DNA of 64,000 bases from Spirochaetales bacterium (lineage in GTDB: Bacteria; Spirochaetota; Spirochaetia; Sphaerochaetales; Sphaerochaetaceae), in the NCBI GenBank assembly GCA_028722305.1, contig JAQYHB010000042.1, positions 1-64,000 of the forward strand, in the 5' to 3' direction. The notes under the pieces were generated by a model, which worked only from the letters and a program-made list of their open reading frames with translations, was not told the origin of the DNA and searched no databases. Below, piece by piece: positions 1 to 64,000 of this stretch (positions are counted from its first letter, which is position 1; every line of letters begins with the position of its first letter). Both the position numbers and the translations under genes were made by a program.

Positions 1-137
1 AGGGCACCAACAACATGATCAAGACCACACGCAGATGCGCCTACGGTTTCAGGGACACCCAGTACTTCTTCTACAAGATCTACGAGAACTCCCGCAAGCC
101 AACTCAAAACTGGCTATCCCACAAAATTCTGATTTGA
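1..137 (+). mobile_element. ISL3-family transposase, C-terminal fragment (cut by window edge)
   Basis: The frame starting at base 3 is open from the window edge to a TGA at 135-137 and encodes 44 residues. It begins GTNNMIKTTRRCAYGF and continues with an aromatic-rich YFFYKIYE segment. This resembles the extreme C-terminus of ISL3-type transposases, where an (E)GTNN-IK motif follows the last catalytic Glu of the DDE domain. Everything upstream lies outside the window, so intactness cannot be judged. No terminal inverted repeat or target duplication could be recognised downstream of the stop. Family assignment is from motif memory only. Confidence 0.72.
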
Positions 138-221
138 ACCATCAAAAATTGTCCACACAGGGGAAGGAGAAAAGGAGTATCAGGACACGCCCTTCAAGGA
201 TTGAAGTTCGGATCCGCACAA

Positions 222-367
222 ATAAAAACGCCCACAAGCTTGCACTCTTGGGGGCGTTCCGCATATATGCGGGGGAGGTTTTCCGCTGCTACCTCAAAAG
301 AACTGAGGGGAAAAACAACAGGCGGAAAACAAAGATGGAACCGAAAAGAAAGATTTCCATCGTTATC
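222..367 (-). ncRNA. Candidate small structured RNA of about 140 nt
   Basis: Read on the minus strand, a transcript starting near 364-367 would fold into four successive helices. Bases 355-361 pair with 334-340. Bases 323-329 plus 319-321 pair with 279-288, enclosing a smaller helix 304-308 with 292-296. Bases 259-272 form a 14-base perfect palindrome. Bases 247-258 pair with 227-238 and are followed by a T-rich run. The last helix is a typical intrinsic terminator on this strand only. An extended -10 element lies directly upstream. I could not match it to 6S, SRP, tmRNA, RNase P or a known riboswitch. Alternative: debris of the insertion-sequence end that happens to fold. Confidence 0.45.
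227..258 (-). terminator. Intrinsic terminator ending the small RNA candidate
   Basis: Twelve-base arms (247-258 and 227-238) pair with one A/G mismatch around an 8-base loop. On the minus strand they run into TTTTTATTTG. On the plus strand no T-run follows, so the orientation is clear. Confidence 0.6.
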
Positions 368-370
368 TCC

Positions 371-399
371 ACTATATCAACTTCCTCCAAAAAAGGGAA
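371..399 (-). promoter_or_regulatory. Extended -10 promoter for the candidate small RNA
   Basis: On the minus strand the -10 hexamer TATAGT (371-376) is preceded by TGA, giving the extended -10 form TGnTATAAT. A weak -35 TTCCCT sits 17 bases upstream (394-399). Predicted initiation is near 363-367, at the base of the first RNA helix. Confidence 0.4.
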
Positions 400-487
400 G
401 CCCTATTTCGAAAAATGATGAGGGATTCCGTTTGGAGGGACACACGGCGTTGCTGGAGAAAGGTTTGCCAAGCCAATGCAACAAACA

Positions 488-513
488 CCCACAACAGCCG
501 AAAAAGTTGTGGG
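488..513 (-). terminator. Terminator after the SIMPL lipoprotein gene
   Basis: A perfect 8-base inverted repeat (CCCACAAC / GTTGTGGG) lies about 10 bases beyond the stop codon of the minus-strand SIMPL gene. On that strand it is followed by TGTTTGTTG. The T-run is imperfect. Confidence 0.5.
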
Positions 514-523
514 AGAATGGCGT

Positions 524-1219
524 CTAACGGAGCTCGAAGACAACGGTAACCTCTTCGGAGACATCCAGAGTCCCGCGTTCGATGGCGGTCGAATTATCAC
601 TAGCGGCCATCGGCGCCGCCAGCTTGTAGACCGGCATGGGCATGACCTCCCCGCCTCCCGCCGCAATCGAGCGGGCCTTGCCCACCCGTAGGGAAAGAGG
701 AGCCGCATAGGCCACTGCCTTCGCATAGGCGTCACGTACAGCCTCTTCCCGAGCTTTGGCATAGGCATCGCCCTTGTCCTCCTTGTCGAAGGCAAGGGAG
801 GCAAGAGAGATAGAGTCGACCGAACCAAGTTTGTCGACAACGGCACCCAACTGATCCAAATTCCGGACCTTGACCGCTATGGATTGTTGGGAAGACTGCC
901 CTACCAGCACCTGGGCGTTGTTCTTCCACTCGTAGGAAGGAGAAAGGCGGACGCTCTGGGTGGCGATATCCTTGCTTGCAATGCCCTGATCTTTCAGGAT
1001 CTCAAGCACTTGGGCGACCTTCCTGTTGGCGGCGGCAAGCGCCTCGCCGGTAGTCGGACGGGTCTCATCCACCTGTACTAGGAAGGTGGCGATATCGGGA
1101 ACCACTTGGGCGCTTCCCGATCCGGTGACGGTGATTGTCCTGCCATTTGAGGTCAGGTTCTGGCAACCAATCAGGGAAATCGAACAGACGGCAACCAACG
1201 CAAGAATCCATCGCTTCAT
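524..1219 (-). CDS. SIMPL-domain (DUF541) lipoprotein
   Basis: A 231-residue exported protein. The N-terminus MKRWILALVAVCSISLIGC is a lipoprotein signal with a lipobox Cys at residue 19, so it is probably membrane-anchored in the periplasm. The rest, opening with ITVTGSGSAQVVPDIATF, is the SIMPL/DUF541 (YggE-like) fold; its molecular role is unsettled, with proposed links to oxidative stress or envelope assembly. The start at 1219 is chosen over an in-frame upstream Met because AGGAG lies just before it and the signal peptide begins there. It overlaps the stop of the upstream NUDIX gene by four bases (ATGA), so the two are translationally coupled and sit in one unit with mrp. Confidence 0.9.
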   Translation of the reverse strand: MKRWILALVAVCSISLIGCQNLTSNGRTITVTGSGSAQVVPDIATFLVQVDETRPTTGEALAAANRKVAQVLEILKDQGIASKDIATQSVRLSPSYEWKNNAQVLVGQSSQQSIAVKVRNLDQLGAVVDKLGSVDSISLASLAFDKEDKGDAYAKAREEAVRDAYAKAVAYAAPLSLRVGKARSIAAGGGEVMPMPVYKLAAPMAASDNSTAIERGTLDVSEEVTVVFELR

Positions 1220-1851
1220 ATCCGGCTCCTTTCGTCTGGAACATCCCTGAGTCCGGGACGCTTGGCGCACTCCTTCAGGAAGAAGCAGGCGGCCATCAGC
1301 ATGATGCCATTATCGTACATCCCCGTGCCGATGTCACGGAGCACTTCCTCGACAGGGATGGAAAGGACGTCCAGCTGTTCGTTGGGATCAAGCTTCTGTC
1401 CCTCGACGTGGCGTAACCCCTCGGCAAGGTAGAAATGGGAACGGTTGCCCATGAAGGCGCTGTTGGGACTGACATTGCCGATCTCCTCCAGTTTCTCCGC
1501 CTTGCTGCCGGTCTCTTCCAGCAACTCCCGGGCGGCGGCCACCTTCGGATCCTCACCCTTCTCCACCAGGCCGGCGGGGAATTCGCGGGTGACAGTGGCG
1601 CTGCCGTGACGGAACTGTTGCTCCATCACGAACATCGCCCTGCCCTCCTCGTTCCGGTACCAGGGAATCACGGTGATCCACTCCGGGCTCTCCACACGGC
1701 AGAAGTCTCCCGTCCTGCCGTCGGTCGAAGACCGCTTGACAAGCGTGACATCGAAAATCGGACCGTGCCAGGCAAGCTTTTCCTGCCCGTCATCCTTCCA
1801 GACGAGATGGTCCGGGTGAAGGGGATCCCCCATGAGAAACGGGTCGTTCAC
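1216..1851 (-). CDS. NUDIX hydrolase, ADP-ribose pyrophosphatase-like
   Basis: A 211-residue protein with a complete Nudix box at about residues 94-116: G, five residues, E, seven residues, REL-LEET-G. This motif binds Mg2+ and supplies the catalytic glutamates. The total length and the N-terminal beta-rich part preceding the box resemble ADP-ribose or sugar-nucleotide pyrophosphatases (NudF type). The substrate is not proven. The chosen GTG start overlaps the mrp stop as GTGA, with GGAGG ten bases upstream; an ATG six codons later has no ribosome site. A longer frame runs back into mrp but is only a shadow of it. It lies between mrp and the SIMPL gene, overlapping both by four bases. Confidence 0.9.
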   Translation of the reverse strand: MNDPFLMGDPLHPDHLVWKDDGQEKLAWHGPIFDVTLVKRSSTDGRTGDFCRVESPEWITVIPWYRNEEGRAMFVMEQQFRHGSATVTREFPAGLVEKGEDPKVAAARELLEETGSKAEKLEEIGNVSPNSAFMGNRSHFYLAEGLRHVEGQKLDPNEQLDVLSIPVEEVLRDIGTGMYDNGIMLMAACFFLKECAKRPGLRDVPDERSRI

Positions 1852-2675
1852 TTGAGCTGTGCCTCCATCTGTCTGGCAATCGCGGCAAAGGCCTTCGCCG
1901 AGGCGCTCTCCGGATGGGAAGCGATCACGTTGTCCCCGGCGTCCTCCTCCTGACGCAGGGCCGGCTCGATGGGAACAAACCCAAGGAAGGGAACTTCCAT
2001 CTCTTTCGCCATCTTCTCTCCACCACCCTTGCCGAACAGGTCGATCTCCTCGCCGCAATGGGGGCAGACCAGTCCGCTCATGTTCTCGACTACGCCGAGC
2101 ACCCTGACCTTCATCGCCTTGGCGAAATTGACCGAACGGCGTCCATCCAGGACAGCCACTTCCTGTGGCGTGGTGACGATGACAGTCCCGTCCAAACTCT
2201 TGATCGTCTGGCAGACAGTCAGTTGCTCGTCGCCAGTTCCCGGGGGAGAATCAATCAACAGATAGTCCAGAGCGCCCCAGTCGCACTCGGCAAGGAATTG
2301 CCTGATCGCGGCCTGCTTCATCGGTCCTCTCCAGACAACCGGCTGGTCCTCGCCGACGGCGAAAGCCATGCTCATCACCTTCAGCCCCTTGCGGACCTCG
2401 AATGGCTCGAAACTCTTGCCACCATCGTTGCTGACCAAAGAACCATCCTCGCAACCCAACATCTTGGCGACGTTCGGACCGTGAAGGTCGGTGTCCAAGA
2501 CACCTACGGTCTTGCCCATGGACACCAACGCATTGGCCAGATTCACCGTGACGGTCGTCTTTCCGACGCCCCCTTTTCCGCTCATGACCAGCACCTTGTG
2601 CCTGATCGCTTCCATATGGGCCTTGATCGCGTTGTCCTGCGCGATCTGGGCCTCGAAATCAATACCTTCACCCAT
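1848..2675 (-). CDS. mrp: Mrp/NBP35-family iron-sulfur carrier ATPase
   Basis: A 275-residue cytosolic P-loop ATPase of the Mrp/ApbC/NBP35 family, which transfers 4Fe-4S clusters to apo-proteins. The deviant Walker A motif GKGGVGKT is at residues 33-40, a DTDLHGPN switch segment follows at 61-68, and PPGTGDE lies near 144-150. The cluster-bridging pair CPHC at 204-207 is intact, which favours the Fe-S scaffold role over a ParA-like one. There is no N-terminal DUF59 domain, as is usual for short bacterial forms. AGGAG precedes the ATG. It heads the mrp-nudix-SIMPL unit and is divergent from oadGAB. Confidence 0.94.
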   Translation of the reverse strand: MGEGIDFEAQIAQDNAIKAHMEAIRHKVLVMSGKGGVGKTTVTVNLANALVSMGKTVGVLDTDLHGPNVAKMLGCEDGSLVSNDGGKSFEPFEVRKGLKVMSMAFAVGEDQPVVWRGPMKQAAIRQFLAECDWGALDYLLIDSPPGTGDEQLTVCQTIKSLDGTVIVTTPQEVAVLDGRRSVNFAKAMKVRVLGVVENMSGLVCPHCGEEIDLFGKGGGEKMAKEMEVPFLGFVPIEPALRQEEDAGDNVIASHPESASAKAFAAIARQMEAQLK

Positions 2676-2750
2676 GTGAGAACACTCCTTTCTGAACCAT
2701 AGTCATTTCCGCCCTGACAGACAAGCGACCACCCCGGGAAAATCCATTTG

Positions 2751-2766
2751 TAAAGCATTTGCTTTA
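2751..2766. promoter_or_regulatory. Perfect palindrome between mrp and oadG
   Basis: TAAAGCATTTGCTTTA is a perfect inverted repeat with 7-base arms and a 2-base centre. It lies about 75 bases upstream of the mrp start and 70 bases before the oad -35 element, overlapping a TTTACA hexamer that could be the mrp -35. It looks like a repressor or activator site; the protein is unknown. Confidence 0.4.
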
Positions 2767-2837
2767 CTTTGATTCAAACAAACTAAATACATATGTCAAA
2801 AACAGTAAAAAGAGATGGAATAGGGTTTCAATTCTCC

Positions 2838-2891
2838 TTGATACTTTTGCTTTCTTTGCGCATAATACGATGCTGGATGCAAATCGCATCC
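2838..2891 (+). promoter_or_regulatory. oadGAB promoter and 5' UTR inverted repeat
   Basis: TTGATA (2838-2843), a 17-base spacer and CATAAT (2861-2866) form a good sigma-70 promoter. GGATGC aaatc GCATCC (2875-2891) sits at or just after the predicted start of transcription and could be an operator or a leader hairpin. It is followed by the AGAAGGAG ribosome site of oadG. Confidence 0.55.
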
Positions 2892-2920
2892 AGATACTCT
2901 TAAGAGAAGGAGTTCCATCT

Positions 2921-3187
2921 ATGTTCTTCGAAGCAGCAAATCAGCTCGTGACGAACCTGCAGAATGGCCTTATTTTGCTGGTGCTCGGCATGGGTACTGT
3001 ATTTGTATTCCTGGCAGTCCTGATCTTTGCTACCAAGCTCATGGGAAAGATTGTCAAAAAGTTTGTACCGGAAGTACCGGAAACAAAGCAACCTGCGGCG
3101 AGCGCTGTCGTGACAGCCCCTGCAGCCAGCAACGACGCTGAAATCGCCGCGGCGATTTGCGCAGCAGTCGTCCAGTCCCGAAAATAA
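2921..3187 (+). CDS. oadG: Oxaloacetate decarboxylase gamma chain (OadG-like)
   Basis: An 88-residue membrane protein: one N-terminal transmembrane helix (about residues 15-37, ILLVLGMGTVFVFLAVLIF), a basic stretch, and an Ala/Pro-rich tail ending near the stop. This is the plan of the gamma subunit of biotin-dependent Na+ pumps (OadG/MmdD), which anchors the alpha chain to the beta channel. The ATG at 2921 has AGAAGGAG at the right distance; an upstream in-frame start is not supported. The tail is shorter than in enterobacterial OadG. It is the first gene of the oadGAB operon. Confidence 0.88.
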   Translation: MFFEAANQLVTNLQNGLILLVLGMGTVFVFLAVLIFATKLMGKIVKKFVPEVPETKQPAASAVVTAPAASNDAEIAAAICAAVVQSRK

Positions 3188-3207
3188 CCAATGGAGGAAG
3201 TCTTCAA

Positions 3208-5034
3208 ATGAAACAAGTCAAATTCATGTGCACAGCCTTCCGTGACGGTTTCCAGTCCGTCTACGGCGCCCGTGTGTTTACCAAGGATTTCATGCCGGCA
3301 GTCGCCGCGGCCCGCGAAGCCGGCATCACCCATTTCGAGGCTGGTGGCGGCGCCCGCTTCCAGAGCCTGTACTTCTACAGCAACGAGGACGCCTTCGCCA
3401 TGATGGACGAGTTCCGCAAGGTCGCCGGCCCTGATGCCGACCTGCAGACCCTCTCCCGCGGTGTCAACGTCGTCGGCCTGGATTCCCAGCCGAGGGACAT
3501 CATCAAGCTACATGCGCAGATGTTCAAGAAGCACGGCATGACCACCATCAGGAACTTCGACGCCCTGAACGACGTCAACAACCTGATCGATTCCGGCAAG
3601 GCCATCCATGACGCCGGACTCCGCCACGAGGTCACCATCACCCTGATGAGCCTTCCTCCGAAGGTCACCGGTGCGCACGACCCCGACTTCTACGAGAAAG
3701 TGCTCAGACAGATCCTGGATGCCGGCATTCCGTTCGACTCCGTCTGCTTCAAGGATGCCTCCGGCACCTCTACCCCGGCATACGTCTACGAGACCGTCAA
3801 GAGAGCCCGCAAGCTGCTCGGACCTGACATGACCATCTCTTTCCACAGCCATGAGACCGCCGGCAACTGCGTACTGCAGTACTGGTCTGCCCTGGAAGCC
3901 GGCGCCAACAGCCTGGACCTCTCGATGAGACCGGTCTCCGGCGGTACCTGCCAGCCCGACATCATCACCATGTGGCATGCCCTTCGCCATACCGAGTACG
4001 ACCTTGGCATCGACATCCACAAGGTACGTGAGGCCGAGGATGTCTTCATGGACTGCATGAAGGACTATTTCCTGCCTCCCGAGGCACAGAAGGTCAACCC
4101 GGAGATCCCGTTCTTCCCGCTCCCCGGTGGCGCTCTTACCGCCAATACCCAGATGCTGCGCGACAATGGCCTGATGGACAAGTATCCATTGATCGTCGAG
4201 GCCATGGGCGACACGGTCGCCAAGGGTGGTTTTGGCACTTCCGTCACCCCGGTCAGCCAGTTCTATTTCCAGCAGGCTTTCAACAACGTCATGTTCGGGC
4301 CGTGGAAGAAGATCGCCGAGGGCTATGGCAAGATGGTGCTCGGCTACTTCGGCAAGACCCCTGTAGCCCCGGATCCGGAAGTCGTGAAGATCGCCAGCGA
4401 ACAGCTGCACCTTGAGCCGACCACCAAGAAGGTTGTCGACATCAACGACGCCGACCCGAAGAAGGGTGTCAAGGCCGCGACCAAGATGCTCGAGGATGCG
4501 GGTCTTCCCGTCACGGACGAGAACGTCTTCATCGCCGCCAGCTGCAAGGAGAAGGGCATCCTGTTCCTGCAGGGCAAGAGCCATGTGAACGGCATGAGGA
4601 AGGCCGATCCGAAGGAAGTCGCCGCCAAGAAGGCTGGCGAGTACACCGTCACCGTCAACGGCAAGGCCTATGGCGTCAAGCTTTCCGCCACCAGCGCCAC
4701 CGTCAACGGCCAGAGCTATCCGCTCAGTGTCGCCTACGGTATCGATGCCGAGGCTGTCGCCAAGACCCAGTCCACGGCTCCGGCTGCCGCTCCCGCCGCC
4801 AGCACCGTTCCCGCAGGTCCGGGAACCGACGTCAAGGCGCCGATGCCGGGCCTCGTGCTCCGCATCGAGGTGAAGGAAGGCCAGCAGGTCAAGAAGAACC
4901 AGCTGGTCCTCGTCATGGAAGCCATGAAGATGGAGAATGAAATCTACGCTCCGTGCGACGGTACGGTCACCAAGATTTCCGTCCAGCTGCAGCAGCAGCT
5001 CCAGGCTGGCTCCGTGCTCATGACCATCGCGTAA
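3208..5034 (+). CDS. oadA: Oxaloacetate decarboxylase alpha / carboxyltransferase with biotin domain
   Basis: A 608-residue protein with an N-terminal HMGL-like carboxyltransferase TIM barrel, a conserved carboxylase middle region and a C-terminal biotinyl domain with VMEAMKMEN; the biotin Lys is about residue 574. Active-site features are the metal Asp in [10 protein letters not shown] (D13), the Lys in CFKDASG and the metal histidines in FHSHETAG. It would transfer CO2 from oxaloacetate to biotin, which the beta subunit then decarboxylates. The usual TTLRDAHQS and HTHDTSG motifs are altered, so this is a divergent branch; a pyruvate-carboxylase-B-like role is an alternative, although the oadG and oadB neighbours favour the Na+ pump. 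GGAGG precedes the ATG. Confidence 0.9.
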
Positions 5035-5045
5035 GGAGATCCGCA

Positions 5046-6254
5046 ATGATTGGTGAAATTGGAGAAGGTTTGAGACAGCTGTGGCAGTCTACGGGCATCG
5101 TGGGCTTCGCCGGGCAGGTCGAGGGTTTCGGCCTCGGCAACTTGGTGATGATCTTCGTTGGCTTCCTGCTGCTGTATCTCGCAATCAAGAAAGGGTTTGA
5201 ACCGTTGCTTCTGATTCCCATCGGGTTCGGATGCTTCCTGTCCAACATCCCTCTCGCCTACATTTCCGGCGTCGACCCGTCGACGGGCAACGCGGGATTC
5301 ATCAAGGTGTTGTTCGACGCGGGTATCGACCCGAAGACCGGTATCTTCCCGATCCTGATCTTCATGGGTGTCGGTGCCATGACCGATTTCGGACCGCTCA
5401 TCGCCAACCCGAAGACCCTGCTTCTCGGAGCAGCCGCCCAGCTCGGCATCTTCGTCGCCCTTATCGGCGCCCTCTTGCTGTCCTTCATCCCGGGCTTGAA
5501 CTTCACGTTGCATGACGCGGCCGGTATCGGCATCATCGGTGGCGCCGATGGACCGACTTCCATCTTCGTCGCCAGCCGTCTGACTCCCAACCTGCTCGGC
5601 TCCATCGCCGTGGCCGCCTACAGCTATATGGCGCTGGTTCCTATCATCCAGCCGCCGATCATGCGGGCACTCACCACGGAAAAGGAGCGCAAGATCAGGA
5701 TGGAACAGCTACGCCCGGTCAGCAAGACCGAGAAGATCATCTTCCCGCTCGTCGTGCTTTTCATCAACGCGCTGCTGCTTCCTTCCGCCACCCCGCTGCT
5801 GGGAGCCCTGATGTTCGGCAACCTGCTCAACGAAAGCGGCTGCACCAAGCGTCTGAGCGATACCGCCCAGAACGCCTTGATGAACACCGTCACCATCTTC
5901 CTCGGCCTCTCTGTCGGCTCGAAGATGGAAGCCTCCAAGTTCCTGACGCTGAACACCATCGGTATTCTCAGCCTCGGACTGGTCGCCTTTGCCTTCGGCA
6001 CTGCCGGTGGTGTCCTGATCGCCAAGCTGATGAACGCCGTTGATCCGAAACATCCGATCAACCCGCTCATCGGTTCCGCGGGAGTCAGCGCGGTTCCTAT
6101 GGCCGCCCGTGTCTCCAGCAAGGTCGGTCAGGAAGCCGACCCCCAGAACTTCCTGCTCATGCATGCCATGGGCCCGAACGTCGCTGGCGTCATCGGCTCT
6201 GCCGTCGCGGCAGGCGTGATGCTCGCAGTCGTTCCCTTCATGGAAACGCTCTGA
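5046..6254 (+). CDS. oadB: Oxaloacetate decarboxylase beta, sodium-pumping membrane subunit
   Basis: A 402-residue, strongly hydrophobic protein of the OadB/MmdB/GcdB family. It decarboxylates carboxybiotin and couples this to Na+ export. The signature [10 protein letters not shown] is at about residues 165-174 and the second conserved segment [15 protein letters not shown] lies near 340-355. Roughly ten transmembrane segments are visible and the length matches the family. The ATG at 5046 follows AAGGAGAT and is 11 bases after oadA; an in-frame upstream start inside oadA is rejected. With OadG and OadA it should turn oxaloacetate decarboxylation into a sodium gradient during fermentation. Confidence 0.95.
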
Positions 6255-6272
6255 GGTTTCTCGATGATACGC

Positions 6273-6307
6273 ATGGCGGAGAGCTCCGGCCCTCCGCCAT
6301 GTTTTTT
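6273..6307 (+). terminator. Terminator of the oadGAB operon
   Basis: ATGGCGGA (6273-6280) pairs with TCCGCCAT (6293-6300) and is followed by GTTTTTT, about 20 bases after the oadB stop. Confidence 0.85.
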
Positions 6308-6461
6308 CCTCCGCAACTCTTTTAATTCTCAAGTCGGACAAAATTGATGTGTGGCCGCCATTGAAACCGGCCTTCCAGCAAATCGGAACGACTTCTCTTG
6401 CATGTTCCAGATTTTCCGCACATCCTTTTCATTTCTTCTCTCTTTTATTACAGTGTGGAAA

Positions 6462-7418
6462 ATGAAAAAACTGAAACCTGCTTCCTGGCTGATCATCATC
6501 CTTGTTTTGCTTGCCATCTTTTTCTGGTGGGCCTGCGCTTTACCTGGATGGAAGGATCCCTATACGGAACCTCTTCCTCCGACCAGTCTGGAAGAGGTCT
6601 TCGATCCCTCATGTCTGCCGGTGGAAATCAGGCAGGGAAGCGATACCGCCCTCTTTCTTGTTCATGGACTGAACCACAGTCCCCAATGTTGGGAACAGTG
6701 GATCCCCGACTTCCAAGCAGCGGGCTATGATATCTACGCCCCGTTGATCGCTGGTTTCGGCACCTCGATCGAGGACTATGAGCACAGCTGTTATCCCCAG
6801 TGGTACCAGTCCCTGAAGGACCAGTATCTCCAGGTGCGCTCCCGGTACAAGCATGTGGTCTACATCGGCCATTCCCTGGGGGGAATGATGGGGTTGCAGC
6901 TGGCCGAGGAAACAAGTGGCACGCCTTTGAGCCCTGATATCCTAGTCACCATCAGCGCCCCGGTCGTCTGCAACTCGCTCAAGGACCGCGCCATCAGCCA
7001 GCCCCTGCTGTTCATCGCCCGTCCGCTCAGCCTCATCACGCCGCACACACCGTTCGCCCACCTGCAGTCCCGTAGGCCTGCCAGGCACAATTCGGATGGC
7101 CATGAAACCTGGACCGGCTATGACGGCACCTTCTTCAAGCAGGCGCTCAGCACGGTCTTCCACATGCCAAAGGTGCGCGCCGGCCTGAAACGGATTACCA
7201 TCCCGGTCCTCTCGATCCAGGACAAACGGGACCGGACCGTCAGCTCGAAGAATCTTTCCATCATCCAGAACGAGATAAGTTCGGAGGAGAAGGAGATGCT
7301 GATGACCCACCTTCCATGGGGCTACTGGCACACCTATCACTGCCTCCCCTTGTATCATGCTCTTCATGCCGAGCTGGTTGATGTTATACTGTCCTTCTTG
7401 GAGGCACATCATGAGTGA
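6462..7418 (+). CDS. Membrane-anchored alpha/beta hydrolase
   Basis: A 318-residue protein with a basic N-terminus and one hydrophobic segment (WLIIILVLLAIFFWW, about residues 9-23), then an alpha/beta-hydrolase domain. The nucleophile elbow GHSLGG is at 136-141, an oxyanion-type HGLNHS at 69-74, and a candidate catalytic His in GYWHTYH near the end. It is probably a lipase- or esterase-like enzyme on the outer face of the inner membrane; the substrate is unknown. The start at 6462 keeps MKKLK plus the anchor; its ribosome site is weak (GTGGAAA). The last eight bases overlap the start of the dCMP deaminase gene. Confidence 0.8.
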   Translation: MKKLKPASWLIIILVLLAIFFWWACALPGWKDPYTEPLPPTSLEEVFDPSCLPVEIRQGSDTALFLVHGLNHSPQCWEQWIPDFQAAGYDIYAPLIAGFGTSIEDYEHSCYPQWYQSLKDQYLQVRSRYKHVVYIGHSLGGMMGLQLAEETSGTPLSPDILVTISAPVVCNSLKDRAISQPLLFIARPLSLITPHTPFAHLQSRRPARHNSDGHETWTGYDGTFFKQALSTVFHMPKVRAGLKRITIPVLSIQDKRDRTVSSKNLSIIQNEISSEEKEMLMTHLPWGYWHTYHCLPLYHALHAELVDVILSFLEAHHE

Positions 7419-7902
7419 CAAACGAACCGATTATCTGTCGTGGGACGAGTACTTCATGGGCATCGCTGTCCTGAGCTCCCTGCGCAGCAAGGACCCCCAC
7501 ACGCAGGTAGGCGCCTGCATCGTCAATCCTGACAAGCGAATTGTCGGCGTGGGATACAACGGATTTCCCCGTGGGTGCAGCGACGACGCCATCCCTTGGG
7601 GACGCGAAGGAGACTGGATGGATACCAAATATCCCTACGTCTGTCACGCCGAGCTGAACGCCATCCTGAACGCCAATGGAAACTTGAAGGGTTGCACGCT
7701 GTATGTGGACCTCTTCCCCTGCAACGAGTGCGCCAAGGCAGTCATCCAAGCGGGTATCACCAGAGTCGTCTATCTTTCGGACAAATACAAGGATTCGGAT
7801 ACCACCAAGGCCTCGAAACGGATGTTTGACGCCGCCGGCGTCTCCTACACCCACCTCGAGGTGGCCCACAGGACAATCACCCTGAACCTCGCCAAGGAAT
7901 AA
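7411..7902 (+). CDS. dCMP/cytidine deaminase family protein
   Basis: A 163-residue zinc deaminase. HAE at residues 79-81 and PCNEC at 103-107 supply the Zn ligands and catalytic Glu. The N-terminal DYLSWDEYFMGIA and the spacing fit deoxycytidylate deaminases (ComEB type), which make dUMP for thymidylate synthesis; a human DCTD-like protein is the closest picture. The ATG at 7411 lies inside the end of the hydrolase gene and is preceded by GGAGG; translation is therefore coupled to it. Confidence 0.9.
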   Translation: MSDKRTDYLSWDEYFMGIAVLSSLRSKDPHTQVGACIVNPDKRIVGVGYNGFPRGCSDDAIPWGREGDWMDTKYPYVCHAELNAILNANGNLKGCTLYVDLFPCNECAKAVIQAGITRVVYLSDKYKDSDTTKASKRMFDAAGVSYTHLEVAHRTITLNLAKE

Positions 7903-7946
7903 GCAACCGTCTCTTCCCCTCCCCACGGCAAGTCCATGATATCTCC

Positions 7947-7975
7947 TTGACAGTCGAAAATAGACAATGGACAAT
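7947..7975 (+). promoter_or_regulatory. Promoter placed for leaderless expression of the molybdenum hydroxylase
   Basis: TTGACA (7947-7952), exactly 17 bases, then GACAAT (7970-7975). The ATG at 7982 is only six bases after the -10 hexamer, about where transcription would begin. There is no Shine-Dalgarno sequence. This argues for a start at 7982 and a leaderless mRNA. Confidence 0.5.
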
Positions 7976-7981
7976 GTTGGC

Positions 7982-10537
7982 ATGACCTGTATCATCAACG
8001 GTAAAACGGTCTCCTACGAGGGACCGGATATGAAATTATTGCCGTTCCTACGGGATCACCTGCTGCTGACCGGAGCGAAAGACGGCTGCAGCGAAGGCGC
8101 TTGTGGTGCGTGCACGGTATTGATAGACGGAAAGCCTGCAAAGGCCTGCGTCTTCTCGTTGTCTCGGCTAGAAGGGAAAACAATCACCACCATCGAGGGC
8201 CTTTCGGAAAAAGAGAAAGAAGTCTATGCCTACTGCTTTGCGGCCAGCGGAGCCGTGCAGTGCGGTTTTTGCATACCCGGCATGGTGCTCTGCGCCAAAA
8301 GCCTGCTCGACCAGAACCAGAACCCCAGCCGGGAGATGATCAAGAAGGCGCTCAGAGGCAACATCTGCCGTTGCACCGGATACCAGAAGATTGAAGACGC
8401 GATTCTGATGAGCGCGACCTATTTCCGCGAGCACATCCAGGTGCCTGAGAAGGTGCCCCTTCCCGGTGTGGGGGGGAACATGCTCCGCGTCGACGCCAAG
8501 GAAAAGGTGCTTGGCTCAGGCCAGTATCCCGACGACCTGCATCTGCCAGGCATGGCCTACGGGAAGGCGCTGCGTAGCCGCTATCCCCGTGCCAGAGTGC
8601 TGGGCATCGATGTTTCCAAAGCTCTTGTCCATCCAGACTGCGTCACCGTGCTGACGGCAAGCGATGTTCCAGAAAACATGCTCGGGCATCTGGTCCACGA
8701 CTGGCCGGTCATGATTCCTGTGGGTGGCATCACCCGGTATATCGGTGACACCGTTGCGCTGGCGGTCAGCCGCAGGCAGGAATCGCTCAAGGAAATCCTT
8801 GACCTGATCCAGGTAGAATACGAAGTCCTTCCAGGGGTCTATACCCCCGAAGAGGCCCTCCGGGAAGGAGCCCCGCTCGTCCATGAGAGCGGAAACCTGC
8901 TGGATACCGAAATCATCAAGCGCGGGGACGCGGAAGGAAAGCTGAAGGACTGCGTCCATGTAGTGCACCAAGTGTTCCACACCCCGTACACCGAGCATGC
9001 CTTCATGGAACCGGAGTGCGCCGTCGCCCTGCCCGAAGGGGATGGAGTGAAGGTCTTCACCGCCGGGCAGAGCGTCTACGACGAGCAAAGAGAAATCAGC
9101 CGCATGCTCCACCTGCCGCTTGAGAAGGTCCATTGCCACTCCTTGCTGGTGGGTGGTGGCTTCGGAGGCAAGGAGGACATGAGCGTCCAGCACCACGCCG
9201 CTCTCGCGGCTTGGAAATGCAAGATGCCGGTCAAGGTCAAGCTGACCAGGCAGGAGAGCATCAACATCCATCCGAAGCGGCACCCGATGGACATCGACCT
9301 GACCATTGGCTGCGACAAGGATGGATTCCTCCGGGCCTGTAAGGTGAGAATCATCGCCAACACCGGCGCCTACGCTTCCCTTGGCGGGCCTGTCCTGCAG
9401 AGGGCCTGCACCCACGCAGCAGGACCCTACAACTATCAGGACATCGACATCATCGGCAAGGCGGTCTACACCAACAACGTGCCTGCGGGAGCCTTCCGCG
9501 GCTTTGGTGTCACCCAGAGCTGCTTCGCCGTCGAGAGTGCGATCAACCTGCTTGCCAAGGAATGCGGCATCGACCCCTTTGTCTTCCGGGTGCAGAACGC
9601 CCTGAAACCAGGGGACACCATGCCCAACGGGCAAATCGCCGGCCCGGATACCGCCGTGCTTGAGTGCCTGGAGGCCGTCAAAGGCGCCTACTACGCCAAC
9701 AAGTACACCGGTATCGCCTGCGCCCTGAAGAACAGCGGCCTTGGCGTCGGTGTCCCCGATTGGGGGCGCACGATTCTCAGCGTAGAGGGAGGAGCGGTCC
9801 ACATCAGGACCTCGGCGGCCTGCATGGGACAGGGAGTCGCGACTATCGCCACCCAGATTGTCCGCGAGACGCTGTGGCCCTATGAGGCCCCGATTACCGT
9901 CGAAAGGCCTGATACCGTTCGCACTCCGGATTGCGGCACCAGCACGGCAAGCCGCCAGACGGTCTTCTGTGGCGAAGCCACCCGGCGCGCCGCCGAACGG
10001 CTGAAAGAGGCGCTGGACAGCCATGAACTCGACGAGCTCGAAGGCAAGGAATTCCTTGGAGAGTTTTTCGGCAAGACAGACCCGCTTGGCTCGCCCAAGC
10101 CCCACCCGGTCAGCCATGTCGCCTACTCCTACTCCGCCCAGGTGGTCACCTTGGACGATGAGACGGGAAAAGTGAAAAGCGTCACCGCCGCCTGCGACGT
10201 GGGAAAGGTAATCAACCCCCTTTCCTGCAGCGGACAAATTGACGGCGGTGTCGTCATGGGCCTCGGATACGCCCTGACCGAACGGTTTCCTGTCAAGGAG
10301 GGAGTGCCACAGGTCAAGTACGGCACGCTTGGACTCCTCAGGGCGCCTGACGTGCCGCCAATCCACACCATCACCGTCCACGGCAGCGGCTCCTACGGCT
10401 TCGCCTATGGAGCCAAAGGTGTCGGAGAGTTGTGCACGATTCCCACCGCACCCGCCTGCCAGCACGCCTATTGGAAGTGGGACGGGAAGTTCCGCACTTC
10501 CCTCCCCCTCGAGGAGACTCCGTACTCGAAAAAATAA
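7982..10537 (+). CDS. Fused [2Fe-2S]/molybdopterin hydroxylase, selenium-dependent xanthine dehydrogenase-like
   Basis: An 851-residue enzyme of the xanthine oxidase family. Residues 1-75 form a plant-type ferredoxin domain (Cys 36, 41, 44, 56), residues 76-150 the second [2Fe-2S] domain (QCGFCIPG and NICRCTGY), and the rest is the molybdopterin-binding part with GGGFGGKED and a PAGAFRGFG segment. No FAD domain is fused and no FAD subunit gene is adjacent, as in Desulfovibrio aldehyde oxidoreductase. Length and the N-terminal pattern resemble the single-chain family tied to selenium-containing molybdenum cofactor (TIGR03311 type); that is from memory, and a general aldehyde or purine hydroxylase is possible. 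An ATG five codons upstream is less likely than 7982. Confidence 0.82.
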   Translation: MTCIINGKTVSYEGPDMKLLPFLRDHLLLTGAKDGCSEGACGACTVLIDGKPAKACVFSLSRLEGKTITTIEGLSEKEKEVYAYCFAASGAVQCGFCIPGMVLCAKSLLDQNQNPSREMIKKALRGNICRCTGYQKIEDAILMSATYFREHIQVPEKVPLPGVGGNMLRVDAKEKVLGSGQYPDDLHLPGMAYGKALRSRYPRARVLGIDVSKALVHPDCVTVLTASDVPENMLGHLVHDWPVMIPVGGITRYIGDTVALAVSRRQESLKEILDLIQVEYEVLPGVYTPEEALREGAPLVHESGNLLDTEIIKRGDAEGKLKDCVHVVHQVFHTPYTEHAFMEPECAVALPEGDGVKVFTAGQSVYDEQREISRMLHLPLEKVHCHSLLVGGGFGGKEDMSVQHHAALAAWKCKMPVKVKLTRQESINIHPKRHPMDIDLTIGCDKDGFLRACKVRIIANTGAYASLGGPVLQRACTHAAGPYNYQDIDIIGKAVYTNNVPAGAFRGFGVTQSCFAVESAINLLAKECGIDPFVFRVQNALKPGDTMPNGQIAGPDTAVLECLEAVKGAYYANKYTGIACALKNSGLGVGVPDWGRTILSVEGGAVHIRTSAACMGQGVATIATQIVRETLWPYEAPITVERPDTVRTPDCGTSTASRQTVFCGEATRRAAERLKEALDSHELDELEGKEFLGEFFGKTDPLGSPKPHPVSHVAYSYSAQVVTLDDETGKVKSVTAACDVGKVINPLSCSGQIDGGVVMGLGYALTERFPVKEGVPQVKYGTLGLLRAPDVPPIHTITVHGSGSYGFAYGAKGVGELCTIPTAPACQHAYWKWDGKFRTSLPLEETPYSKK

Positions 10538-10561
10538 CCGGCTTGTGCTACCCTCGTTGCT

Positions 10562-11518
10562 ATGGAAATCAGGAATGTCGCCATTATCGGTGTCGGTGCG
10601 GTCGGTTGTCTCTTCGGGGCAAGCATCAATGACACGCTCGGAAAGGAACATGTACAGGTCATCGCTTCAGGTTCCCGACTTGCACGCTACCGTTCGCAGG
10701 GTATGTTCCTCAACGGGAAACTTGTGAACTTCGACTATGTCGAGCCGGAACATCTCCAGATCGCGGACTTGGTCATCCTTGCCACCAAGAATCTCCAGCT
10801 TGAAGAGGCCAAGGAACAAATTGCCAAGGCAGTCGGTCCCGATACGGCAATCCTCAGTCTCCTCAACGGTACCGACAGCGAGGAGGTCCTCGCAAAACGG
10901 TACGGAGCGGAGCATGTGCTCTATGCCTTTGCTGTCGGCATGAGCTCCGAGCATAGCGGCAACCATATCGATTTCACCAGCGCAGGACAGATTGTGTTCG
11001 GGGAAAAGGACAACTCAAAGAGCCCGCGCGTGCTCGCCATCGCGGACCTCTTCAGGCGTAGCGGCATCGCTTACACCGTGCCTAGCGACATCCGCCAGGC
11101 CCAATGGAAGAAATTCATGCTGAACACCGCTTTCAACACCCTCAGTGCCATCACTTGGTCGGGCTACGGAGATTTCACGCAACCCGCCCTCATCCAGCTG
11201 GTACGGGATGTCTCGAACGAGGTGATCGCCGTCGCCAAAGCCGAGGGGGTCGAGTTGACAGAGGCGATGTGCGAGGAAAACATCAAAACCATCGACTCCC
11301 TGGACCAGAACGGAATGACCAGCATGTTCCAGGACATGGTCGCCGGAAGGAAGACGGAGAACGAGTATTTCACCGGAACCGTCGTCCGCCTTGGAGAGAA
11401 GCACCGGATTCCGACGCCCGTGTGCCGGGTGCTGCATCTGGTGGCGCAGGCCTGCGAGGGCTCCCGGGCCCGTGCCGTCAGGGAAAAAATCGTGCGTGAT
11501 CCCGAAACCAAACGGTAA
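10562..11518 (+). CDS. 2-dehydropantoate 2-reductase family protein
   Basis: A 318-residue Rossmann-fold protein. The N-terminal VAIIGVGAVGCLFGA has the GxGxxG dinucleotide motif at residues 10-15. The C-terminal half carries KKFMLNTAFNTLSAITW, the conserved Lys/Asn region of ApbA/PanE ketopantoate reductases, and a later MFQDMVAGRKTENEYFTG helix with the conserved Asp/Lys/Glu. It would reduce 2-dehydropantoate to pantoate with NADPH for coenzyme A synthesis, but many paralogs in this family act on other substrates. It starts 24 bases after the hydroxylase, with no visible ribosome site; TACCCT lies seven bases before the ATG. It ends four bases before the convergent RNase D gene. Confidence 0.87.
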   Translation: MEIRNVAIIGVGAVGCLFGASINDTLGKEHVQVIASGSRLARYRSQGMFLNGKLVNFDYVEPEHLQIADLVILATKNLQLEEAKEQIAKAVGPDTAILSLLNGTDSEEVLAKRYGAEHVLYAFAVGMSSEHSGNHIDFTSAGQIVFGEKDNSKSPRVLAIADLFRRSGIAYTVPSDIRQAQWKKFMLNTAFNTLSAITWSGYGDFTQPALIQLVRDVSNEVIAVAKAEGVELTEAMCEENIKTIDSLDQNGMTSMFQDMVAGRKTENEYFTGTVVRLGEKHRIPTPVCRVLHLVAQACEGSRARAVREKIVRDPETKR

Positions 11519-11522
11519 GAAG

Positions 11523-12374
11523 TCAGTACGCCTTCCTTGCTTCCGAAAGCTGCCGCTCCAATGACGCAAGCACCTCGGGGTCCTTCGTCACGTTCGCATA
11601 GGCTTGGGGGTCCCGTACCGATTTCTTGGCGAGGTCGGTCAGAACCCGTTTGTCCAGGATCCTCGAGGCAGGGACATTGCGCCTGCGCGCGACATCATCC
11701 CTGGCGATAAACAGGTATTTCGCATAGTGTTGCTCGGCCGGATTCATGTACCGGTAGCCGGGAAGCTTCGTCCACCCCGGCTGCTCAGGGTGCTTGGCAT
11801 CTGCGCAGGTCTTCATCTGGTTCTCCACCTGTTTGGAAAGATGTCGCTCGGACACCTTCTCCCGCAGGATTTCCTTCAGCGCCAAAAGCTGCGCCACATC
11901 CCCCAGAGCATACTGCACCTGGTGCTCGTCCAGCGGACGGCGCATCCAGTTGGTCATCTGGTTTTTCTTTTTGTTCTCCAACACATGCTCCAGCCCGTAC
12001 AGGTCCATCAGTCCGCTCAGGTTGCCCGTGTATCCAAGAACCAGTGCCTGTACCCGCACATCCCAGACACCTGCCAGCTGGATGCCATAGACCTTGCGTA
12101 TCAGGGCGGCGTCGCTCTCGCAGGAGAACATCACCTTCTCCAGCTCCCCGTCGGTGAAGAAAGGACCAAGCGCCTCCTTGGAAACCTTGAAAGGATCGAC
12201 AAGAAAAAAAGCGCTACCATCAAACAACTGGATCAGGCAGAGGTGTTCCCCATAGACATGCAGGTTGAACTCACCCTCGAAATCCATGGCGACAGAGGAG
12301 ACTTTCCCTTTCTTCCATGCCTGATACTGGCCTGTGAACGCCTTATCGCTGGCGAGCAAGGTATAACGATACAT
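11523..12374 (-). CDS. RNase D-like 3'-5' exonuclease with C-terminal HRDC-type domain
   Basis: A 283-residue protein. The exonuclease domain shows the DEDD-y set: DFEGE at residues 31-35 (D and E), D88 in SCESD, and Y155/D159 in YALGD. A segment of about 75 residues near the C-terminus (ARDDVARRRNVPASRILDKR) looks like an HRDC domain. This architecture is RNase D, which trims tRNA and other small-RNA 3' ends, although E. coli RNase D is longer with two HRDC domains. The start has no clear ribosome site. Tail-to-tail with the reductase gene, with only four bases between stops. Confidence 0.85.
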   Translation of the reverse strand: MYRYTLLASDKAFTGQYQAWKKGKVSSVAMDFEGEFNLHVYGEHLCLIQLFDGSAFFLVDPFKVSKEALGPFFTDGELEKVMFSCESDAALIRKVYGIQLAGVWDVRVQALVLGYTGNLSGLMDLYGLEHVLENKKKNQMTNWMRRPLDEHQVQYALGDVAQLLALKEILREKVSERHLSKQVENQMKTCADAKHPEQPGWTKLPGYRYMNPAEQHYAKYLFIARDDVARRRNVPASRILDKRVLTDLAKKSVRDPQAYANVTKDPEVLASLERQLSEARKAY

Positions 12375-12425
12375 AACACTTCGACTTTATCCGAAAGTGC
12401 AGAGAAAGGTACAGACGCATGAAAA

Positions 12426-12445
12426 GCCGGCAGATATCTGCCGGC
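12426..12445 (-). terminator. Terminator after the glucarate dehydratase-like gene
   Basis: GCCGGCAGATATCTGCCGGC is a perfect 20-base palindrome. On the minus strand it lies 25 bases beyond the dehydratase stop and is followed by TTTTC. It ends the minus-strand sugar-acid operon. Confidence 0.75.
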
Positions 12446-12469
12446 CAAGTGTTCCCGAGGTAATAGAGA

Positions 12470-13750
12470 TTAGAAGATATGCTTGGAAACCGTCCAGCCG
12501 GGTACCTTTTTCTGCATTTCGATTTCATCATTGCGATCTTTGATGCCACACTTCAGATAGTTCCGATGGAGAATCTCAAGTTTCTCGTGATCCAGCTCTA
12601 CACCAAGACCAGGTTCGTTTCCAACAACAATCGCCCCCTCGTCAAACTTGACCCGACCACCCTTAATGACGTCCTCGCACTGCCACGGGTAGTGGGTGTC
12701 CATTGCATAAGAAATCTCAGGGACGGCAACTCCGACATGTGCCATCGCCATCATCGAAATCCCGAGGTGACTGTTTGAGTGCATGGAGAGCTTGCGACCA
12801 AAAACGCTGCAGATTCTGCCAAGCTCGATTGTCGCATCCATACCACCCCAGTAATGGGGGTCGGCGAGGATGATGTCAGTTGCACCCTTCTGGATGTCGC
12901 TAGGAATCTCCTCGAAGGAGGTAGTGCACATATTAGTCGCCCGGGGAATGTCGCAGACATGCCCAAGCCTCGCCATAGCGTCCTGCCCCTTGCAGGGATC
13001 TTCATAATATTCGAGATACTGTTTCAGCAAGGGAGCGTATTTGACCGAGGTTTCATAGGTCCATACAGCATTGGGGTCGATGCGTAGCGGATACCCGGGA
13101 AAAGCTTCTGCCAAAGCCTTGATGGTGTCACACTCGACCTGAGGAGGCAGGACGCCTCCCTTCAATTTGATGCTCTTGAACCCATATTCCTTAATCATTG
13201 CCCGTGCTTCCTCTACCACGGCTTCTGGGGTAAGGGCCTCCATTTCCTTTGCTTTGTCCCAACCGCGGGCGTCGGGATTGTGTCCGAACCCCCACCTACC
13301 TCCTGCGCCCTCGTATTTATAAAAGAGATAGGCACTAAAATCGATCCGGTCACGGACCTTACCCCCAATTACGTCGCATGCGGGACGCTCGATTGCCTTG
13401 CCGATTAAATCGACTAGGGCGATATTGATTGCACTGTACATGCGCCGCGCCGCCCCTTTGTGGGCATAGCCAATGTTCAGGGAATCGGTCAAGTTTGCAA
13501 ATGTCTTGTCGATGGCAATACGAATCTTGTTCCTTTCGAACGGGTCCATTCCTACCACCACCTTGCGAGCCTCTTCCAATCCCTTCAGGACGGAGGAGCC
13601 CCCGGCAATCTCTCCAATTCCAGTGATGTGCTCATCAGTCTCAAGCTCCAAGATGATGCGTAGCGCATAGGGGGCATGGAGTCCCGCTGCATTGAGCAGC
13701 GGGGGATCGGCAAACGCGATTGGAGTGACTTTCATATCAGTGATTTTCAT
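12470..13750 (-). CDS. Glucarate dehydratase-like enolase-superfamily enzyme
   Basis: A 426-residue protein of the mandelate racemase/glucarate dehydratase group. The catalytic KLK is at residues 195-197, metal ligands are D225 (RIDPN) and E250 (YYEDP), and the Asp-His dyad is D297 (ADPHYWGG) and H324 (MHSNSHLG). CTTSFEEIP and DTHYPWQ are close to glucarate dehydratase signatures. It would dehydrate an aldaric acid to a 5-keto-4-deoxy product. The substrate remains open because the neighbouring mutarotase points to L-rhamnose or L-fucose chemistry. The chosen ATG has GAGGT upstream; a longer frame reaches into the permease gene. Last gene of the ABC operon. Confidence 0.87.
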   Translation of the reverse strand: MKITDMKVTPIAFADPPLLNAAGLHAPYALRIILELETDEHITGIGEIAGGSSVLKGLEEARKVVVGMDPFERNKIRIAIDKTFANLTDSLNIGYAHKGAARRMYSAINIALVDLIGKAIERPACDVIGGKVRDRIDFSAYLFYKYEGAGGRWGFGHNPDARGWDKAKEMEALTPEAVVEEARAMIKEYGFKSIKLKGGVLPPQVECDTIKALAEAFPGYPLRIDPNAVWTYETSVKYAPLLKQYLEYYEDPCKGQDAMARLGHVCDIPRATNMCTTSFEEIPSDIQKGATDIILADPHYWGGMDATIELGRICSVFGRKLSMHSNSHLGISMMAMAHVGVAVPEISYAMDTHYPWQCEDVIKGGRVKFDEGAIVVGNEPGLGVELDHEKLEILHRNYLKCGIKDRNDEIEMQKKVPGWTVSKHIF

Positions 13751-13776
13751 ATTGTATACCTCGTTATTGATACGTC

Positions 13777-14637
13777 TCAGCTCTTTACTCCTCCGGCTGC
13801 AAGACCACCGACAAGGAATCTCTGCAGGAAGAAGAAGACCAGAATGACAGGAACCGCGCTCATGTTGGCAGCCGCCATCACACCGTTCCATGGCGTCTCG
13901 TCGCCACTAATCAGTGACAAGAAACCAATGGAGACCAGCTTTTTTGACTCATCTGTGATGAAGGAAAGTGGATAAATCACATTGGACCAGCCAAGGACGA
14001 AAGTGTAGCAAATCGTTGCGACGATGCCAGGAAGCGCCAGTGGTAGCATGATTTTGATTACCGCCTGCAGGCGATTGCACCCATCCACCATCGCAGCCTC
14101 TTCAAGCTCTCCGGGGAGCGCCTGGAAATACGAACGCATCATCCAGATTGAGTACGGGAGCGAGAACGAGCAGTAAACAATAATCAGCGACCAAAGCTTG
14201 TTGTACAGTCCGAGTTTGATCACCAGGACAAGCAACGGTGTCGTCAGAATCATTTGCGGAAACATGTAGACGTATAGGATTCCTTGGGCGATTGTCTCCT
14301 TGCGTTTGTAATGAAAACGGGCGAGCGAATACCCTGCCAATGTGGCTAGAACGATACTGATTAGTGACGAGGTTAGGACGACGATAAAGCTGTTTGCCAG
14401 ATAGGTCTTGAATTTCAGCTGGCTGGCAAATCCCGTACCCTTCCAGACCTGCACATACGCGGAAAAATCGAAATCCTTGATTAACAATGAAACATTGCGG
14501 GTCAAGATATTGGTCGTGTCGGTCAGAGAGCACTTAATCATCCAGTAAATGGGGAAATCAAGAATCACGATGGCAAGGACCAAGACTGTGTAGAATGTGG
14601 CCCCATGAATGCGACGTTGGACTTTCATGGAATGCAT
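13777..14637 (-). CDS. Sugar ABC transporter permease, MalG/UgpE type
   Basis: A 286-residue inner-membrane protein with about six transmembrane helices. The EAA loop EAAMVDGCNRLQAVIKI, which contacts the ATPase, is near residues 185-200. The C-terminus has the conserved FLQRFLVGGLAAGGVKS. It belongs to the MalG family of CUT1 carbohydrate importers. GGAGG stands six bases before the ATG, and the start is two bases from the stop of the partner permease, so the pair is co-translated. No ATPase gene occurs in the cluster; a shared MsmX/UgpC-like ATPase elsewhere in the genome is the usual solution in this transporter class. Confidence 0.93.
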   Translation of the reverse strand: MHSMKVQRRIHGATFYTVLVLAIVILDFPIYWMIKCSLTDTTNILTRNVSLLIKDFDFSAYVQVWKGTGFASQLKFKTYLANSFIVVLTSSLISIVLATLAGYSLARFHYKRKETIAQGILYVYMFPQMILTTPLLVLVIKLGLYNKLWSLIIVYCSFSLPYSIWMMRSYFQALPGELEEAAMVDGCNRLQAVIKIMLPLALPGIVATICYTFVLGWSNVIYPLSFITDESKKLVSIGFLSLISGDETPWNGVMAAANMSAVPVILVFFFLQRFLVGGLAAGGVKS

Positions 14638-14638
14638 G

Positions 14639-15544
14639 TCAATCCTCCTGTTTCTGCATCTTGGTGTAGATGGCCAAGAAAATGGCCAGCATCAAGAGAA
14701 TTAAGACGGACATGGCTGCGCCGTAGTCGTAACGCATGTTCACGAAGCTGAACTCGTAGGCGAGTGTATTCATCGTATGGGTGCCGCTACCGCCGCGAGT
14801 CATCAGCCAAATGACATTGAATGAATTGAATGTCCAGATGATGGAAAGAATGATTGCCATCTTCAGCACTCCCGCAAGCGAAGGAATGGTAATCTGGAAG
14901 AATGTTCGCACTGGGCTCGAACCGTCGACCACTGCGGCTTCGTAGATATCCTTGGGAATCGCCTGCAAACCGGCAAGCAACATCATCATCATTTGAGGAT
15001 ATCCCATCCAAATGCCGACCATCAGCACGCAGGCGAGGGCGGTTCCCTTCTGGCCAAGAAAGTTGACATACTCGTCAATTAGGCCAAGGCGATGTAAGAT
15101 TACATTGATGATTCCGTACATGCCATCAAACATCCAGTTCCAGCCGGTAACACTTGCCGTAACCGGAATGACCCATGGTAACATCAAAAGAACACGAGCT
15201 ACTCCCCTGCCTTTGAATTCCCTGTTCATCATCAGCGCCAACCCGAGACCGATGATGACCTTGAAGCAGGCACCGACTAGGGCGTAGATAAAAGTATTGC
15301 GGATAGACAGCGCAAAACGGCTGTCGATGATAACGCGAACGTAATTCTTCAAACCGACGAAATGGCGGTCAAGATCGATGGGGACCCATCGATGAAAACT
15401 CATGGTAAAGGAATATAAAACGGGGTATGCGACAATGACCAAAAGCACTAGGATGGCAGGTGCGAGGAACGCGTAACCCACATGGTCGTCCCGCTTTTCC
15501 AAAGAACGAAAACGGCGGGGACTTGCCGGAGATGCTACTTTCAT
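14639..15544 (-). CDS. Sugar ABC transporter permease, MalF/UgpA type
   Basis: A 301-residue permease of the CUT1 family with six predicted transmembrane helices, the first at about residues 24-45. The EAA motif is EAAVVDGSSPVRTFFQI around residues 203-219, followed by LPxLxGxL-like PSLAGVLK. It pairs with the MalG-type permease downstream. GGAGAATGT precedes the ATG. A stem-loop separates it from the upstream binding-protein gene. Codons are visibly more A/T-rich than in the flanking regions, like the whole dehydratase-ABC-GntR island. Confidence 0.93.
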   Translation of the reverse strand: MKVASPASPRRFRSLEKRDDHVGYAFLAPAILVLLVIVAYPVLYSFTMSFHRWVPIDLDRHFVGLKNYVRVIIDSRFALSIRNTFIYALVGACFKVIIGLGLALMMNREFKGRGVARVLLMLPWVIPVTASVTGWNWMFDGMYGIINVILHRLGLIDEYVNFLGQKGTALACVLMVGIWMGYPQMMMMLLAGLQAIPKDIYEAAVVDGSSPVRTFFQITIPSLAGVLKMAIILSIIWTFNSFNVIWLMTRGGSGTHTMNTLAYEFSFVNMRYDYGAAMSVLILLMLAIFLAIYTKMQKQED

Positions 15545-15581
15545 ACATTCTCCTCAACAGAACACAGGTCGGATACGAGGA

Positions 15582-15612
15582 CGGGCGATCCCCCTAAGAG
15601 GAGGACCGCCCG
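15582..15612 (-). repeat. Stem-loop between binding-protein and permease genes
   Basis: CGGGCG (15582-15587) pairs with CGCCCG (15607-15612), and the inner bases continue the stem with mismatches around an AAG loop. No T-run follows. It lies right after the binding-protein stop, where such hairpins commonly stabilise or partly terminate the upstream message. Confidence 0.5.
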
Positions 15613-15622
15613 AGCAAGAAAA

Positions 15623-16974
15623 TCAATCAAATAGAGTCTCTTTTGCCTTCTTTTCCATGTCGGCGATAATCTGGTCATCAGTCCAATTATCTACGGCGAT
15701 GTGGGAAAGAATATCATCAAAGAGGAATGCCGAATACAGCGCGGAAAGTTTGGCGTTCGGCTCTCCCGGGAAGGAGGGACCGACGGCATTCAAGGAATCC
15801 TGCATCAGGACCTTCTGATTATCGGTAAGGTTGGCGAATAGCGAATCAGCAGCAGTGCTTTTCTTCAGAGGGCTGTAGTATCCGAAACCCATGGTCTTGA
15901 ACATCTCGACCTGAGTCTCAGTCTGTAACAGGTATTTCGCAAATTCTTTGGCCCCAGCAACATTTTTGGTATTAAACACCGTAATCGACTCTGGGCTAGC
16001 CTCGACATAGGAACCATTTGGCCCCTTCGGCATTGGAATCATGAGCAAGTCCTCAGGCTTACAACCGGTAGTTTCGTTCAATTTGCCCATGATGGAGTTG
16101 GAGTTGAGACACATACCAATATCTCCGCCTATGAAATAGTTGTTGTTGGAGTTCCCATCCCAAGTTGTTGCCGACGGAGGAACCGCCCCACTCTCCCACA
16201 TCCTGCGCAAAAAATCGATTACGCTACGCATTTCCGGAGAATCGATACACATGTTGCCTTTCTCGTCGATAATCTTGGCACCGTAAGAGGCGTACACAGA
16301 GAAAACGAAACCCGCAGAATCTCCGAAAGCCTTGCGGGAGTACCCAAACCCAAGACCATATTTGCCATTGGAGGCATCAGTAATCTTCTTGCCTGCCTCT
16401 ACCAAGTCATCCCAAGTCTGGATCCCCTCAATGTAGTATTTGCCATTGTCACCGGTTTTGAGAGTGGTATCGTAACCTGCAGCCTCCAACCAGTCCTTGC
16501 GGGCATGGATACCAGCGGGACGAACCATGAACGGTGCCTCCAATAGTTTGCCACCGACGGTAAACATCTTCAGGGTACCCTCAGAGAACTCTCCACGTCC
16601 GATTTCCTCAACCACATCATCCATCGGAACAACCTTACCGGTCGAACTGAACTCAATTCCAGGGGAAGAGTTCCAAATAATCACATCAGGAAAAACACCA
16701 GCAGAGACGCTAGTGACAAGTTTGGTATGGAAGTCATTTGTCGGGGTACGAATGTAGTTGACTTTCACACCTGTCTTAGCCTCGAAAGCCGCCCCTACGT
16801 CATCGTATGCCTTGATGATGTTCTCGTTTGGGTTGTTGATGCACCAAACATCAATCGATGAGGAAGACTGTTCGTCTGGACAACCGGCTTTGATCCCGAT
16901 TCGGACGATCCTTGGGAGAAGACGGATGCCATAGCGACCATTGCCACCGCTACCAAAGAAAGACTTTTTTTCAT
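15623..16974 (-). pseudogene. Sugar ABC transporter binding protein, frameshifted near the N-terminus
   Basis: The ATG at 16974, with GGAGAGA upstream, opens a signal peptide (MKKSLSLVAVAMVAMASVFS) followed by QGSSESGSK. This frame stops at 16795. The mature protein continues in another frame: from about 16880 downward one reads SSSSIDVWCINNPNENI, then a family-1 (MalE-like) solute-binding protein to a stop at 15623. The total is not a multiple of three, so one base is missing or two are extra, between about 16840 and 16900. The downstream frame alone would need a GTG inside the first domain and would lack a signal peptide. Recent mutation or sequencing error cannot be told apart here. Confidence 0.85.
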
Positions 16975-16994
16975 ATTCTCTCCTTTAAAAAGAT

Positions 16995-17030
16995 GTGATA
17001 TATTATCTGTAATCACAAATAACGTATCAC
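16995..17030. promoter_or_regulatory. Repeated GTGAT half-sites between binding-protein and GntR genes
   Basis: GTGATA (16995-17000), AATCAC (17011-17016) and TATCAC (17025-17030) are three copies of one half-site in inverted and direct order. They overlap TTGTGA and GATAAT hexamers that could be the minus-strand promoter of the binding-protein operon. They are candidate operators for one of the two GntR regulators transcribed divergently from here. Confidence 0.4.
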
Positions 17031-17120
17031 AAAAATTCTGCTTGTCAAGCAAATTCGCGTGTACTGTCCTTCCAAGAGGCAAACGATTTGTTATACTGAG
17101 GGAAATAGAGGAACGGAAAC

Positions 17121-17801
17121 ATGCTTTTCGCAAAAAGTTTGAAACCCATCAACCAAATCCCCACCAACAATCGAATTGCTGCGACAATTCGAAGGGCAAT
17201 CTTCACAGGGGAGTACAAAGCCGGCCAGAAACTGACCTTGAATGAACTGGAAACGACTTTTGGGGGATTTCGCACTCCTATTCGTGAGGCCTTAGTCATT
17301 CTGGAGAGCCAAGGACTTATCGAGCATGCACATAACCGCATTTCACGGGTAGCAAAGATTGACACCAAGTTCATTAGGGACACCTATGATATCAGGGAAA
17401 TCCTCGAGGACGAAGCAATACGCAAATGTTGTTCCCTTCCCGACTTTCAGGCTGACCAGCTTCTCAAGTTGCAGGACTCGGCCGAGAAAGCAGTCGAGTC
17501 GATGAGTTTGGAGGAGTACGTCAACTATGACTTGTTTTTCCATTCGGAAATCTGGAGACAGGCTCGGAACAAAAAACTGATTTCTTTCATTACCCAAGTT
17601 TGGAACGGTCCTTATGTTGGAAGCGATGAGAAGGAAGTCGCACTCTGGAAAACCGCCATGAAAGAGCACCGAGACATCCTTGAAGGCATCATCGCCCATG
17701 ACACAGAGAAGGCACAGCTAGCCCTGAACACACAAATCGAGCGCAGCAGAGAACGTACCATACGGGCAATTCAGAAGACGCTCGACGGAGGCACTGCATG
17801 A
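17121..17801 (+). CDS. GntR/FCD-family transcriptional regulator (first of a tandem pair)
   Basis: A 226-residue FadR-subfamily regulator. The winged helix-turn-helix occupies about residues 14-80 (RAIFTGEYKAGQKLTLNEL, then RTPIREALVILESQGL). The FCD effector domain follows, with FFHSEIW and KEHRDILEGI carrying the metal-binding histidines typical of sugar-acid sensors. A ribosome site GAGGAAC precedes the ATG and a TATACT hexamer lies about 25 bases further up. It is divergent from the glucarate dehydratase-ABC operon and overlaps the next gntR gene by four bases. It probably represses that operon until a sugar acid binds. Confidence 0.9.
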   Translation: MLFAKSLKPINQIPTNNRIAATIRRAIFTGEYKAGQKLTLNELETTFGGFRTPIREALVILESQGLIEHAHNRISRVAKIDTKFIRDTYDIREILEDEAIRKCCSLPDFQADQLLKLQDSAEKAVESMSLEEYVNYDLFFHSEIWRQARNKKLISFITQVWNGPYVGSDEKEVALWKTAMKEHRDILEGIIAHDTEKAQLALNTQIERSRERTIRAIQKTLDGGTA

Positions 17802-18487
17802 CCGTCACCTTTGAAACAGTCCCGCTCAATCAGCAGGTGGCCAACGAGCTACGTACCGCCATCATGCGTGGCGACATCAAGGATGGACAACGCCTGCAAC
17901 TCGCTGAACTGGAAGCAACCTTCCATATCTCCCGAACCCCAATCAAAGAAGGGTTGATGATGCTGGAACATGAAGGCTTTGTCCAGCATGAAAGGAACAA
18001 GGACTTCATCGTCATCGGAATGAGCGAGGAGTATATCAACGACTATTATGACCTACGGAAGGTGTTTGAAGCCGCTGCCATTAAGAATGCCTGCAAGCAC
18101 AAAGAAGACCTCTCCGCTATTCTCTCCTTGCAAAACTCTATCGAGGGAACTTCAATAAAAACGCTGACTGTCGACCTTTTCAAGGATTACAGTGCAAAAT
18201 TTCATTCCGAACTCTGGAAGCTCTCGGGCAATACCCGTATCATTGGTTTTCTCAATTTTCTGTTTGAAGGCCCTGGAGTCGAGATGTTTGAGAATCCCTT
18301 CAAACATTGGGAGAAAACAATCAAGGAACACCGGGCTGTGCTCGATGCCATACAGCAGGGAAATTCTGCGAAAGCAGTTGAACTCAACAATGCGCATCAG
18401 GAGCGTTGCAGGAGTCGTCTACTCAAAGCTTGGAAGGACAAACAGGCTCGGGAGAACCAGGAGGAGGTCATGCATGGACAAGCGTGA
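17798..18487 (+). CDS. GntR/FCD-family transcriptional regulator (second of a tandem pair)
   Basis: A 229-residue paralog of the preceding regulator, with the same layout: wHTH at about residues 10-75 (TAIMRGDIKDGQRLQLAEL, RTPIKEGLMMLEHEGF), then an FCD domain with KFHSELWKLSGNTR and KEHRAVLDAI. It starts in an ATGA overlap with the first gene and its own end overlaps rhaM by 14 bases. The two proteins are clearly related but far from identical, so they may form heterodimers or recognise different half-sites. The A/T-rich codon use of the island ends in or just after this gene. Confidence 0.9.
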   Translation: MTVTFETVPLNQQVANELRTAIMRGDIKDGQRLQLAELEATFHISRTPIKEGLMMLEHEGFVQHERNKDFIVIGMSEEYINDYYDLRKVFEAAAIKNACKHKEDLSAILSLQNSIEGTSIKTLTVDLFKDYSAKFHSELWKLSGNTRIIGFLNFLFEGPGVEMFENPFKHWEKTIKEHRAVLDAIQQGNSAKAVELNNAHQERCRSRLLKAWKDKQARENQEEVMHGQA

Positions 18488-18788
18488 AGCGTTCAAGATG
18501 TATCTGAAGCCGGGCATGAAGGAAGAGTATAAAAGACGTCATGCGGAAATCTGGCCTGAAATGGTCAAGCTGCTCAAGGACAGCGGTGTCAGCGATTACG
18601 GCATCTACCTTGACGAGGAGACCAATATCCTCTTTGCCTTCCAGCACACCAAGGGAACGGGAAGTCAGGCCACCGGGGCTGCCGAGGCGACCAAGCGATG
18701 GTGGCATTACATGAAGGACTTGATGGAGACCAATCCGGACGAATCTCCTGTCTCAATCCCGCTGGAGGAGATGTTCTACCTCCCCTAA
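18474..18788 (+). CDS. rhaM: L-rhamnose mutarotase
   Basis: A 104-residue protein with the family length and signature: AFKMYLKPGMKEEYKRRH, IWPEM, DYGIYLDEETNILFAF, then WWHYMKDLM and NPDESPVSIPLEEMFYL. RhaM interconverts alpha- and beta-L-rhamnopyranose; the conserved His in YKRRHAEIW is catalytic. GGAGG lies upstream, inside the end of the second gntR gene. It is about 21 kb from the rhaBAD genes, and instead sits in the sugar-acid island. Related mutarotases act on L-fucose or other 6-deoxy sugars, so the substrate might fit the dehydratase pathway rather than RhaBAD. Confidence 0.92.
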   Translation: MDKREAFKMYLKPGMKEEYKRRHAEIWPEMVKLLKDSGVSDYGIYLDEETNILFAFQHTKGTGSQATGAAEATKRWWHYMKDLMETNPDESPVSIPLEEMFYLP

Positions 18789-18807
18789 CCTCTTCTCCAA
18801 TACAGAA

Positions 18808-18843
18808 ACTACCCCTACGGTTGCTTCCAACTCGTGGGGTAGT
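18808..18843. terminator. Hairpin between rhaM and the convergent permease gene
   Basis: ACTACCCC (18808-18815) pairs with GGGGTAGT (18836-18843). Only TCTT follows on the plus strand. It is a plausible weak, possibly two-way terminator between converging genes. Confidence 0.45.
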
Positions 18844-18866
18844 CTTATGCGTCCTAGTGAATCGGC

Positions 18867-20153
18867 TTATTTGCCTTCCTTGGGAACAGGCAGGACCAAG
18901 TTCAGGATGATGCCGACCAAGGTGGCAAGAGCAACGGAACCAAGGCTGAAGGTCAAGGATCCGCCGAGGGCGAACTGCAGCATGCCGCCACCGATACCGA
19001 TGGTGAGGATGACGCTGCTGATGGTCAGGTTCCTCTTGTCCTGATAGTCGACACCGCTCTCGACCAGCGTGCGCAGGCCACTGGAGGCGATGATGCCGAA
19101 GAAGAGCATCGAGATGCCACCAAGGACCGGGCTCGGGATGGTGTGGATCAGGGCCCCGAACTTCGGGAAGAAGGAGAGCAGGATCGCGAAGACCGCGGCA
19201 CCACCGGTCACGTAGACGGAGTAGACGCCCGTGATGGCAAGCACGCCGATGTTCTCGCCATAGGTAGTGTTCGGAGGACCACCCCAAAGCGCGGCCCAAG
19301 CGGTGGCGAGACCATCACCGGAAAGGGTCCTGTGCAGACCCGGGTCCTCGTAGAAGTTCTTGCCGACGACCTTGCTGACCGTCAGGGTGTCGCCAAGGTG
19401 CTCACAGATGGTGGCGAAGCTGACGATGACAAAGGTCAGGATGGCAACCAGGTTGAACTTCGGCATGTGCATGCGCGGCAGTCCGAACCAGGCGGCATCC
19501 TTCACTCCCTGGAAATCGATCAGATGGTAGGCGGGGAAGAAGTTGCCCATAATCAAAGTGAAAAGATATCCAGCCGCCAAGCCGAAGAGCACGGGAATGA
19601 CGCTGATGAATCCCTTGCCGTAGATGTTGACGATGACCGTGACGGCCAGGGTGACCATGGCAACCGAGAACAGTACCAGAGAATACCCCTGCGAAGCGTC
19701 GGAATTCGGATACATCGCCATGTTCAAGGCGGAAGGAGCCAGACTCATGCCGATGACCACAATCACGCTGCCGATGACAACCGGAGGCAAGGCCTTGTTC
19801 AGCCATCCGGTTCCCGTCTTCCTGATGATGGCGGCGACCACAAGATAGGTGATGCCACTGAAGACCGCGCCACCCATCGCGTAGGGAAGTCCGTATGCGG
19901 AACTGATGGTGATCAGCGCGGGAATGAACGCGAAGGAGGAACCGAGGAACACCGGCACCTTCGCTCCTGTGCATAGGATATAGATCAACGTACCGGTACC
20001 CGCGGTGAACAGGGCGGTGTTGATATCCATTCCCGTGAGAATCGGAACCAGGATGGTCGCGCCAAACATGGCGAACACATGCTGGATACTCAGCGGAATC
20101 CACTTCGAGAGAGGCGGTTTGTCCGCAGGACCGTACAGCATCTTCGTACTCAT
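18867..20153 (-). CDS. NCS2 uracil/xanthine permease (UraA-like)
   Basis: A 428-residue membrane protein with 12-14 hydrophobic segments. TTYGENIGVLAITGVYS is the NCS2 signature found in UraA/PyrP, and FATICEHLGDTLTVSKVVG matches the conserved His/Glu substrate region of uracil transporters. It should import uracil, or possibly xanthine, with protons. AAGGAG precedes the ATG, and a promoter lies upstream. It is single and minus-strand, between convergent rhaM and divergent U32 peptidase genes. No PyrR or purine riboswitch is visible in its leader. Confidence 0.92.
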   Translation of the reverse strand: MSTKMLYGPADKPPLSKWIPLSIQHVFAMFGATILVPILTGMDINTALFTAGTGTLIYILCTGAKVPVFLGSSFAFIPALITISSAYGLPYAMGGAVFSGITYLVVAAIIRKTGTGWLNKALPPVVIGSVIVVIGMSLAPSALNMAMYPNSDASQGYSLVLFSVAMVTLAVTVIVNIYGKGFISVIPVLFGLAAGYLFTLIMGNFFPAYHLIDFQGVKDAAWFGLPRMHMPKFNLVAILTFVIVSFATICEHLGDTLTVSKVVGKNFYEDPGLHRTLSGDGLATAWAALWGGPPNTTYGENIGVLAITGVYSVYVTGGAAVFAILLSFFPKFGALIHTIPSPVLGGISMLFFGIIASSGLRTLVESGVDYQDKRNLTISSVILTIGIGGGMLQFALGGSLTFSLGSVALATLVGIILNLVLPVPKEGK

Positions 20154-20207
20154 GATGAAGAGCTCCTTAAGGAATGCAAAATATGACTTTTCTAGGGAAG
20201 TCCCTTT

Positions 20208-20236
20208 ATTCTATCGAAAATCCTCCCGTCGTGGAA
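20208..20236 (-). promoter_or_regulatory. Promoter of the uracil/xanthine permease gene
   Basis: On the minus strand TTCCAC (20231-20236), a 17-base spacer and TAGAAT (20208-20213) precede the AAGGAG-ATG start by about 45 bases. Confidence 0.45.
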
Positions 20237-20280
20237 AGGGGGGAAGCTTCACTTCTCTATTCCTCTCTGGACCGCTTCCG

Positions 20281-20309
20281 TTGCTTTTTCCCGGTTCTTG
20301 GTCTAGGGT
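20281..20309 (+). promoter_or_regulatory. Promoter for leaderless U32 peptidase gene
   Basis: TTGCTT (20281-20286), 17 bases, TAGGGT (20304-20309), then six bases and the ATG at 20316. No Shine-Dalgarno sequence is present between. Confidence 0.45.
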
Positions 20310-20315
20310 TGAGGC

Positions 20316-22547
20316 ATGACAGAACTGTTACTTCCCGCCGGCAGCATGCAGGCCGGCCTCGCTGCGTTCGAAGGCGGCGCAGACGCGATTTATCTCGGAT
20401 TCACCCGTTTCTCCGCCCGCAAGGAGGCGAAGAACTTCACCTTTGACGAATTCAGACGGATCACAACCTATGCCCGCGAGCACCAGAAGAAGGTCATCAT
20501 CGCCCTGAACACACTGCTGAAGGATGACGATATCCCGGCAGCCTACGACCTGCTCAAGCAAGCCTCGTTCATCGGCTGCGATGGCATCATCATCCAGGAC
20601 CTCGGTCTCGCGCGGCTCTGCCAGCGGGATTTCCCCGACCTTGAGCTGCACGCCTCCACCCAGCTCGCCGTCCACACTGCCGAGGGTGTGAAGGAGATGC
20701 AGAGCCTCGGCTTCAAGCAGGTGGTGCTCAGCCGGGAGCTGACCATCGAGGAAATCGGGCGCATCAGGGAAGCATGCCCGGACGTGAAGCTCGAGGTCTT
20801 CATCCACGGAGCCCTCTGCTACGGCTTCAGCGGACTGTGCATGGCCAGCGCCAAGCTCTGTGGACGAAGCGCCAACGGGGGAGCCTGCGCCCAAATCTGC
20901 CGATCATGGTTTGAAATCGAGAGGGATCCTCTGCGTCCTGCAGAGCTCAGCCCAAGGCCGACGCAACGGAAGGCCTGGTGGCTCAGCATGAGCGATCTTG
21001 ACGGCACGAAGGCCGTGAAGCGCCTGCAGGACATGGGCATCGACATGCTGAAAGTCGAGGGCAGGATGAAGGCCCCCGCCTACACGCTCGCGGCCGCCAA
21101 GTGCTACCGGGCGGTGCTTGACGGGCAGGATGACACCTCCCAATTGAAGAAGGAGCTGGAAACGGTCTTCGCCCGCCGCATGACCGGTGGCTGGCTGACC
21201 GATTACGGCCGTACCGAGCAGGATTTCACTCCCCGCTCTGTCACGCTCGGTTCGACCAGCTACCCTCGCCACCGTGGCATCAAGGTCGGCAAGGTGCAGG
21301 AGCTGACCCGCTATGGCGCGGTAGTGACACTGACCGAGCCGGTCGCGCTCCGCGACGGCATTTCCTATTTTACCGTCAGCGACAAGGAGCCTGTCGGAGT
21401 CGTCCAGTTCGGCTTGTCGACCATGCGCGACGCCTACCGGAAATACATCCAGCAGGCCGAACCTGCCCAGACCGTCATCATCCAGATTCCGGAGGGACAG
21501 CCGGAGCCGAAGGCCGGCCAGGACATCTACTGCATCAGTCGCCATGACCAGACCCTTCCGGTCACCGGCAAGGAGCTCTCGCCCGCAACGGCCGGACTGG
21601 AGACAACCCTGCGCCTCGAAAAGGACAAGCTCAGTGTCGAGGCCCGTCTCGGTTTCCTCGGCAAGAAGGTCGTCAAGCGCTACCCGATCGCCGCCAGCCG
21701 GGCACAGAAGCCAAGGGAGCTTCACAAGGAAATGGCCGAGCTGTTCAGTCAGAACGACAAGAGCTATTTCTCCCTGAAGTCCCTGACCATCGACAACCAG
21801 ACTGGCCTCCAAGACCATGAGCTCTTCTACCCGCTCTCGCAGATGAAGACGATGCGGAGGGACTGGTACAAGACGCTGGACATGCTCCTTGAGCACTACT
21901 TTGCCGAGCCGCTCGAGAGGAAGACCGGGAGGATGGAAACCAAGGAACTGCTTCCACTGAGGAACATGCTGAGCGACCGGAATCAGGTGCCTTGGCTGGA
22001 CGTGATGGAGCTCTCCAAGGAAGAGGAACCCGAGAAACGGATGTACATGGTCCTTTCCAAGTATTACCTTCCCCTTTCTCCGGTGATGTTCAAGGAAGAG
22101 GAATACTACCAGGCACTGGATGGCATCGTCGAGAAGCTCCAAAAGAGCGGCAACCTGGACAAGGTCCGTTTCGGCCTGAACAACATCGCCCAGGTACGGT
22201 GGGCGAAGCGGCACCCTGAATGCAAGGTCTTCTGCGACATCTATCTGTATTTGGCGAACAGCTTCACCGCCGAGTCGATTCAGGAGGAATTAGGGGACGG
22301 CCTGGTTGGCGGTTACCTCTGGCTGGAGACACAGTCCTTCACCAAAGGCTACTGGCCCTTCATCCCGACAGTCGTCCCGCCCTCGTTCAACATTCCCCTC
22401 TTCATCAGCCGCTCCTGCTTCCGGCATGACTCGCTGCTGCTCGAGTGCAAGAACTGCCCGCACCGTGGTTCCTGGTATCTGGAACAGATGGACCGCAGGC
22501 TGCACGTGATGGTGAAGGACTGTCTCACCGTCATCACCCAGGTCTGA
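20316..22547 (+). CDS. U32-family peptidase / RlhA-like protein
   Basis: A 743-residue protein. Residues 1-260 form the U32 domain; the signature EVFIHGALCYGFSGLCMAS with CGRSANGGACAQICR carries conserved Cys residues. The remainder includes a collagenase-like C-terminal part ending ECKNCPHRGSWYLEQMDRR, with more cysteines that may hold an Fe-S cluster. Family members include collagenase-like proteases and RlhA, which hydroxylates C2501 of 23S rRNA; the long form here is nearest the RlhA/YdcP layout. The exact activity is uncertain. It has its own promoter and a terminator-like hairpin behind it. Confidence 0.87.
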   Translation: MTELLLPAGSMQAGLAAFEGGADAIYLGFTRFSARKEAKNFTFDEFRRITTYAREHQKKVIIALNTLLKDDDIPAAYDLLKQASFIGCDGIIIQDLGLARLCQRDFPDLELHASTQLAVHTAEGVKEMQSLGFKQVVLSRELTIEEIGRIREACPDVKLEVFIHGALCYGFSGLCMASAKLCGRSANGGACAQICRSWFEIERDPLRPAELSPRPTQRKAWWLSMSDLDGTKAVKRLQDMGIDMLKVEGRMKAPAYTLAAAKCYRAVLDGQDDTSQLKKELETVFARRMTGGWLTDYGRTEQDFTPRSVTLGSTSYPRHRGIKVGKVQELTRYGAVVTLTEPVALRDGISYFTVSDKEPVGVVQFGLSTMRDAYRKYIQQAEPAQTVIIQIPEGQPEPKAGQDIYCISRHDQTLPVTGKELSPATAGLETTLRLEKDKLSVEARLGFLGKKVVKRYPIAASRAQKPRELHKEMAELFSQNDKSYFSLKSLTIDNQTGLQDHELFYPLSQMKTMRRDWYKTLDMLLEHYFAEPLERKTGRMETKELLPLRNMLSDRNQVPWLDVMELSKEEEPEKRMYMVLSKYYLPLSPVMFKEEEYYQALDGIVEKLQKSGNLDKVRFGLNNIAQVRWAKRHPECKVFCDIYLYLANSFTAESIQEELGDGLVGGYLWLETQSFTKGYWPFIPTVVPPSFNIPLFISRSCFRHDSLLLECKNCPHRGSWYLEQMDRRLHVMVKDCLTVITQV

Positions 22548-22558
22548 GACGGCAAACA

Positions 22559-22589
22559 AGGGGACCTGCCTGCGAAGGACAGATCCCCT
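22559..22589. terminator. Two-way terminator between U32 and nagB genes
   Basis: AGGGGA (22559-22564) pairs with TCCCCT (22584-22589), with extra inner pairing. CTTCTTTG follows on the plus strand and TTGTTTG on the minus strand, and the flanking genes converge. Confidence 0.6.
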
Positions 22590-22607
22590 CTTCTTTGCTC
22601 AGCCTGA

Positions 22608-23372
22608 TCAGAAGCCCAGAATCTCCTTGCCGCTCTCGTTGTCAAGGAACAGCTGGGCATCCGCATGCAGGCGGAGAATCGAGCTCGGGCAGCTCTCCGC
22701 TACCGGTCCAAGGACCGCCATGCGGGCGGCGTGGGCCTTCGTGGCAGCGGGAACCGTGCAGACGATATGGTTGGCGGAGAAAAGCATTGGCACCGTCAGC
22801 GTCACCGCCTGACGAGGCACATCCTCGAGTTGCTTGAAGCAACCATCGTGTACCTGCTGGTTCCGGCAAACCTCGTCCAGACCGACCACCTTCACCGCCT
22901 TCGAATCCTTGAAGTCCGCTACCGCGGGGTCATTGAAGGCGATATGTCCGTTCTCGCCGATGCCCATCAGGCAGATATCGATCGGGGCGGCCTGCAGAAG
23001 CTTCGCGTAGTTCTCCAGGCTCCGACCGACATCACCTTCCGGACGCAGATAATGGACTTTCGCGAATGGAACCTTCTGAAAGATATGGGTGTCAAGGAAA
23101 TTGCCAAACCCTTGGGGTGCATCCTTGTCCAGCCCGATATACTCGTCCATGTGAAAAGCCTCGATGCGGGACCAATCGATCTTCTTGCTTGCGACCAAGT
23201 AGGCCAGAATCTCGTTCTGGCTTGGCGCGGCAGCGAAAATCATGCGGACCAATCGGCCCTTGACTTGACCCAACGCCTGGATGATCAGGCTTTCGGCGGC
23301 TTGTCCAGCCGCCCTTCCCATAGCCTCGCGGCTATCCAGAATCTCACACGTAAAACCAAGATGTCTTGCCAT
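22608..23372 (-). CDS. nagB: Glucosamine-6-phosphate deaminase family protein, copy 1
   Basis: A 254-residue protein. AFHMDEYIGL contains the catalytic Asp and GIGENGHIAFNDP the active-site His/Asp/Glu region, both intact. NagB converts glucosamine-6-P to fructose-6-P and ammonia. The ATG is one base beyond the stop of the second NagB gene, with no strong ribosome site, so it probably depends on translation of copy 2. The two copies are clearly diverged. Last gene of the lacI-TRAP-side cluster; an isomerase-deaminase for a related amino sugar is an alternative. Confidence 0.88.
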   Translation of the reverse strand: MARHLGFTCEILDSREAMGRAAGQAAESLIIQALGQVKGRLVRMIFAAAPSQNEILAYLVASKKIDWSRIEAFHMDEYIGLDKDAPQGFGNFLDTHIFQKVPFAKVHYLRPEGDVGRSLENYAKLLQAAPIDICLMGIGENGHIAFNDPAVADFKDSKAVKVVGLDEVCRNQQVHDGCFKQLEDVPRQAVTLTVPMLFSANHIVCTVPAATKAHAARMAVLGPVAESCPSSILRLHADAQLFLDNESGKEILGF

Positions 23373-23373
23373 G

Positions 23374-24114
23374 TTATCTCACCGGAAACGCATTCGCGCT
23401 CGAATCATCATCGATGAAGAGGTACCACTCGGGGTGGGTCTTCAGGATTGTCGCCGGGACCAGATTGGTCACAGACTTTCCCAATGTCATTTGAATCGCA
23501 TCGGCCTTCACCGCATGTGGCGCGGCCGTGACGATCACCTTGCAGTTCATAATCTGGGATACGGTCATGCTGACAGCCTGTTTGGGCACGTCATCCACCG
23601 TCTTGAACCATCCCTCATGCACCTGCTGCATGCGGCATTTCTGGTCCAGGTCGACCACGATATAGCTTGCTTTGGTCTGGAAATCCGCGGGGGGATCGTT
23701 GAAGGCGACATGCCCGTTCTCACCGATTCCGATGACCCCGACATCAATCGGCTTCTCGGTAATCCGCTTGGTCAGCTCGGCGATGTTCTTGAGCACATCG
23801 CCCTCTCCATTTACGAAAACCGCCTCTTTCGGATGGACGACATCGACGAACCGCTCCTTCAGGTATTTGCGGAAACTGGCGCCATGCGTTTCGGAAAGGC
23901 CCACGTACTCGTCCAGATGGAACATGGTCACCTTGCCCCAGTCGACATCCAGCTTGACCAACGCCTTCAGCGTCTCAAACTGACTTGCGCCCGTGCTGAG
24001 CGCAATGCGGCAGTATCCTTGCCGGGAGATGGCCTTGTTGATCTCGCAGGCAATCCGTCCGGCAGCCGCCGCTCCCAACTCCTCGGGAGTATGGAACACA
24101 TTCACGGAAAACAT
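23374..24114 (-). CDS. nagB: Glucosamine-6-phosphate deaminase family protein, copy 2
   Basis: A 246-residue paralog. MFHLDEYVGL and GIGENGHVAFNDPP are intact, as is the N-terminal sugar-phosphate loop ALSTGASQFETLKAL. The start at 24114 follows GGAGGG; an upstream in-frame Met lies in the LacI gene end and is rejected. It is transcribed together with copy 1 and probably after lacI and the TRAP genes. Having two NagB proteins side by side suggests different substrates, a heteromer, or regulatory differences; sequence alone does not decide. Confidence 0.9.
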   Translation of the reverse strand: MFSVNVFHTPEELGAAAAGRIACEINKAISRQGYCRIALSTGASQFETLKALVKLDVDWGKVTMFHLDEYVGLSETHGASFRKYLKERFVDVVHPKEAVFVNGEGDVLKNIAELTKRITEKPIDVGVIGIGENGHVAFNDPPADFQTKASYIVVDLDQKCRMQQVHEGWFKTVDDVPKQAVSMTVSQIMNCKVIVTAAPHAVKADAIQMTLGKSVTNLVPATILKTHPEWYLFIDDDSSANAFPVR

Positions 24115-24130
24115 TTGTTTCCCTCCTTGT

Positions 24131-25225
24131 TTACACCGATGACGAAACATAGATACCCGGCCCCATACGCCCGACGTAGAACGGAAGATTGCTTCTGAGC
24201 ACAATCGAGACGGGAACCGAGAGCACTTTCGCTTTCGGCATTTCTTTCTTCAACAGGTATTCGAACAAGAGATGCATGCCCAAATATCCTCTCTGGAACG
24301 GATTCTTGTCGATGATGCCCGAAACCAACCCCCGCTGCAGATTGGAGACATTTTCCGGGCAAAGCTCGGTGACCAGCACCTCGGTCTTCCGTTCAGGATG
24401 CCTGAGCGCCACTCGGGTGATCGCCTGACAGTTCTTCTCGCGGACCGAGTAGAAGGCGACAGTCTCCGGATGGGCAAGCAACGCCTGTTCCAGTTTCTGC
24501 TCCAGCAACGGCTCGTCGTACGGGTCGTCAACCACCAACGTAGTGAACGGCAGATGGTTTTCCTCGATGTAGGAGGAAAACCCCCGCACGTTCTCCTGGT
24601 GGGTCTTGCTGGTCGCATCCCCCATGGCGATGATGATCAGTCCGGGATCGCATACCTTGCACAGGTACTCCGCCCCCAAACGCCCAATCAGGTCGCTTCG
24701 CGGGGAAATGCAGCAAAGACTGTCCAACTGGGGGATCCGTTCATCCAACAGGACGACGGGAATCCCTTTCGCGATCAGCTTCCCCATCCGGTACACCAAT
24801 TCGGATCCGGTATTGGCAGGAAGCACGACGATGCCGTCATAGGGACGGGTGTCGGCGTAGAGCTTGTCCAGCACCTCGCACTCGGCGATGGCGGCGCCAT
24901 GCCCGTAGGGGACCACCAGGTCGTCGCAGCTACAGTTCAGGCCAGCAAACTCGTCGAACGCCGTGTGCACTCCCTCCAGCATGCTGGCGTGGTATTCTCC
25001 CGTGGAGCGCGCGGCCTCCCCAATATACGCCACCCTGATAGGATTGCGTTTCAGAGCGGAAGCTGCGAAGTTCACCTCGTAGCCCATGGCCTTGACAGCC
25101 TCGAGAATTTTCGTCCGTGTCTCCTCGCTCAGGCCCTCCTTGTTATGGATGGCCCGATGGATGGAGATCTGGGAATACCCAGTCGCTTGCGCAATGTCTT
25201 TCAGGGTGATGTTGTTGGATGTCAT
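24131..25225 (-). CDS. LacI-family transcriptional regulator of the amino-sugar locus
   Basis: A 364-residue regulator. The helix-turn-helix ITLKDIAQATGYSQISIHRA lies at about residues 5-24 with the hinge near 50-60, followed by a periplasmic-binding-protein-like effector domain. Unusual cysteines occur in GLNCSCDD. It sits between TRAP dctM and nagB2 in the same orientation, six bases after dctM, with no clear ribosome site. The LacI-type palindrome between dctP and nagA is the obvious target, so the regulator would be part of its own regulon. The ligand is probably an amino sugar or its phosphate. Confidence 0.9.
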   Translation of the reverse strand: MTSNNITLKDIAQATGYSQISIHRAIHNKEGLSEETRTKILEAVKAMGYEVNFAASALKRNPIRVAYIGEAARSTGEYHASMLEGVHTAFDEFAGLNCSCDDLVVPYGHGAAIAECEVLDKLYADTRPYDGIVVLPANTGSELVYRMGKLIAKGIPVVLLDERIPQLDSLCCISPRSDLIGRLGAEYLCKVCDPGLIIIAMGDATSKTHQENVRGFSSYIEENHLPFTTLVVDDPYDEPLLEQKLEQALLAHPETVAFYSVREKNCQAITRVALRHPERKTEVLVTELCPENVSNLQRGLVSGIIDKNPFQRGYLGMHLLFEYLLKKEMPKAKVLSVPVSIVLRSNLPFYVGRMGPGIYVSSSV

Positions 25226-25230
25226 AGCAA

Positions 25231-26535
25231 CTACGCAATATACCCCAACGCGCGCGGAAGACAAAGGGTCAGAGCCGGGCATAGGATGATGATTGCCAAC
25301 ACCGCCATGTAGGTGAAATAGAACGGCAGGAAGCCTTTGATCGATTTCTCAATCGGAACTCCAGCAATCGAGCATCCGGCCCACAGCGAGGTGCCTACCG
25401 GCGGGGTCAGCAGACCGAGACCGAGGGTCAGGACCATGATTAGGCCGAAATGATACGGGTTGTAGCCGAATTTCATAGCCACCGGATAGAGAATCGGCGT
25501 CAAAAGAATCAGAAGGATTCCCATATCCATGAAGCAACCAAGGACAATCATCATGAGGATCATCAACAGCATGGCCACCGCGGGATTGCTGGAGACCGCC
25601 ATCAGGCTGTTGGCCACACGGGTAGGCACCTTCAGGAACGCGAGCACATAGCTGAAGGCACTGCTGGTGGCGATGATCGCCATGATCGTCCCGAGTGTTT
25701 TCAAGGACTGACGCAGGCATTTCATGAACTTCCTGAAGTCCATCGTATGATAGATGCAGGTTGTCACGAACAATGCGTAGACGGCAGCGATGGCTCCCGC
25801 CTCGGTCGCGGTGAAGATGCCGGCGAGGATGCCGACGGCGACAATCAGGATGGTGACCAGACCCAGCAACGCCTCACGGATGATCACGATGTTTTCCCTC
25901 CAGGGATGCCTCTCGCTGATCGGGTACTTCTTCTTCACGGCGATGATGAAGGAGCAGGCGGACAACGCCATCGTCAGAATGAACCCAGGCAGGTATCCGC
26001 ACATGAACATCGTGCTGATCGAAAGTCCGCTTCCAGCGGCGACGATATAGAAAATCATGTTCTGGCTCGGAGGAATGATGATGCCCTCGACACTGCTGGT
26101 GCAGGTAACGGCGATGGTGTAATCGGCGTCATATCCTTCCTTGATCATGGCGGGAATCAGGAACGAACCGATTGAGGAGACATCCGCGATCGAGCTACCG
26201 GAGATTCCGCCAAAGAACATGGAAACCAAGCAGTTCACGATGGCGGTACCGCCCCGCATACGCCCGATCAGGACATTGCAGAACTTGGTAAGCCGGTCGC
26301 TGATGCCACCATCGGTCATGATCTGCGCCATGATGATGAAGAACGGCACGCACATGAAGGTAAAGCTGGTGATGCCGGTCGACATCTTCTGGAACAGATT
26401 GAAAAACGGAATGCCTAGATAGGCGGCCGTGAACAACGCGGAGACCCCAAGGCAGAAGGAGATGGGGAATCGGCAAATCATCAGCACGACCAACGACGCG
26501 AACAAAAGCAACGTGCCCATTGCCATCTGGCTCAT
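25231..26535 (-). CDS. dctM: TRAP transporter large permease
   Basis: A 434-residue membrane protein of the DctM family with about 12 hydrophobic segments. Hallmarks include FGGISGSSIADVSSIGSFLIP, PPSQNMI, TATEAGAIAAVYAL and LLTPPVGTSLW. It uses the sodium or proton gradient, not ATP, and receives substrate from the periplasmic DctP protein. GGAGG lies six bases before the ATG, which overlaps the dctQ stop as ATGA. A Na+-driven TRAP system would fit with the Na+ pump OadGAB elsewhere in this window. Confidence 0.95.
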   Translation of the reverse strand: MSQMAMGTLLLFASLVVLMICRFPISFCLGVSALFTAAYLGIPFFNLFQKMSTGITSFTFMCVPFFIIMAQIMTDGGISDRLTKFCNVLIGRMRGGTAIVNCLVSMFFGGISGSSIADVSSIGSFLIPAMIKEGYDADYTIAVTCTSSVEGIIIPPSQNMIFYIVAAGSGLSISTMFMCGYLPGFILTMALSACSFIIAVKKKYPISERHPWRENIVIIREALLGLVTILIVAVGILAGIFTATEAGAIAAVYALFVTTCIYHTMDFRKFMKCLRQSLKTLGTIMAIIATSSAFSYVLAFLKVPTRVANSLMAVSSNPAVAMLLMILMMIVLGCFMDMGILLILLTPILYPVAMKFGYNPYHFGLIMVLTLGLGLLTPPVGTSLWAGCSIAGVPIEKSIKGFLPFYFTYMAVLAIIILCPALTLCLPRALGYIA

Positions 26536-27095
26536 ACACTGCCTCCTCTTTCCTTGTTCAGCTCCTCGGCAGTCTTCGGCTCGTCGGAACGGACATACTC
26601 ACTAGTCGGCTTGAGGATGGTGTCCACGAAGTTGAAGCCGGCATACACGACCATCAGCACACCGCCAAGGATGAGCGGGGCGAACAACCACCCCTGGGAA
26701 AAGCCCGTGGCGGGCTGGCGCTTGGGGATGGCGAGCCGGGTGATCATGGTTCCATATTTGACCATCTCGGCACTGAACCAGACCAGGATTCCGTGACGGC
26801 CCAGGTCGAGCAGTTTCTTTCCTTTCGGGGGAATCTTTCCATACAGGAAATACAACGCCGCGTGAGAGTCGGTATAGATATCAAGAGGAATGCACAGATA
26901 TCCGAACCAGACCAGCAACATCAGCGTGGCCTCCTCAGACCAGCTAAAGGGATGTCCGAGAGTGCGGAGCACCACCTGGACAAAGGTGATGGCGACCTCG
27001 AGTATCAAGTCGTAACAGCATAGAGTACGCTCGAATTCCGTGGCCTTATCCAGGAAGGAGCGCAATCCCGCCAATCGTTGTGTTTTCATCTTCAT
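26532..27095 (-). CDS. dctQ: TRAP transporter small permease
   Basis: A 187-residue membrane protein of the DctQ family. It has four hydrophobic segments and the characteristic WSEEATLMLLVWFGYLCI region, in which the second helix follows conserved Ser-Glu-Glu. It links DctM and the binding protein. The ATG has no good ribosome site; a second Met two codons later is possible. A strong stem-loop stands in the 61-base gap after dctP, so expression may be tuned below that of the binding protein. The C-terminal tail is charged and cytoplasmic. Confidence 0.92.
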   Translation of the reverse strand: MKMKTQRLAGLRSFLDKATEFERTLCCYDLILEVAITFVQVVLRTLGHPFSWSEEATLMLLVWFGYLCIPLDIYTDSHAALYFLYGKIPPKGKKLLDLGRHGILVWFSAEMVKYGTMITRLAIPKRQPATGFSQGWLFAPLILGGVLMVVYAGFNFVDTILKPTSEYVRSDEPKTAEELNKERGGSV

Positions 27096-27116
27096 TATCA
27101 GGGGTTAGGAAATGAA

Positions 27117-27142
27117 GACTGCCCTGCCGAGGCAGGACAGTC
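27117..27142 (-). terminator. Stem-loop between dctP and dctQ
   Basis: A 12-base stem with one G/U pair (27117-27128 against 27131-27142) closes on a very short loop. On the minus strand TCTTCATTTCC follows. This looks like a partial terminator or an mRNA-stabilising element that would raise binding protein over permease. Confidence 0.55.
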
Positions 27143-27156
27143 CCGAAAGAGCAGTC

Positions 27157-28158
27157 TTAGTTGACAGCCTTGATTTTCTCGATGACGTCCTTGTACTGGG
27201 GATACATGTCGTAGATAGGTCCGACAGCGTTCTGGAATTCCTTGGCGTCAACCGTGTAGATCTTGCTTCCTGCCTTTTCGACGGCCGCGCGGCTCTCGTT
27301 CTGGAAATCGTCCATTGCCTTTCTCTGCCATAGCGCGGCTTCCCTTGCAGCCTCGCGGATTGCCTGTTGCTGGCCGCTGGAAAGTTTGTCCCAAGAGGTC
27401 TTGCTCATCAGCAGCATGGCCGGAGGAGCCATATGGCCGTCGAGGGTATAGTTTTTCGCGACCTCATAGTGGCCGGAGGTGTAATAGGAAACGAAATCAT
27501 TCTCCGCTGCGTCGATAACACCGGTCTGCAGTCCCTGATAGACCTCGCCGTATGCCATCGGAGTAGCGGCTCCACCGAGAAGCTCGACCATCTTGATGGC
27601 GACTTCCGACTGTTGGACACGGACTTTCATGCCCTTCAGGTCTGCGACACTTGTAATCGGCTTCTTGGTCGAATAGAAATTGCGGCTTCCCGCTTCCCAA
27701 TACTCCAACCCAATCATGTTGTACTTCTCAATCTGTTTGACGACTCCCTGTCCGATCTCGCCATCCAGAACCTTGTACTTCTGCTCCGTGCTGGTGAAGA
27801 TGTACGGAAGCGTGAAGACGCCAACCTCGTCAGCCGTCGAGGCCAGGGCCGAGGTATTGATGCGCGCGAAGTCAAGCGTTCCTGCCTGCACCTGGTCGAT
27901 GGTTTCGTTTTCGGTACCAAGCTGAGCGTCAAGATACACATCAATCTCCACGCTTCCATTGGTCTTTTCCTTCACCAAGTCGGCGAACTTCTGCATCCCT
28001 TGGGAAACCGGGTTGTTCGCGGGCTGGTTTTCGGCCAGTCTCAGCTTGATGGTCTTGCCGCTTGCGGAAGAACGGCCGGACTCGCTGGAGCCCTGAGCGA
28101 ATGCGACACTTGCCGCGATAACAGACAGCAACGCCACTGCAAATACTCTCTTTTTCAT
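27157..28158 (-). CDS. dctP: TRAP transporter periplasmic binding protein
   Basis: A 333-residue DctP-family protein. The signal peptide MKKRVFAVALLSVIAASVAFA is followed by QGSSESG, the same mature start as the ABC binding proteins in this window. The binding domain shows MKVRVQQSEVAIKMVELLGG with the conserved Arg that clamps a substrate carboxylate, and YGEVYQGLQTGVIDAAEND. This suggests an acidic ligand, such as an amino-sugar acid or sialic acid, since nagA and two nagB genes adjoin. No sialate lyase or kinase genes are in view, so the substrate is open. AGGAGG precedes the ATG. Confidence 0.95.
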   Translation of the reverse strand: MKKRVFAVALLSVIAASVAFAQGSSESGRSSASGKTIKLRLAENQPANNPVSQGMQKFADLVKEKTNGSVEIDVYLDAQLGTENETIDQVQAGTLDFARINTSALASTADEVGVFTLPYIFTSTEQKYKVLDGEIGQGVVKQIEKYNMIGLEYWEAGSRNFYSTKKPITSVADLKGMKVRVQQSEVAIKMVELLGGAATPMAYGEVYQGLQTGVIDAAENDFVSYYTSGHYEVAKNYTLDGHMAPPAMLLMSKTSWDKLSSGQQQAIREAAREAALWQRKAMDDFQNESRAAVEKAGSKIYTVDAKEFQNAVGPIYDMYPQYKDVIEKIKAVN

Positions 28159-28176
28159 CGGTGAATCCTCCTACGA

Positions 28177-28196
28177 AAACGCTAACGTTAACGTTT
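28177..28196. promoter_or_regulatory. LacI-type operator between dctP and nagA
   Basis: AAACGCTAACGTTAACGTTT is a 20-base palindrome with one mismatched pair and a central CG-containing core, typical of LacI-family operators. It covers the initiation region of the minus-strand dctP promoter and the -35 of a plus-strand nagA promoter. It would let the adjacent LacI protein silence both units at once. Confidence 0.7.
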
Positions 28197-28222
28197 GACT
28201 TAATTATAACTGGGATTATACT
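28195..28222 (+). promoter_or_regulatory. nagA promoter overlapping the dctP promoter
   Basis: TTGACT (28195-28200), 16 bases, TATACT (28217-28222) point towards nagA. The -35 element touches the LacI operator and the -10 element lies inside the opposing promoter, so the two promoters cannot be used at the same moment. Confidence 0.55.
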
Positions 28223-28230
28223 GTTGTCAA
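28203..28230 (-). promoter_or_regulatory. Strong promoter of the TRAP/lacI/nagB unit
   Basis: On the minus strand TTGACA (28225-28230), a 16-base spacer and TATAAT (28203-28208) are perfect consensus hexamers. The LacI-type operator follows immediately. Confidence 0.75.
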
Positions 28231-28293
28231 CGAGAAATCTTGACAGCCGGGTACTTGGACCCAAGGACAGGTTCCCGCAAGAAGGAGTGCTAT

Positions 28294-29457
28294 ATGCTGT
28301 TTACCAACGCCAGACTCGTACTGGAAAACCATACCGTCAACGCGTCGCTCAGGACGGAAGGCCCGCAAATCAAGGCCTATGGAGAACATCTTTCCGCGCT
28401 TCCCGGGGAGGAAGTGGTCGATTGCACGGGGTTGTACCTGGCCCCAGGCTTCATCGATATCCATTCCCATGGTGGCGGCGGCCATGACATCATGGACGGA
28501 GAGGCCGAGGACATCGTGCTGGCAGCCAAAGCGCACCTGAAGCACGGCACCACGACCTACTACCCCACGACCATGACCAACACGGACGAGGCGACCCTCC
28601 ATACTTTCGAATGCTTCCGAGAAGCCAAGAAATATGGAGACGCGATTCCCCATCTCGAAGGCATCCATATGGAAGGGCCCTACTTCAGTCCTGCCCAAGC
28701 TGGCGCCCAGGATCCCTCGTTCATCAAGACCCCGAGGCCAGACCATTACCGCATGTTCCTCGAAAAGGGTGGCGACGTGATCAAGCGGTTTTCTTTCGCT
28801 CCCGAACTGCCCGGCGCCATCGAGATGGCTGACGCGCTTCGGGACACCGGCATCGTCCTGGCCGCCGGCCATACCAACGCAACCTACCAGGAAATCAGCC
28901 GCGCGTTCGACCACGGCGTGACCCATCTGACTCACTTCTACTCCGGCATGTCCACCATCCATCGCGAAGGCGGATTCCGCATCCTAGGTGCGGTCGAGGC
29001 GGGATACCTGATTGACGGGCTTACCATCGAGCTGATTGCCGACGGCATGCATCTGCCTCCAGAGCTCCTCAAGATGATCCTGAAGCTGAAAGCCCACGAC
29101 CATATCTCGCTCTGCACGGACAGCATGCGCGGGGCCGACATGCCTGAAGGCCCGACAATCCTCGGACCGAAAGTCGGGGGCGTGAAATGCTTTGTCGAGG
29201 GAGGCATCGCCAAGATGCCGGACCATCAGGCCTTCGCAGGCAGTGTGGCGACGACCGACAGGCTGGTCAGGGTCATGCACCAGAAGGCAGGACTACCGAT
29301 TGCCGATGCGGTGGCAATGATGACCATCAACCCCGCCAGGGTGATGCACATCGACGGGAAGACAGGCTCGATCGCAGTAGGAAAGCAAGCCGACCTGGTG
29401 CTGTTCGATGAGAACATCCAAGTAAACGAGGTTTACGTGTCCGGCAAACGCGTCTAA
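28294..29457 (+). CDS. nagA: N-acetylglucosamine-6-phosphate deacetylase
   Basis: A 387-residue amidohydrolase. The metal-binding and catalytic residues are visible in DIHSHGGGG, HMEGPYF, AAGHTNAT, THLTHFYSGMS and CTDSM. NagA removes acetate from GlcNAc-6-P and feeds NagB. The ATG at 28294 has GAAGGAG seven bases upstream. It is divergent from the TRAP operon and shares its operator region. No GlcNAc kinase or PTS gene is present in the window, so the phosphorylation step must be encoded elsewhere or the natural substrate differs. Confidence 0.95.
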   Translation: MLFTNARLVLENHTVNASLRTEGPQIKAYGEHLSALPGEEVVDCTGLYLAPGFIDIHSHGGGGHDIMDGEAEDIVLAAKAHLKHGTTTYYPTTMTNTDEATLHTFECFREAKKYGDAIPHLEGIHMEGPYFSPAQAGAQDPSFIKTPRPDHYRMFLEKGGDVIKRFSFAPELPGAIEMADALRDTGIVLAAGHTNATYQEISRAFDHGVTHLTHFYSGMSTIHREGGFRILGAVEAGYLIDGLTIELIADGMHLPPELLKMILKLKAHDHISLCTDSMRGADMPEGPTILGPKVGGVKCFVEGGIAKMPDHQAFAGSVATTDRLVRVMHQKAGLPIADAVAMMTINPARVMHIDGKTGSIAVGKQADLVLFDENIQVNEVYVSGKRV

Positions 29458-29476
29458 GAAATCTTTCGCGACCCCC

Positions 29477-29505
29477 TTGCAATTATTCTACGGAAAAGGT
29501 ATCGT
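29477..29505 (+). promoter_or_regulatory. tRNA-Ala promoter
   Basis: TTGCAA (29477-29482), a 17-base spacer and TATCGT (29500-29505) precede the tRNA by 12 bases. Confidence 0.55.
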
Positions 29506-29517
29506 TTCTTCTGCAAC

Positions 29518-29591
29518 GGGGGCTTAGCTCAGTTGGCTAGAGCGTCTGCATGGCATGCAGAAGGTCGTCAGTTCAATTCTGATAGCCTCCA
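29518..29591 (+). tRNA. tRNA-Ala (anticodon GGC)
   Basis: A 74-base cloverleaf. The acceptor stem GGGGGCT/AGCCTCC has one G-T pair. The D arm is GCTC-AGTTGGCTA-GAGC, the anticodon arm TCTGC-ATGGCAT-GCAGA, the T arm GTCAG-TTCAATT-CTGAT, and the discriminator is A. Anticodon GGC reads alanine GCC and GCT codons. CCA is not encoded and must be added after transcription. A promoter lies upstream and a strong terminator begins nine bases after the gene, so it is a single-gene unit. Confidence 0.97.
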
Positions 29592-29599
29592 ACAACAAG

Positions 29600-29631
29600 G
29601 CAACTTGCCACAATGTGGCAGGTTGCTTTTT
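29600..29631 (+). terminator. tRNA-Ala terminator
   Basis: GCAACTTGCCACA pairs with TGTGGCAGGTTGC (one G/U pair) and runs into TTTTT. Confidence 0.9.
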
Positions 29632-29666
29632 GTATGCCTACTGGCTCATGGGGAACGGCACAAAGA

Positions 29667-29702
29667 GGCGGGAAACCGCCGCACACAAAGCGATTTCCCG
29701 CC
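29667..29702 (-). terminator. Terminator of the ammonium transporter gene
   Basis: GGCGGGAAA (29667-29675) pairs with TTTCCCGCC (29694-29702), 20 bases beyond the minus-strand stop and followed by TCTTTG. A further palindrome AGAACCATTGGTTCT lies between the stop and this stem. Confidence 0.6.
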
Positions 29703-29721
29703 AGAAGAACCAATGGTTCTG

Positions 29722-31461
29722 TTATTCAACGTCCTGTAGGGCCGCGTAGTCCTCTTCCCCGGTGCGGACCTTGACGACTTTGGCTACCCGGGTGACAAAG
29801 ATTTTTCCATCACCGATATGTCCGGTGTACAGGGTTTTCTTCACTGTCTCGACCAGACGGTCGACAGGAATCTTGGCAATCACTACCTCGACCTTCACCT
29901 TTGGCAGCAGGGTCGAGTCGACGATCGTGCCGCGGTACCGTTCGGTGGAACCCTTCTGGATTCCGCAACCGGAAACCTGCGTCATGGTCATGCCGGTCAC
30001 GCCTTCGTCGTTGAGTGCCTTCTTCAGGGCATCGAACGAGGAAAGGCGGCAGATGATGGTGACCTTGTACATACCGGTATCCCAATCTGCCGGAATCGTG
30101 GTTTTGACAGCGGCCTGTTTCTGGGCCGGAGTGGCCTTCTCGTAGTCGCTCTCGCCAAGGTCGGTGTTCTCGTTGACGTCCAGCATGTTGGCTGAGACGT
30201 CGCTGATGGCGAACCCGGAATAGGCGGATGCCAGTCCATGCTCGTGGATGTCCAGGCCGTCAATCTCGACCTCGGCAGGAACACGCAGTCCGACAAATTT
30301 GTCGATGATGGAGAATACAATGAACATGGCGACGAGTACGTAGACAGCGATAGAGGAGAAACCGAGGAGCTGGACGAGAAACTGATGGAGACCACCACCG
30401 TAGAACAGCCCGACACCTACTCCATCGGCACCATTGGAGAAAAGACCGACAGCCAAAGTTCCCCAGACACCGTTGGCCATGTGGACGGAGACGGCGCCGA
30501 CAGGGTCGTCGATCTTGGCGACATTGTCGAAGAACTCGACGGAAAGAACCACCAGGCCTCCGGCGACGAGACCAATGAAAAAGGCCCCTACCGGACTTAC
30601 GCAGTCACAACCGGCGGTGATGGCGACCAAACCCGCGAGAGCTCCGTTCATCGTCATGGAGACATCGGGCTTTCCATATCGGATCCAGGTGAAGATCATC
30701 GTCGTCGTGGTCGCGACAGCGGCGGCGAGGTTGGTGTTCATGAAGGCGAGACTTGCGGTTTCCGCGGCTCTAGGCCCATCCATGGCCACGGTGGAACCCC
30801 CGTTGAAGCCAAACCAGCAGAACCAGAGGACGAAGACACCGAGCGCGCAGGCGGTCAGGTTGTGGCCGGGAATGGCGCGGGCCTTTCCGTCCTTGTCATA
30901 TTTGCCGATACGGGGACCGAGCATCTTCGCACCGAGACAGGCAATCAAACCTCCGACCATATGGACACAGGCGGAACCGGCGAAGTCATGGAAGCCAAGT
31001 GAACTCAGCCAACCTCCTCCCCATACCCAATGGCCCTCGATCGGATAAACAAGCAGACTGATAGCGGCAGAGTACAGGCAATAAGCCTTGAAGTTGGTCC
31101 GCTCCGCCATCGACCCGGAAACGATGGTAGCGGCGGTCGCACAGAAGACGGTCTGGAAAATCACGTAGCACCACAGCGGAATGGTCTGCGGCACGACGCT
31201 GTTCTCCGCGGTATAGGCACCCTTGATGAGAGGATCGAAGCCACCAATCAAGGCTCCCGTCCCGTGGAACATCAGGCCGAAACCCACCAGCCAGAAGCAT
31301 GGGGTACCGATACAGAAGTCCATCATGTTCTTCATCAGGATGTTTCCTGTGTTCTTCGCGCGGGTAAGGCCTGCCTCACACAGGGCGAAACCTGCCTGCA
31401 TGAAGTAGACCAGCGTCGCGCTGACCAATACCCAGATGACTGTCGAGACATTGATTTCCAT
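29722..31461 (-). CDS. Ammonium transporter fused to a C-terminal PII (GlnK-like) domain
   Basis: A 579-residue fusion. Residues 1 to about 420 are an Amt/Rh channel with 11 transmembrane helices (MQAGFALCEAG near the start, EGHWVWGGGWL, and FNGGSTVAMDG). A linker of about 45 charged residues follows, then a PII domain from about 464 with the T-loop Tyr near 509 (STERYRG) and the B-loop TGHIGDGKIFV. Normally AmtB and GlnK are separate and GlnK plugs the channel when nitrogen is plentiful; here the plug is tethered. No separate glnK gene is adjacent. The start at 31461 has GGGGG upstream; a longer frame lacks the normal Amt N-terminus. Confidence 0.92.
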   Translation of the reverse strand: MEINVSTVIWVLVSATLVYFMQAGFALCEAGLTRAKNTGNILMKNMMDFCIGTPCFWLVGFGLMFHGTGALIGGFDPLIKGAYTAENSVVPQTIPLWCYVIFQTVFCATAATIVSGSMAERTNFKAYCLYSAAISLLVYPIEGHWVWGGGWLSSLGFHDFAGSACVHMVGGLIACLGAKMLGPRIGKYDKDGKARAIPGHNLTACALGVFVLWFCWFGFNGGSTVAMDGPRAAETASLAFMNTNLAAAVATTTTMIFTWIRYGKPDVSMTMNGALAGLVAITAGCDCVSPVGAFFIGLVAGGLVVLSVEFFDNVAKIDDPVGAVSVHMANGVWGTLAVGLFSNGADGVGVGLFYGGGLHQFLVQLLGFSSIAVYVLVAMFIVFSIIDKFVGLRVPAEVEIDGLDIHEHGLASAYSGFAISDVSANMLDVNENTDLGESDYEKATPAQKQAAVKTTIPADWDTGMYKVTIICRLSSFDALKKALNDEGVTGMTMTQVSGCGIQKGSTERYRGTIVDSTLLPKVKVEVVIAKIPVDRLVETVKKTLYTGHIGDGKIFVTRVAKVVKVRTGEEDYAALQDVE

Positions 31462-31484
31462 CGCATTCCCCCCTAGAAGAATGG

Positions 31485-31518
31485 AAAGGCGCCAGCGGAT
31501 TCCACCGTCGGCGCCTTT
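31485..31518 (-). promoter_or_regulatory. Leader stem-loop just upstream of the ammonium transporter
   Basis: AAAGGCGCC (31485-31493) pairs with GGCGCCTTT (31510-31518). On the minus strand the stem is followed by CCATTCTTC, about 20 bases before the start codon. It may block or protect the ribosome site. Confidence 0.5.
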
Positions 31519-31540
31519 GCCACGAGCAAATACAAAAAAA

Positions 31541-31566
31541 GACATCAAGGTTTTTGCCTTGACGTC
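31541..31566 (-). terminator. Terminator-like hairpin in the ammonium transporter leader
   Basis: On the minus strand GACGTCAAGG-CAAAAA-CCTTGATGTC is followed by TTTTTTT: a canonical intrinsic terminator with one G/U pair, 80 bases before the start codon. No convincing promoter lies between it and the gene, so it either ends another transcript or attenuates this one. Confidence 0.65.
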
Positions 31567-31879
31567 CTTGTCTTTGCGGATACCCTATTCCAAAAGCATG
31601 GCATGAGTCAATGGGGATGACGAAAAATTCCCCCGGAAGGCATGGCTGACACCCATGGCTTCCCTCTTGCTTCTTTCTGCGGGATAGATAGGAAGAAATC
31701 GCGGACGCCCTCAAGGAGTGTGCGACTTGGGGCGTCCGCAGGAGAACTGAAGGAACATGGCTTGATGGGAATCAGCCCTCATCTGTGGTTAGCATCTCCT
31801 AACCAATTGCCTATGTCAAGTCTTTTCCCTGTTTCCCACACTCATCATTCTCCGAAACGCTGGCGCACCAAGTAGGCGA
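31567..31879. other. Non-coding interval upstream of the ammonium transporter
   Basis: No credible gene is seen. On the minus strand it contains a possible promoter TTGACT (31606-31611)-18-TAGGGT (31582-31587), a stem GCGGACGCCC/GGGCGTCCGC (31701-31710 with 31730-31739), and a TTGACA hexamer (31814-31819) followed by the inverted repeat GGTTAG-N6-CTAACC (31787-31804). This looks like a long structured leader or decayed intergenic space next to the ABC remnant. Confidence 0.5.
31787..31804. promoter_or_regulatory. Inverted repeat near a TTGACA box, possible operator
   Basis: GGTTAG and CTAACC form perfect 6-base arms around six bases. The repeat covers the -10 position relative to minus-strand TTGACA at 31814-31819, so a bound protein would block that promoter. 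Confidence 0.35.
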
Positions 31880-32357
31880 TCAGATCCGCATTCCATCCAC
31901 GCCCAGCAAGGAGGAGTCGATGGAAAGCTGGTGGTCTGAATCCCCGGGCAGGAACCCTGCGTATTTTTTGTGGTAGACATTCCGGTCCTTGTCAACGGAA
32001 AGGACCATACTCATCGAACATGATCAGCAGCTGTTTGGTGCGAAGAACCCGCGCTATGGCGACCCACTGCCGCTGTCCGCCGGAAAGCCGGGCTGGATAG
32101 ACGTTCGCCTTTTGCTCCAGCCCTACCCGGGGCCAGCGTCAGGTTGCCCATCACCGTCAAATGCGGATAGAGGTTGAACTGCTGGATCACCATCGACGAG
32201 TACTTCTTGGCAATCTCCAGATGGGCTTTCCGGAACCGGAAGGGCCGATGATGGCCAGCTTCTCCCCTTCGCCCACCGTCAGGTTGATGTCCCTCAGCAC
32301 TTCGAAATCACCGAAGTGCTTTTCCAAGTGCTCCATCCGAACCATTTCCGCCATCAT
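31880..32357 (-). pseudogene. Remnant of a polar amino-acid ABC transporter ATPase
   Basis: Starting at about 32357 the minus strand encodes MEHLEKHFGDFEVLRDINL and an intact Walker A lead-in GPSGSGK. The sequence then jumps frame and lacks some 40 residues, resuming with MVIQQFNLYPHLTVMGNLTL (Q-loop region). It shifts again to RLSGGQRQWVAIARV (ABC signature) and LLIMFDE (Walker B), after which homology ends. A 44-codon open stretch follows (32014 to 31880) that I do not recognise. The pieces match GlnQ/HisP-type ATPases of about 245 residues. At least two deletions and frame changes make it non-functional. No permease or binding-protein genes remain next to it. Confidence 0.8.
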
Positions 32358-32493
32358 GCGTCCTACTTGCAATAAAAAAGCGTTCAAGCCATAGGCATTG
32401 AACATCCTTGTTTGTAATGCTTTCGCGCATATCGAACGGGAAAATCCTGTCAACACGCAATGCATAATTATTCAGATTTTTTGCTCTCTCCCG

Positions 32494-33765
32494 TTACCGG
32501 AGGCAGAAGCTCTCCATCAGATAGAACCTTCCGGGCTCGACATTGGCAAAGAAACGCTCCTGCTTCAGGACTCCATTCTCCCCCATGTAGGTCAGGATGA
32601 TCTCATGGGAACCTTCGGATAGGTCTACCGAGCCGATATAGGCGCGCCCCGGAAAGAAGTGGGACATACGTACATCGGCGCGTTCGGAAAGGTTGCCTGC
32701 CAGGTTTGCGGCCAAGGTGGCAAAATCCGCCAGCAACCAGGCGCCACCTGTATCATCCGAGCTGCTGGCCGCCGCGACATGTCCCGCCACGTCTACCACG
32801 TCTGTGGCGACCAGTTTCCCGGTTGCCCGGAGTACCGCCTTGGCGTAGATGCCGGATTTTTTCAGCAGATAGGTGTTGATGGCTATTCGGGAAAGGCTCT
32901 CCAGAATCTCCATCTGACCGGCCGGGATTCCGTCGACCGTCACGAGGATCTGCTTTACCTCAGACTTCCGCGCCACCAGCTCGGAAACGGCGACCGTCAT
33001 CCAGTTGCCGCTGGGCATCCATATCGATTCCCGAACCTCCTGCTTGCGTGGCTCGATATTGGTGAAAGCAAGCAGATAGACAGGCGTTTTCCCTTCCTCA
33101 AGGCTCTGAAGCGTGGCTGCCTGGGGCATCGCGAACGGGTAGAGGTCCTTCTCATTGTCGAAGGCGTCGGCCACCCTCCGGGCGTAGTACTGGACGTCGT
33201 TCTGGTTTCCCAGATGCTGGCTGAAGAGCATGCCGAGCCATTCCCCGAGGGCGCTGTGGGTAAAGGCGATCTTCTCGTCATGCTCCTGGTTGTACGAGCT
33301 GTAGAGATCGAGCAGCACCTGTTGCTTCTCGCTGGAACGACGGATCTCCACCATCGAGTCGGCAATCTCGCCCAGACGGGCGTAGTTCAGAGCCTTGAAG
33401 ATGTTGATGTAGATGTCCTCGAAGTCCTCTCCGGGGTATTCCTTGGTGTTGTCGTTGACGACGAAGCTGGCGGCCGAGCGGCTCACGCTCTTGGTGAAGG
33501 CTTTCTCGATCCCTGCTTCCGCCTCTGTCAGGCTGACGTTGGACCCCTGATAGTCACCCGCGTAATGCTGGACGATTCCCACGTCAAGGGCCCGGACAAT
33601 CGGCCCTTGACGCTTCTCGATCGACACGGATTCCTCTTGCACCTGTTCCAGGGCATGGACATAGTCGCCATGGTAGAGTCCAAGCTCCGTCTTGTGTATG
33701 TCAACGGTGCTCGCGCAACCGGCGAGCAGGCAGGTGGCGAGAAGCGGAATCACACCTCTGCGCAT
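32494..33765 (-). CDS. Lipoprotein of the COG3014 type
   Basis: A 423-residue lipoprotein. MRRGVIPLLATCLLAGC is a signal peptide with lipobox LAGC. The N-terminal half is helical and TPR-like (DYVHALEQVQEESVSIEKR, ALNYARLGEIADSMVEIRR); the C-terminal part is beta-rich and ends in a peptidoglycan/OM-lipoprotein-like GSHEIILTYMG segment. The whole resembles COG3014 proteins, whose function is unknown but which recur next to LpoB-type lipoproteins. It lies eight bases after the LpoB-like gene, sharing its transcript. GAGGA precedes the ATG. Probably part of an outer-membrane or cell-wall synthesis regulator. Confidence 0.75.
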   Translation of the reverse strand: MRRGVIPLLATCLLAGCASTVDIHKTELGLYHGDYVHALEQVQEESVSIEKRQGPIVRALDVGIVQHYAGDYQGSNVSLTEAEAGIEKAFTKSVSRSAASFVVNDNTKEYPGEDFEDIYINIFKALNYARLGEIADSMVEIRRSSEKQQVLLDLYSSYNQEHDEKIAFTHSALGEWLGMLFSQHLGNQNDVQYYARRVADAFDNEKDLYPFAMPQAATLQSLEEGKTPVYLLAFTNIEPRKQEVRESIWMPSGNWMTVAVSELVARKSEVKQILVTVDGIPAGQMEILESLSRIAINTYLLKKSGIYAKAVLRATGKLVATDVVDVAGHVAAASSSDDTGGAWLLADFATLAANLAGNLSERADVRMSHFFPGRAYIGSVDLSEGSHEIILTYMGENGVLKQERFFANVEPGRFYLMESFCLR

Positions 33766-33773
33766 GGGAATCC

Positions 33774-34364
33774 TCAGAACTTGTAATGGTCTCTCTGGAT
33801 GAGTTTCTTGATGGTCTTCTCGTTCATCCATACCTTCTCGCCAGAGGCGATATCCACCAGCTCGAGGTCGACGTAGTAGGTACGCACGCTCTGCTTGCCC
33901 TGCTGGTCGATATTGGTGGAGACGGATCCGAGCAGGATGTAGTCGGCGCCCGTCTCGTTGCCGCTGGCCTTTGCTGTCGCCGCGGATGCATTCTTCGCCT
34001 GATAGGCGCGCTCCGCCTCCAAGGTTCCACGCTTCTCAAAATCGTTGACGGTGACTACCTTGCCGCTACTGACCAATGCGGACTCCAGCTTCTTGCCGAC
34101 AATCGTGGTGTCGATGTGCTCGCTGGAGCGGTTCTCGATTTCGCCGATGACAACCACAGGCTTCTTGCCAACCGTATCCAGCTTCAGCCACTTTCCCTTC
34201 AGGCAGTCGTCAATCATGTCGTTGGAGACAATGGTGATGTCCGTGTCGTTCCAGTTCCCGGAGAGATCAATCTTCTTGTCCTCGCTGATTCTCGAAACTT
34301 TTGTCGTCGTACAGCCAGTCAAGATGGTGAGGACTCCTACCATCAGCAACAGAAATTTTCTCAT
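33774..34364 (-). CDS. LpoB-like lipoprotein, penicillin-binding protein activator family
   Basis: A 196-residue lipoprotein. Signal MRKFLLLMVGVLTILTGC with lipobox LTGC, then the LpoB/YcfM core: LSGNWNDTDI, VVVIGEIENRSSEHIDT and GADYILLGSVSTNI. In enterobacteria LpoB spans from the outer membrane to activate PBP1B. In spirochaetes the partner is unknown, so only the family is claimed. GAGGA precedes the ATG. First gene of a two-gene minus-strand unit and divergent from the Ala/Pro-rich lipoprotein. Confidence 0.85.
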   Translation of the reverse strand: MRKFLLLMVGVLTILTGCTTTKVSRISEDKKIDLSGNWNDTDITIVSNDMIDDCLKGKWLKLDTVGKKPVVVIGEIENRSSEHIDTTIVGKKLESALVSSGKVVTVNDFEKRGTLEAERAYQAKNASAATAKASGNETGADYILLGSVSTNIDQQGKQSVRTYYVDLELVDIASGEKVWMNEKTIKKLIQRDHYKF

Positions 34365-34519
34365 TGTGCTATCCTCGCTCGTTGATTTCTTTATAGCATA
34401 TCCGTTTCCTGAATCCTAGTAAGGAAAATACAAAGGATTTTGTAGCCTTTTCCCTTGTGTTTTGTTTATAGCAGTTGAATGAGGAGAGGAGGTATTCTCT
34501 GTTTTTGCGAACAACCTTC

Positions 34520-34548
34520 TTGCCCATTAATTTCAATACGGTTAGTAT
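34520..34548 (+). promoter_or_regulatory. Promoter of the Ala/Pro-rich lipoprotein gene
   Basis: TTGCCC (34520-34525), a 17-base spacer and TAGTAT (34543-34548), about 48 bases before the start codon. Confidence 0.5.
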
Positions 34549-34595
34549 GGAAGGTAAGTAGACTTAGTCTGCACCCTTTTGAGGAGATTTTCATT

Positions 34596-35267
34596 ATGAA
34601 GAAAACGTATTCTCTGGGCATCGCTACCCTGCTTCTGGTCGCCCTGCTGGCTTCTTGCGCCACTACTGCTTCTCCTGAAGCGGAGCAGATTCCCGCCGCT
34701 CCGGCCGCTGTTCCGGCTGCCCCCGTCGAGACTCCAAAGGCCGGGCCGGCTCCTGTCGCCGCAGCTCCCGCGTCTGCAAAGGAAGCGCCCGCGTCGGCCG
34801 CCCCTGTCGTCGAGACCCCGGCGCCTGTCGCTGAGGCTCCCGCCGCTCCGACCCTTGCTGAGAGAATCGATGCTGCCAACGCCAGCAATATCACGGTCGA
34901 CGAGGCCCTGGACATCGCTTACCAGCTGACCAATCCGGCCAACGATCCGGATGGAACTCTGACGGCCAAGGCCCTTGCCAAGGCCGACGAGATTGTCACC
35001 AGCCTGATCGATGGCGCCATGAGCGAGGAAGAGATCAACGCCTATATCGACCTGATGAACGAGGGAATGGATGCCTACGGAGACTATGTCAAGGCTCTCG
35101 GTATCAACGTCCAGCCTTACTTCGACATGGTCCAGGAGCGCAAGGTCGCCATCGAGGCCTACAACAAGAACAGCTACTACTACTATCTGAAGCAGTACCG
35201 CAAGGATGGCCGCTACAAGAAGGAACTGTCCGAGCTGCTGACCAAGAAGAACGCCAAGAAGAACTGA
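34596..35267 (+). CDS. Ala/Pro-rich lipoprotein of unknown function
   Basis: A 223-residue exported protein. MKKTYSLGIATLLLVALLASC is a lipoprotein signal with lipobox LASC. Residues 25-90 are almost only Ala, Pro, Val, Glu and Ser, a flexible spacer like those that cross the periplasm or peptidoglycan. The C-terminal 120 residues are helical and charged, with a Tyr run (SYYYYLKQYRK) and a Lys-rich end. I recognise no family. GAGGAG precedes the ATG. Promoter and terminator on both sides make it a single-gene unit. The position opposite the LpoB/COG3014 pair suggests an envelope role. Confidence 0.8.
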   Translation: MKKTYSLGIATLLLVALLASCATTASPEAEQIPAAPAAVPAAPVETPKAGPAPVAAAPASAKEAPASAAPVVETPAPVAEAPAAPTLAERIDAANASNITVDEALDIAYQLTNPANDPDGTLTAKALAKADEIVTSLIDGAMSEEEINAYIDLMNEGMDAYGDYVKALGINVQPYFDMVQERKVAIEAYNKNSYYYYLKQYRKDGRYKKELSELLTKKNAKKN

Positions 35268-35290
35268 CGTATCAAAAGAGTTCTTGCACG

Positions 35291-35320
35291 AAGGGGTTGC
35301 TGAGGCGGCCCCTTTTTCTT
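35291..35320 (+). terminator. Terminator of the Ala/Pro-rich lipoprotein gene
   Basis: AAGGGG (35291-35296) pairs with CCCCTT (35309-35314), then TTTCTTTT. Confidence 0.85.
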
Positions 35321-35374
35321 TTCCCTCGTCTTTTTCCCCTTTCCGTTTGTTCACCAACCTGCTAAGATGGGTGC

Positions 35375-36322
35375 ATGTTGCAAGAATCTGTATTTGATGG
35401 CATGTATGGCCTTTGTATCGGGGATGCGGTAGGAGTTCCCGCAGAATTCATATCCCGTTCCGAGCTCGCCGAACATCCCATCATCGACATGACCGGTTAT
35501 GGCACCCACTACCAGAGGCCGGGTACCTGGTCCGATGACAGTTCTCTTGCCCTCTGCACGCTGGATAGCCTTGCCGGTGGCATCGATTACCTGGACATGA
35601 TGGACCGCTTCCGCTCCTGGGTGGAGCTTGGCATGTACACTCCCTATGGAAAGGTTTTCGATATCGGACTGGCTACCGACCAGGCAATCGACCAGTACAT
35701 CCGCGACGTTCCCGTCCTGCAGTGCGGGGGAACCGACGAATACAACAACGGCAACGGCTCCTTGATGAGAATCCTTCCCCTTGCCTTCTACTTCAAGGCG
35801 AAGCAGATCAGCTACGGACAAGCGATGGAGATTACCGCCGACGTCTCGTCCCTGACCCACGCCCACCTCCGCAGCAAGATGGCCTGCCAGATCTACATCA
35901 CCATTGCCCTCCATCTTTTGGAGGGACAGAGCCTGGAGCATGGCATCAAGGAAGGGCTGGCGGAGGCTAAGGATTTCTGCACCCAGCGCAGCTTGGTCGA
36001 GGCAAGCCATTTCCAGAGAATCTTCCGCGACGACTTTGCTTCCACTCCGGCTGACGAGATCAACAGTACCGGCTATGTGGTGGACACGCTCGAGGCTGCC
36101 ATCTGGTGTCTGCTGAACACCAAGAGCTACAAGGAGTGCATCCTGAAGGCGGTCAACCTAGGGGATGACACCGACACGACCGCGAGCGTAGCCGGCGGCT
36201 TGGCGGGAATCGTCTATACCCGCGCCAGAATGCCGGAAAACTGGATTCAAGACCTTGCCCGCAAGGACATGATTGACGAAATCTGCGCCCGCTTCGTCAA
36301 ACAGAACTTCCCCAACGGTTGA
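35375..36322 (+). CDS. ADP-ribosylglycohydrolase family protein
   Basis: A 315-residue protein of the DraG/ARH fold. The two metal sites are clear: GTWSDDSSLALC (about residues 50-61) and GDDTDTTASVAGGLAG (about 265-280). FDGMYGLCIGDAVGVPAEF is the conserved N-terminus. The family cleaves ADP-ribose from Arg, Ser or other adducts, or hydrolyses related N-glycosides; the substrate cannot be read here. No ribosome site is seen; TAAGAT lies six bases before the ATG, the arrangement shared by several genes of this window. Its last 26 bases overlap the convergent HPt-like gene. Confidence 0.88.
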   Translation: MLQESVFDGMYGLCIGDAVGVPAEFISRSELAEHPIIDMTGYGTHYQRPGTWSDDSSLALCTLDSLAGGIDYLDMMDRFRSWVELGMYTPYGKVFDIGLATDQAIDQYIRDVPVLQCGGTDEYNNGNGSLMRILPLAFYFKAKQISYGQAMEITADVSSLTHAHLRSKMACQIYITIALHLLEGQSLEHGIKEGLAEAKDFCTQRSLVEASHFQRIFRDDFASTPADEINSTGYVVDTLEAAIWCLLNTKSYKECILKAVNLGDDTDTTASVAGGLAGIVYTRARMPENWIQDLARKDMIDEICARFVKQNFPNG

Positions 36323-36659
36323 CCAGATCCTGTAGTTGCGCGAATTGCTCCCGAACAGCTCTGTAGAAGTTGGGCGCGTCCTTCCAGTTGCGTGTCCGGA
36401 GACGGTCCACAAAGAGCGAAAGAGGTTCCAAAAGCGGCGTGAGGCCCAATTTCCGGGCATCGTTCATCAACCCATGACCCAGCGTGAAGGCTTCGTCATA
36501 ATCCTTTGCCCGCATGGCTATTTCCAGGAAGCGGACACGTGCGTCCCCTGAGAAGGTCCGCACCAGCCCGGCATAGTAACCCTCATCGGCGTACAGGCCG
36601 CGCATGGCGCCCTGCACGTCAGCGCCCCAGCTCCCCAAATCTTCCAGAAATTGTCCCAT
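36297..36659 (-). CDS. HPt-like phosphotransfer domain protein
   Basis: A 120-residue, mainly helical protein. EAFTLGHGLMNDARKLGLTPL aligns with the HPt motif AFRxAHTLKGxxxNLGLxxL; the phosphorylatable His is kept, but the usual following Lys-Gly is Met-Asn. It may relay phosphate between a histidine kinase and a response regulator, or be a degenerate docking module. No kinase or receiver gene is nearby. The start at 36659 follows GAGGATGGA; an upstream Met is possible. The gene runs tail-to-tail into the ADP-ribosylglycohydrolase gene with a 26-base overlap. Confidence 0.65.
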   Translation of the reverse strand: MGQFLEDLGSWGADVQGAMRGLYADEGYYAGLVRTFSGDARVRFLEIAMRAKDYDEAFTLGHGLMNDARKLGLTPLLEPLSLFVDRLRTRNWKDAPNFYRAVREQFAQLQDLVNRWGSSV

Positions 36660-36732
36660 TCCATCCTCTCGGATTCCAAATATACCAATAAGGCGGTGGA
36701 AATGCATCGCTTTATTGGCTTATGATAGGGCC

Positions 36733-37383
36733 ATGAGGAAGTTAGGTTTAGCTATCGCGGTTTGTCTGGGGGTCATGCCATTGGGTGCGGCTTCCCTTTC
36801 CTGGCGCCTTGGCTATACGGAAACCACCCTGAGCGAGACTTGCCTCGACACCCAGCTGCTCTTCTCCCACGAGGGACTGATTACCGGCGTCCGCTTCCAT
36901 AGCGCACCTACCTGGCAGGTCGCCTTGGGCTACCGGGGAACCATAGGAAAGCACGTGGTGTGGGAAAACAAAGGAGACGCGCTGGTGGACGCGTACGGCT
37001 CGCTGCTGGACTATGAGGCCACCATCGGGCCCGGAGGCAGTTTCCGCCATTTCTACGGGGGATTGACTGTCGGTGCGCAAGGCATGGTCCGGTTTCACGA
37101 GGACATGGACAAACCACTATGCAATCTGAACCTCGCCCTCCACCTGTGGATGGGGGCCGTCTACGGACCGGTGGATGTCCGCTTCTCCTACGACAGCTCC
37201 ACCCTTTTTTGGTATTCGTACCAATGGCTCTCTCCGATTGTCAGCTTGGACATGAGCTACCAGATCAACGACCAGTGGAGTCTCACCCTGACGGAAGCCG
37301 CGCGCTTTACCGATGCCGCCCCGAACGAGCTGAAAAGCTGCACGATGGTCAGCTTCAGCGCTACCGCGACAAGGAGGTTCTGA
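36733..37383 (+). CDS. Exported protein, possible outer-membrane beta-barrel
   Basis: A 216-residue protein with signal peptide MRKLGLAIAVCLGVMPLGAAS. The mature part consists of alternating aromatic/polar strands (SLSWRLGYTETTLSET, QVALGYRGTIG, VDVRFSYDSSTLFWYSY) and ends VSFSATATRRF, an aromatic C-terminal residue as in outer-membrane barrels. I do not recognise the family. TATGAT lies six bases before the ATG and no ribosome site is visible. The metallophosphoesterase gene follows after one base, so the two are co-transcribed. Confidence 0.65.
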   Translation: MRKLGLAIAVCLGVMPLGAASLSWRLGYTETTLSETCLDTQLLFSHEGLITGVRFHSAPTWQVALGYRGTIGKHVVWENKGDALVDAYGSLLDYEATIGPGGSFRHFYGGLTVGAQGMVRFHEDMDKPLCNLNLALHLWMGAVYGPVDVRFSYDSSTLFWYSYQWLSPIVSLDMSYQINDQWSLTLTEAARFTDAAPNELKSCTMVSFSATATRRF

Positions 37384-37384
37384 T

Positions 37385-38353
37385 ATGCGACACGTTGTCC
37401 TTGCCCTGACCACGCTCTTGTTGGCTATCTCCTGTTCGCTCGGCCTGTTGGACCATCAGGACGACAATCTGGAGAAGGCTGGAACCTTTGATGGAATCGA
37501 TCTAGTCGCCAATGGAGTGGTCTCCGACGCGGACGACTGGTACGCCCTGATCATGACCGACACCCATGTCGGCCGAAAGGCGGAGGACTATCCGGACAAC
37601 TTCGCATGGTTCCAGACCTGGTACAACGCCAACACAAGCGCAAGCGACGGCATTCCCATCTCTTTCCTCATCCACCTCGGAGATCTGACCGATGCTTCCT
37701 ACGAGAGCCAGTACCTTGAGGCGAGGCGTGAGTATCTGGGAGACCTGCCAGACACCTACGCCTACTTCATCGGGACAAGCGACAGCAATCGCGACATCCC
37801 CTTCTTCTTCACCCCAGGCAACCACGACGTGCGTAAAGACGGCAGGGACCACTTCCTTACCTACTGCGGACCCGGAGAGTGGAGGCTGGTGATTGGGGGT
37901 CTCAGCCTGTATGGGCTGGACTCCGGAAGACGGTATTTCGGGGGGACCCAGATCGACAAGCTGGAGGACGCGCTCGAAAAGGACTCCAACAAGAAGATCT
38001 TTCTCAGCCACATGCCGCTTTCCGACCAGAACATGGTCTACACCTACCTGACCCTCACCGACGAGGAAGAGCGGGCGCGAATGATCCATGACATGGTCAA
38101 ATACGGGGCGAGCGCCTATATCGACGGCCACCGCCATCTGCTGGTTGGTCCCTACCATATCACCGACAATCTTCAGGAAATCTCCCTTTCCTGCCTGAAT
38201 GGACCCGATTTGCTCGAAGACAAGGCACCTGCCTGGTATATCCTGCATTACGCTGGCAACGCAAATCAGGCTACCATCACCCAGTACAAGATTCCCAGCG
38301 AGGACAAGTGCCTGAATCCCGAGACGCGCACGGTCATGACCATCAGTTTCTGA
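37385..38353 (+). CDS. Metallophosphoesterase lipoprotein
   Basis: A 322-residue exported phosphoesterase. MRHVVLALTTLLLAISC is a lipoprotein-type signal. The calcineurin-like motifs are all present: DTHVG (instead of DxH), GDLTD, GNHDVRKDG, SHMPL and GHRHL, which form the two-metal site. It should hydrolyse a phosphodiester or phosphomonoester outside the cytoplasm, perhaps nucleotides or phospholipid head groups. AGGAGG precedes the ATG, which is one base from the upstream stop. Confidence 0.87.
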   Translation: MRHVVLALTTLLLAISCSLGLLDHQDDNLEKAGTFDGIDLVANGVVSDADDWYALIMTDTHVGRKAEDYPDNFAWFQTWYNANTSASDGIPISFLIHLGDLTDASYESQYLEARREYLGDLPDTYAYFIGTSDSNRDIPFFFTPGNHDVRKDGRDHFLTYCGPGEWRLVIGGLSLYGLDSGRRYFGGTQIDKLEDALEKDSNKKIFLSHMPLSDQNMVYTYLTLTDEEERARMIHDMVKYGASAYIDGHRHLLVGPYHITDNLQEISLSCLNGPDLLEDKAPAWYILHYAGNANQATITQYKIPSEDKCLNPETRTVMTISF

Positions 38354-38358
38354 ACGGA

Positions 38359-39033
38359 TCAGACTTCCCAGGCCTGTCCGCGCTTGTGGACCTGCTCCAC
38401 GTCCCGGCCCAAAGCCTTGGAGAGTTGTCCGGGAATTGTCCAGTCGTTCTGGAAACCCATCGGGAAAATCTTCCCGATTCTCCGGCCGTCGACAATCTCG
38501 CGTGCGCTGGTGGCCATGTGGGCGCCCAAGGCGGGATCGGCCGGGAGAAAGGCGATATCGTAGTCCTGTTCCAGTTTCTCCAGCGCCTTCATGAACTGTC
38601 GGTGGGTCCGCTTGCCATCATCGGTCGGCACAAAGACGTCGGCCAAGGAACCCGCATGAAGTACACGGAAGGTGCTGACATCGAACGAATAGGCTACCCC
38701 GAGGGCGCCGGTCGGCATGGCATGCAGGTGGAAACGGGCAAGGGAAAAGTCCTCGTCCGGGTGGATGAAGGTCACCAGCTTCTGCCGCTGTTTGGGAATG
38801 CGGTTGCCCCCCTCGATATCGGAGGAAAGGAAATAGTAGACGTCGTCGTACAGGTCGTCCAAGCGGAAAATACGCTCGTTGTAGTGGTTCGGGTCCCGGC
38901 TGGAGGCAAGCACGTAGATGGGCTTGTCCGTGCGCATGTCGGGAAGCTTTCCCTTCACGTAATCCAGCAGGATCGTGCAGTTCACCGCCTCGATCAGGTA
39001 GCCGTAGCTCTCCAGGTAGGTAATAGTCATCAT
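38359..39033 (-). CDS. Metallo-beta-lactamase-fold protein with degenerate metal site
   Basis: A 224-residue protein. The layout follows MBL-fold proteins: TYLESYGYLIEAVNCTILLDY, then ASSRDPNHYNERIF where HxHxDH would stand, then FHLHAMPTGALGVAYSF and HAGSLADV where HAGD is expected. Only isolated His residues survive, so zinc binding is doubtful; a structural or regulatory role, or an altered metal site, is possible. GAGAGG precedes the ATG. It is convergent with the phosphoesterase gene (five bases between stops) and follows the araC-type gene on its strand. Confidence 0.7.
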   Translation of the reverse strand: MMTITYLESYGYLIEAVNCTILLDYVKGKLPDMRTDKPIYVLASSRDPNHYNERIFRLDDLYDDVYYFLSSDIEGGNRIPKQRQKLVTFIHPDEDFSLARFHLHAMPTGALGVAYSFDVSTFRVLHAGSLADVFVPTDDGKRTHRQFMKALEKLEQDYDIAFLPADPALGAHMATSAREIVDGRRIGKIFPMGFQNDWTIPGQLSKALGRDVEQVHKRGQAWEV

Positions 39034-39060
39034 TCACCTCTCTCCCAGCATACACGAAAA

Positions 39061-39993
39061 TCAGACTGACGTCTTCCAGCGTCCCGGACTCGTCCCCATC
39101 CCGGCCCGGAAAAAGCGGCAAAAGCGCTCCGGGTGCATGCCGAGTCTGCTGGCGACCACCTTGCAGGCGAGGCCTGACTTCAAGAGCGAGCAGGCAATGG
39201 AGATCCGCTCCCTATAGACAATCTGGGAGAAGGTCATGCCTGTCTCCTGGTGGATCAGGGCGGAAAGATAGGTCGGGGTGAGATGGACCTCGTCGGAGAG
39301 CTCCTTCAACGAGACCGCTCCCCCGCTCTCGCGGATCCGGGATAGCAGGCGGGCGAGCCGCAGGCTCTTCTCATCGCTGGAGACAAGGGCCTCGTCCGTA
39401 TGGAAGCCCAACCGATAGAAGAACTCGGCGAGCCGCAACCGGGAAAGCACCCCCTCCGCCATTGCCATCTCCCCGACAAGCGGGAAGGCGTCGGCGCAGT
39501 CATGGACCAAGACACATCCCGGCTCTTCGCTTCGGGAGCCTAGCAACTCGAAGAACTTACCCAAAGCACCCTCATGGGTGGCGAACCCAAGGGAATCCCG
39601 CAAGGACTCGACGCGGACCAGCACGTTCAGGATGATGGAAGTGGCGCAAAAGACGCCGATGGCATGGTAGGTGCGCGGAGCAATCAGCAATACGTCCCCT
39701 TCGTGCATCAGGACATGGCTACCATAAATCTCCTGGCTGCAGGAACCCCGGGCAACCACCTCGATTTCCAGGAACTCATGGTCGTGGGGATACTCGGGCA
39801 GGAAGCAGGGGTGCTTGCGCACCACTACATCCCGACCGCAGGAAAACAGCTCCTCCCCGAGGGTCACAGGATTCCCTGCCCCCTGGAGATGCTCCGGCCG
39901 CTGGGGCAGCCTACCCCTCTCGAAAAGACGCTGGTAGTGACTCTCCTCTTCGGTAAGAATCGAAAATTGGTCAATGAATCCCTGATAATCCAC
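39061..39993 (-). CDS. AraC-family regulator of the rhamnose locus
   Basis: A 310-residue regulator. The N-terminal half is a cupin sensor (YPHDHEFLEIEVVARGS, MHEGDVLLIAPRTYHAIG), the C-terminal 100 residues carry the two AraC helix-turn-helix motifs (SLKELSDEVHLTPTYLSALI and the signature MHPERFCRFFRAGMGTSP). It is divergent from rhaB and probably activates it in the manner of RhaS/RhaR. The start chosen is GTG at 39993: TATGCT lies exactly six bases before it with TTGTCT 16 bases further. A longer frame would cover the rhaB promoter and lacks a cupin-type N-terminus. Confidence 0.87.
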   Translation of the reverse strand: MDYQGFIDQFSILTEEESHYQRLFERGRLPQRPEHLQGAGNPVTLGEELFSCGRDVVVRKHPCFLPEYPHDHEFLEIEVVARGSCSQEIYGSHVLMHEGDVLLIAPRTYHAIGVFCATSIILNVLVRVESLRDSLGFATHEGALGKFFELLGSRSEEPGCVLVHDCADAFPLVGEMAMAEGVLSRLRLAEFFYRLGFHTDEALVSSDEKSLRLARLLSRIRESGGAVSLKELSDEVHLTPTYLSALIHQETGMTFSQIVYRERISIACSLLKSGLACKVVASRLGMHPERFCRFFRAGMGTSPGRWKTSV

Positions 39994-39999
39994 GCAAAC

Positions 40000-40027
40000 A
40001 GCATACCATAATCGTAAGAAAAGACAA
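40000..40027 (-). promoter_or_regulatory. Promoter of the araC-type gene
   Basis: On the minus strand TTGTCT (40022-40027), 16 bases, TATGCT (40000-40005), then six bases to the GTG start. The message would be leaderless. Confidence 0.5.
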
Positions 40028-40048
40028 TCGACTGTGAAATACAGGCAA

Positions 40049-40077
40049 TTGAGAAATAAGGAAACGAGGATGATGAT
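40049..40077 (+). promoter_or_regulatory. Promoter of rhaB
   Basis: TTGAGA (40049-40054), 17 bases, GATGAT (40072-40077), then six bases to the rhaB ATG at 40084. A GAGG 14 bases upstream of the ATG is too far to be a good ribosome site. Confidence 0.45.
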
Positions 40078-40083
40078 ACAGCT

Positions 40084-41475
40084 ATGGAACATGTGACGAT
40101 TGATATTGGCGCCTCGAGCGGCAAGATTCTGAGCGGAAAACTGGTGGATGGCGGCCTCGAGTGCCAGGTAATCTACCGGTTCCCCAATGGGTATACCGAG
40201 AAGGACGGCCATCTGGTCTGGAATGTGGACGAACTATTCCACCAAATCCTGCTGGGCCTGCGGGAAACCCACCGGCAAGGTATCAATCCTTCGACCATTG
40301 CCATCGACACGTGGGGCTGCGACTATGTATTGCTCGACGAGCTGGGCATGCGCGTTGGGGACGCCGTCGCCTACCGCGACCACCGTACCGAGCGCATGAG
40401 CTGCCCCATTCCCTGGCCCGAGCTCTACCGTCGCTGCGGAATCCAGCACCTCTCCTTCAACACCATCTACCAGCTCCTGGCGTTGAAGGCGGAACATCCC
40501 GAGCAGCTGGACCAAGCCTTCCATCTGCTGATGATCCCCGACTACCTCGCATGGAGGCTGACAGGTGTGATGAAGCAGGAATATACCAACGCCACGACTA
40601 CCTCTCTGGTCGATGCCCAGAGCAGGAACTGGGACATGGGCATCATCGCCCGTCTTGGACTGCCGGGCAGGCTCTTCAAGCCGCTTGTCCAGCCGGGAAC
40701 CGTCTACGGCCCTCTCTCCAAAGCTGTGGAAAAGGTGACCGGCATGCGAAGCACCGTAATCGCAGCCCCGAGCCATGACACAGCAAGCGCGGTGCTTGGC
40801 AGCCCGCTCAGACCTGACAGCGCCTTCCTTTCCAGCGGCACCTGGTCGCTGCTGGGAGCGGTGGTCGACCGCCCCTTCCTGGGGGGAGACGCGATGCGGG
40901 AAAACTTCACCAACGAGGGAGGCTACCAAAGCACCATCCGCCTTTTGAGGAACTTGATGGGAACCTGGATGCTGCAGCGCGTCCGAAAGGAATGGGACGA
41001 GGAGCTCTCCTTCCCTGCCTTGGCTGACGCTGCGAGAAAAGCCGAGTCTTTTCCCTCGGTGGTGGATATCGAGGACGAACGTTTCCTAGCGCCCGAGAGC
41101 ATGGTCGGGGAGATACGCCTGGCATGTAGGGAAAGCGGACAGCCGGTGCCGGAGAGCCTTGGTGAGCTTACCCGTTGCATCTACCACAGCCTGGCTGCCG
41201 GCTACAGGAAAGCAATCGGCCGGCTTTCCAAGATCACGGGAAAGGAGTTCTCCCACCTCGCCATCGTCGGAGGTGGCTCGAAGGACCAGTATCTCTGCCA
41301 GCTGACCGCCGACGAGACCGGTCTGGAGGTGACCGCGGGGCCTGATGAAGGGACCGCCTATGGGAACCTGCTCTGCCAGATGATCGAAAGCGGGGAAATC
41401 AAGGACATTGCCGAGGCCGGAAACATATTGCGCAATTCCATAGAGACGAAGACATATCGGAGGAACCAGAAATGA
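40084..41475 (+). CDS. rhaB: L-rhamnulose kinase
   Basis: A 463-residue FGGY-family kinase. DIGASSGKILSG is the first phosphate loop, DTWGCDYVLLDE and YRDHRTERM are RhaB-specific, and SSGTWSLLG with IVGGGSKDQYL marks the ATP-binding second domain. It phosphorylates L-rhamnulose at O1. Length matches E. coli RhaB (489) minus small insertions. It heads rhaB-rhaA-rhaD, overlapping rhaA by four bases. The kinase gene comes first here, before the isomerase. Confidence 0.94.
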   Translation: MEHVTIDIGASSGKILSGKLVDGGLECQVIYRFPNGYTEKDGHLVWNVDELFHQILLGLRETHRQGINPSTIAIDTWGCDYVLLDELGMRVGDAVAYRDHRTERMSCPIPWPELYRRCGIQHLSFNTIYQLLALKAEHPEQLDQAFHLLMIPDYLAWRLTGVMKQEYTNATTTSLVDAQSRNWDMGIIARLGLPGRLFKPLVQPGTVYGPLSKAVEKVTGMRSTVIAAPSHDTASAVLGSPLRPDSAFLSSGTWSLLGAVVDRPFLGGDAMRENFTNEGGYQSTIRLLRNLMGTWMLQRVRKEWDEELSFPALADAARKAESFPSVVDIEDERFLAPESMVGEIRLACRESGQPVPESLGELTRCIYHSLAAGYRKAIGRLSKITGKEFSHLAIVGGGSKDQYLCQLTADETGLEVTAGPDEGTAYGNLLCQMIESGEIKDIAEAGNILRNSIETKTYRRNQK

Positions 41476-42713
41476 GTCGCTATAGCGAAGCGCGGGAAAC
41501 CTACGCGAAACTGGGTGTCGACACCGAGCTTGCCCTTAAGCAGCTCGCTTCCATTCCTGTCAGCCTGCACTGCTGGCAGGGGGATGACGTAAGAGGATTC
41601 GAGAATGGAGGCGCCGACCTGTCAGGTGGCATCCAGACGACCGGCAACTACCCCGGCCGCGCGCGCACTCCAGAGGAGTTGATGGAGGACCTGTCCTTCG
41701 CCCTGAAGGAAATTCCAGGCTCCAGAAGGCTGAACCTTCACGCCAGCTATCTCGTCACCAAAGAGCAGGTGGAACGGAACAAAATCGAGCCGGAACACTA
41801 CCAGGCTTGGGTCGATTTCGCCAAGGAGCACCAGTTGGGGCTGGACTTCAATCCCACCTACTTCTCCAGCCCGATGGTCAAGGACAACCTGACCCTTTCC
41901 AGCCCGGACGAAGAGGTGCGCCAGTACTGGATCGAGCACGGCAAACGCTGCCGTCGCGTGGCGGAGAGCTTCGCGGAGAAGCTGGGCGGCAACAGCCTCT
42001 GCAACGTCTGGATTCCCGACGGGTACAAGGACGTGCCCGCAGACCGTCTGGGACCCCGCCAGCGGCTGAAGGATAGCCTAGACCAGATCTTCGCGGAGAA
42101 GATGCCCCACGTGGTCGACAGCGTGGAGAGCAAGACCTTCGGCATCGGCCTGGAGTCTTTTACCGTCGGCTCCAACGAGTTCTACGCCTACTACGCAGCC
42201 CAACACCCCGGCGTCTATCAGCTGATGGACACCGGCCACTACCACCCGACCGAGATGGTCAGCGAGAAGCTTTCCGCCCTGCTCTGCTACGCTAAATACG
42301 TGCCGCTGCACGTCTCCCGCCCGGTACGGTGGGACAGCGACCACGTGGTGACGCTGACTGACGAACTGAAAGAGCTGGCAAAGGAGATCGTCCGGGCCAA
42401 GGCGACCGAGCGGGTTCTGATCGGGCTGGACTTCTTCGATGCCTCGATTAACCGCATCGCCGCTTGGATCATCGGCGCGCGCAACATGCAGAAGGCGTTG
42501 CTGATCGCCCTTCTGGAGCCCGGCAAGGCGATGGCGGAGATGCAGGATAGCTGCCGGTTCACCCAGCTCTTGGCCTGCCAGGAGGAGTTGAAGACGCTCG
42601 ACTGGGGCGCGGTCTGGGAGGAATTCCTTTCCAGAGCGGGTATGGCCGGGAGCCTTTCCTGGCTTTCCAAAGTTGAGGACTACGAGAGAAAGGTGCTCGC
42701 AAAGAGGAGATAA
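41472..42713 (+). CDS. rhaA: L-rhamnose isomerase
   Basis: A 413-residue enzyme; E. coli RhaA has 419. VSLHCWQGDDVRGFE near residues 30-44 and NPTYFSSP (about 134) are diagnostic, and LDTGHYHPTE-like MDTGHYHPTEM and the later SDHV and FDASINRI provide the metal and substrate ligands. It converts L-rhamnose to L-rhamnulose. The start overlaps the rhaB stop as ATGA. The preceding AGGAACC acts as a ribosome site. Confidence 0.97.
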   Translation: MSRYSEARETYAKLGVDTELALKQLASIPVSLHCWQGDDVRGFENGGADLSGGIQTTGNYPGRARTPEELMEDLSFALKEIPGSRRLNLHASYLVTKEQVERNKIEPEHYQAWVDFAKEHQLGLDFNPTYFSSPMVKDNLTLSSPDEEVRQYWIEHGKRCRRVAESFAEKLGGNSLCNVWIPDGYKDVPADRLGPRQRLKDSLDQIFAEKMPHVVDSVESKTFGIGLESFTVGSNEFYAYYAAQHPGVYQLMDTGHYHPTEMVSEKLSALLCYAKYVPLHVSRPVRWDSDHVVTLTDELKELAKEIVRAKATERVLIGLDFFDASINRIAAWIIGARNMQKALLIALLEPGKAMAEMQDSCRFTQLLACQEELKTLDWGAVWEEFLSRAGMAGSLSWLSKVEDYERKVLAKRR

Positions 42714-42717
42714 TGGG

Positions 42718-43518
42718 ATGATGACACACGCGATGGAGGGATTCGCACGGCTGTGCGATGATGGATGGCAGCAGGGCTGGCATGAGCGCAACGGGGGCAA
42801 TCTTTCCTACCGGATGACCGCGGAGGATGTCGCGGAGTGCGGGAAGATGCTGGAAGGCACCAGGACGTTCCCGCTTCCCAAGCCGATTCCCGAGGTGGCG
42901 GGGGAATACTTCATGGTCACCGGAACGGGACGCTACATGCGCAACGTCAAAATCGACCCGCTGCACTCCTTCGGCATTATCAAACTTGGCGACAAGGGGG
43001 AAAGCTACCAGATTCTCTGGGGGCTCGAAGATGGCAAGCCTACCAGCGAGTTGCCGACCCATCTTCTGAACCACGCCGTCCGCTTCCAGGCCACCGGCGG
43101 CAAGTGCCGTGTGATCTATCACGCCCACCCGGCCAACATCACCGCCCTGACCTACACGATCAAGCCGGACGCCAGGATGCTGACCAGAATCCTCTGGCAG
43201 AGTGAGACCGAATGCGCCGTCGTCTTCCCTGAAGGCATCGGCATCGTTCCGTGGATGGTACCGGGGGGCACCGAAATCGCCGAGGCGACCGCAAAGCTGA
43301 TCAAAATCTACCCGGCTGTCGTGTGGTCCTACCATGGCGCCTTCGCCAGCGGCAGCTCCTTTGACGAGGCGTTCGGTTTGATGCACACCATCGAAAAGGC
43401 GGCGGAAATCTATTTGAAGGCCAAGAGTGTCGGAATCGTCAACACCATCACCGACGACAATCTCCGGGTGCTGGCCAAGGCCTTCGGAGTGACGTTGAAT
43501 CCCGCTTTCCTGGACTGA
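42718..43518 (+). CDS. rhaD: L-rhamnulose-1-phosphate aldolase
   Basis: A 266-residue class II aldolase. ERNGGNLSYRM near the N-terminus, YHAHPANITALTY with the zinc histidines, and SYHGAFASGSSFDEA with the third His are the RhaD signature; length is near E. coli RhaD (274). It splits L-rhamnulose-1-P into DHAP and L-lactaldehyde. GAGGAGA stands seven bases before the ATG at 42718; the next codon is also ATG. It follows rhaA by four bases. Confidence 0.95.
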   Translation: MMTHAMEGFARLCDDGWQQGWHERNGGNLSYRMTAEDVAECGKMLEGTRTFPLPKPIPEVAGEYFMVTGTGRYMRNVKIDPLHSFGIIKLGDKGESYQILWGLEDGKPTSELPTHLLNHAVRFQATGGKCRVIYHAHPANITALTYTIKPDARMLTRILWQSETECAVVFPEGIGIVPWMVPGGTEIAEATAKLIKIYPAVVWSYHGAFASGSSFDEAFGLMHTIEKAAEIYLKAKSVGIVNTITDDNLRVLAKAFGVTLNPAFLD

Positions 43519-43542
43519 GGACGCAGGCGTATAATGCGCATC

Positions 43543-44037
43543 ATGCTGATGAGGTTCTACGCCGACTCGATCATGATGCTCGCCTTGGGCGGGACTAGTA
43601 GCCTGATCGCGCATCGTCCCCTGTGGATGTTGCTTGTCGCGCTGCTCGTCCCGTCCGTCGCGTTGGCCCTGCGGCCACAGGTGGAACGGTGGCTGATTGT
43701 GGCGACCTTGCTGATGTCGGTCGCCTACGCCCTCACCCTCAATTCCATAGTGGCTTTCCTTGCCGCTATCCTGGCCTCCCTGACCGCCACGCTTCTGAGC
43801 CGGGGAGCGCCAAACGGGGGATTCCTACTGGTGGAGTTCCTGCTCTACGCGGTTTCCCTGACAATCTTCCCGCTGGTAGCGGCCCATAACCTCTTGGCCT
43901 ATCGGCTCCAGGTGCTTTTGCTCGCCTTGGTGCTGGCAACCGGCTTGTGCGTTTCCCTTCCACACGCTCACGAGCACAACCATCTTCCTTCCCCGTTCCC
44001 GCTAGCTCTGGTACTCTGCTGGCTCCTGTTCCAATAA
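43543..44037 (+). CDS. Small integral membrane protein of unknown function
   Basis: A 164-residue hydrophobic protein with five or six predicted helices (GTSSLIAHRPLWMLLVALLV, LIVATLLMSVAYALTL and others) and a His-rich loop PHAHEHNHLP near the C-terminus that could bind metal. I recognise no family. TATAAT (43530-43535) lies seven bases before the ATG at 43543, which I prefer over the ATG at 43534 that overlaps this hexamer. It lies between rhaD and the metallohydrolase gene in the same direction; a role in sugar uptake or envelope is conjecture. Confidence 0.55.
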   Translation: MLMRFYADSIMMLALGGTSSLIAHRPLWMLLVALLVPSVALALRPQVERWLIVATLLMSVAYALTLNSIVAFLAAILASLTATLLSRGAPNGGFLLVEFLLYAVSLTIFPLVAAHNLLAYRLQVLLLALVLATGLCVSLPHAHEHNHLPSPFPLALVLCWLLFQ

Positions 44038-44061
44038 TGGCTTTTCTCCTATACTGCAGGC

Positions 44062-44892
44062 ATGTGGGAAATGAAGAAAGTCGCCAACATGGAACGGGTC
44101 TGCCGCAGACCCTGGGATTGCTATGTGCCACCGATCAAGATGGCGCCTCACGTCTGGTATGTTTCGGGAAACGATTGGGTGGCAAGCTATCTGATCGACA
44201 CCGGTGACGGGCTGGCCCTGATCGACACTGCCATGCACGAGTCGCTCTACCTGCTTTTGGAAAACATCCGCAAACTGGGTCGAGACCCCCACGAAATCAA
44301 GACCATCCTGCTCTCCCACGCCCACAACGACCATATCGGCGGGGCGCGGGCGTTGAAGGAGCTTACCGGGGCGAAGCTCTATTTGGGAGCTCCCGACTTG
44401 TTCTTCCTCCACGAACGGCCAGACCTGATCCTGAGCCAGGGATACACCTGTGGGCTCTTCGAGCCGGACGGACTGTACGATGACGACCATCCCATCACCC
44501 TAGGCGACATCACGTTCCACACCGTCGCCACCCCGGGCCATACTCCCGGCTGCACCTCCTTCTGGTTCGACGTGAGGGACCAAGGGAAAAGCTATCGCCT
44601 TGCCATGCATGGGGGTCTGGGTTTCAACACGATGAGCGACGACTACTTCGCCTATGCGGGCCTGAGCCCAACCTTGGTCGACGACTTTCTCGCCGGACTG
44701 AGAAAGCTGGACACCTGGCAGGTGGACATCACCCTTCCCAGCCACACCAACCAGGCTCCGCTGTTGGAGCTGAAGGACCAGGTGACAGAGTCCTACAACC
44801 CGTATCTCAACCCCGAAACCTGGCATGTATTGATGGGTGAACGCATCGCCCGGACCGAAGCGCTGCTTGCGCAAAGGAGGATGAAGGCATGA
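44062..44892 (+). CDS. MBL-fold metallohydrolase, subclass B3-like
   Basis: A 276-residue hydrolase with an intact metal site: SHAHNDHIGG (HxHxDH, about residues 92-101), GHTPGC (about 160) and a third His in PSHTNQ. There is no signal peptide. Overall resemblance is to B3 beta-lactamase-like and lactonase-like enzymes. In this location, between rhamnose catabolism genes and an esterase-like gene, a sugar lactonase or ester hydrolase is possible. TATACT (44050-44055) is six bases before the ATG and there is no ribosome site. It overlaps the next gene as ATGA. Confidence 0.83.
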   Translation: MWEMKKVANMERVCRRPWDCYVPPIKMAPHVWYVSGNDWVASYLIDTGDGLALIDTAMHESLYLLLENIRKLGRDPHEIKTILLSHAHNDHIGGARALKELTGAKLYLGAPDLFFLHERPDLILSQGYTCGLFEPDGLYDDDHPITLGDITFHTVATPGHTPGCTSFWFDVRDQGKSYRLAMHGGLGFNTMSDDYFAYAGLSPTLVDDFLAGLRKLDTWQVDITLPSHTNQAPLLELKDQVTESYNPYLNPETWHVLMGERIARTEALLAQRRMKA

Positions 44893-46274
44893 AAACAGCG
44901 ACTCCGGAAAGCCAAGGAATCAGAAGCGAGGCCATCATCGACCTTCTCACGGAGTTGGAGGGCAAGGGCCTAGCCATGCACAGCCTCTTGGTCGCGCGCC
45001 ATGGGGTTCTGGTCAGCGAAAGCTACTGGAAGCCCTTCACCGGAAAGAGCCTGCAACGGATGTACTCGGTGACCAAGAGCCTAGTGTCGATGGCCATCGG
45101 CATCCTCGTCCACCAACACAAGATCTCCCTGGATGACCCGGTCTGCGGCTATTTTCCGGAGAAGCTTCCCAAGCAGCCAAGCGAGGCTTTGCTAGGGACC
45201 TCCATCAGGGACATGCTCCGGATGGAAAGTTGCCACAAGAAAACCACCTACAAGCTGTACGACAACCCTGACTGGGTCGGAAGCTTTTTCACCGTCCCCG
45301 TCGACCACCAGCCGGGCTCCTTCTTCCTGTACGATACCAGCGCCACCCATGTGCTGGGAGCCTTGGTCGAAAAGCTAACAGGGAAAGAGCTGCTCGACTT
45401 CCTACGGGACGAGCTGCTTTCCGGAACAGAATTCTCCCGTGAAGCCTGTACGCTGAAGGACCCGATGGGAGTGACACAGGGCGGAAGCGGACTGTTATGC
45501 ACATCGCGGGACCTTCTCGTCCTCGCCCAGACCTTCACCGACCCCCAAAATCCCTGCCATGACTATTTCCAAGAGGCCTCCAGCAAGCAGGTCGAGACCT
45601 GGCCTGATGCCGCTGGAGGACTGAAGGACCTGCAGGAAGGCTACGGCTACTATGTCTGGCGGACAACCCATCAGGGCTTCTGCTTCTATGGCATGGGCGG
45701 GCAGCTCGCCCTCTTCGTGCCGGGAAAACAGCTGGTCATCGTCACCACCGCCTGGCTCAAGCACACCCAAGGGGGGCTTCAGGAGCTTTTCGACTCCCTC
45801 TGGGACCTTGTCGACTCAATCGGGAATGAACCGCTATCCGAGAATCCTGGTGCGCTCACGGGACTTCGAGCAATGGAGGAGGGACGAGAGCTACGCGTGG
45901 CGCCGGGCACCTCGGATGTGGCATGCGGGCTTGGCAGCTACACCCTGCCGGAGAACGAGACGGGAATCAGGAGCGTTGTCGTCACGAAAAAAGGAAACGA
46001 GCTTCTGGTGACGGTCAACGACACATACCACGGAATTTTCGGAATCGGTTCCAACCGCGTCGGTCCGTTCCTCTTCAATCCCGAGTGGCAGGCAGCCTGC
46101 AGCGCCGCGATGGACTGTCAAAAGCTCCTGCGCCTGCATGTCCAGCTGCTTGGACCGGAATTAGGGGACATGACCCTATTGCTCGCCCCTGGATCTGTCA
46201 GGATGACCTACTGCGTGGAGCCTGCCATCCCGGTCCGGCAAGGGGTCTCTTTCGCCACGTTCAGAGAGGAATAA
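44889..46274 (+). CDS. Serine hydrolase, class C beta-lactamase family
   Basis: A 461-residue protein. SVTK (about residues 59-62) is the SxxK nucleophile motif in YSVTKSLVSMAIG; YDTSA near 155 replaces the YxN motif, and FYGMGGQ near 268 stands where HxG-type motifs occur. The C-terminal 130 residues form an extra beta-rich domain. Such proteins are usually esterases, transacylases or D-amino-acid peptidases. There is no signal peptide, so a cytoplasmic esterase trimming acylated sugars is an inference from the operon. GGAGG precedes the ATG, which overlaps the previous stop. Confidence 0.82.
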   Translation: MKTATPESQGIRSEAIIDLLTELEGKGLAMHSLLVARHGVLVSESYWKPFTGKSLQRMYSVTKSLVSMAIGILVHQHKISLDDPVCGYFPEKLPKQPSEALLGTSIRDMLRMESCHKKTTYKLYDNPDWVGSFFTVPVDHQPGSFFLYDTSATHVLGALVEKLTGKELLDFLRDELLSGTEFSREACTLKDPMGVTQGGSGLLCTSRDLLVLAQTFTDPQNPCHDYFQEASSKQVETWPDAAGGLKDLQEGYGYYVWRTTHQGFCFYGMGGQLALFVPGKQLVIVTTAWLKHTQGGLQELFDSLWDLVDSIGNEPLSENPGALTGLRAMEEGRELRVAPGTSDVACGLGSYTLPENETGIRSVVVTKKGNELLVTVNDTYHGIFGIGSNRVGPFLFNPEWQAACSAAMDCQKLLRLHVQLLGPELGDMTLLLAPGSVRMTYCVEPAIPVRQGVSFATFREE

Positions 46275-46341
46275 TGGACGCGCCTCCCCAAAAGCGTTGG
46301 GATTGTCCAATTCGGGTTCGGAAAAATCCCAAAGAGTTTTT

Positions 46342-46370
46342 TTGACAACTCAAAACGGGGAGATTAGACT
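46342..46370 (+). promoter_or_regulatory. Promoter of the first binding-protein gene (lplA1)
   Basis: TTGACA (46342-46347), a 17-base spacer, TAGACT (46365-46370). The ribosome site AAGGAGGA and ATG lie 65 bases downstream, leaving a short leader. Confidence 0.65.
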
Positions 46371-46434
46371 TATAGTGTCAACCATCGCGCATGGTTGTTC
46401 TTTTGTCTTCTTCACATTCTGCAAGGAGGAATTT

Positions 46435-48018
46435 ATGAAGTTGAATCGTAAGGCATTGGTCCTGGCCACAGCTTTGGCTGCCGTCGGATCTTTCGCATTT
46501 GCTCAGGGCAGCTCCGAGTCTGCCGGAAGCAAGACCACGCAGGATGCCGGTCCTGTCCATGTGACGCTCTGGTACCCCGCCACCCAGACCGAGGTCGGAC
46601 CGCTTCCCAATGACTGGGTCGGCTACCAGATCATCAAGGACAAGTTCAACATCGAGCTCGAGGCTCAGACCCTGCCTTCCGGCACCCAGGACCAGGATGT
46701 GAAGATCCAGGCAGCCGCGGCCGCCGACGACCTTCCGGACATGTTCACTGCCGGCCGCGAGGTTTGGCTCCGCTTGGCCAACAACGGCATGCTCGCCGAC
46801 GTGACCGACCTGTACGCCCGCATGCCGAACAGGACCCAGCTGATGTTCGACGATGGCGCCAAGAAGTACACCACCCTGAATGGCCGCAACTATGGCTTCG
46901 CCACGCCGGCGGCGGTCTCCCGCAACGAGGGTCTCGTCATCCGCAAGGACTGGCTGGACAAGCTCGGCCTCGAGGTTCCGAAGACCACCGACGACCTGCT
47001 GAAGGTGTTGCACGCCTTCACTTATGACGACCCGGACGGCAACGGCAAGAACGACACCTACGGCTACGGCGCCTTCGTCGAGACCAACAACTACGAAGCC
47101 TATCCTGGCCGCAGACTCGAGCCGCTGATGGGCGCCTTCGGAGTCGAGGGAACCTGGAACATGACCAAAGCCGACTTTGGCCTGCAGATCAACAAGCCCG
47201 AGTTCTACGACTTCATGGTCTTCATGAAGCAGATCATCGACGACGGTGTCATCGACCCGAACTGGATGGCCTACAAGAAGGATGACTTCCGCGGCGCCTG
47301 GAAACAGGGCAAGTTCGGATGCTTCCGTGAGCAGAACAGCGCTCTCCATTCCGAGAACAACTACGCTCCGTTTGACGCCAACTTCCCCAATGGCGACATC
47401 ATCGTCATCGACCCGGTCACCGGTCCCAGCGGAAAGGCGTCTGTCGGCCCTGCAGTCCGCAACATGAGAGTCTGGTGCATTTCCGCAAAGGCCGCCGAGC
47501 AGGGCAAGGCCGAGAAGATCGCCGACCTGTTCGAGTGGATGAGCTACGGCGAAGGCTATATGCTCTGCGGTTTCGGTCGCGAGGGTGTCGAATACACGCT
47601 GGACGCCAATGGCAACCCGCAGTCCGTTCCTGGCGACAAGGGTTACAACGGCCCGGTCGGACAGACCTACATCCAGCTGCGCAACATGGCCTTCAACTAC
47701 ACCAGCGACATGGAGCTTGCCAGCCGCTATCCTTCCTACACCACCAAGGTCTCCGGCAAGCATATGTCCTCTCTCGAGACTCTGCACAACATGCAGGGCC
47801 GCAAGTGGACTGACGCGGTCGGCATGGAGTCCATGCCGGTTCCGTCGACCGACCTGAAGACTTTCTACGAGCAGGGTCTGGCAGAGTTCTTCTCCGGCAA
47901 GCGTGAGCTGACCAAGGACAATTGGAATGCTTTCGTCAAGCAGTTCAACGACATGGGCGGCAAGGCTTGGGAAGAGGAAGGCCGCAAGTACGCAGAGGCG
48001 AACGGTCTCCTGAAATAA
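46435..48018 (+). CDS. ABC oligosaccharide-binding protein, first copy (LplA-type)
   Basis: A 527-residue periplasmic binding protein. The signal peptide ends AFAFAQ and the mature part begins QGSSES. The fold is that of large family-1 binding proteins such as LplA and the alginate-binding AlgQ proteins. DDPDGNGKNDTYG (199-211) matches the calcium-binding loop of AlgQ. VTLWYPATQTEVGPLPNDW is highly conserved between the two copies here. It likely carries an oligosaccharide or glycan fragment to the LplB/LplC permeases. AAGGAGGA precedes the ATG; its own promoter and terminator make it a separate transcript. Confidence 0.92.
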   Translation: MKLNRKALVLATALAAVGSFAFAQGSSESAGSKTTQDAGPVHVTLWYPATQTEVGPLPNDWVGYQIIKDKFNIELEAQTLPSGTQDQDVKIQAAAAADDLPDMFTAGREVWLRLANNGMLADVTDLYARMPNRTQLMFDDGAKKYTTLNGRNYGFATPAAVSRNEGLVIRKDWLDKLGLEVPKTTDDLLKVLHAFTYDDPDGNGKNDTYGYGAFVETNNYEAYPGRRLEPLMGAFGVEGTWNMTKADFGLQINKPEFYDFMVFMKQIIDDGVIDPNWMAYKKDDFRGAWKQGKFGCFREQNSALHSENNYAPFDANFPNGDIIVIDPVTGPSGKASVGPAVRNMRVWCISAKAAEQGKAEKIADLFEWMSYGEGYMLCGFGREGVEYTLDANGNPQSVPGDKGYNGPVGQTYIQLRNMAFNYTSDMELASRYPSYTTKVSGKHMSSLETLHNMQGRKWTDAVGMESMPVPSTDLKTFYEQGLAEFFSGKRELTKDNWNAFVKQFNDMGGKAWEEEGRKYAEANGLLK

Positions 48019-48037
48019 CCAACTGCATCCTCTTGCA

Positions 48038-48074
48038 AAACCGGGACGGGAAACCGCCCCGGTTTCTCTTTTTT
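48038..48074 (+). terminator. Terminator after lplA1
   Basis: AACCGGGACGG-GAAA-CCGCCCCGGTT forms a GNRA-capped stem with one mismatch and leads to TTCTCTTTTTTG. It separates the binding-protein gene from its permease genes. Confidence 0.85.
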
Positions 48075-48171
48075 GAGGATTTGGCGTGAATCTTGACAAG
48101 CATGCCTCAGACAAATCAAATATCGTTTGGTTTTCTCCAATTCAAGTTCGGTTTATTCAAAATAATTGTTT

Positions 48172-48199
48172 TTGACAGCTGTACTACCTGAAGTATAGA
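48172..48199 (+). promoter_or_regulatory. Promoter of the lplB-lplC permease genes
   Basis: TTGACA (48172-48177), 16 bases, TATAGA (48194-48199). A perfect repeat ACGGAC-TTG-GTCCGT (48271-48285) lies just before the ribosome site AAGGA and could regulate translation. Confidence 0.6.
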
Positions 48200-48304
48200 A
48201 TTACTATGCTCAAACAATGGGTAGTTTCGTCGTCTCTACGTCGTAAACTGTCATTCTGATCGCATTTCTCACGGACTTGGTCCGTTGAAGATAAGGAATT
48301 GACA

Positions 48305-49237
48305 ATGGAACAACAGAACTTCAAAGTCAAGAAAAACATGTGGAAGGAAGTGAAGCGGTTCAGCTCGGTTTATGCGCTGATTGTTATTCCCGTAATCTTC
48401 TACATCGTCATGAAGTACACGCCGCTATGGAATGCACAGATTGCGTTCCGGGACTTCAAGTCGGTCCGCTACGGCATCGTGGGAAGTCCCTTCGTGGGAA
48501 TGAAGAACTTCAGCGAGTTCTTCCACTCCTATTACTTCTGGCCCTTGATCCGCAACACGCTCATGTACAGTTTCGGCAAGTTGCTGATCAGCCTCCCCCT
48601 CTCCATCGTGCTGGCGATCACTATCTATGAGTGCCGCCACCGCTGGCTGAGCAAGACTGTCCAGACATTGGCCTACCTGCCCCACTTCCTTTCCTGGGTC
48701 ATCATGTACGGCATCCTGCTCGCACTTCTCGCCCCGGGCGACGGTGTGGTCAACGACCTGATCAAGCTCGCGGGAGGAAAACCTGTAGACTTCCTCACCA
48801 ACTCCACCGCATTCCCGTGGATCGTCATCCTGAGCGACGCCTGGAAGGAGATGGGATGGAGCGCGATCATCTTCATCGCCGCACTGATGGGCATCGATGT
48901 CTCCCTCTTCGAGGCCGCCATGGTCGAGGGAGCCTCCAGCTGGCAGAGAGTCAAATATATCACCCTTCCTTCCATCAGGCCGGTCATCGTCACCGTCCTG
49001 CTCTTGAAGATCGGAACCATCATGGAGGCTGGCTTCAACCAGATCTTCATGTTGTACAGTCCTGCCGTCTACAACGTCGGCGACATCATCGACACCTGGG
49101 TGTATCGTCAGGGTCTGCTTGATGGTCGTTTCGGCCTTGCCACCGCGGCCGGCCTGTTCAAAGGTGTCATCGGAATGTTGCTGGTATTCACCTCCAACTA
49201 CTTCTCGAAGAAAGTCACCGAGAACTCGCTGTTCTAA
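48305..49237 (+). CDS. ABC transporter permease, LplB type
   Basis: A 310-residue permease of the LplB/YtcO subgroup with six predicted transmembrane helices. FEAAMVEGASSWQRVKYITLP is the EAA loop near residues 199-219. KYTPLWNAQIAFRDFK near the N-terminus is characteristic of this subgroup. ATG at 48305 has AAGGA seven bases upstream; a TTG two codons earlier is a less likely start. It forms the channel with LplC; the ATPase gene is absent from the window. Confidence 0.93.
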   Translation: MEQQNFKVKKNMWKEVKRFSSVYALIVIPVIFYIVMKYTPLWNAQIAFRDFKSVRYGIVGSPFVGMKNFSEFFHSYYFWPLIRNTLMYSFGKLLISLPLSIVLAITIYECRHRWLSKTVQTLAYLPHFLSWVIMYGILLALLAPGDGVVNDLIKLAGGKPVDFLTNSTAFPWIVILSDAWKEMGWSAIIFIAALMGIDVSLFEAAMVEGASSWQRVKYITLPSIRPVIVTVLLLKIGTIMEAGFNQIFMLYSPAVYNVGDIIDTWVYRQGLLDGRFGLATAAGLFKGVIGMLLVFTSNYFSKKVTENSLF

Positions 49238-49255
49238 TCGAAGGAGAATGTTGGT

Positions 49256-50173
49256 ATGGCAAAGAAACAGAATTCATTGAAGCCCCAGACCTCGGCGGTC
49301 GTCAAACTGTCCAAGGCTGACCACGCTTTCAGCATTGGCGTCGACATCATCATGGCATTCTTCCTGATCGTGATCGCCATCCCTCTCTGGAGCACGATCA
49401 TGCTCAGTCTCCGTCCTTCCACCTTTATCGGCTCCTACCTGCAGGGCATGGTGCTGCCCCCGTGGAAGTGGTCCTTTGCGGCGTATCGCTCGCTGCTGGG
49501 CAACAACGGCTTCCTGCTGGCCTTCTGGAACTCGGTGAGGATCCTGATCGGCGGTGTCGCCTGCGCCCTTGTCCTGAACATCCCGCTCGCTTACGGACTT
49601 TCGGTCAGGGGTCTCCCCGGAAAGAAGTGGCTGACCATCTTGATCGTCATTCCGTATGTCTTCAACGTCGGCATGGTCCCGACCTACATCATGGTCGCCA
49701 AGTTCGGTTTGACCAACCACCTGGCCTCCGTCTATCTGCCGGTCGCAATCAACACCTACAACCTTCTGATCATGCGCTCGTTCTTTGAGGGAATCCCCAA
49801 CGAGCTGCGTGAGAGCGCGTCCATCGACGGTTGCAACGAAGTCCAGACCCTGATCAGGATCATCCTTCCCCTTTCCAAGGCGATCATCCTGACCATCGGC
49901 CTGTTCTACGGAGTCAATTTCTGGAACAACTACTTCAACCCGATGCTCTACCTGAGCAAGGACTACCTCAGACCTCTTCCAATCCTGTTGCGCAACATCT
50001 TGATTGGCGCCAGCATGAACGAGTTCGTCGAGGCCCGCGCCTTCAGCGACGCACCGGTCGAAGCCATCAAGGCGGCCTCTGTCTTCATGAGCGCCATCCC
50101 GATGGTCATCGCCTACCCCTTCATCCAGAAGTACTTCACCAAAGGTACTCTGCTTGGATCCGTTAAAGGTTGA
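49256..50173 (+). CDS. ABC transporter permease, LplC type
   Basis: A 305-residue partner permease (LplC/YtcP subgroup) with six helices. RESASIDGCNEVQTLIRIILP is its EAA loop near residues 187-207, and FIQKYFTKGTLLGSVKG is the conserved C-terminus. GAAGGAG precedes the ATG, 18 bases after lplB. A UUCG-capped terminator follows directly. Confidence 0.94.
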   Translation: MAKKQNSLKPQTSAVVKLSKADHAFSIGVDIIMAFFLIVIAIPLWSTIMLSLRPSTFIGSYLQGMVLPPWKWSFAAYRSLLGNNGFLLAFWNSVRILIGGVACALVLNIPLAYGLSVRGLPGKKWLTILIVIPYVFNVGMVPTYIMVAKFGLTNHLASVYLPVAINTYNLLIMRSFFEGIPNELRESASIDGCNEVQTLIRIILPLSKAIILTIGLFYGVNFWNNYFNPMLYLSKDYLRPLPILLRNILIGASMNEFVEARAFSDAPVEAIKAASVFMSAIPMVIAYPFIQKYFTKGTLLGSVKG

Positions 50174-50192
50174 CGGGTAATTCCGCTTTTCC

Positions 50193-50220
50193 AGGCTCTG
50201 GTTCGCCAGGGCCTTTTTTT
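50193..50220 (+). terminator. UUCG-capped terminator after lplC
   Basis: AGGCTCTGG-TTCG-CCAGGGCCT runs into TTTTTTT. The TTCG tetraloop on a C/G-rich stem gives a very stable hairpin. Confidence 0.92.
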
Positions 50221-50292
50221 ATGTCTACATTTCACTAGGAAGAAGTACCGACAGGGGTGATAATGGAAGCAAATCCAGAAGGAGGAACCTGT

Positions 50293-51861
50293 ATGAAGCA
50301 CCTGCTTGCATTCGCCATTGCCCTGACATTTGCCGGCGCCACACTGGCTGCCCAAGGCTCCAACGAGACGGTAGCCGGCCCGAAGGGAACGGACAAACCG
50401 ACGAGAATCACCATGTGGTACAATGCCACACAGACCGAGGTGGGGCCGCTCCCCAACGACTGGGTCGGCTATCAGATTCTCAAGGACAAGTTCAACATCG
50501 AGCTTGACGCCCAGACACTCCCCTCCAGCACCACCGACCAGGACATGAAGGTCCAGGCGGCAAGCGCCGCGGACGACCTGCCCGACTTCTTCGTCGCCAG
50601 CCGTGAGGTATGGCTGCGTCTGGTGAAGAACGGCATGGTGGGCGACGTCACCGACCTGTACGGACGGATGCCAAACAGGACCCGGCTGATGTTCGACGAT
50701 GATGCGAAGGCTTTCGTCACCGTGGACGGCAGACAGTATGGTTTCGCCACCCCAAGCAAAATCACCAACAACGAGGGCCTTGTCATCCGCCAGGATTGGC
50801 TGGACAAGCTGGGACTGAAGGCGCCGACCACCACGGACGAACTGCTGGACGTGATGAGGGCCTTCACCTTCAAGGATCCGGACGGCAACGGCAAGAACGA
50901 CACCTATGGCTATGGCGCCTTCGTCGAGCTGAACACCTACGAGGAGTACCCCGGCCGCCGTTTCGAGCCGCTCATGGGTGCCTTCGGCGTGGACGGCACC
51001 TGGGACATGAGCAAAGCCAGCTTCGGTCTGAACATCAACAAGCCCGAGTTCTACGACTTCATGGTCTTCATGAAGCGGATGATCGATGAGGGGCTGATCG
51101 ACCCGAACTGGATGGCCTACAAGAAAGACGATTTTCGCGGTGCCTGGAAACAGGGCAAATTCGGCATCATGCGCGAACAGAACGCGGCACTGAACGCCCA
51201 GAACAACTACGCTCCGTTCGACGCCAATTTCCCCGATGGCAGTTGGACCGTCATCGACCCCGTCAAAGGACCGAAGGGAAAGGCCTCGGTAGGACCGGCC
51301 GTACGCGGACTGCGCATCTGGTGTATCAGCCAGAAGGCCCTGGATGCCGGCAAAGGCCCGAAAATCGCCGACATGTTCGAATGGATGGCCCACGGAGAAG
51401 GCTACCTGCTCTGCGGTTGGGGTCGCGAGGGTGTCGAATATCAGATGAAGGACGGGATCCCCGTCTCCATGCCCGGCGAGAAGGGCTTTGAAGGACCGGT
51501 CGGACAGACCTATATCCAGCTGCGCAGCATGGCTTTCAACTACGCCAGCGACATGGAGCTGGTCAGCCGCTATCCGGTCTATACCACCGCCACCAGCCAC
51601 AAGCAGATGTCGGCGCTATGGACGCTGAGGGAGATGCAGAAGCGCCACTGGACCAACGCCAACGGCGAGGACTCGATGCCGGTACCATCCACCGACCTGA
51701 AGACCTTCTACGAACAGGGACTGGCCGAGTTCCTGACCGGAAAGCGCACGTTGGACAAGAGCAACTGGGACGCATTCCTCAAGCAGTTCAACGACATGGG
51801 CGGCAAGGCCTGGGAAGAAGAAGGCCGCAAGTATGCAGAGGCGAACAACTACCTATATTGA
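50293..51861 (+). CDS. ABC oligosaccharide-binding protein, second copy (LplA-type)
   Basis: A 522-residue paralog of the first copy, very similar along its whole length (for example TEVGPLPNDWVGYQI, NKPEFYDFMVFMK, PVPSTDLKTFYEQGLAEF). The calcium loop DPDGNGKNDTYG is kept. The mature N-terminus reads AAQGSNET instead of QGSSES. Having two binding proteins for one permease pair widens ligand range or separates affinity classes, as with AlgQ1/AlgQ2. AAGGAGGAAC precedes the ATG. It lies behind the lplC terminator, so it needs its own promoter or read-through; a GATAAT at 50259-50264 is the only candidate seen. Confidence 0.92.
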   Translation: MKHLLAFAIALTFAGATLAAQGSNETVAGPKGTDKPTRITMWYNATQTEVGPLPNDWVGYQILKDKFNIELDAQTLPSSTTDQDMKVQAASAADDLPDFFVASREVWLRLVKNGMVGDVTDLYGRMPNRTRLMFDDDAKAFVTVDGRQYGFATPSKITNNEGLVIRQDWLDKLGLKAPTTTDELLDVMRAFTFKDPDGNGKNDTYGYGAFVELNTYEEYPGRRFEPLMGAFGVDGTWDMSKASFGLNINKPEFYDFMVFMKRMIDEGLIDPNWMAYKKDDFRGAWKQGKFGIMREQNAALNAQNNYAPFDANFPDGSWTVIDPVKGPKGKASVGPAVRGLRIWCISQKALDAGKGPKIADMFEWMAHGEGYLLCGWGREGVEYQMKDGIPVSMPGEKGFEGPVGQTYIQLRSMAFNYASDMELVSRYPVYTTATSHKQMSALWTLREMQKRHWTNANGEDSMPVPSTDLKTFYEQGLAEFLTGKRTLDKSNWDAFLKQFNDMGGKAWEEEGRKYAEANNYLY

Positions 51862-51881
51862 ATCCGTCTCCAACACAACGG

Positions 51882-51913
51882 CAGCTCCGGTTTTACCGGG
51901 GCTGTCTTTTATT
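51882..51913 (+). terminator. Terminator after lplA2
   Basis: CAGCTCCGGT-TTT-ACCGGGGCTG (one G/U pair) is followed by TCTTTTATTTG. Confidence 0.88.
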
Positions 51914-51916
51914 TGT

Positions 51917-52399
51917 CTAGAACGTGACCCGCATCTGGTGCCAGACGACACCGCCATGGGTCGATCCGCTGATTCCCTCGTCCTGGAAACCTACCTCATG
52001 ATAGAAAGGAACCAGCGCTTCCTTGCAGGTCAGGACGATACCCTTTCTGCCTTGGCTCAGGCAGTTTGCGACCACCTGTCTCATTAACAGGCTGCCACAG
52101 CCTTTGTGGCGGTAGCTGGCAATCGTGTTGACTCCCAGCACCATCACCCACGCCCCGTCCTTCCTGTGAAGCGTGGCGTCGGTATAGAGCGTGTCGTCCA
52201 AATCCTTCCGGTCCCAGGCGAGGGCGTCGACAAAACCCACCAGGACATCGCCGTCGTAAAGCAGCCAGAAGAGCTCCGGCGCGACGGCAAGACGGGAGCG
52301 CAGGGCCTCGCGGGAGGCTCCTTCACTTGGAGGGAATCCGGCGGACTCGATGGCGAAAAGCTCGTCAAGCTGATTACTGGTGGCATGTACGATTCGCAT
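51917..52399 (-). CDS. GNAT-family N-acetyltransferase
   Basis: A 160-residue acetyltransferase. The acetyl-CoA loop RHKGCGSLLM lies near residue 100 after VLGVNTIASY, and FYHEVGF near 145 is the conserved C-terminal beta-bulge region. The substrate is unknown. The start at 52399 is preceded by TATGGT seven bases upstream and TTGCCA 17 bases before that; GGTGGG could also act as a ribosome site, and an ATG four codons earlier is possible. Divergent from the MATE gene. Confidence 0.85.
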   Translation of the reverse strand: MRIVHATSNQLDELFAIESAGFPPSEGASREALRSRLAVAPELFWLLYDGDVLVGFVDALAWDRKDLDDTLYTDATLHRKDGAWVMVLGVNTIASYRHKGCGSLLMRQVVANCLSQGRKGIVLTCKEALVPFYHEVGFQDEGISGSTHGGVVWHQMRVTF

Positions 52400-52406
52400 G
52401 AAACCC

Positions 52407-52435
52407 ACCATACATCATTCCCCTACCCATGGCAA
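52407..52435 (-). promoter_or_regulatory. Promoter of the GNAT gene
   Basis: On the minus strand TTGCCA, a 17-base spacer and TATGGT end seven bases before the ATG at 52399. It overlaps the divergent MATE promoter, so the two promoters share the CCATGG region. Confidence 0.4.
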
Positions 52436-52464
52436 CAACCGAGCGAAATCCGTATGATGATGCC

Positions 52465-53799
52465 ATGCAACAGGATCTGACGACGGGACCAGCGGGAAGG
52501 AACCTGCTCAGGTTTTCCATTCCCTATCTGGCATCCAGTTTTCTACAGACGTTCTATGGCATGACTGATCTTTTCGTCACCGGCAAATTCAACGGTGCGG
52601 AGGCAATCAGCGCCGTGGCGATCGGAAGCCAGGTGATGCACATGCTGACCGTCATGATTGTCGGGCTGGCCATGGGCACCACGGTCAACCTCGGCAAGGC
52701 AGTCGGGGCGAAGGACCAGCACCGGATCGGGCAGGTCATCGGCAACTCCGTCTGGTTCTTCGCCCTGACGGGTATCTTCGCCACATTGATCCTTGTCCGC
52801 CTGACCGACCCCATCCTTTACCTGCTGTCGACTCCTTCCGAGACGTTTACCGAGGCCCACGCCTACCTCCTTACCTGCATGCTGGGCATCCCGTGCATCA
52901 TCGCCTACAACGTGGTCGTCGCCCTTTTCCGCGGTCAGGGGGATAGCAGGACACCACTTTTTTTCATCGCGATTGCCGGTGTGGCCAACATCCTGCTCGA
53001 CTGGTATTTCATCGGACCGCTTGGTATGGGCGCGCAGGGTGCGGCCCTGGCTACAGTCATCAGCCAGGCGCTCAGTTTCCTGCTCGCCTTGGCAGCGATA
53101 TTGAAGATGAAGCTGCTTTCGGTCAAGGTCTCGGACTTCCGGCCTGACGGCAAGACCATGCGGGCCATCGTCGCCACGGGCCTTCCCATCTGCCTGCAGG
53201 ACGCTTTCGTGCAGGTATCGTTCCTTTTGATCACCATCATCGTCAACCGCCGTGGCGTCATCGACGCGGCCGCCGTCGGCATCGTCGAGAAGCTGATCAG
53301 CTTCCTCTTCCTGGTACCGTCCGCCATGCTCAGTTCGGTCAGCGCGATCGCTTCCCAGAACGCGGGAGCGGGGCACAACGACCGGAGCCTGCGGACACTC
53401 TGGTGCGCCATGGCCTTCAGCGCCATCTTCGGGCTGGTGGTCACCGTGATCGTCCAGGTCGCCGCCGAATCGATTGTCGCCCTCTTCACCACCGATTCCC
53501 GCGTCATCACACAGGGCGCGGACTATTTCCGCTCCTACGTCTTTGATTGCTTCTTCGCCTCGTTCCATTTCTCGATGAGCGGCTTCTTCTGCGCCTACGA
53601 ACATGCGGACTATTCCTTCCTGAGCAACGTCCTCTCCATCGTCCTGGTCCGTATTCCCGGCGCCTGGTGGGGTTCCATCGCCTTCCCCAACTCCCTGTGG
53701 CCGATGGGATGGGCGGCTCCCTGCGGGAGTCTTTTCTCATCCATTGTCTGCGCCATCCTGATGCGTCATCTCTGGAAAAGAGGTACGATACGGCCATGA
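52465..53799 (+). CDS. MATE-family efflux transporter
   Basis: A 444-residue membrane protein with 12 helices in two homologous halves. LLRFSIPYLASSFLQTFYGMTDLFVTGKF is the usual N-terminal MATE pattern, and AIASQNAGAG and GMGAQGAALATVISQ the conserved loops of both halves. It exports cationic drugs or metabolites with Na+ or protons; a Na+ gradient would be available from OadGAB. TATGAT (52453-52458) is six bases before the ATG and there is no ribosome site, so an upstream in-frame ATG was not used. It overlaps the PHP gene as ATGA. Confidence 0.92.
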   Translation: MQQDLTTGPAGRNLLRFSIPYLASSFLQTFYGMTDLFVTGKFNGAEAISAVAIGSQVMHMLTVMIVGLAMGTTVNLGKAVGAKDQHRIGQVIGNSVWFFALTGIFATLILVRLTDPILYLLSTPSETFTEAHAYLLTCMLGIPCIIAYNVVVALFRGQGDSRTPLFFIAIAGVANILLDWYFIGPLGMGAQGAALATVISQALSFLLALAAILKMKLLSVKVSDFRPDGKTMRAIVATGLPICLQDAFVQVSFLLITIIVNRRGVIDAAAVGIVEKLISFLFLVPSAMLSSVSAIASQNAGAGHNDRSLRTLWCAMAFSAIFGLVVTVIVQVAAESIVALFTTDSRVITQGADYFRSYVFDCFFASFHFSMSGFFCAYEHADYSFLSNVLSIVLVRIPGAWWGSIAFPNSLWPMGWAAPCGSLFSSIVCAILMRHLWKRGTIRP

Positions 53800-54620
53800 C
53801 CACAAAACAAAACCTCCACACCCACTGCACCTTCTGCGACGGGAAGGACACCATGGAAACGATGGTGAAGGCCGCCATTGACCATGGCCTTGCCTCCCTT
53901 GGCTTCTCCAGCCACAACTACACCGGCTTTGCCTGGGACGAATGCGGCATCCGCAAGGACCAGATTGACGCCTATTTCCAGGAAATCGACAGACTTCGGA
54001 AAGCGTATCCCCAAATCAAGCTCTACCGGGGCTTCGAGATTGAAAGCCGTTCCCAGGGCGGGCAGATTGTCTTCGACCCTCGCCTGGACTACAGCATCGG
54101 CTCCTGTCACATCTTCGCCACCCCGAAGGGGATGATGGAGGTGGATTATTCTCCGGAACGCTTCCAGCAGGCGGTCGACGCCTATGAAGGAAACGTCCAG
54201 GCGCTGGTGGAAGGATATTTCCAAGAGGTGGTCAGATACGCGAAAACAGAGCCCTTCTCCATCATCGGGCACTTCGACCTGGTGACGAAATTCTTGGAAA
54301 AGAGACCCTTCTTTGACGAACAGGAGAGTTGGTACCAGGATATGGCTATCGGATATCTGGAAGAGGCCGCGAAGACAGGCAAGATCTTCGAGGTAAACAC
54401 CGGAGCGATCAGCAGAGGCTGGAGACATAGCCCCTACCCTGCCGCCTTCCTGCTGGAACGGCTGCATAGCCTGCGGGCACCGGTACTGATCAGCAGCGAC
54501 TGCCACAGCGCGAAGGCAATCACCTGCCACTTCGCCGAGACGGAAAACTTGCTGAGGAGCATCGGCTTCAAGGAACAGATGCAGCTGACCGACCATGGTT
54601 TCCAGCCGGTCAGCCTCTGA
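53796..54620 (+). CDS. PHP-domain histidinol-phosphatase family protein
   Basis: A 274-residue PHP phosphoesterase. NLHTHCTFCDGKDTMETMV is the first metal motif with HxH, SSHNYTG the second, GFEIES and HFDLVTKF supply further ligands, and ISSDCHSAKA is the C-terminal Asp-His motif. It resembles HisJ/HisK-type histidinol phosphatases. No his gene adjoins, so an alternative phosphoester substrate is possible. The ATG sits in an ATGA overlap with the MATE gene, so a TACGAT hexamer six bases upstream is probably incidental. Confidence 0.88.
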   Translation: MTTKQNLHTHCTFCDGKDTMETMVKAAIDHGLASLGFSSHNYTGFAWDECGIRKDQIDAYFQEIDRLRKAYPQIKLYRGFEIESRSQGGQIVFDPRLDYSIGSCHIFATPKGMMEVDYSPERFQQAVDAYEGNVQALVEGYFQEVVRYAKTEPFSIIGHFDLVTKFLEKRPFFDEQESWYQDMAIGYLEEAAKTGKIFEVNTGAISRGWRHSPYPAAFLLERLHSLRAPVLISSDCHSAKAITCHFAETENLLRSIGFKEQMQLTDHGFQPVSL

Positions 54621-54624
54621 TTAT

Positions 54625-55194
54625 CTATTTCTTCAACTGAAGTCCGTCCTTGAAGGCATGTCCGACCACCGGACCGAGGGTGCGGTAGACATGGGTGGAT
54701 GAGTCGTAGACAATCGGCTGGAGCTTGTCCGTATCGATCTTCCCATCAGTAAGGATGGAGGAGTCGGCGTCAACCTCGACAACCCGTCCGACGACGGTGA
54801 TGTCATCCGGTCCGACCTGGTTGAAGGAATCGACCTCGCACTCCAAGGTGAGCGGAAGTTCCCGGAACAGCGGGGCATCGACCTTGCTCGCCTTCTCGAC
54901 GTGCCAGCCGGTGCGTTCCACCTTGTCCTCGACCTTGTTGCCGCTGACGATGCCCACATAGTCGGCAGGAACCACTTGGCTCTTGGTCGCGAAGCTGAGT
55001 GTAAAGGCACCATGGAGCTTCATGTTCTCCGTGGTCTTGTGGGGGGCGAGATAGATGACCACCTTCTTGTAGTCGCACTGGATGCCCCAGGCGGCGTTCA
55101 TGGCGTTGGCCTTCCCGTCGGCATCATAGGTGCCGATCACGTAGACGGAAAGCGGATAGATGACAGGGGTGGCATTACCCAGTTGTTGTTTCAT
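54625..55194 (-). CDS. Flavin reductase-like (flavoredoxin family) protein
   Basis: A 189-residue FMN-binding protein of the flavin-reductase-like domain. YPLSVYVIGTYDADGKANAMNAAW is the typical N-terminal strand pair, APHKTTENMKLHGAFTLSF the FMN loop, and GWHVEKASKVDAPLF the later conserved segment. It probably works in electron transfer as in Desulfovibrio flavoredoxin. GGAGGAAAC precedes the ATG. It converges on the PHP gene with four bases between stops. Confidence 0.9.
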   Translation of the reverse strand: MKQQLGNATPVIYPLSVYVIGTYDADGKANAMNAAWGIQCDYKKVVIYLAPHKTTENMKLHGAFTLSFATKSQVVPADYVGIVSGNKVEDKVERTGWHVEKASKVDAPLFRELPLTLECEVDSFNQVGPDDITVVGRVVEVDADSSILTDGKIDTDKLQPIVYDSSTHVYRTLGPVVGHAFKDGLQLKK

Positions 55195-55230
55195 AGGTTT
55201 CCTCCTTCTTGAGATGATTTGATGTCCACT

Positions 55231-55926
55231 TCACTCTTGGAAGAGCGATACCTCTTCCTCGGCTCTGAGCTCGCGCATCTGACCCTTTTCCAGATTTCCA
55301 AGGGTAAGGCCTCCCTCCTTGACCCGTTTCAGGTAGGTCACGGACAGGTTCCGCGATGCCATCATCCTCTTCACCTGGTGGTACTTCCCCTCGCCGAGGA
55401 CCAGTTCGCTCTTTCCTGGCCCCATAGGCCTCAGGATGGCTGGCATGCACTCTTCGCCATCCTTCAGGACGATACCCTTCTGGAACGCCTCCACATCCTC
55501 TTGTGTGGCGGTCCCCTCGTGCTCGACGTAGTAGACCTTGGACACCTTCGCCTTCGGGGAGGTCAGCTTGTGGGCCAGCACCCCGTCGTTGGTCATGAGA
55601 AGCAGGCCCTCGGTATCCTTGTCCAGGCGCCCCACCGGAGCGAGATCCATCTTTCTCATCTCTTCGGGAACCAGCTCCATCACCGTCGGGTCCTTGTCCT
55701 TGGTGCTGGTCACATAGCCAGCGGGCTTGTAGAGCATGCAGACCATGCGCCGCTTCTTCTCGACCGGCTCTCCATCCAGGGCGAGAACCGCTTCTTCCTC
55801 CACCTTCAGGGAAGGATCCTTGACCACCACTCCATCGACCGTGATCCGACCGGAACGGATGATCGATTTCAATGCGCTCCGGCTCGCCACATCGGCGTCC
55901 GCGAGCAATTTGTCCAAACGCTGCAT
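55231..55926 (-). CDS. rRNA pseudouridine synthase, RsuA/RluB family
   Basis: A 231-residue enzyme. An S4 RNA-binding domain covers residues 1-45 (MQRLDKLLADADVASRSALK). The catalytic motif VGRLDKDTEGLLLMTNDG holds the nucleophilic Asp, and HQVKRMMASRN the downstream conserved segment. It makes a single pseudouridine in 16S or 23S rRNA; RsuA-like size favours 16S. TAGGAT lies six bases before the ATG, without a ribosome site. The next gene upstream is divergent. Confidence 0.93.
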   Translation of the reverse strand: MQRLDKLLADADVASRSALKSIIRSGRITVDGVVVKDPSLKVEEEAVLALDGEPVEKKRRMVCMLYKPAGYVTSTKDKDPTVMELVPEEMRKMDLAPVGRLDKDTEGLLLMTNDGVLAHKLTSPKAKVSKVYYVEHEGTATQEDVEAFQKGIVLKDGEECMPAILRPMGPGKSELVLGEGKYHQVKRMMASRNLSVTYLKRVKEGGLTLGNLEKGQMRELRAEEEVSLFQE

Positions 55927-55997
55927 ACGGATATCCTACCACAAAAAGGAATCGAAGGAATGCCCCAAAGCAGGTATACTGCAAGAGGAGGTTCGCT

Positions 55998-56270
55998 ATG
56001 ACATGGGATGACATTCCTGGCAGAGGGAACGGAAAGGCTGGAGACACCTATGTGGTGCTCCAGGTGGTGCTCACAGAGAAACTCTTCGGAACGGGGTCAG
56101 GCGTCACCAGCCTTACCAATCTCCAGAGGGTGATCAACGAGCAGGCGGCGAAAGGATACCGGCTTCACACAATCTCCACCACCTCATCGGGATCCAAAGG
56201 ATTCCTCGGTGGAGACAAGATCCAGGCGACGATGGTGTTCGAGCGCCTGGAAAGGAAACCAAATGACTGA
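55998..56270 (+). CDS. DUF4177-family small protein
   Basis: A 90-residue protein. TYVVLQVVLTEKLFGTGSG, then LQRVINEQAAKGYRLHTIST and IQATMVFERLE match DUF4177, a small alpha/beta domain of unknown function. AGAGGAGG precedes the ATG, and TATACT lies 16 bases further up as a likely -10. It overlaps the next gene by eight bases. Confidence 0.85.
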   Translation: MTWDDIPGRGNGKAGDTYVVLQVVLTEKLFGTGSGVTSLTNLQRVINEQAAKGYRLHTISTTSSGSKGFLGGDKIQATMVFERLERKPND

Positions 56271-56772
56271 CGCACAATGGGAACAAGCCAGTTCCTTCTG
56301 GACGAGGAAGACCGCTTCGGAAAAACAGATGGGCAAGGAAAAGCTCTCTGCCTGGATTGACGCATTCCTCGGCGCCCATAACGTGCTCGCCCTTGCCACC
56401 GGATCGGGAGACCACCTCCGATGCACGCCGCTCGAGTACCGCTGGCATGACAACGCATTGTGGATTCTTTCCGAAGGCGGACGGAAATTCAGCGCGCTAC
56501 GGGAAAACCGGCAGGTAGCCGCCACCGTGTTTGAGACAGACACCACCTTCTCCAACCTGCAGGCGCTCCAGGTGGAAGGCATGGCGGAAATCGAAGACAA
56601 CACCTCGGAAGATTACAGGAAGGAGACCGCATACAGGCATATTCCCGTTTCCGCTCTCAGAAACCTTGCCGAACCATTGTGGCTGATTAAGATCACCCCC
56701 ACCTCAATCACCTGTCTGAACACAGGCTTCACGGCGGAAGGGTTCTCCGCCCGGCAAATCTGGCAGGGCTGA
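56263..56772 (+). CDS. Pyridoxamine 5'-phosphate oxidase-like FMN protein
   Basis: A 169-residue split-barrel protein. NVLALATGSGDHLRCTPLEYRW and LWILSEGGRKFSALRENRQVA follow the PNPOx-like pattern, with a Lys/Arg pair for FMN phosphate. Length fits stand-alone FMN- or heme-binding members rather than true PdxH. AAAGGAAACC precedes the ATG at 56263. Forms a two-gene unit with DUF4177. Confidence 0.85.
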   Translation: MTDAQWEQASSFWTRKTASEKQMGKEKLSAWIDAFLGAHNVLALATGSGDHLRCTPLEYRWHDNALWILSEGGRKFSALRENRQVAATVFETDTTFSNLQALQVEGMAEIEDNTSEDYRKETAYRHIPVSALRNLAEPLWLIKITPTSITCLNTGFTAEGFSARQIWQG

Positions 56773-56777
56773 TATGC

Positions 56778-56812
56778 CAAGGGCTTTCGCTGGAACTCCA
56801 GGAAAGCCCTTG
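56778..56812 (+). terminator. Terminator after the PNPOx-like gene
   Basis: CAAGGGCTTTC (56778-56788) pairs perfectly with GAAAGCCCTTG (56802-56812), followed by TCTCGTTT. It also lies just behind the convergent asd stop. Confidence 0.8.
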
Positions 56813-56818
56813 TCTCGT

Positions 56819-57907
56819 TTACCGCTTGGTGATCCAGCCGGTCTTGTACAGGTACTCCGCCGCTTCGACGCCGCCGCCGGCAGCGCCACGGAGCGTATTG
56901 TGGGATAGTCCGACGAACTTGTAGTCGAAGAGCGTATCCTCGCGAAGGCGGCCAATCGAGATGCCCATGCCCTTCTCCCAATCGACATCAAGCTTGACCT
57001 GCGGGCGGTCGTCATCATCCAGATACTGGATGAAATGCTTCGGAGCAAGAGGGAGGTCGAGTTTCTGAGGCTCGCCCTCGTAGTCACGTAGCGCCTGAAT
57101 CAGCTCTTGCTTGGTCGGTTTCTTGTGGAAGTTGACAAAAACCGTGGCGGTATGGCCGTTCAACACAGGGATACGGATGCACTGGCTGGTAATAACCAGG
57201 TCCTTGGCCAGGTCAATCTGTCCATCACGATAGGTGCCCAGCACCCTGAGCGGTTCTTTTTCTGACTTTTCTTCCTCTCCACTGATGAAGGGAATGACAT
57301 TGCCGACCATTTCCGGCCAACTCTCGAAGTTTTTGCCGGCTCCACTGATCGCCTGGTAGGTGGAAACCACCACCTGGTAAGGCTCGAACTTGCGCCAGGC
57401 AGCAAGGGCGGGGGTATAGGACTGAATCGAGCAGTTCGGCTTGACGGCGATGAAACCACGCTTCGTACCGAGTCTCTTGCGCTGGTCGTTGATCAGGGCG
57501 TAATGCTCCGGGTTGATTTCGGGAATCACCATCGGGACATCTTTCGTCCAGCGGTGAGCGCTGTTGTTGGAGACGACCGGGCACTCGCGTCGGGCATAAT
57601 CCTCTTCCAGCTTCTTGATATCGTCCTTGGGCATGTTGACCGCGCTGAAGATGAAATCGACGTCACCGACAATCTGGTCCATGTCGTCTTCCAGCTCCTT
57701 GATCCGCATGCCCTTCACATACTCCGGCATCGGCACATCAAGCTTCCACTTGTTGCCGTCCAACGCCTCGGCGTAGCTTTTGCCCGCATTCGCGCGGGAA
57801 GCCACCACTTCCGTCAGCTCAAACCAGGGATGGTTTTCCAAAAGAGTCACAAACCGTTGACCGACCATGCCTGTGGCACCGAGAATACCGACTTTCAATT
57901 TCTCCAT
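56819..57907 (-). CDS. asd: Aspartate-semialdehyde dehydrogenase, archaeal/fungal type
   Basis: A 362-residue NADP enzyme. GILGATGMVGQRF is the dinucleotide motif (residues 8-20), VSNNSAHR the phosphate site, KPNCSIQ carries the catalytic Cys and GHTATVFVNF the catalytic His segment. This pattern marks the archaeal/fungal branch rather than the proteobacterial one. It supplies aspartate semialdehyde for Lys, Met, Thr and diaminopimelate synthesis. AAGGGA precedes the ATG. Upstream lies an AAACCC-GGGTTT stem and the palindrome TTAATCGTGATTAA (57941-57954), possible control elements. Confidence 0.95.
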   Translation of the reverse strand: MEKLKVGILGATGMVGQRFVTLLENHPWFELTEVVASRANAGKSYAEALDGNKWKLDVPMPEYVKGMRIKELEDDMDQIVGDVDFIFSAVNMPKDDIKKLEEDYARRECPVVSNNSAHRWTKDVPMVIPEINPEHYALINDQRKRLGTKRGFIAVKPNCSIQSYTPALAAWRKFEPYQVVVSTYQAISGAGKNFESWPEMVGNVIPFISGEEEKSEKEPLRVLGTYRDGQIDLAKDLVITSQCIRIPVLNGHTATVFVNFHKKPTKQELIQALRDYEGEPQKLDLPLAPKHFIQYLDDDDRPQVKLDVDWEKGMGISIGRLREDTLFDYKFVGLSHNTLRGAAGGGVEAAEYLYKTGWITKR

Positions 57908-57940
57908 CGCATTTTTCCCTTTGCAACCAACAACAAATAG

Positions 57941-57954
57941 TTAATCGTGATTAA
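57941..57954. promoter_or_regulatory. Perfect palindrome upstream of asd
   Basis: TTAATCGTGATTAA, six-base arms around GT, 34 bases before the asd start. Together with the adjacent AAACCC/GGGTTT stem on the minus strand it may be an operator or leader hairpin. Confidence 0.35.
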
Positions 57955-58040
57955 ACCCCCTTATCGGGTTTCTATCAAGCCAATATGGAAAAAAAGACGA
58001 GGTATTTATTGTCAATGAAGGGAGTTCAACCGCCTTTCCT

Positions 58041-58340
58041 TCACGCGTCCCACTGAAAGTCCTTCATGAGGACATGTCCCTGCTCATTGAAGCGCACGCC
58101 TTCGGCTTCCAAACGGGAACGTTGCGCATGAAACAAGGGGGCAAGCCGGCCCGCGTGGTTGACCACACGGTGGCAAGGATAGTCCCCGTATTGTTCGGCA
58201 TATTTCAGGATGTTGCCTACCATCCGGCTGTTCTTCGGGCGCCCGACCAGACGCGCGATCTGTCCATAGGTCGCCACCCGCCCCACGGGAATCTCCCCGA
58301 CGACGGCAAGGACTTCATAGACCAGCCGGTCGTCGTTCAC
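58041..58340 (-). CDS. MGMT-type DNA-binding domain protein, single domain
   Basis: A 99-residue protein made only of the C-terminal domain of O6-alkylguanine alkyltransferases: VGEIPVGRVATYGQIARLVG (helix-turn-helix with Arg finger region) and YPCHRVVNHAGRL with the active-site Cys. Alkyltransferase-like proteins of this size often have Trp in place of Cys; here the Cys is kept, so alkyl transfer is possible. GTG start overlaps the ogt stop as GTGA. Third gene of an MBL-ogt-MGMT unit. Confidence 0.88.
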   Translation of the reverse strand: MNDDRLVYEVLAVVGEIPVGRVATYGQIARLVGRPKNSRMVGNILKYAEQYGDYPCHRVVNHAGRLAPLFHAQRSRLEAEGVRFNEQGHVLMKDFQWDA

Positions 58341-58879
58341 AAGGCAGTTCCCTTGGCAGGAATGAAGAGGCGACGGTCCTTGAGGTTAATGCCCTCCCCT
58401 TCGAGCAGGGCCACCTTGCGTTCCAGTCCCCCGGCATAGCCTGTCAGGCTCCCCGAAGAGCCGACGACACGGTGACAGGGGACAATCAGGGAGATGGGGT
58501 TGTGGCCTACCGCGTAGCCCACCGCCTGGCTGGACATGGACTCCCTCCCCAGGCGCTTCGCCACCTTTCGGGCGATTTCCCCGTAGGTGGTCGTCTGCCC
58601 GTAGGGAATCTGGAGCATGATGGCGCTGACGATGCGGGCGAACTCGCTTTCCGGCACGGCAAGAGCCGGACGGAAACCAGGGTCTTTCCCGGAAAAGTAG
58701 ATGTCCAGCCATCGTTTGGCATCTGCGAAAACAGGAAGGTCATCCCTCTCCTCCACCTCGTTTCCCAACCCATAGCGGTCATATTTCTGGCCGTCGAACC
58801 AAAGGCCTGTCAGCACCTCGCCATCGCTAGCCAAGGAAATTGCCCCAAGCGGGGACGCATACTTCGCAACATACATCAT
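58337..58879 (-). CDS. ogt: Methylated-DNA-protein-cysteine methyltransferase
   Basis: A 180-residue protein with both domains: an N-terminal ribonuclease-like part (KYASPLGAISLASDGEVLTG) and the C-terminal domain with IPYGQTTTYGEIA and the acceptor motif VPCHRVVG. It repairs O6-methylguanine by suicidal methyl transfer. The ATG at 58879 has GGAGG eight bases upstream; a GTG overlapping the previous stop has its ribosome site too close. It is followed directly by a second, one-domain relative. Confidence 0.92.
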   Translation of the reverse strand: MMYVAKYASPLGAISLASDGEVLTGLWFDGQKYDRYGLGNEVEERDDLPVFADAKRWLDIYFSGKDPGFRPALAVPESEFARIVSAIMLQIPYGQTTTYGEIARKVAKRLGRESMSSQAVGYAVGHNPISLIVPCHRVVGSSGSLTGYAGGLERKVALLEGEGINLKDRRLFIPAKGTAL

Positions 58880-58884
58880 GCCAC

Positions 58885-59520
58885 TCACCTCCGTTGCAGC
58901 AGAGGCTGCAGGGTGACGACACCTTCGGGAATGGTGTCCTTTGTGAAGGTCATCGAGCTTTCCCCACGCTCATCAATTCCTCCGAAAATCTCGCGAATCT
59001 GGGAGATGTCGGAAAGGACGTCATAATCCTGTTTTCCAGTACGGAAGTGCATCAGGATCGACAAAGGCGCGCCTACCTTCTTGATGAGTTCCTTCGCCTG
59101 CTGGGGACCGATGGTGAAGAAGCCTCCGCAGGGAACGAAAAGAACCTGGGCACGGCACAAGACTTCATACTCAGACGGAGTCGGCAACCTGCCATAGTCG
59201 CCCAGATGGGCTAGCGTGACATTGCCGCAGGTGATCAAAGTCACTTGGCTCATGCCACGCTTCTGTCCGCCCACCCCGTCGTGGGGCACCTCCATGCGGG
59301 TCACAGGGAAAGGGTCCCGGCTTCCCGTCACCTTGACCAGGTTCCTTGCGTTGTGGTCGGCGTGAGCGTGCGAGCAGTAGCAGGCGTCCACCTCGATACC
59401 CTCAGGAAGTTCCAGGCCAGGGACCGATTCACGCTGATAGGGGTCGAAAAGCACGCTCCTCCCGCGGAAGGAGACCTGGAAACAGGAATGCCCGTAATAG
59501 GTAATCGTCATCTCGTCCAT
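58885..59520 (-). CDS. MBL-fold metal-dependent hydrolase, UlaG-like
   Basis: A 211-residue hydrolase. TYYGHSCFQV starts the fold, CSHAHADHNARN is the HxHxDH metal motif, and LAHLGDYGR with MHFRTGK supplies the later ligands. It resembles UlaG/UPF0173-type enzymes that act on phosphodiesters or lactones; the substrate is unknown. GAGG stands eight bases before the ATG, TATAAT about 17 bases before it. First gene of the unit leading into ogt. Confidence 0.88.
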   Translation of the reverse strand: MDEMTITYYGHSCFQVSFRGRSVLFDPYQRESVPGLELPEGIEVDACYCSHAHADHNARNLVKVTGSRDPFPVTRMEVPHDGVGGQKRGMSQVTLITCGNVTLAHLGDYGRLPTPSEYEVLCRAQVLFVPCGGFFTIGPQQAKELIKKVGAPLSILMHFRTGKQDYDVLSDISQIREIFGGIDERGESSMTFTKDTIPEGVVTLQPLLQRR

Positions 59521-59571
59521 CGTTGCACCTCGCCCCTATTATACACCGGACGGCCGACAAGCACCTGGAGT

Positions 59572-60750
59572 TTACCGGTACTTCTCCTGATAGAGCCCGA
59601 CTCCTTTGCGTAGCCGCTCAAGGCCCTCCTCGACCACGGCCCGCGGGCAGGCGACGTTCATGCGCACAAAGCCTTCTCCCCCCTTGCCGTACTGCGGGCC
59701 GTCGCTGAGGAACAGGCCTGTCTTCTCGCGCAGGAAGGTGGCAAAGCCCTTGCCTTGGCACGGCAGCTGGCGAATGTCGATCCAGACCAGATAGGTGGCG
59801 TTTTCGGGAACCACCCTTAACGCGGGAAGGTTCTGCGCGACAAAAGAAGCCACCAGCTGCTTGTTCGTGTACAGATAGTGGCGCAAGGCGTCGAGCCACG
59901 GTCCCCCCTGGGTAAAGGCGGCTACCGCCATCTCCACCGCGAACGAGTTCGGCTCCGCCACCTCGTCGGTGTTCAGGCCGCGCCAGACCTTGTGGCGGAG
60001 ATTCTCGTTGGGGACGAAGACCGCCGCGCTGTGGATGCCGGCGACGTTGAACGCCTTGCTGGGGCTGACGCAGGTGACGCTGTTTTGCCGTGCCAGATCG
60101 CTGACGCTGGCGAACGGAACGTAGGTTGTACCCGGGTCGGTCAAATCGCAGTGGATCTCGTCGCTGACGACAGTGACCCCGTACCGGGCGCACAGTCCGG
60201 CCAGTCTTGCCAGCTCTTCCCTCGTCCAGATCTTTCCGCCGGGGTTTTGTGGATTGCAGAGCAACAACAACGTAGCCTGTGGGTCGGACAGTTTTTCCTC
60301 CAAGTCGTTCCAGTCGATCATGTATCCCTCAGCGGCCAGTTTCAGAGGGCTCTCCAGAGGAACACGGCCATTGTTCAGTATCGAGTTGAAGAAGATGTTG
60401 TAGACGGGCGTCATCACCACCACTTTCTCGGCGGGGGTCGTCAGCTTCCGGACCAGCGAGGAAATGGCGGGAACCACGCCGGTGGAGAATATCAGCCAAT
60501 CCTTCTCGATGATAAAACCATGGCGGATCTTCCACCACCCGATATAGGCGTCATACCACTCGTCCGGGACGATCGAGTACCCGAAGACCCCGTGCGCCAC
60601 CCGCTCGGCGAGCGCCTGTCGGATCTCCGGGGCAGTCCTGAAGTCCATGTCGGCCACCCACATGGGAAGCTCGCCCTCGCGCACATCCCACTTGTCGGAA
60701 TGGGAATGCCTGCGGTCGACGATCTCGTCGAAGTCGTATGGGCCCCTCAT
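59572..60750 (-). CDS. PatB/MalY-type pyridoxal phosphate aminotransferase (C-S lyase)
   Basis: A 392-residue fold-type I PLP enzyme. DKWDVREGELPMWVADMDF is the typical PatB/MalY N-terminus, NPQNPGGKIW holds the Asn and SDEIHCDL the Asp that position PLP, and SPSKAFNVAG the Schiff-base Lys. It should cleave cystathionine or other beta-C-S bonds to give homocysteine or thiols. The ATG overlaps the DUF3737 stop as ATGA, and the long frame upstream of it belongs to that gene in another frame. Confidence 0.93.
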   Translation of the reverse strand: MRGPYDFDEIVDRRHSHSDKWDVREGELPMWVADMDFRTAPEIRQALAERVAHGVFGYSIVPDEWYDAYIGWWKIRHGFIIEKDWLIFSTGVVPAISSLVRKLTTPAEKVVVMTPVYNIFFNSILNNGRVPLESPLKLAAEGYMIDWNDLEEKLSDPQATLLLLCNPQNPGGKIWTREELARLAGLCARYGVTVVSDEIHCDLTDPGTTYVPFASVSDLARQNSVTCVSPSKAFNVAGIHSAAVFVPNENLRHKVWRGLNTDEVAEPNSFAVEMAVAAFTQGGPWLDALRHYLYTNKQLVASFVAQNLPALRVVPENATYLVWIDIRQLPCQGKGFATFLREKTGLFLSDGPQYGKGGEGFVRMNVACPRAVVEEGLERLRKGVGLYQEKYR

Positions 60751-61661
60751 GCTTCTGCCTGCCTGGTCATCTGCAGGTGCTTGTGCTCGCCAGCCTCGAC
60801 CACAATCTTGGTCTTGGAGACATCGCAGTTGTCCTTCTCGATGATGGACTGTCCGATTTCCTTGGCGCGGATGGTGCCGCTGCCGGGGTTCAGGATGGAA
60901 TCGACACGGTTCGTCACCTCGACATCCATGTTCTCGCTGTACTCGAAGGCGTAGTTGGTGTTGACCAGCTTGCAGTTCACCATCTTCAGGTTTTCGATGT
61001 AGTCCAGCCCCTGGTTGCTCTCGATGGTGCAGTTCACCAAGGTCAGGTTCTTGGTATTCCAGGCAAGATACTCGCCGGAGATGTAGGAGTCGTACACGGT
61101 GACGTTCTCGCAGTTCCAGAAGCAGTCCTTGGTAATCAGCTTGCAGCCACGGAGCGTGATGTTCCTGCCGCCATCGAAGGCGTAGTTGCCATAAATCTCC
61201 AGGTTGCTGGCGGTGATGTTCTGGCTGTTCATGCCAAAATAGTCGCCACGGACCACCACATGGTCCAGGTGGATGCCATTGCACATCCAGAAGGTTTCCT
61301 GCGCATTGGGAATCGTGACGTTCTTCAGGGTGATGTCATTGCAACGGCGGAAGTTCTTCGGAGCGCCGATCATGCTGTCCTCGACCGTCATATGGTTGGT
61401 GTACCAGACCCCGCTGCGCCCCATCTCCTGCCAGACGCAGTCCTTCACATAGACGTTCTCCGAGTACCAGAGCGGGTACTTCCACTGGAACTCACAGCCG
61501 TAGAGCTTTACGTTCCGGCTTTCCTTCAGCGGCGACTCGCCGTCGTGGAACACCGTGTCGTGGATTTCCAGGTTCTCGCCACGGTACAGCGCCCGTTCCC
61601 CGCTCAGGCTCTCCTGCACGATCTTCTCGTTCGAACGTCTTGCCGGATTGAATCTCTCCAT
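60747..61661 (-). CDS. DUF3737-family beta-helix protein
   Basis: A 304-residue protein made of repeated short strands (LYRGENLEIHDTVF, NVKLYGCEFQWKYPLW, VYVKDCVWQEMG, ITLRGCKLITKDCFW), about 20-22 residues each. This is a right-handed beta-helix, as in DUF3737 proteins, some of which are named as hydrolases. There is no signal peptide. AGGAG precedes the ATG. It is the first gene of a two-gene unit with the C-S lyase, under an operator-bearing promoter. Function is unknown. Confidence 0.88.
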   Translation of the reverse strand: MERFNPARRSNEKIVQESLSGERALYRGENLEIHDTVFHDGESPLKESRNVKLYGCEFQWKYPLWYSENVYVKDCVWQEMGRSGVWYTNHMTVEDSMIGAPKNFRRCNDITLKNVTIPNAQETFWMCNGIHLDHVVVRGDYFGMNSQNITASNLEIYGNYAFDGGRNITLRGCKLITKDCFWNCENVTVYDSYISGEYLAWNTKNLTLVNCTIESNQGLDYIENLKMVNCKLVNTNYAFEYSENMDVEVTNRVDSILNPGSGTIRAKEIGQSIIEKDNCDVSKTKIVVEAGEHKHLQMTRQAEA

Positions 61662-61739
61662 ATCTGCGCTCCTCACATCGTAACTGGCAATGGTATGCCG
61701 GATCATGGGAGCAAGCCCCCAAAAGCTGCCGGCCCACGA

Positions 61740-61769
61740 AAGATAATCATTTTTGTAACATTTTACAAA
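61740..61769 (-). promoter_or_regulatory. Promoter with overlapping palindrome for DUF3737-C-S lyase
   Basis: On the minus strand TTGTAA (61763-61768), 17 bases, TATCTT (61740-61745). The perfect inverted repeat TTTGTAA-CATT-TTACAAA (61752-61769) covers the -35 box, the usual place for a repressor site. Confidence 0.55.
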
Positions 61770-61826
61770 TGGAACCTTTTGCCCTTTTGGCGTCAGGCAT
61801 GCCACCCATCCAACATACACAGAAAA

Positions 61827-61861
61827 GGGAAAGCGGGAAACAACCCCATCCCCGCTTTCCC
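61827..61861 (-). terminator. Terminator of the UvrA-like gene
   Basis: GGGAAAGCGGG (61827-61837) pairs perfectly with CCCGCTTTCCC (61851-61861) and, on the minus strand, runs into TTTTCTGTG, about 80 bases after the stop. Confidence 0.8.
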
Positions 61862-61940
61862 TGAGTTCCTTCCTTTCAGAGCCGGGTTGCAATGCTTCGT
61901 TTCCGTATCGTGCCGTCATGGCAGCCCGTTACGGGACCGG

Positions 61941-64000
61941 TCAGAGAAACCGGCCGGTCAGGCTCTCCCTGGCCCCTCGGATCTGCTCGACCGTCCCCGA
62001 CGCGACCACACGGCCGCCCTCCAGCCCGCCGCCGGGCCCCATGTCGACGATGTAGTCGGCGTTCCGGATCACATCCAGGTCATGCTCGATGACGATGACG
62101 GTGGCGCCGTAGACGATCAAGCCTTGGAACACCTCCAGCAGGGTCTCGACATCCTTGGGGTGCAGGCCGATGGTGGGCTCGTCAAAGACGAAGACCGAGT
62201 CTTCCTGTCCGCGGCCCATCTCGCTGGCCAGCTTCAGGCGCTGGGCTTCCCCGCCGGAGAGCCCAGGGGTCTCCTCTCCCAAGGTCAGGTACCCGAGTCC
62301 GAGGTCATGCAACACCTGCAGCCGTTTCTGCAACAGGGGAAGCCCCTTGCAAGAGGCAAGCACCTCGTCCACGCTCATGTTCATCAGTTGCGGCAAGCTG
62401 TACGGTTTCCCATTTTTCGGCTTCCACACCACGTCGGAGGCTTCTTTCCCATACCGGGAGCCATGGCAGTCCGGACAGGTGATGTCGACATCGGGAAGGA
62501 ACTGCACATCCAGCGAGATCTGACCAGTACCGTCGCAGGTCGGGCAACGGAGCTTTCCCGTGTTGTAGGAGAAATCGCTGTCCTTGTAGCATCGTTCCTT
62601 AGCCATTTCCGTCCTGGCGTAGACCTTGCGGAGCTCGTCGTGCACATCGGCATAGGTGGCCACCGTGGAGCGCACGTTGATGCCAATCGGCGTCGCGTCG
62701 ATCAGCTTCACCTGACGGATGCCCGGAGCAATGACGCTCTTCACGTGGGACGGCAATTTCTCGTGCTTGATGGAAGCCTCCAAGGCGGGAATCAGGCTTT
62801 CCAGCACCATGGTGGTCTTCCCGCTTCCCGAAACGCCGGTGACCACCGTCAACCGGCCTATCGGGATGTCCACTTCAAGCGGGTGGACGGTGTGGATCTG
62901 GCTGGTGGAAAGGTGGATGGTACCTTTGAGGAAAAGCTCTTCCATACGCAAAAGAGGGCGCTTCCTAGGATATGTGGCCGGCGCTTCACCGCCCCGCTCC
63001 AGTTCCCGGGCGAGATAGGGACCGATGACTGACGCAGGATTGCGGGACAGGTCCTTGACCGAGCCTTGGGCAATCACCGTGCCGCCGTTGGCTCCCGCAC
63101 CTTTGCCCATCTCGACCAGGTGGTCGCTGTGGACAAGCACCTGGGTGTCATGGTCGACCAGGACCACGGAGTTCCCGTCCTTCACCAAGTCGTCCATCAC
63201 CCCGACCAAACCCTGCAGATTAAAGGGATGTAGTCCAATCGATGGCTCATCCAGCACGTACAGCACGCCGGTAGTGCGGTTGCGCACCGCCCGGGCAAGC
63301 TGGACGCGCTGCCGTTCCCCGGTAGAGAGCGTCGAGGACGCGCGGTCGAGCGAGAGGTAGCCGAGACCAAGGTCGATCAGCCGCTTGGCTGTGTCCAAGA
63401 AGGACTCACAAATATTGCCCGCCATCGGCCTCATCTCTTCGGGCAAGGTTTCAGGTACTCCCTTGACCCAGGAAATCAGGTCCACAAGGGTCATCCGCGA
63501 TGCCTGGTCAAGACCGATGCCCCGCAGCCTCGGAGCGCGGGTAGCCTCGGACATCCGCGTGCCGTGGCAGTCAGGGCAGACGTCATCCTTCAGGAAGCGC
63601 TCCAACCGTTTCATCCCCTTGTCGTCCTTGACCTTGGCTAGGGCGTTCTCCACCGTGTAGACGGCATTGTAGTAGGTGAAATCCATTTCGGCGCTTTGCT
63701 GGGTTTTGGGATTCACGTAGATGATGTGCTTCTTCTCGGCAGGCCCGTGATAGACGATTTCCTTTTCCCTGTCGGTCAGGTCTTTGAAAGGAATGTCGGT
63801 CCTGACGCCCATTGCCCTGCAGACATCCTTCATCAGCGCCCACATCAGCGAACCCCAGACGACCACCGCCCCTTGGTCAATGGTGAGGTTCTCGTCGGGA
63901 ACCAGCGCTGTCTCGTCGACGGCATGGACCCTTCCGGTGCCGCCACAGGTCGGGCAGGCCCCCCGGGAATTATAGGCCAAGTCCTCGGCTCCCGGTCCAT
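61941..64000 (-). CDS. UvrA-like excinuclease ATPase, 5' end beyond the window
   Basis: The frame is open to the window edge (686 codons shown). It carries an ABC signature STGERQRVQLARAV with Walker B VLYVLDEPSIGLHP in the first half, then VVTGVSGSGKTTMVLES (second Walker A), the LSGGEAQRLKLASEM signature and VFVFDEPTIGLHP. Zinc-finger Cys pairs occur at CPTCGGTGR, CPDCHGTR, CPTCDGTG and CPDCHGSR. The stretch before the first CPTC reads GAEDLAYNSRG. It lacks parts of canonical UvrA and looks like the shorter UvrA2/drug-resistance class. A terminator follows. The start must be sought outside the window; a TTG at 63980 is not it. Confidence 0.9.
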   Translation of the reverse strand, partial: GPGAEDLAYNSRGACPTCGGTGRVHAVDETALVPDENLTIDQGAVVVWGSLMWALMKDVCRAMGVRTDIPFKDLTDREKEIVYHGPAEKKHIIYVNPKTQQSAEMDFTYYNAVYTVENALAKVKDDKGMKRLERFLKDDVCPDCHGTRMSEATRAPRLRGIGLDQASRMTLVDLISWVKGVPETLPEEMRPMAGNICESFLDTAKRLIDLGLGYLSLDRASSTLSTGERQRVQLARAVRNRTTGVLYVLDEPSIGLHPFNLQGLVGVMDDLVKDGNSVVLVDHDTQVLVHSDHLVEMGKGAGANGGTVIAQGSVKDLSRNPASVIGPYLARELERGGEAPATYPRKRPLLRMEELFLKGTIHLSTSQIHTVHPLEVDIPIGRLTVVTGVSGSGKTTMVLESLIPALEASIKHEKLPSHVKSVIAPGIRQVKLIDATPIGINVRSTVATYADVHDELRKVYARTEMAKERCYKDSDFSYNTGKLRCPTCDGTGQISLDVQFLPDVDITCPDCHGSRYGKEASDVVWKPKNGKPYSLPQLMNMSVDEVLASCKGLPLLQKRLQVLHDLGLGYLTLGEETPGLSGGEAQRLKLASEMGRGQEDSVFVFDEPTIGLHPKDVETLLEVFQGLIVYGATVIVIEHDLDVIRNADYIVDMGPGGGLEGGRVVASGTVEQIRGARESLTGRFL

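Follow-up and report, generated by a model that had tools for sequence, protein, structure and literature searches.

A small RNA of ~145 nt is encoded on the minus strand at positions 221-365 of the window (the whole stretch of 64,000 nucleotides of Spirochaetales DNA analysed here), in an intergenic position. Comparative sequence evidence shows that its fold is conserved, which strand encodes it, that promoter and terminator are conserved with it, and that it does not depend on the adjacent genes; on this evidence the RNA gene is almost certainly real and independently transcribed. The RNA is probably best explained as a family-specific, independently transcribed regulatory RNA acting in trans by base pairing. 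The preliminary description of this DNA had proposed that a structured RNA of unrecognised type lies here between a promoter and a terminator of its own, and that it may be an sRNA acting in trans, and this main reading is supported by the sequences of the relatives. We infer a 5' end near 364-366 and a 3' end within the T-tract near 219-222.

Fold, covariation and conserved unpaired motifs

Read from its 5' end, the RNA is predicted to fold into one hairpin, then a long one interrupted on one side by a pyrimidine bulge, then a short one, and to end in an intrinsic terminator (Table 1). The four consecutive minus-strand helices previously placed in 227-361 are all present (334-361, 278-330, 259-272, and 227-258), including the one with an inner helix and a bulge (hairpin 2, with a one-sided bulge of 7 nt) and the 14-base perfect palindrome (CCGCATATATGCGG). 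The stretch had also been described as devoid of genes, and no recognisable gene was found to overlap the small RNA.

Table 1. Features of the small RNA and its surroundings in the window.
Feature	Position	Strand	Evidence or remark
ISL3 transposase C-terminus	3-137	opposite to RNA	PF01610, E = 1.9e-4, just short of the Pfam cut-off
Small RNA	221..365	-	~145 nt; fold, covariation in 23 homologues, promoter and terminator positions
Intrinsic terminator AACGCCCCCAAG-AGTGCAAG-CTTGTGGGCGTT and T-tract	219..258 (stem-loop 227-258)	-	covarying stem, conserved loop
Hairpin 3, palindrome CCGCATATATGCGG	259..272	-	
C-rich linker CUCCC, hairpin 2 to hairpin 3	273..277	-	kept in only part of the homologues
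Hairpin 2	278..330	-	outer helix GTTTTCCGC/GCGGAAAAC, inner helix, apical helix CCTCA/TGAGG
One-sided pyrimidine bulge UUUUUCC (7 nt) of hairpin 2	309..315	-	candidate pairing site
Hairpin 1 (GATGGAA...TTCCATC)	334..361	-	fold; relatives have a hairpin in the same place with a different sequence
Extended -10 TGATATAGT	371..379	-	same element in homologues
Weak -35 TTCCCT	394..399	-	17 nt from TATAGT
SIMPL (DUF541) gene	524..1270	-	PF04402, E = 6.7e-45; conserved upstream neighbour, outside the RNA

The minus-strand fold of positions 200-400 has a predicted energy of -70.4 kcal/mol, compared with a mean of -49.1 for shuffled sequences (z = -5.0; 0 of 200 shuffles). The plus strand is also more stable than its shuffled versions (z = -3.8), as expected from complementary helices, so that other evidence was needed to assign the strand. 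Such evidence came from the cells in modelled pairs, where 57 G-U combinations occur versus 8 A-C combinations, an excess which assigns the RNA to the minus strand.

Compensatory base changes, which the preliminary description had proposed to look for among relatives, are abundant. In an alignment of 23 sequences, 95.4% of the cells are paired and 23 of the 33 modelled pairs changed on both sides (98 cells; 0 of 500 shuffles as high), in an alignment that had been fitted to the structure and is therefore biased in favour of covariation; sliding the partners destroys the signal, the slid controls being far lower. Within the family, every one of the 13 pairs modelled in the outer and inner helices of hairpin 2 changed on both sides, as did all four modelled pairs of hairpin 3, where 100% of the cells are paired. 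Covariation was scored for the modelled part of the RNA, with the 5' hairpin left outside the covariance model; the position of the latter holds a hairpin in every lineage folded, with differing sequence. The same hairpins recur when 14 homologues are folded one by one.

The terminator had been called canonical, with a T-run. Its stem-loop (227-258) is present, while the T-run of the window copy is interrupted (TTTTTATTTG) and a simple scan for terminators misses it; in most relatives the T-runs are uninterrupted. The conserved, covarying stem and the T-tract form an intrinsic terminator on the same strand as the RNA, as is characteristic of a bacterial sRNA.

Two unpaired motifs are conserved. 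The bulge of hairpin 2 together with the next CC gives the core UUUCCCC, which is retained in the bulge across all lineages, including the diverged g11 copies with remodelled helices, and the bulge is mostly unpaired in each of the 14 homologues folded. The terminator loop (A/G)GUGCAAG (RGUGCAAG) is retained in nearly all copies, whereas its closing pairs covary, as exemplified by the terminator of L067 (CATG-AGTGCAAG-CATG). Conservation of a terminator loop is unusual, and that of RGUGCAAG suggests a function. A pseudoknot between this loop and the bulge was considered and rejected, since no more than 4 pairs could be drawn by eye and it is impossible in the window's copy.

Distribution and comparison with known RNA families

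Among 60 relatives searched at the DNA level, two congeners have clear orthologues, and so do two complete genomes that belong to another genus. Covariance models built from five sequences and, subsequently, from 23 sequences matched 30 and 31, respectively, of 139 Sphaerochaetaceae genomes, with matches spanning 5 of the 22 genera of the family. When 395 genomes of the class were scanned, every match fell inside Sphaerochaetaceae, under strict filters that weak copies may escape. A degenerate pattern search of named genomes retrieved Sphaerochaeta, Sphaerochaeta halotolerans, Pleomorphochaeta, further spirochaete records, and a single match in Thermoanaerobaculia (L085), which was dismissed as chance, having no such fold and resembling coding sequence. 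A second covariance match in G004 (L075, E = 0.003) is also attributed to chance, as it falls on the antisense strand of a methionyl-tRNA synthetase gene; E-values near 0.003 are thus not trustworthy alone, and a similarly weak match in G065 was accepted only because it is located 3' of the NUDIX gene, in the same orientation, and retains both motifs. Copies from g18, the Pleomorphochaeta-type genus (L064, L065, L066, and L068), have a longer hairpin at the 5' end, and the loop sequence of this hairpin is conserved.

The Rfam search suggested by the preliminary description agreed with its view of the RNA as unrecognised: no family of Rfam 15 matched the RNA region at the gathering cut-off, and with the threshold relaxed to E = 5 the 4227 families gave just two matches, both to eukaryotic families and attributed to chance. 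The RNA family is absent from Rfam 15; its general kind is known. Its helices covary and it forms a transcription unit of its own, two traits shared with the stand-alone structured RNAs of that collection.

It resembles 6S RNA (RF00013) in length and in being an independent, structured RNA of bacteria; however, the Rfam model does not match it, and its hairpins stand in series, unlike the long rod with a central bubble of 6S RNA. Identity with 6S was rejected, because the relatives G004 and G024 carry separate 6S candidates at another locus. These candidates, L036 (G004) and L037 (G024), score 44.5 and 41.5 bits, respectively, against an Rfam cut-off of 46.4, and the current model probably misses the 6S RNA of Sphaerochaeta-type genomes; the genus of the window itself yielded no convincing 6S candidate. 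RNAs that act as CsrA sponges (CsrB type) carry repeated GGA motifs in their hairpin loops. By this usual rule a CsrA sponge was also rejected, since the loops here are pyrimidine-rich or GUGCAAG and none contains GGA.

Candidate pairing mechanism and the protein-binding alternative

For the mode of action, trans pairing through the bulge is proposed by analogy with RoxS of Bacillus subtilis, whose C-rich regions bind Shine-Dalgarno sequences (PMC4409812). Similar to RoxS/RsaE of Firmicutes, the spirochaete RNA is a stand-alone sRNA in which unpaired C-rich stretches adjoin U-rich ones; it differs in that there is no sequence or covariance-model match, the fold is another one, and the phylum is not the same. 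RoxS has several C-rich regions, whereas the spirochaete RNA has one main bulge. The chances that the C-rich bulge pairs with ribosome-binding sites seem to us about even. In such a mechanism, the pyrimidine bulge (core UUUCCCC) would be exposed and kept open by the rigid hairpin, and would pair with purine-rich ribosome-binding sites of the GGGGAAA type, by which translation would be blocked. Pairing would proceed without Hfq (PF17209), which was not detected in ten family genomes from five genera, and the terminator loop RGUGCAAG may provide a second site for pairing or docking.

Searches for start-proximal GGGGGAAAA or GAGGGGGAAA sites yielded an orthologous target in a single pair of closely related species only, and the bulge paired with the ribosome-binding regions of 67 window genes no better than its shuffled versions did. 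GGGGAAA near ATG is commoner than the reversed pattern, an excess which ordinary purine-rich ribosome-binding sites could explain.

The chief rival of trans pairing is a protein-binding role, in which the RNA would act on proteins as a sponge or scaffold, as 6S or Y RNA does, with the bulge and the RGUGCAAG loop docking a protein and no mRNA being paired. The two unpaired motifs keep their sequence while the surrounding helices covary, as such a role would predict, and the target searches, which found none, point the same way; but the separate 6S candidates of two relatives and the loops free of GGA speak against the 6S and CsrA-sponge versions, and no Rfam protein-binding RNA matches, so that we consider this role rather unlikely. 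It is also doubtful that the RNA represents a dual-site or protein-binding class new to Sphaerochaetaceae, with the bulge and the terminator loop as docking sites; if it did, the terminator hairpin would be a working part of the RNA.

The literature searched contained no study of sRNAs in Sphaerochaeta. With comparative support that would suffice for a curated covariance model, a conserved promoter and a clear candidate pairing site, this RNA family offers a concrete way into RNA regulation in Hfq-less spirochaetes of free-living or gut habit, some of them culturable.

Promoter and genomic neighbours

The claim of an own promoter held up among the relatives: 22 of the 24 loci examined have a TG-extended -10 exactly 17 nt from a -35-like hexamer, 35 to 73 nt ahead of the modelled part of the RNA, with a promoter score that in most loci was matched by at most 5 of 200 shuffles. 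The exceptions are L043 (genome G001), with TGGTATATC correctly placed, and L069. The -35-like hexamer is TTAACA in most Sphaerochaeta-type loci and TTGACA in g18, one or the other being found in most relatives, while the window copy (TTCCCT) is poor. Taken together, the RNA appears to have its own promoter, as expected of a bacterial sRNA. The extended -10 of the preliminary description is present (TGATATAGT, 371-379), but the end at 376 given there cuts through it.

Upstream of the RNA, a NUDIX gene is found in 24 and SIMPL in 22 of 30 loci. The minus strand of the window carries, one after another (524-2675), genes for an Mrp-type ATPase, the NUDIX hydrolase and the SIMPL protein, and in most relatives the latter two occur together ahead of the RNA. 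In most loci the RNA stands behind SIMPL in the same orientation, and it might accordingly be the 3' end of the SIMPL mRNA, either an elaborate terminator or a 3'UTR-derived sRNA. However, its own conserved promoter is located between SIMPL and the RNA, and the RNA is kept in g11, where SIMPL is missing, and in g18, where NUDIX and SIMPL were not found beside it, which makes a mere SIMPL 3' end improbable.

The genes 3' of the RNA are unrelated in kind across loci, lie on either strand, and are often convergent, so that the RNA has neither a cis target nor a cis gene partner, in keeping with a trans-acting sRNA. A leader, riboswitch or attenuator that controls a downstream gene in cis would also be a structured RNA ending in an intrinsic terminator, but these differing genes, among which there is no conserved co-directional one (the next gene in the window is the ISL3 transposase, on the opposite strand), effectively rule it out and leave it very improbable.

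An ISL3 transposase end (3-137; PF01610, E = 1.9e-4) does adjoin the RNA as described, its gene ending ~85 bp from the RNA 3' end; an RNA or terminal repeat of that insertion sequence is nevertheless ruled out, with a negligible chance of being correct, given that its own genome holds one copy of the RNA and that orthologues in other genera occupy the conserved place behind NUDIX-SIMPL, with unrelated downstream genes and no shared downstream element. No plasmid, phage or viral contig matched the RNA sequence either, and an origin from any of these was rejected on that account. The first base of the window is also the end of its contig (G000:C42 base 1) and falls within the ISL3-type transposase C-terminus (window 1-137); repeated elements often break assemblies, leaving contig ends inside them.
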